Part shown: positions 1-8,563 of the stretch, one piece after another
Position numbering within the stretch: position 1 is the stretch's first letter
How the letters are laid out: each line of letters starts with the position of its first letter
Assembly: GCA_012513595.1 (NCBI GenBank)
Contig: JAAZBY010000269.1
Location: 1-8,563, forward strand
Length of the DNA stretch: 8,563 nt
Reading direction: 5' to 3'
From: Chloroflexota bacterium
Lineage (GTDB): Bacteria > Chloroflexota > Anaerolineae > UBA1429
Program-made: the position numbers and the translations under genes
Notes under the pieces: model-generated
Told to the model about the DNA's origin: nothing
Database searches by the model: none
The model's input: the letters and a program-made list of their open reading frames with translations, nothing else

Positions 1-1495
1 AGTCAAAGTCCACCAGGCCGGCGGCGTTCAGGTGTCGGTCGTACCACTCCTTCAGGGCCAGCGCCTTGGTGAGGGTCTCGGCCGGCTTGTAGTAGACGCC
101 GCGGTTCTCCTTGTGGAAGCGCTGGCCGAGCAGCGGGATCAGCGAGTAGTCCAGCAGGGTGGTGTGCGTGCCGGGGTAGATGCAGTTGATCTGCCCGTTC
201 GGGTTGATCGGCACGCGCAGGAAGCACTCCAAGTACCACTGCAGATAGGACGGCTCACCAAAGCCCTTCCAGAGGCTCTGGGCGATGAACACGCCATCCC
301 CCCAGTACTGGGCCTGCTCACGCGTGGGGCAGTCGATGAGGTGTTCCTGCGCGCCGATGGCCAGCGTGTGCTGACATATCGCGACGATGCGCCCCAGGGC
401 CTCGTCGTCGGTGTGGTAGGGCTGCTTGACGGTCAGCGGGGCGCGCTTTTCCAGGCAGCCGACCTGATGCACGTGGACGCCGGAGGTCTTCCCGCGGATG
501 ACCATGTGCAGGTAGCGGAAGCCGCTCCAGGAAAAGGAGGCGAAGCGCTGCATCCCCTGGCGCGTCGTGTAGCGCACCGAGTAGCGGGTGCCCTTGCGGA
601 AGATCCAGGGGCGCCCCTCGCGCAACAGCTCAGCGCCCGAGATCTCCACCACCAGACCGGCGGGGGCCTCCAGCCCGATCATGTAGTGGCCGACCAGTTC
701 CTCGCCGAGGTCAAAGGTGACGGCGTTGGCGGAGGCCAGCGCGTGGTGGAGGGCCTCGAGAGAGAAGGGTTGCCAGTCTCCGGCGGGGAGGAGGGTCTCC
801 TCATCGCAGGTGGCCGAGACATCGGCCATGTCCTCTGCCCCGGGGCCCGGCGCCCGCCAGGCGCGCATGGCCACCGGCGCGACGTTGGCGCGCTCGAGCA
901 TGGGCGTCAGGCGGGGGGAATAGCCGCCCCAGATGCTCTCGGCATCGGGCACCGCTACGGCGTTGGGCCAGGCGGCCATGTCGCGGTCGGTGAAGCGCTT
1001 GCCCGGCCAGCCGTCTGGCTCCAGCCGCGCGTCATAGTCCTCGCAGTAGCCCAGCGCCCAGCCACGCGCCGCCACCGGCTGGCGCCACATGGGCAGGTCC
1101 AGGCACTTCCAGTTCTCATCGCTGACGACCTGGTAAGGGCCGTACTCGATGTGCACGAGCAGGCCGCCGCGAGAGGGGATGATGCAGGCGATGTTGGTGC
1201 CGCGGGCGTGGTGAACGAGGATGGCCAGGCTCACGCGGGCCTCCCCCTCGGGCCAGTCGACGAGCAGGTCGTCGTAGTGGCACCAGGCCGGGTCGCCGTG
1301 GATGGGCCCGCGGGCCACGTACCGGCCGTTCACGTACAGCACGTAGTGATGGCTGGCCGAGATGCGGATGCGGATCGGGCCGGGGGCCAGGGCGTCCGGC
1401 TCGCTGACGCGCAGCGTCTTGGTAAAGAGGACGTACTGGTTGTCGGTCTCCTCAGGAGACCAGATCCACTGGGGTTCAGCGGGCCTTCTCAGCAT
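1..1495 (-). CDS. GH78 family alpha-L-rhamnosidase, partial (C-terminus off the left edge)
   Basis: This glycoside hydrolase probably removes terminal alpha-L-rhamnose from glycosides by the inverting GH78 mechanism. The reading frame is open for 498 codons from ATG at 1495 to the window edge; family members usually run to 700-1000 residues, so the C-terminal part of the catalytic domain is missing here. Residues 1-130 look like the N-terminal beta-sandwich that carries Trp/Asn-rich sugar-contact loops. A further beta-rich section (about 235-345) ends in FSWSGFRYLHM. The six-hairpin catalytic domain starts near 355. The motif DCPTREQAQYWGD (388-400) has Asp388, Glu393 and Asp400 with the spacing of the rhamnose-contacting Asp567/Glu572/Asp579 of Bacillus sp. 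GL1 RhaB. The downstream catalytic Glu would lie outside the window. No signal peptide is visible, so the enzyme is probably intracellular. GGAG lies about 7 nt before ATG. The gene follows the epimerase gene after a 112-nt gap with a strong hairpin, so it may be read through or have its own promoter. The family call is firm; the exact glycoside substrate is not known. Confidence 0.82.
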   Translation of the reverse strand, partial: MLRRPAEPQWIWSPEETDNQYVLFTKTLRVSEPDALAPGPIRIRISASHHYVLYVNGRYVARGPIHGDPAWCHYDDLLVDWPEGEARVSLAILVHHARGTNIACIIPSRGGLLVHIEYGPYQVVSDENWKCLDLPMWRQPVAARGWALGYCEDYDARLEPDGWPGKRFTDRDMAAWPNAVAVPDAESIWGGYSPRLTPMLERANVAPVAMRAWRAPGPGAEDMADVSATCDEETLLPAGDWQPFSLEALHHALASANAVTFDLGEELVGHYMIGLEAPAGLVVEISGAELLREGRPWIFRKGTRYSVRYTTRQGMQRFASFSWSGFRYLHMVIRGKTSGVHVHQVGCLEKRAPLTVKQPYHTDDEALGRIVAICQHTLAIGAQEHLIDCPTREQAQYWGDGVFIAQSLWKGFGEPSYLQWYLECFLRVPINPNGQINCIYPGTHTTLLDYSLIPLLGQRFHKENRGVYYKPAETLTKALALKEWYDRHLNAAGLVDFD

Positions 1496-1538
1496 GCGCG
1501 GACTCCGATCATTAGGGGGCTGGGCTGGGTATCGCCTC

Positions 1539-1568
1539 ACTATAGGCGAGGCGGGGACTCCCCTGCAA
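1539..1568 (-). promoter_or_regulatory. Possible sigma70-type promoter for the GH78 gene
   Basis: On the minus strand TATAGT (1544-1539) differs from the -10 consensus at one base. TTGCAG (1568-1563) lies 18 bp upstream; only its TTG matches the -35 consensus. The start site would fall about 40 nt before the GH78 ATG. The site overlaps the 13-bp inverted repeat at 1547-1580. That overlap could mean regulated expression of the glycosidase apart from the upstream inositol genes, or it could be coincidence. Support is weak because the -35 is poor. Confidence 0.3.
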
Positions 1569-1580
1569 GTCCCCGCCTCG
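1547..1580 (-). terminator. Perfect 13-bp-stem hairpin between iolO and the GH78 gene
   Basis: The arms CGAGGCGGGGACT (1547-1559) and AGTCCCCGCCTCG (1568-1580) are perfectly complementary with an 8-nt loop. The hairpin lies about 28 nt after the iolO stop and before the GH78 start. No T-run follows it on the minus strand, so it is not a classic intrinsic terminator. It could be a U-less terminator, a transcript-stability or processing element that lowers downstream expression, or a protein-binding palindrome. The structure is seen directly; its role is inferred. Confidence 0.5.
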
Positions 1581-1607
1581 GCGGACGGTATGCGCTGGCG
1601 GGGGGCC

Positions 1608-2423
1608 TTACGGGGCTACCCCCAGGGTGCGCAGGTGCGCCATGGCGCGCTGGCCGGCCGTGTCGGCATCGGGCAGCGGCATGAACTCGCCCGAGACCCA
1701 GCCCTGATAGCCGGTGGCCTGCAGGGCCTTCAGGATGCTGGCAAAGTCCAGGTGGCCGGCGCCGGGGTGCCAGCGGTTCGAGTCGGCCACGTGAAAGTGC
1801 AGGATGTGCTTGCCACAGGCGGCGATGGAACCCTCGATCGACGGTTCCTCGATGTTCATGTGGAAGGTGTCCAAGAGCAGCCCCAAGTTGGGCGCGCCCA
1901 CCTCGTCGATCAGGGCCAGGCCCTCCTCGACGGTGTTGATGAGCGTGGTCTCGTAGCGGTTGAGGGGCTCCAGGGCCAGGCGGACGCCGGAGCGCCCCGC
2001 CGCCTCGCAGCACTCCTTCAGCGCGTCGACCATCCAGCGGCGCGCCTGCGCGGGGTCGATCCCCGGGCGTACCACGCCGCGGAGGAGGCCGATGATGACC
2101 AGGGCCTCCAGGCGCGATGCGACCGGCACGTGCGACACGGTGCGGTCAATGGCCGCCCGCCGCACGGTGGCGTCGGCGTCGACGTAAGACAGGCCCTCCT
2201 CTCCCAAGGCCTGGCCGGTTCCGATGGACGGCACGGTCATCCCGTGGGAGCGCACCAGGTCGTACAGTTCGCCGGCGTCCACCAGGGCGGGGTCGCGAAT
2301 GGCGAGCTCGACGCCGCGGTAGCCCCAGGAGGCGATCTTGCGCACGTTGTCGGCCAGGTTGCCCTTCAGGGCCACGGCCTGAAACTGCGCGGCGTGGGTC
2401 GACAGGACCAGACTGACCTTCAC
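1608..2423 (-). CDS. iolO: 5-keto-L-gluconate epimerase (IolO-like, TIM-barrel sugar isomerase/epimerase)
   Basis: This enzyme is expected to convert 5-keto-L-gluconate to D-tagaturonate in the cytoplasm, the last inositol-specific step of the Thermotoga-type pathway. The protein is 271 residues, about the length of TM0416. Blocks I recall from TM0416 recur in order: IRDP (42-45), IGTGQA (67-72), ALVIIGL (107-113), EPLNRYET (152-159) with INT (162-164), DTFHMNIEE (185-193), FHVADSNRW (210-218) and GH (223-224). The likely metal ligands are Glu152, Asp185, His211 and Glu246, typical of divalent-metal xylose-isomerase-like barrels. The start is GTG at 2423, because AGGAG lies 7 nt upstream. The first available ATG, 20 codons earlier at 2483, would place the coding region across the 13-bp hairpin and lacks a ribosome site. 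The gene lies 60 nt after iolN. A different keto-sugar or inosose isomerase of the same fold is the main alternative, but the block-by-block match makes it less likely. Confidence 0.85.
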   Translation of the reverse strand: MKVSLVLSTHAAQFQAVALKGNLADNVRKIASWGYRGVELAIRDPALVDAGELYDLVRSHGMTVPSIGTGQALGEEGLSYVDADATVRRAAIDRTVSHVPVASRLEALVIIGLLRGVVRPGIDPAQARRWMVDALKECCEAAGRSGVRLALEPLNRYETTLINTVEEGLALIDEVGAPNLGLLLDTFHMNIEEPSIEGSIAACGKHILHFHVADSNRWHPGAGHLDFASILKALQATGYQGWVSGEFMPLPDADTAGQRAMAHLRTLGVAP

Positions 2424-2430
2424 GGCCTCG

Positions 2431-2435
2431 CTCCT
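2431..2435 (-). promoter_or_regulatory. Ribosome binding site that fixes the GTG start of iolO
   Basis: AGGAG on the minus strand is separated by 7 nt from GTG at 2423. It lies only about 5 nt after the 13-bp hairpin at 2441-2472, so folding of that hairpin would sit right at the edge of the ribosome landing zone and could influence translation. Confidence 0.8.
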
Positions 2436-2440
2436 ATGGG

Positions 2441-2472
2441 CCGGGCGAGCCCCACGTGGGGGGCTCGCCCGG
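2441..2472 (-). terminator. Perfect 13-bp-stem intercistronic hairpin between iolN and iolO
   Basis: The arms CCGGGCGAGCCCC (2441-2453) and GGGGCTCGCCCGG (2460-2472) pair perfectly around a 6-nt loop. The hairpin occupies most of the 60-nt gap, starting about 11 nt after the iolN stop and ending just before the iolO ribosome site. No U-tract follows. Because iolO has no visible promoter of its own, full termination here would silence it. A processing or mRNA-stability role, or partial attenuation, is therefore more likely than a true terminator. Confidence 0.5.
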
Positions 2473-2483
2473 AGGTGGGACAC

Positions 2484-3608
2484 TTACGGTTCGTTCACCT
2501 GGCCGATGCGCGGCAGGGCGTAGACGGTCTTCCAGCCCTTGCTGAGCGGCTCGCGCAGGAAGGGCTCCATCTCCGCCTCGGTGCGCAGGGTCACCTCTTC
2601 CACGGGCGGCACGGTGCCGGCCGGGAAGGTCTTCAGGATGTCGTCCTGCACCATGGTGAGGTAGCGGAGGATGGCGGCCATGGGGCGCTTGGCCTTCTGA
2701 GCCGTGGCGCGGGTCGGCTTGCCGACGACGCCCTCGGGCGTGGCCGAGATCTCGATGGCAAAGTGGCCCTCCCCCTCTGACCAGCGGCTGGGCCGCCCGA
2801 AGGGGTCGACCGACTTGTCAAAGTGGCCGTCGGGCAGGTAGGCCTTGCCCTCGGTGTCGACCGCGGCGGCCATGTCCACCATCTCGGGGAAGAGGAGCAG
2901 GCCCAGGGCCGTCTCTGACTCGTCCGCATGGACAAAGTCCGTGTCCCAGCCGCCGCCGCGCTCGCGGGTGCGGAAGAACTCACGCACGGCGCGGTGCCAG
3001 TCGATCACCCGGAAGATGCCGGGCAGCTGGTAGCGCTTCTGGAACTCCTGGATGGCCGACTCAAGCACCCACAGCTGGCCGTGGTTGTTGATGATGATCT
3101 GCTTGCGAAAGCCGTCGTTCCAGAGGCCCAGCATCACGTCGATCATCATCTCCCGGACGACCGTCTCGCGGACGATCACGGTGCCCGGCATGCCCAGGTG
3201 ATGGTAGGGATGGGCGCCGTACATGAGCGGCGGCAGGGCCAGGTTCACGGGCGCCCCGCTCTTGGCCGTGTAGCGGCGCACGCCCTCGACGATGGCGCTG
3301 ACAAAGAGCGTGTCGGCGGCCGAGACGGTGTGCTGGCCGTGCAGCTCTGAGCAGCCCACAGGGATGAACACCACGTCGTTCTTGCGGCGGTTGGCCTCCA
3401 CCTGGTGGCGGATGGTCGTCTGGATGTAGGAGCCGGCCTTGGCCCACTCCACCGGGGAGGGGATGCCGTACTCTGCGAGGATGGCGTCGATCTGCGCGTC
3501 GCTGGCCTCCCAGATCTCCTTCTTCATACGGCCGACGGGGTTGTCTTCAAAGAACAGGTCGGGCTGGTCGGTTGGCAGCCAGCCTGTCGGGTTGGTTTTC
3601 TTTGGCAT
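2484..3608 (-). CDS. iolN: 3-dehydro-scyllo-inosose hydrolase (IolN-like, creatininase superfamily)
   Basis: This 374-residue metal hydrolase is expected to open the inositol ring by hydrolysing a C-C bond of 3-dehydro-scyllo-inosose, giving 5-keto-L-gluconate. Creatininase-family features are visible. PVGCSELHGQHTVSAADT (83-100) gives Glu88, His90 and Asp99, with the spacing of creatininase metal ligands Glu34/His36/Asp45. INNHGQ (173-178) gives His176, corresponding to His120. HADESET (227-233) matches the HAGxxET block. Creatininase has Glu two residues after the third-block His; here it is Gln178, so the second metal may be held by Glu232. The protein is about 100 residues longer than a typical creatininase, mostly as a roughly 70-residue N-terminal extension and extra C-terminal sequence. 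AGGAG lies 6 nt before the ATG. The gene lies between iolG and iolO with short gaps. By sequence alone it would be called creatininase; the inositol role comes from the neighbours and from TM0413. Confidence 0.8.
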   Translation of the reverse strand: MPKKTNPTGWLPTDQPDLFFEDNPVGRMKKEIWEASDAQIDAILAEYGIPSPVEWAKAGSYIQTTIRHQVEANRRKNDVVFIPVGCSELHGQHTVSAADTLFVSAIVEGVRRYTAKSGAPVNLALPPLMYGAHPYHHLGMPGTVIVRETVVREMMIDVMLGLWNDGFRKQIIINNHGQLWVLESAIQEFQKRYQLPGIFRVIDWHRAVREFFRTRERGGGWDTDFVHADESETALGLLLFPEMVDMAAAVDTEGKAYLPDGHFDKSVDPFGRPSRWSEGEGHFAIEISATPEGVVGKPTRATAQKAKRPMAAILRYLTMVQDDILKTFPAGTVPPVEEVTLRTEAEMEPFLREPLSKGWKTVYALPRIGQVNEP

Positions 3609-3653
3609 CTTGAACTCCTCTTGCTGGTTTACGATGACGCGGGCGCCGGGCGG

Positions 3654-4685
3654 TCAGCCCTGCCGCGCTGGATCGACCTCACGGAGCGCAACGGGGCGCT
3701 TCTCATCCAGCGAGCGCTTGGCGGCGTAGGCCATCACCACGGCCTCGCGGCCGTCCGGCCCGCCCACCGGCGGGGCGGTGTCTTCGGCAACCGCCTTGAG
3801 GAAAGCCTCCATCTCGCGGAGGTAGGCCTCGGTGTAGCGCTCGACAAAGAAGTACAGGAGCGGGGCGGCCTGGGTGCCCTCGGCGCCCAGCACGGCCGCC
3901 TCGTGCGCGGCGGGGTTGCCCACCACCACGGCGCCCTCGGAACAGAGCACCTCGACGCGCTGGTCATAGCCGTACACGGCGCGGCGGCTGTTGTCGATGG
4001 AGCCCAGCGCGCCCCCGGCAAAGCGGAGGGTGGCCAGGGCGGTGTCGATATCGCCGGCCGCCCCGATGGCCGGGTCGACGAGGACGGCGCCGGTCGCATA
4101 GATCTCCTGCGCGTCCTGGCCCACCAGGAAGCGGGCCATGTCAAAGTCGTGGATGGCCATGTCGAGGAAGAGCCCGCCCGAGACGCGCACATAGTCGATG
4201 GGCGGCGGGGCCGGGTCGCGGCTGGTGATGCGCACCAGGTGGGGCTCGCCGATCTTGCCGCTGGCGACCAGGTCGCGGGCGCGGGCAAAGCTTGGGTCGA
4301 AGCGCCGGTTAAAGCCGACCTGGAACTTGACGCCGCTGGCCGCCACCGCCTCGAGCACGTGGTCGATGCGCGCCAGGTCGAGGTCGATCGGCTTTTCGCA
4401 AAAGATGTGCTTGCCGGCCTGGGCCGCTGCCTCAATGAGGGGGGCGTGGGTGTCGGTGCTGGTGCAGATGACCACGGCGTCAACCGACGGATCGTCGATC
4501 ACCCGCCGCGGATCATCATAGACCCGCGCGACGCCCAGCTCGGCAGCCAGTTCCTGGGCCGCGGCGACACGGATGTCGGCGATGGCGGCCAGGGTGGCCC
4601 CCGGCAGCCGGGTGGCCAGGTGCCTGCCGTGCAGCCGGCCGATGCGGCCGGCGCCCAGCAGGCCCAGGCGGATCGTCTTGCTCAT
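3654..4685 (-). CDS. iolG: myo-Inositol 2-dehydrogenase (IolG-like, Gfo/Idh/MocA family)
   Basis: This cytoplasmic NAD-dependent enzyme is expected to oxidise myo-inositol to scyllo-inosose, the first step of the pathway. The 343-residue protein has the N-terminal Rossmann motif GLLGAGRIG (8-16), CEKP (96-99) with the catalytic Lys98, VGFNRRFDP (123-131), and DMAIHDFDMARF (175-186) in which Asp175 and His179 match the Asp172/His176 pair of Bacillus subtilis IolG. SRRAVYGYDQRVEV in the C-terminal half is also typical of IolG. The ATG at 4685 is chosen because AAGGAGG ends 6 nt upstream. A TTG two codons earlier would abut that site directly and is rejected. The gene is preceded by iolM after 44 nt and followed by iolN after 45 nt, consistent with one transcript. 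Activity on other inositol isomers or on glucose cannot be excluded from sequence. Confidence 0.85.
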   Translation of the reverse strand: MSKTIRLGLLGAGRIGRLHGRHLATRLPGATLAAIADIRVAAAQELAAELGVARVYDDPRRVIDDPSVDAVVICTSTDTHAPLIEAAAQAGKHIFCEKPIDLDLARIDHVLEAVAASGVKFQVGFNRRFDPSFARARDLVASGKIGEPHLVRITSRDPAPPPIDYVRVSGGLFLDMAIHDFDMARFLVGQDAQEIYATGAVLVDPAIGAAGDIDTALATLRFAGGALGSIDNSRRAVYGYDQRVEVLCSEGAVVVGNPAAHEAAVLGAEGTQAAPLLYFFVERYTEAYLREMEAFLKAVAEDTAPPVGGPDGREAVVMAYAAKRSLDEKRPVALREVDPARQG

Positions 4686-4691
4686 GGACAA

Positions 4692-4698
4692 CCTCCTT
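4692..4698 (-). promoter_or_regulatory. Ribosome binding site that fixes the iolG start
   Basis: AAGGAGG on the minus strand ends 6 nt before ATG at 4685. It leaves no spacer for the upstream in-frame TTG at 4691, so translation should begin with Met-Ser-Lys. Confidence 0.8.
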
Positions 4699-4729
4699 CG
4701 GTAGCGAGTCTGTGGACGCTAGCGCCGCC

Positions 4730-5887
4730 TCAGTTGGGCTTGACCAGGATCTTGCCGTCCTTGCGGTCGCCCGAGCGGGCGATGGCGTCCACGGCGTTGT
4801 CCAGAGCGTAGCGGGCCGTGATGATCGGGCTGAGGTCCAGCCGACCCGAGGCCACCAGGCGGATGACGTTGGGGAAGTTGGCATCGCCCGAGTGCCCCTG
4901 GGCGCCAAAGACCTGGGCCCGGCGCACCTGCAGCGTCTCGAGGTACATGGGCACCTCGCGGGCGGCACGGCCGATCTGGACGATCTTGGCGTTGATGGCC
5001 AGCGCCCTGAGCATCTGGGGCACGGTGATGTTGGGTACGCCGGCGGCCTCGACGAAAAAGTCAAAGCCCTCGCCCTTGCTGAGCTCCATGAGCACTTCGC
5101 TGGGGTTCACAGCCAACGGGTCGTAGACGTGGTCCGCGCCGATCTTCTCGGCCAGGGCGCGCCTCTGCGGAGACGTCTCGAACACGGCGACGATGCCCGC
5201 GCCGCCCGCCCGAGCCAGCCCGGCCGCGGCCAGGCCGATGGCGCCGGCGCCGTACACGCACACATACTGCCCGGGGAAGAAGCCACCCGCGCGCGGGAAC
5301 ATGGCGTTGTACGAGACGGTGGTCGGCTCGGTCAGCGCGCCCACTTCGTAGGCCCTGGCCTGGTCACCAAACCGCTCGGCGATGGCATCGATCTTCCAGC
5401 AGTACTTTTCGTCGACGGCGATGCGCTCGGCAAAGGCGCCCGGGATCGTAAAGCCGATCTCTTCCAGGTTGCTGCAGTGGTTGGGGAAGCCGTTGCGGCA
5501 GTTCACGCAATGGCCGCACCAGATCATCTCCTCGACGGTGACCATGTCGCCGGGGCGCAGGCTGGTCACCTCGGGGCCGATCTCCAGCACCTCGGCCGAG
5601 AACTCGTGCCCCAGGATGGTGGGGAAACGGGTCAGGCCGGGGTAGAGGATGTAGCCGTCTTTGTCCGTCTCATAAAAGTGCATGTCCGAGCCGCACACGC
5701 CGCAGGCCTTGATGCCGAGCAGGACGTCGCGCGGGCCGACCTTGGGCTCTTCCCACTCGCGCACCGACAGCTTGGGGTGCCGCCAGATGTTGTGCCCGCT
5801 GATGGCCGTACGGGTCTTGCGCTCCCAATCGCTGAGAGCATAGCCGGGCCTGGGGTCCCAGGCCGCGTCCAGTACGAGTCCCTTCAT
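4730..5887 (-). CDS. iolM: scyllo-Inosose 3-dehydrogenase (IolM-like, zinc-dependent medium-chain dehydrogenase)
   Basis: This enzyme is expected to oxidise scyllo-inosose at C3, giving the diketo-inositol used by IolN. The 385-residue protein is a medium-chain zinc alcohol dehydrogenase. Catalytic zinc residues lie in CGVCGSDMH (62-70; Cys65) and GHE (93-95; His94, Glu95). Four structural-zinc cysteines are Cys124, Cys127, Cys130 and Cys138. The Rossmann motif GAGAIG (213-218) is followed by acidic Glu237, which favours NAD over NADP. Blocks I recall from TM0412 recur: WDPRP (10-14), YILYPGLTRFP (79-89), EEMIWCGHC (119-127), GFPNHC (133-138), and near the C-terminus VRRAQVFGAQGHSG. The N-terminal stretch of about 45 residues before the usual fold start is shared with that protein. 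ATG at 5887 is used because GGAGG lies upstream and the homologous N-terminus starts there. The gene is first of the catabolic run, 82 nt after the regulator. Sorbitol- or threonine-type dehydrogenase activity is a weaker alternative. Confidence 0.85.
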   Translation of the reverse strand: MKGLVLDAAWDPRPGYALSDWERKTRTAISGHNIWRHPKLSVREWEEPKVGPRDVLLGIKACGVCGSDMHFYETDKDGYILYPGLTRFPTILGHEFSAEVLEIGPEVTSLRPGDMVTVEEMIWCGHCVNCRNGFPNHCSNLEEIGFTIPGAFAERIAVDEKYCWKIDAIAERFGDQARAYEVGALTEPTTVSYNAMFPRAGGFFPGQYVCVYGAGAIGLAAAGLARAGGAGIVAVFETSPQRRALAEKIGADHVYDPLAVNPSEVLMELSKGEGFDFFVEAAGVPNITVPQMLRALAINAKIVQIGRAAREVPMYLETLQVRRAQVFGAQGHSGDANFPNVIRLVASGRLDLSPIITARYALDNAVDAIARSGDRKDGKILVKPN

Positions 5888-5903
5888 GGTGTCCTTCCTC
5901 CTG

Positions 5904-5915
5904 TGCAGCGCTGCA
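5904..5915. promoter_or_regulatory. Perfect 12-bp CpG-centred palindrome upstream of iolM, possible operator
   Basis: TGCAGCGCTGCA is a perfect palindrome centred on CG, in the 82-nt gap between the regulator stop and the iolM start, directly upstream of the iolM ribosome site. LacI-family repressors bind such CpG-centred palindromes, and the AGCGCT core resembles the AnCGnT core of CcpA/GalR-type sites. Its half-site spacing differs by one base from the 14-bp palindrome at 7005-7018, so the same protein may not bind both. No convincing promoter was found in this gap. Confidence 0.4.
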
Positions 5916-5969
5916 TGATCTACGGTAATCGAGTCGCCGAGCGGGCCGGGTTGGCCGCGCGGTGGCCCG

Positions 5970-6992
5970 TCAGACCCCTGGGGGCGGCCCGGACGACTCG
6001 CGCACGACGAGGTGCCCGGGCATGACCACGTGGCTGTCAACCGGGCCGGGGGCGCCGCCGGCCAGAGCCAGGGCCATATCCATAGCGCACTCGCCCAGGG
6101 CGGTCGTGGGCTGAGAGATGGTGGTCAGCGTCGGGACGACATACGAGGCGTAGAGGACATCGTCAAACCCGACTACAGAGAGGTCCTGCGGCACACGCAA
6201 CCCCGCCAGGCGGGCGGCGCGCAGCAGGCCGATCGCCGTCATGTCGTTGTAGCAAAAGACGGCCGTGGGCCGCTGGGGCAGGGCAACCAGGGCGGCAAAG
6301 GCCGCCGCGCCTCCCTCGGCGCGGCCGTCCCCGGCCAGAACGAGGGCGGGATCCCAGGCCAGGCCGTGCGCCGCGAGGGCTTCGGCGTAGCCGGCCTGCC
6401 GCTCGACGCTGTCGCTATGCCCCGGCGCCGCGGCCACGAAGGCGATGCGCCGGTGCCCGAGGGCGAGGAGGTGCTCGGCTGCCAGACGCCCGCCGCCGCG
6501 ATTGTCGACCGTGACCGAGAAGGTGTAAGGGCCGGCATCGGCGCTGTGGTCGTTGATCAGGACCACGGGCACCTTCTGCTGTTCGAGGCGGTCCAGGTAG
6601 AGGGCACCCACGCGCGAGGAGGTGACAATGACGGCCTCGACGCGCTTGGCACGCAGCATCTCAACGGCGGCCACCTCACGCTCCGGCTCACCGCCGGAGG
6701 AGGCCAGGATGGCCGAGTAGCCGCTGGGAAGGGCGCGGTTCTCCACGCCGCGGACCACCTCGGCGACGAAAGGGTCGGCGATGGTGGTGACGACGATGCC
6801 GACGGTGCGGGTACGCCCGGTGACGAGGCTGCGGGCGATCGTATCGGGGGAATAGCCCATCTGGCGGGCCAGTTCCTGGATGCGAGTACGCGTAGCGGGA
6901 CGGATCAGGGTTGAGTTGCGGAGGGCGCGCGAGACAGTAGAGTGCGAGACTCCTGCTGCCCGTGCGATGTCCTTGATCGATACGCTGCCCAT
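5970..6992 (-). CDS. LacI-family transcriptional repressor, probable local regulator of inositol catabolism
   Basis: This 340-residue DNA-binding protein probably represses the locus until a sugar or inositol-derived ligand binds. The LacI helix-turn-helix is at about 5-24 (SIKDIARAAGVSHSTVSRAL). The hinge-helix region GYSPDTIARSL (46-56) supplies the minor-groove Leu56. A periplasmic-binding-protein-like ligand domain follows, starting at TVGIVVTTIADPF (63-75) and including VVGFDDVLYASYVVPTLTTI near the end. The length is normal for LacI/GalR regulators. ATG at 6992 follows AGAGGA at 7 nt and gives the canonical N-terminus; earlier in-frame codons run through the promoter and are not coding. 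The gene is driven by the promoter at 7027-7055 with a palindrome over the predicted start site, which suggests autorepression. It is followed on the same strand by iolM, so both may share a transcript. The ligand is unknown. The Thermotoga inositol regulator, as I recall, is of another family, so this would be a non-orthologous controller. Confidence 0.88.
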   Translation of the reverse strand: MGSVSIKDIARAAGVSHSTVSRALRNSTLIRPATRTRIQELARQMGYSPDTIARSLVTGRTRTVGIVVTTIADPFVAEVVRGVENRALPSGYSAILASSGGEPEREVAAVEMLRAKRVEAVIVTSSRVGALYLDRLEQQKVPVVLINDHSADAGPYTFSVTVDNRGGGRLAAEHLLALGHRRIAFVAAAPGHSDSVERQAGYAEALAAHGLAWDPALVLAGDGRAEGGAAAFAALVALPQRPTAVFCYNDMTAIGLLRAARLAGLRVPQDLSVVGFDDVLYASYVVPTLTTISQPTTALGECAMDMALALAGGAPGPVDSHVVMPGHLVVRESSGPPPGV

Positions 6993-7004
6993 GGCGTCAT
7001 CCTC

Positions 7005-7018
7005 TGCACACGTGTGCA
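7005..7018. promoter_or_regulatory. Perfect 14-bp palindrome, probable LacI-family operator
   Basis: TGCACACGTGTGCA is a perfect palindrome with the central CG that LacI-family hinge helices intercalate. It lies about +3 to +16 relative to the start site predicted from the leftward promoter, and its last base touches the regulator's ribosome site. This is a natural position for autorepression. Its centre is about 100 bp from the rightward promoter's -35 box. Confidence 0.7.
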
Positions 7019-7026
7019 CCGTCCGC

Positions 7027-7055
7027 AGTATAGCAGGTCGCGCCGGCAGAGTCAA
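7027..7055 (-). promoter_or_regulatory. Sigma70-type promoter of the regulator (and probably the iol operon)
   Basis: On the minus strand TTGACT (7055-7050) and TATACT (7032-7027) are separated by exactly 17 bp; each differs from consensus at one base. The predicted start is near 7020, giving a leader of about 28 nt to the regulator ATG. A 7-bp inverted repeat, GCAGGTC (7033-7039) and GACCTGC (7056-7062), frames the spacer and -35. Confidence 0.75.
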
Positions 7056-7072
7056 GACCTGCCACACCGTGA

Positions 7073-7086
7073 TAGCGGGCCCGCTA
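7073..7086. promoter_or_regulatory. Perfect 14-bp palindrome between the divergent promoters
   Basis: TAGCGGGCCCGCTA is a perfect palindrome. It lies 17 bp upstream of the leftward -35 box and 23 bp upstream of the rightward -35 box. This is a typical place for an activator or a shared operator. Its sequence is unlike the palindrome at 7005-7018, so a second regulator is possible. No function is proven. Confidence 0.4.
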
Positions 7087-7109
7087 GGCTCGGCTGCGGC
7101 GGCGGAGGC

Positions 7110-7137
7110 TTGGCAGCCATCCTGAAAGCGGTACAAT
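7110..7137 (+). promoter_or_regulatory. Sigma70-type promoter for the rightward oxidoreductase-GH4 genes
   Basis: TTGGCA (7110-7115) and TACAAT (7132-7137) are separated by 16 bp and each differs from consensus at one base. The predicted start is near 7144, about 30 nt before the ATG at 7176, leaving a short leader that contains the ribosome site. Confidence 0.65.
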
Positions 7138-7175
7138 GCCCGTCGGCGCAACCCGCGAGAGAGGAGTCAGTGGCC

Positions 7176-8204
7176 ATGGCAGACAAGACGCGTGCCGTCC
7201 TGGTGGGCTGTGGGGGGATCACCCGCACCTGGATGCGGGCCGTCTCGGAGATGGACGACGTGGAGATGGTCGGCTTTGTCGACCTCGTCGAGCAGGCCGC
7301 CCGCGCACGGGCCGAGGAGTACGGTTTCGGCGGCGCCGCCATCGGCACCGACCTGGCGGCCATCTTGGCCCGCACCCAGCCCGACGTGGTGTTCAACTGC
7401 ACCGTCCCCGAGGCGCACTATGGCGTGACGCTGGCGGCGCTCGAACATGGCTGCCATGTGCTGACGGAAAAGCCCCTGGCCGACTCGATGGCGCAGGCCC
7501 GGGAGATGGTGGCGGCGGCCGACCGAGCCGGGCGCATCCTGGCCGTGATCCAGAACCGACGCTATGACGCGCGCATTCGCCGGCTGGCGCACCTGGTGGC
7601 CAGCGGACGGTTGGGCCCGCTGACGACGCTGAACTGCGACTTTTACATCGGGGCCCACTTTGGCGGCTTTCGTGACCGGATGGAGCACGTCCTGCTCCTC
7701 GATATGGCCATCCACACCTTCGACCAGGCCCGGCTGATCAGCGGCACCGACCCCGTCTCGGTCTACTGCCGGGAATGGAACCCGCAGGGTTCCTGGTACG
7801 ACCACGACGCCTCGGCGGTGGCCGTTTTCGAGATGACCAACGGCGTGGTGTACACCTATCGGGGCTCGTGGTGCTCTGAGGGCCTCAATACCACCTGGGA
7901 ATGCGACTGGCGCGCCATCGGCGTGCAGGGCAGCGCTTTCTGGGATGGCGCCGATACCTACCGTGCCGAGGCGGTCCGCGAGGCGGGCGGGTTCCGCTCG
8001 ACGCTGGAGGAGGTGGAGGTGCCCGCCGTGGAGGCTGGCGGGAAGGTCGGTGGGCACGCCGGCTGCATCGCCGAGTTCATCCACTGCGTGCGCCATGGCG
8101 GGGCGCCGGAGACGGCCGCCGCCGACAATATCAAGAGCCTGGCCATGGTCTTTGGTGCCATTGAGAGCGCCCGGACGGGCCGTACCGAGCAGGTGGTCTG
8201 GTGA
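7176..8204 (+). CDS. Gfo/Idh/MocA-family NAD(P)-dependent oxidoreductase, substrate unknown
   Basis: This 342-residue protein is a cytoplasmic sugar or cyclitol oxidoreductase of the glucose-fructose oxidoreductase/inositol dehydrogenase superfamily. It has a Rossmann motif VGCGGIT (10-16), a conserved EKP (98-100) with the catalytic Lys99, and LLLDMAIHTFDQAR (173-186) in which Asp176 and His180 form the usual pair. It lacks the SRRAVYGYDQR block of IolG and its substrate half is rich in Trp, Tyr and Cys (about 198-260), so it is not a simple duplicate of iolG. ATG at 7176 is preferred because AGGAG (7162-7166) lies 9 nt upstream; an in-frame GTG at 7170 would leave only 3 nt. The gene precedes the GH4 gene by 53 nt and both likely share the promoter at 7110-7137. 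It may act on another inositol isomer or on a sugar freed by the glycosidase; neither is shown by sequence. Confidence 0.85.
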   Translation: MADKTRAVLVGCGGITRTWMRAVSEMDDVEMVGFVDLVEQAARARAEEYGFGGAAIGTDLAAILARTQPDVVFNCTVPEAHYGVTLAALEHGCHVLTEKPLADSMAQAREMVAAADRAGRILAVIQNRRYDARIRRLAHLVASGRLGPLTTLNCDFYIGAHFGGFRDRMEHVLLLDMAIHTFDQARLISGTDPVSVYCREWNPQGSWYDHDASAVAVFEMTNGVVYTYRGSWCSEGLNTTWECDWRAIGVQGSAFWDGADTYRAEAVREAGGFRSTLEEVEVPAVEAGGKVGGHAGCIAEFIHCVRHGGAPETAAADNIKSLAMVFGAIESARTGRTEQVVW

Positions 8205-8257
8205 TACAGGGGCGGCGCCTGCGCGACGCCCGCCGATGAGCGAAAGGGGAGTGGGGA

Positions 8258-8563
8258 ATGGCCAAGATCGTTTTCCTCGGGGCGGGGAGTACCGTCTTTG
8301 CACGCAGCGTCCTGGGGGACTGCCTGCACGTGCCCAGCCTGCGCGATGCACAGGTCAACCTGGTGGACATCGACCCGGATCGCCTGCACGTCTCTGAGGT
8401 GATGCTCAAGAACATCAACCGCACTCTGGGGACCGAGGCCACCGTGCAGTCCTTCCTGGCGGAGGAGGCCAGCGAGGCGCTCCGCGGGGCCGACTATGTG
8501 GTGAACGCTATCCAGGTCGGCGGATACGAGCCGTCCACGGTGATAGACTTTGAGATCCCGAAA
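8258..8563 (+). CDS. GH4 family NAD- and metal-dependent glycosidase (alpha-galactosidase/alpha-glucosidase type), partial
   Basis: Only the first 102 codons are inside the window; GH4 enzymes usually have 430-480 residues. The N-terminal Rossmann motif KIVFLGAGSTVFARSVLGD (3-21), the acidic LVDIDPDRL (35-43), ADYVVNAIQVGGYEP (78-92) and TVIDFEIPK (94-102) are typical of GH4, which cleaves glycosides by transient NAD-dependent oxidation at C3 with a divalent metal. The start motif is closer in memory to MelA-type alpha-galactosidases than to 6-phospho-glycosidases, but the deciding residues lie beyond the edge. The ATG follows a GGGGAG site at 6 nt. Acting with the preceding oxidoreductase, it probably hydrolyses an imported alpha-glycoside in the cytoplasm. 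Family confidence is high; substrate confidence is low. Confidence 0.85.
   Translation, partial: MAKIVFLGAGSTVFARSVLGDCLHVPSLRDAQVNLVDIDPDRLHVSEVMLKNINRTLGTEATVQSFLAEEASEALRGADYVVNAIQVGGYEPSTVIDFEIPK

Follow-up and report, generated by a model that had tools for sequence, protein, structure and literature searches.

The inositol pathway of Thermotoga maritima, which runs IolG-IolM-IolN-IolO and is encoded at TM0412-TM0416, was reportedly first described by Rodionova et al. in 2013 (cited in PMC3750489 and PMC12632266). PMC3750489 gives this system a ROK-type regulator and states that T. maritima failed to grow on inositol. LacI-family inositol regulators (IolR) are already known, with seven orthologous groups (PMC4052901). 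T. maritima GntE2, a LarA homologue, converts D-mannonate to D-gluconate, a step regarded as an entry to the pentose phosphate pathway (PMC7583248). The L-glucose pathway of Luteolibacter LG18 includes a relative of IolO (35% identity to IolO) that converts 5-keto-L-gluconate to D-tagaturonate; there the 5-keto-L-gluconate derives from L-gluconate, not inositol (PMC12632266). IolO alone is therefore no proof of an inositol pathway.

We compared these systems with a window of 8,563 nucleotides (the whole stretch of DNA analyzed, GC 0.687), which very likely holds a LacI-controlled, Thermotoga-type inositol operon predicted to take myo-inositol to D-tagaturonate. Its features were as follows.

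2-1540, minus strand: partial gene, weakly alpha-L-rhamnosidase-like (PF05592 20.9 bits, under the cut-off of 22.2)
1545-1607, minus strand: strong hairpin downstream of iolO (-35.2 kcal/mol, z -2.86)
1608-2423, minus strand: iolO, predicted 5-keto-L-gluconate 4-epimerase (open frame and NCBIfam equivalog)
2484-3608, minus strand: iolN, predicted 3-dehydro-scyllo-inosose hydrolase, long form (open frame and NCBIfam equivalog)
3654-4685, minus strand: iolG, predicted myo-inositol 2-dehydrogenase (open frame and NCBIfam equivalog)
4730-5887, minus strand: iolM, predicted scyllo-inosose 3-dehydrogenase (open frame and NCBIfam equivalog)
5970-6992, minus strand: LacI-family regulator gene, ATG at 6992 (PF00356 59.1 bits, PF13377 145.3 bits)
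7005-7018, strandless: predicted operator TGCACACGTGTGCA, a perfect 14-bp palindrome (enrichment and position)
7027-7055, minus strand: sigma-70-like promoter TTGACT-17-TATACT, with TG before the second hexamer (promoter scan)
7110-7137, plus strand: divergent sigma-70-like promoter TTGGCA-16-TACAAT (promoter scan)
7176-8204, plus strand: divergent Gfo/Idh/MocA-type dehydrogenase gene (PF01408 77.9 bits; under all NCBIfam cut-offs)
8258-8563, plus strand: 5' part of a glycoside hydrolase family 4 gene, truncated at the window boundary (PF02056 84.2 bits, cut-off 23.2)

The genes iolM-iolG-iolN-iolO span 1608-5887 on the minus strand, downstream of the LacI-type regulator gene. The gaps between them are 44, 45 and 60 bases, in agreement with an earlier note on this DNA that had placed four genes close together on a single strand. 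Family-model identities, conserved clustering of the genes and a conserved palindrome linked to the regulator's helix mark lacI-iolM-iolG-iolN-iolO as very probably one LacI-controlled inositol operon, with the regulator as its predicted first gene. The identities and gene order given in that note also held, as all four proteins exceeded the curated cut-offs of NCBIfam equivalog models: IolM with 526.9 bits against 450 (NF041097), IolG with 460 against 355 (TIGR04380), IolN with 319.6 against 245, and IolO with 333.5 against 300 (NF041099). The absence of Bacillus-type genes stated in the note was borne out for iolB, iolC, iolD and iolE, none of which family-model scans found among the genes of the window (1-8563); IolO itself reached only 35.2 bits on the IolE model (cut-off 290). 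Its further claim, that generic pipeline names would hide the pathway, stood only in part. NCBIfam models name all four proteins, but creatininase names do prevail among IolN relatives: of 120 among the matches listed, 38 carried a source name, 32 of them creatininase and six "3-dehydro-scyllo-inosose hydrolase". Near-identical IolN proteins occur on contigs of up to 605,243 bases. Plus-strand frames such as 3405-4811 were discarded as shadow frames.

Comparison with solved structures gave 2zvr (named TM_0416) as the best relative of IolO at 43% identity, 3ezy for IolG at 51%, 3ip1 for IolM at 44%, and 3lub, a putative creatinine amidohydrolase, for IolN. We take 3ezy and 3ip1 to be T. maritima proteins. 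On the family models, 3ip1 (letters 4-382) scored 536.1 bits for IolM and 2zvr scored 436.5 bits for IolO. By the equivalog models, and by solved relatives for IolO, IolG and IolM, the window and the T. maritima pathway have all four enzyme families in common. They differ in that the window has a LacI-type regulator rather than the ROK type (PMC3750489), a long-subfamily IolN, and an IolM from a different clade (44% identity to 3ip1, where the IolM of other loci reaches 62%). Additionally, no inositol transporter lies inside the window, and no tagaturonate genes were found within it (1-8563).

From these assignments we infer a route in which every reaction is predicted. IolG would oxidize myo-inositol to scyllo-inosose, and IolM would oxidize this to a diketone. 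IolN, as a metal-dependent creatininase-type hydrolase, would open the diketone ring to give 5-keto-L-gluconate, which IolO would epimerize to D-tagaturonate. In bacteria sharing the set, D-tagaturonate would most likely be converted to D-fructuronate via UxaE, and D-fructuronate most likely to D-mannonate via a UxuB-type reductase. A nickel-type (LarA-like) epimerase would often convert D-mannonate to D-gluconate, followed by 6-phosphogluconate dehydrogenase.

Control of the operon is suggested by the DNA upstream of the regulator gene. The LacI protein has both the LacI helix-turn-helix (PF00356) and the sugar-binding domain (PF13377), and relatives with 31-64% identity occur in 28 related loci. 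Promoter-like sites numbered two in the window, both within 6993-7175, against a mean of 0.5 in shuffles. The palindrome TGCACACGTGTGCA sits between one such site and lacI, and the LacI protein would probably repress by binding it directly downstream of the -10 box in the lacI promoter; repression and an inducer are likewise predictions. Among such palindromes of related loci TGCACACGTGTGCA was the commonest by far. Counts covered the intergenic DNA of the window, of L081 and of 80 further loci, 82 sequences in total, with L082-L084 omitted as duplicates of L001, L014 and L056. The palindrome occurred there 27 times exactly and 45 times at one mismatch or fewer, whereas 60 permuted palindromes each gave no exact copy and at most one copy at one mismatch or fewer. 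The site also goes with the recognition helix: wherever an SH[STP]TVSRAL helix was visible in a LacI gene, the locus had the site (22 of 22 cases, one helix partial), against none of four with an SKSLVSM helix. An additional perfect 12-bp palindrome lies upstream of iolM, inside 5903-5916.

Motif discovery and the first enrichment count used identical loci, so only a test on 396 genomes of one class is partly independent. Of the 101 genomes there that carry IolN, 51 had the exact site, against 19 of the 295 that lack IolN. After removal of 15 known motif-source genomes the counts were 39 of 86 and 19 of 295, in a set that may still include further motif-source genomes. About half of the IolN-bearing genomes thus have no exact TGCACACGTGTGCA. 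The palindrome is apparently undescribed as an operator. The seven LacI-family IolR groups (PMC4052901) share both regulator family and inferred pathway with the window. No such motif in an inositol setting appeared in the literature searched, an absence that is weak evidence because subscription papers were outside its scope.

Genes near the related loci fit the predicted downstream steps. With one representative scanned per cluster, 85 related sequences included UxaE tagaturonate epimerase (23), D-mannonate oxidoreductase-like (20), LarA-type (19), 6-phosphogluconate dehydrogenase (Gnd, 15) and ribose-type ABC permease (6) genes; the LarA-like representative scored 192.8 bits, below the cut-off of 500. 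These neighbors strengthen the inositol-to-tagaturonate reading of the earlier note. The LarA-type gene accompanies iol genes or follows TGCACACGTGTGCA, unlike GntE2 in the T. maritima hexuronate route (PMC7583248). Elsewhere, TGCACACGTGTGCA often adjoins uptake genes and genes of tagaturonate, mannonate and gluconate metabolism, and so outlines a regulon. No gene was recognized in three (L131, L137, L142) of the 12 further site regions, nor in three (L154, weak, L160 and L161) of the 20 site regions in IolN-less genomes. We regard it as evenly balanced whether the LacI repressor and TGCACACGTGTGCA define an undescribed Chloroflexota inositol regulon of iolMGNO, ribose-type or other ABC uptake and UxaE-UxuB-LarA-type-Gnd, which would carry inositol via D-tagaturonate, D-fructuronate, D-mannonate and D-gluconate to the pentose phosphate pathway without a step of the Bacillus route.

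The same chemistry could serve another cyclitol or derivative as natural substrate, such as scyllo-inositol, D-chiro-inositol, an inosamine or a galactosyl-inositol, which we consider unlikely. Rhizopine is an inosamine, and a substrate-binding protein of five related loci matches the rhizopine-binding family (366.8 bits, below the cut-off of 420), a match that also speaks for the inositol reading itself. Several loci also have extra Gfo/Idh genes with 34-43% identity to IolG, and in the window a second Gfo/Idh gene and the family 4 glycoside hydrolase gene lie divergently on the other side of the operator region that they share with the operon. The hydrolase fragment best matched the NCBIfam alpha-galactosidase model (116.7 bits, cut-off 486, with the gene incomplete), but it had no match among 80 related loci. 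IolG, well over the myo-inositol 2-dehydrogenase cut-off (460/355), also fell far under that of the D-chiro-inositol model (141 bits, cut-off 540). At the other end of the operon, the partial gene at 2-1540 is probably outside the inositol pathway. The hairpin at 1545-1607 is a possible transcript end; two of 200 shuffles were as good, it has no T-run, and it was absent from terminator predictions.

It is improbable that the long IolN catalyzes another reaction and that the operon encodes a pathway other than that of Thermotoga. IolN of the window (374 aa, creatininase fold) has an N-terminal part missing in the short form, and the two forms are only 37-44% (about 40%) identical. A sister short group also clearly has another context, with aldehyde:ferredoxin oxidoreductase adjoining it in eight of 20 short-form regions. 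However, long and short forms share a place beside IolM, UxaE and IolO; six of the 20 short-form regions had IolM (62-64% identity) and UxaE, and two more had IolO. The IolM partners of the long form also come from both clades, 38 of them close to the IolM of the window and 26 close to 3ip1. Residues E88, H90, D99, H176, H227 and E230 were invariant across 32 aligned long and short forms and are predicted to mark catalytic or metal-site stretches. The IolN family model spans proteins from a different context, which calls for caution: the L085 protein, with an aldehyde:ferredoxin oxidoreductase neighbor and no inositol gene, scored 493.7 bits, above the window's IolN. The model alone is thus no proof of function, and gene context carries the weight for membership. 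Among 14 control genomes including T. maritima, five matched the model and one exceeded its cut-off, not broken down by genome.

The Thermotoga-type gene set is common beyond the type organism. One scan gave 155 relatives, and within one class IolN exceeded its cut-off in 101 of 396 genomes (by hand sorting, 74 with the long form, 34 with the short and seven with both). An IolN tree of 79 loci (without L079, whose IolN escaped gene calling) held 61 Chloroflexota, 10 Acidobacteriota, three Armatimonadota, one each of Myxococcota, Actinomycetota and Ignavibacteriota, and two ungrouped loci. The window's IolN falls among Chloroflexota, with a weak nearest fork (81/77). Where the earlier note had left transfer or wider distribution as options, the wider distribution stood; the window comes from an uncultured bacterium, probably of the Chloroflexota, which leaves no need to assume transfer from Thermotoga. 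Recent transfer of the four genes from Thermotogota into the window's lineage, suggested by T. maritima being the organism of the first pathway description, is extremely improbable given only 43-51% identity to T. maritima structures, many closer relatives in Chloroflexota and the different regulator family (ROK in T. maritima, PMC3750489). Ancient inter-phylum transfer of iol genes may have occurred.

The pathway itself is known, and its spread and the LacI/operator control seem little described. Inositol and inositol phosphates are plentiful in soils and sediments. In practice, TGCACACGTGTGCA offers a cheap genome-wide marker for co-controlled genes, which helps to name transporters and downstream steps. 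If our reading is true, the Thermotoga-type route would serve many uncultured Chloroflexota, together with some members of the Acidobacteriota and Armatimonadota, and would be a widespread alternative rather than a Thermotoga speciality.

The gene set of the window belongs to an already known pathway. The earlier note's finding of a Thermotoga-type inositol route from myo-inositol to D-tagaturonate holds in substance, but the route is less unusual than was claimed there. One scan with IolN of species-representative genomes found 155 relatives, from which 80 loci were kept. Of these, 79 entered an IolN tree together with the window: 61 from Chloroflexota, 10 from Acidobacteriota, 3 from Armatimonadota, three single loci from further phyla, and 2 with no group assigned. 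The window's IolN paired with a Chloroflexota locus, albeit weakly (81/77), and the regulator and operator of the window resemble those found in Chloroflexota loci, so the host probably belongs to Chloroflexota. We note that one locus (L057), labelled Acidobacteria, has an IolN nested inside Chloroflexota, reflecting either a misplaced contig or transfer. Across the class of G006, the Anaerolineae genome of locus L012, 101 of 396 genomes encoded a protein above the IolN cut-off.

IolN occurred in two forms, the window's long form, which begins about 45 residues earlier, and a short form, with 37%–44% identity between them. Of 20 short-form regions, eight lay beside an aldehyde:ferredoxin oxidoreductase plus a cupin or that cluster's third protein, without inositol genes, while six contained IolM and UxaE (tagaturonate epimerase), two IolO, and four only a distant dehydrogenase. 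Since the oxidoreductase-linked form outscores the window's IolN on the IolN model (493.7 versus 319.6 bits), the model name is not proof, and support for the identity of the window's iolN is its gene neighbourhood. IolN-model proteins at loci L085, L095-L097, L100, and L104-L107 were clustered with aldehyde:ferredoxin oxidoreductase, mostly also with a cupin, and these clusters include a further protein matching neither Pfam nor NCBIfam. The oxidoreductase-linked clusters are probably a different pathway that NCBIfam labels as inositol.

IolM split into two clades, one of 38 members around the window's version (median identity to the solved relative 3ip1, 44%) and one of 26 around 3ip1 itself (median 63%). 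Both passed the IolM model where tested, and long IolN was accompanied by either. Where IolM was of the Thermotoga-like clade, glycolate-oxidase-like GlcD and GlcF genes often lay directly upstream of iolN (L007, L009, L020, and similar loci).

Gene clusters around the iol loci (85 sequences) included putative downstream steps, with families named from cluster representatives: UxaE (23), D-mannonate oxidoreductase-like (20), LarA-like (19), and 6-phosphogluconate dehydrogenase, Gnd (15). A ribose-type ABC permease occurred in six. The LarA-like representative scored 192.8 bits, below the hexonate epimerase cut-off of 500. In T. maritima, the LarA homologue GntE2 converts D-mannonate to D-gluconate, a step its authors view as pentose phosphate pathway entry (PMC7583248). 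Because this reaction has been described, the route predicted here beyond tagaturonate is already known in outline.

Whereas the T. maritima inositol operon has a ROK-family regulator (PMC3750489), the window has a LacI-family gene ahead of iolM. Elements in and around the operon were as follows.

7005-7018: TGCACACGTGTGCA, a perfect 14-bp palindrome and predicted LacI operator, 8 bases downstream of the TATACT box of a promoter-like site and 12 bases upstream of the lacI ATG
5903-5916: TGCAGCGCTGCA, a 12-bp palindrome immediately before the iolM ribosome site, resembling operator half-sites with different spacing
7176-8563: two genes divergent from the operon on the other side of the operator region, namely a second Gfo/Idh gene and a glycoside hydrolase of family 4
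1545-1607, between iolO and the next gene: a strong hairpin of 14 pairs with no T-run

The second Gfo/Idh and family 4 genes may be part of the operon's regulon, for example for a galactosyl-inositol; the glycoside hydrolase fragment had no relative among the 80 loci.

TGCACACGTGTGCA was by far the commonest CG-centred near-perfect palindrome in intergenic DNA of related loci (27 copies), followed by two one-base variants (8 and 7), with the commonest unrelated palindrome at 2. Allowing up to two mismatches, 57 sites occurred in 45 of 82 sequences, versus 3 to 8 in five shuffles; 60 permuted palindromes each gave no exact match and at most one with one mismatch, versus 27 and 45. Each of the 22 regulators in which an SH[STP]TVSRAL helix was visible (in one case only partly) came from a locus carrying a site, and loci of four acidobacterial regulators with another helix and three with the helix cut off carried none.

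Genome-wide, exact TGCACACGTGTGCA occurred in 70 of 396 genomes (reversed control, 2), comprising 51 of 101 IolN genomes versus 19 of the remaining 295 (Fisher 9e-21). When the 15 genomes known as motif sources were excluded, the counts became 39/86 versus 19/295 (9e-16), though further source genomes may persist. The exact site was found in none of five genomes with only oxidoreductase-linked short IolN and in five of eight with the inositol-linked short form. Twelve further site regions included adjoining transport genes (five), LacI-UxaE operons (two), a kinase (one), and a distant LacI (one), with no recognised genes in three. In 15 genomes lacking IolN above the cut-off, 20 regions with the site were examined: 11 had a LacI relative, five had Gnd, UxuB-LarA, or UxaE-UxuB (UxuB being D-mannonate oxidoreductase-like), and three a ribose-type transporter, one also with LacI and IolM; three had nothing clear.

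LacI-type inositol regulators are a known kind, with seven groups described (PMC4052901), and our literature search did not find the TGCACACGTGTGCA motif in an inositol setting. It is the regulon picture that would be of specialist interest.
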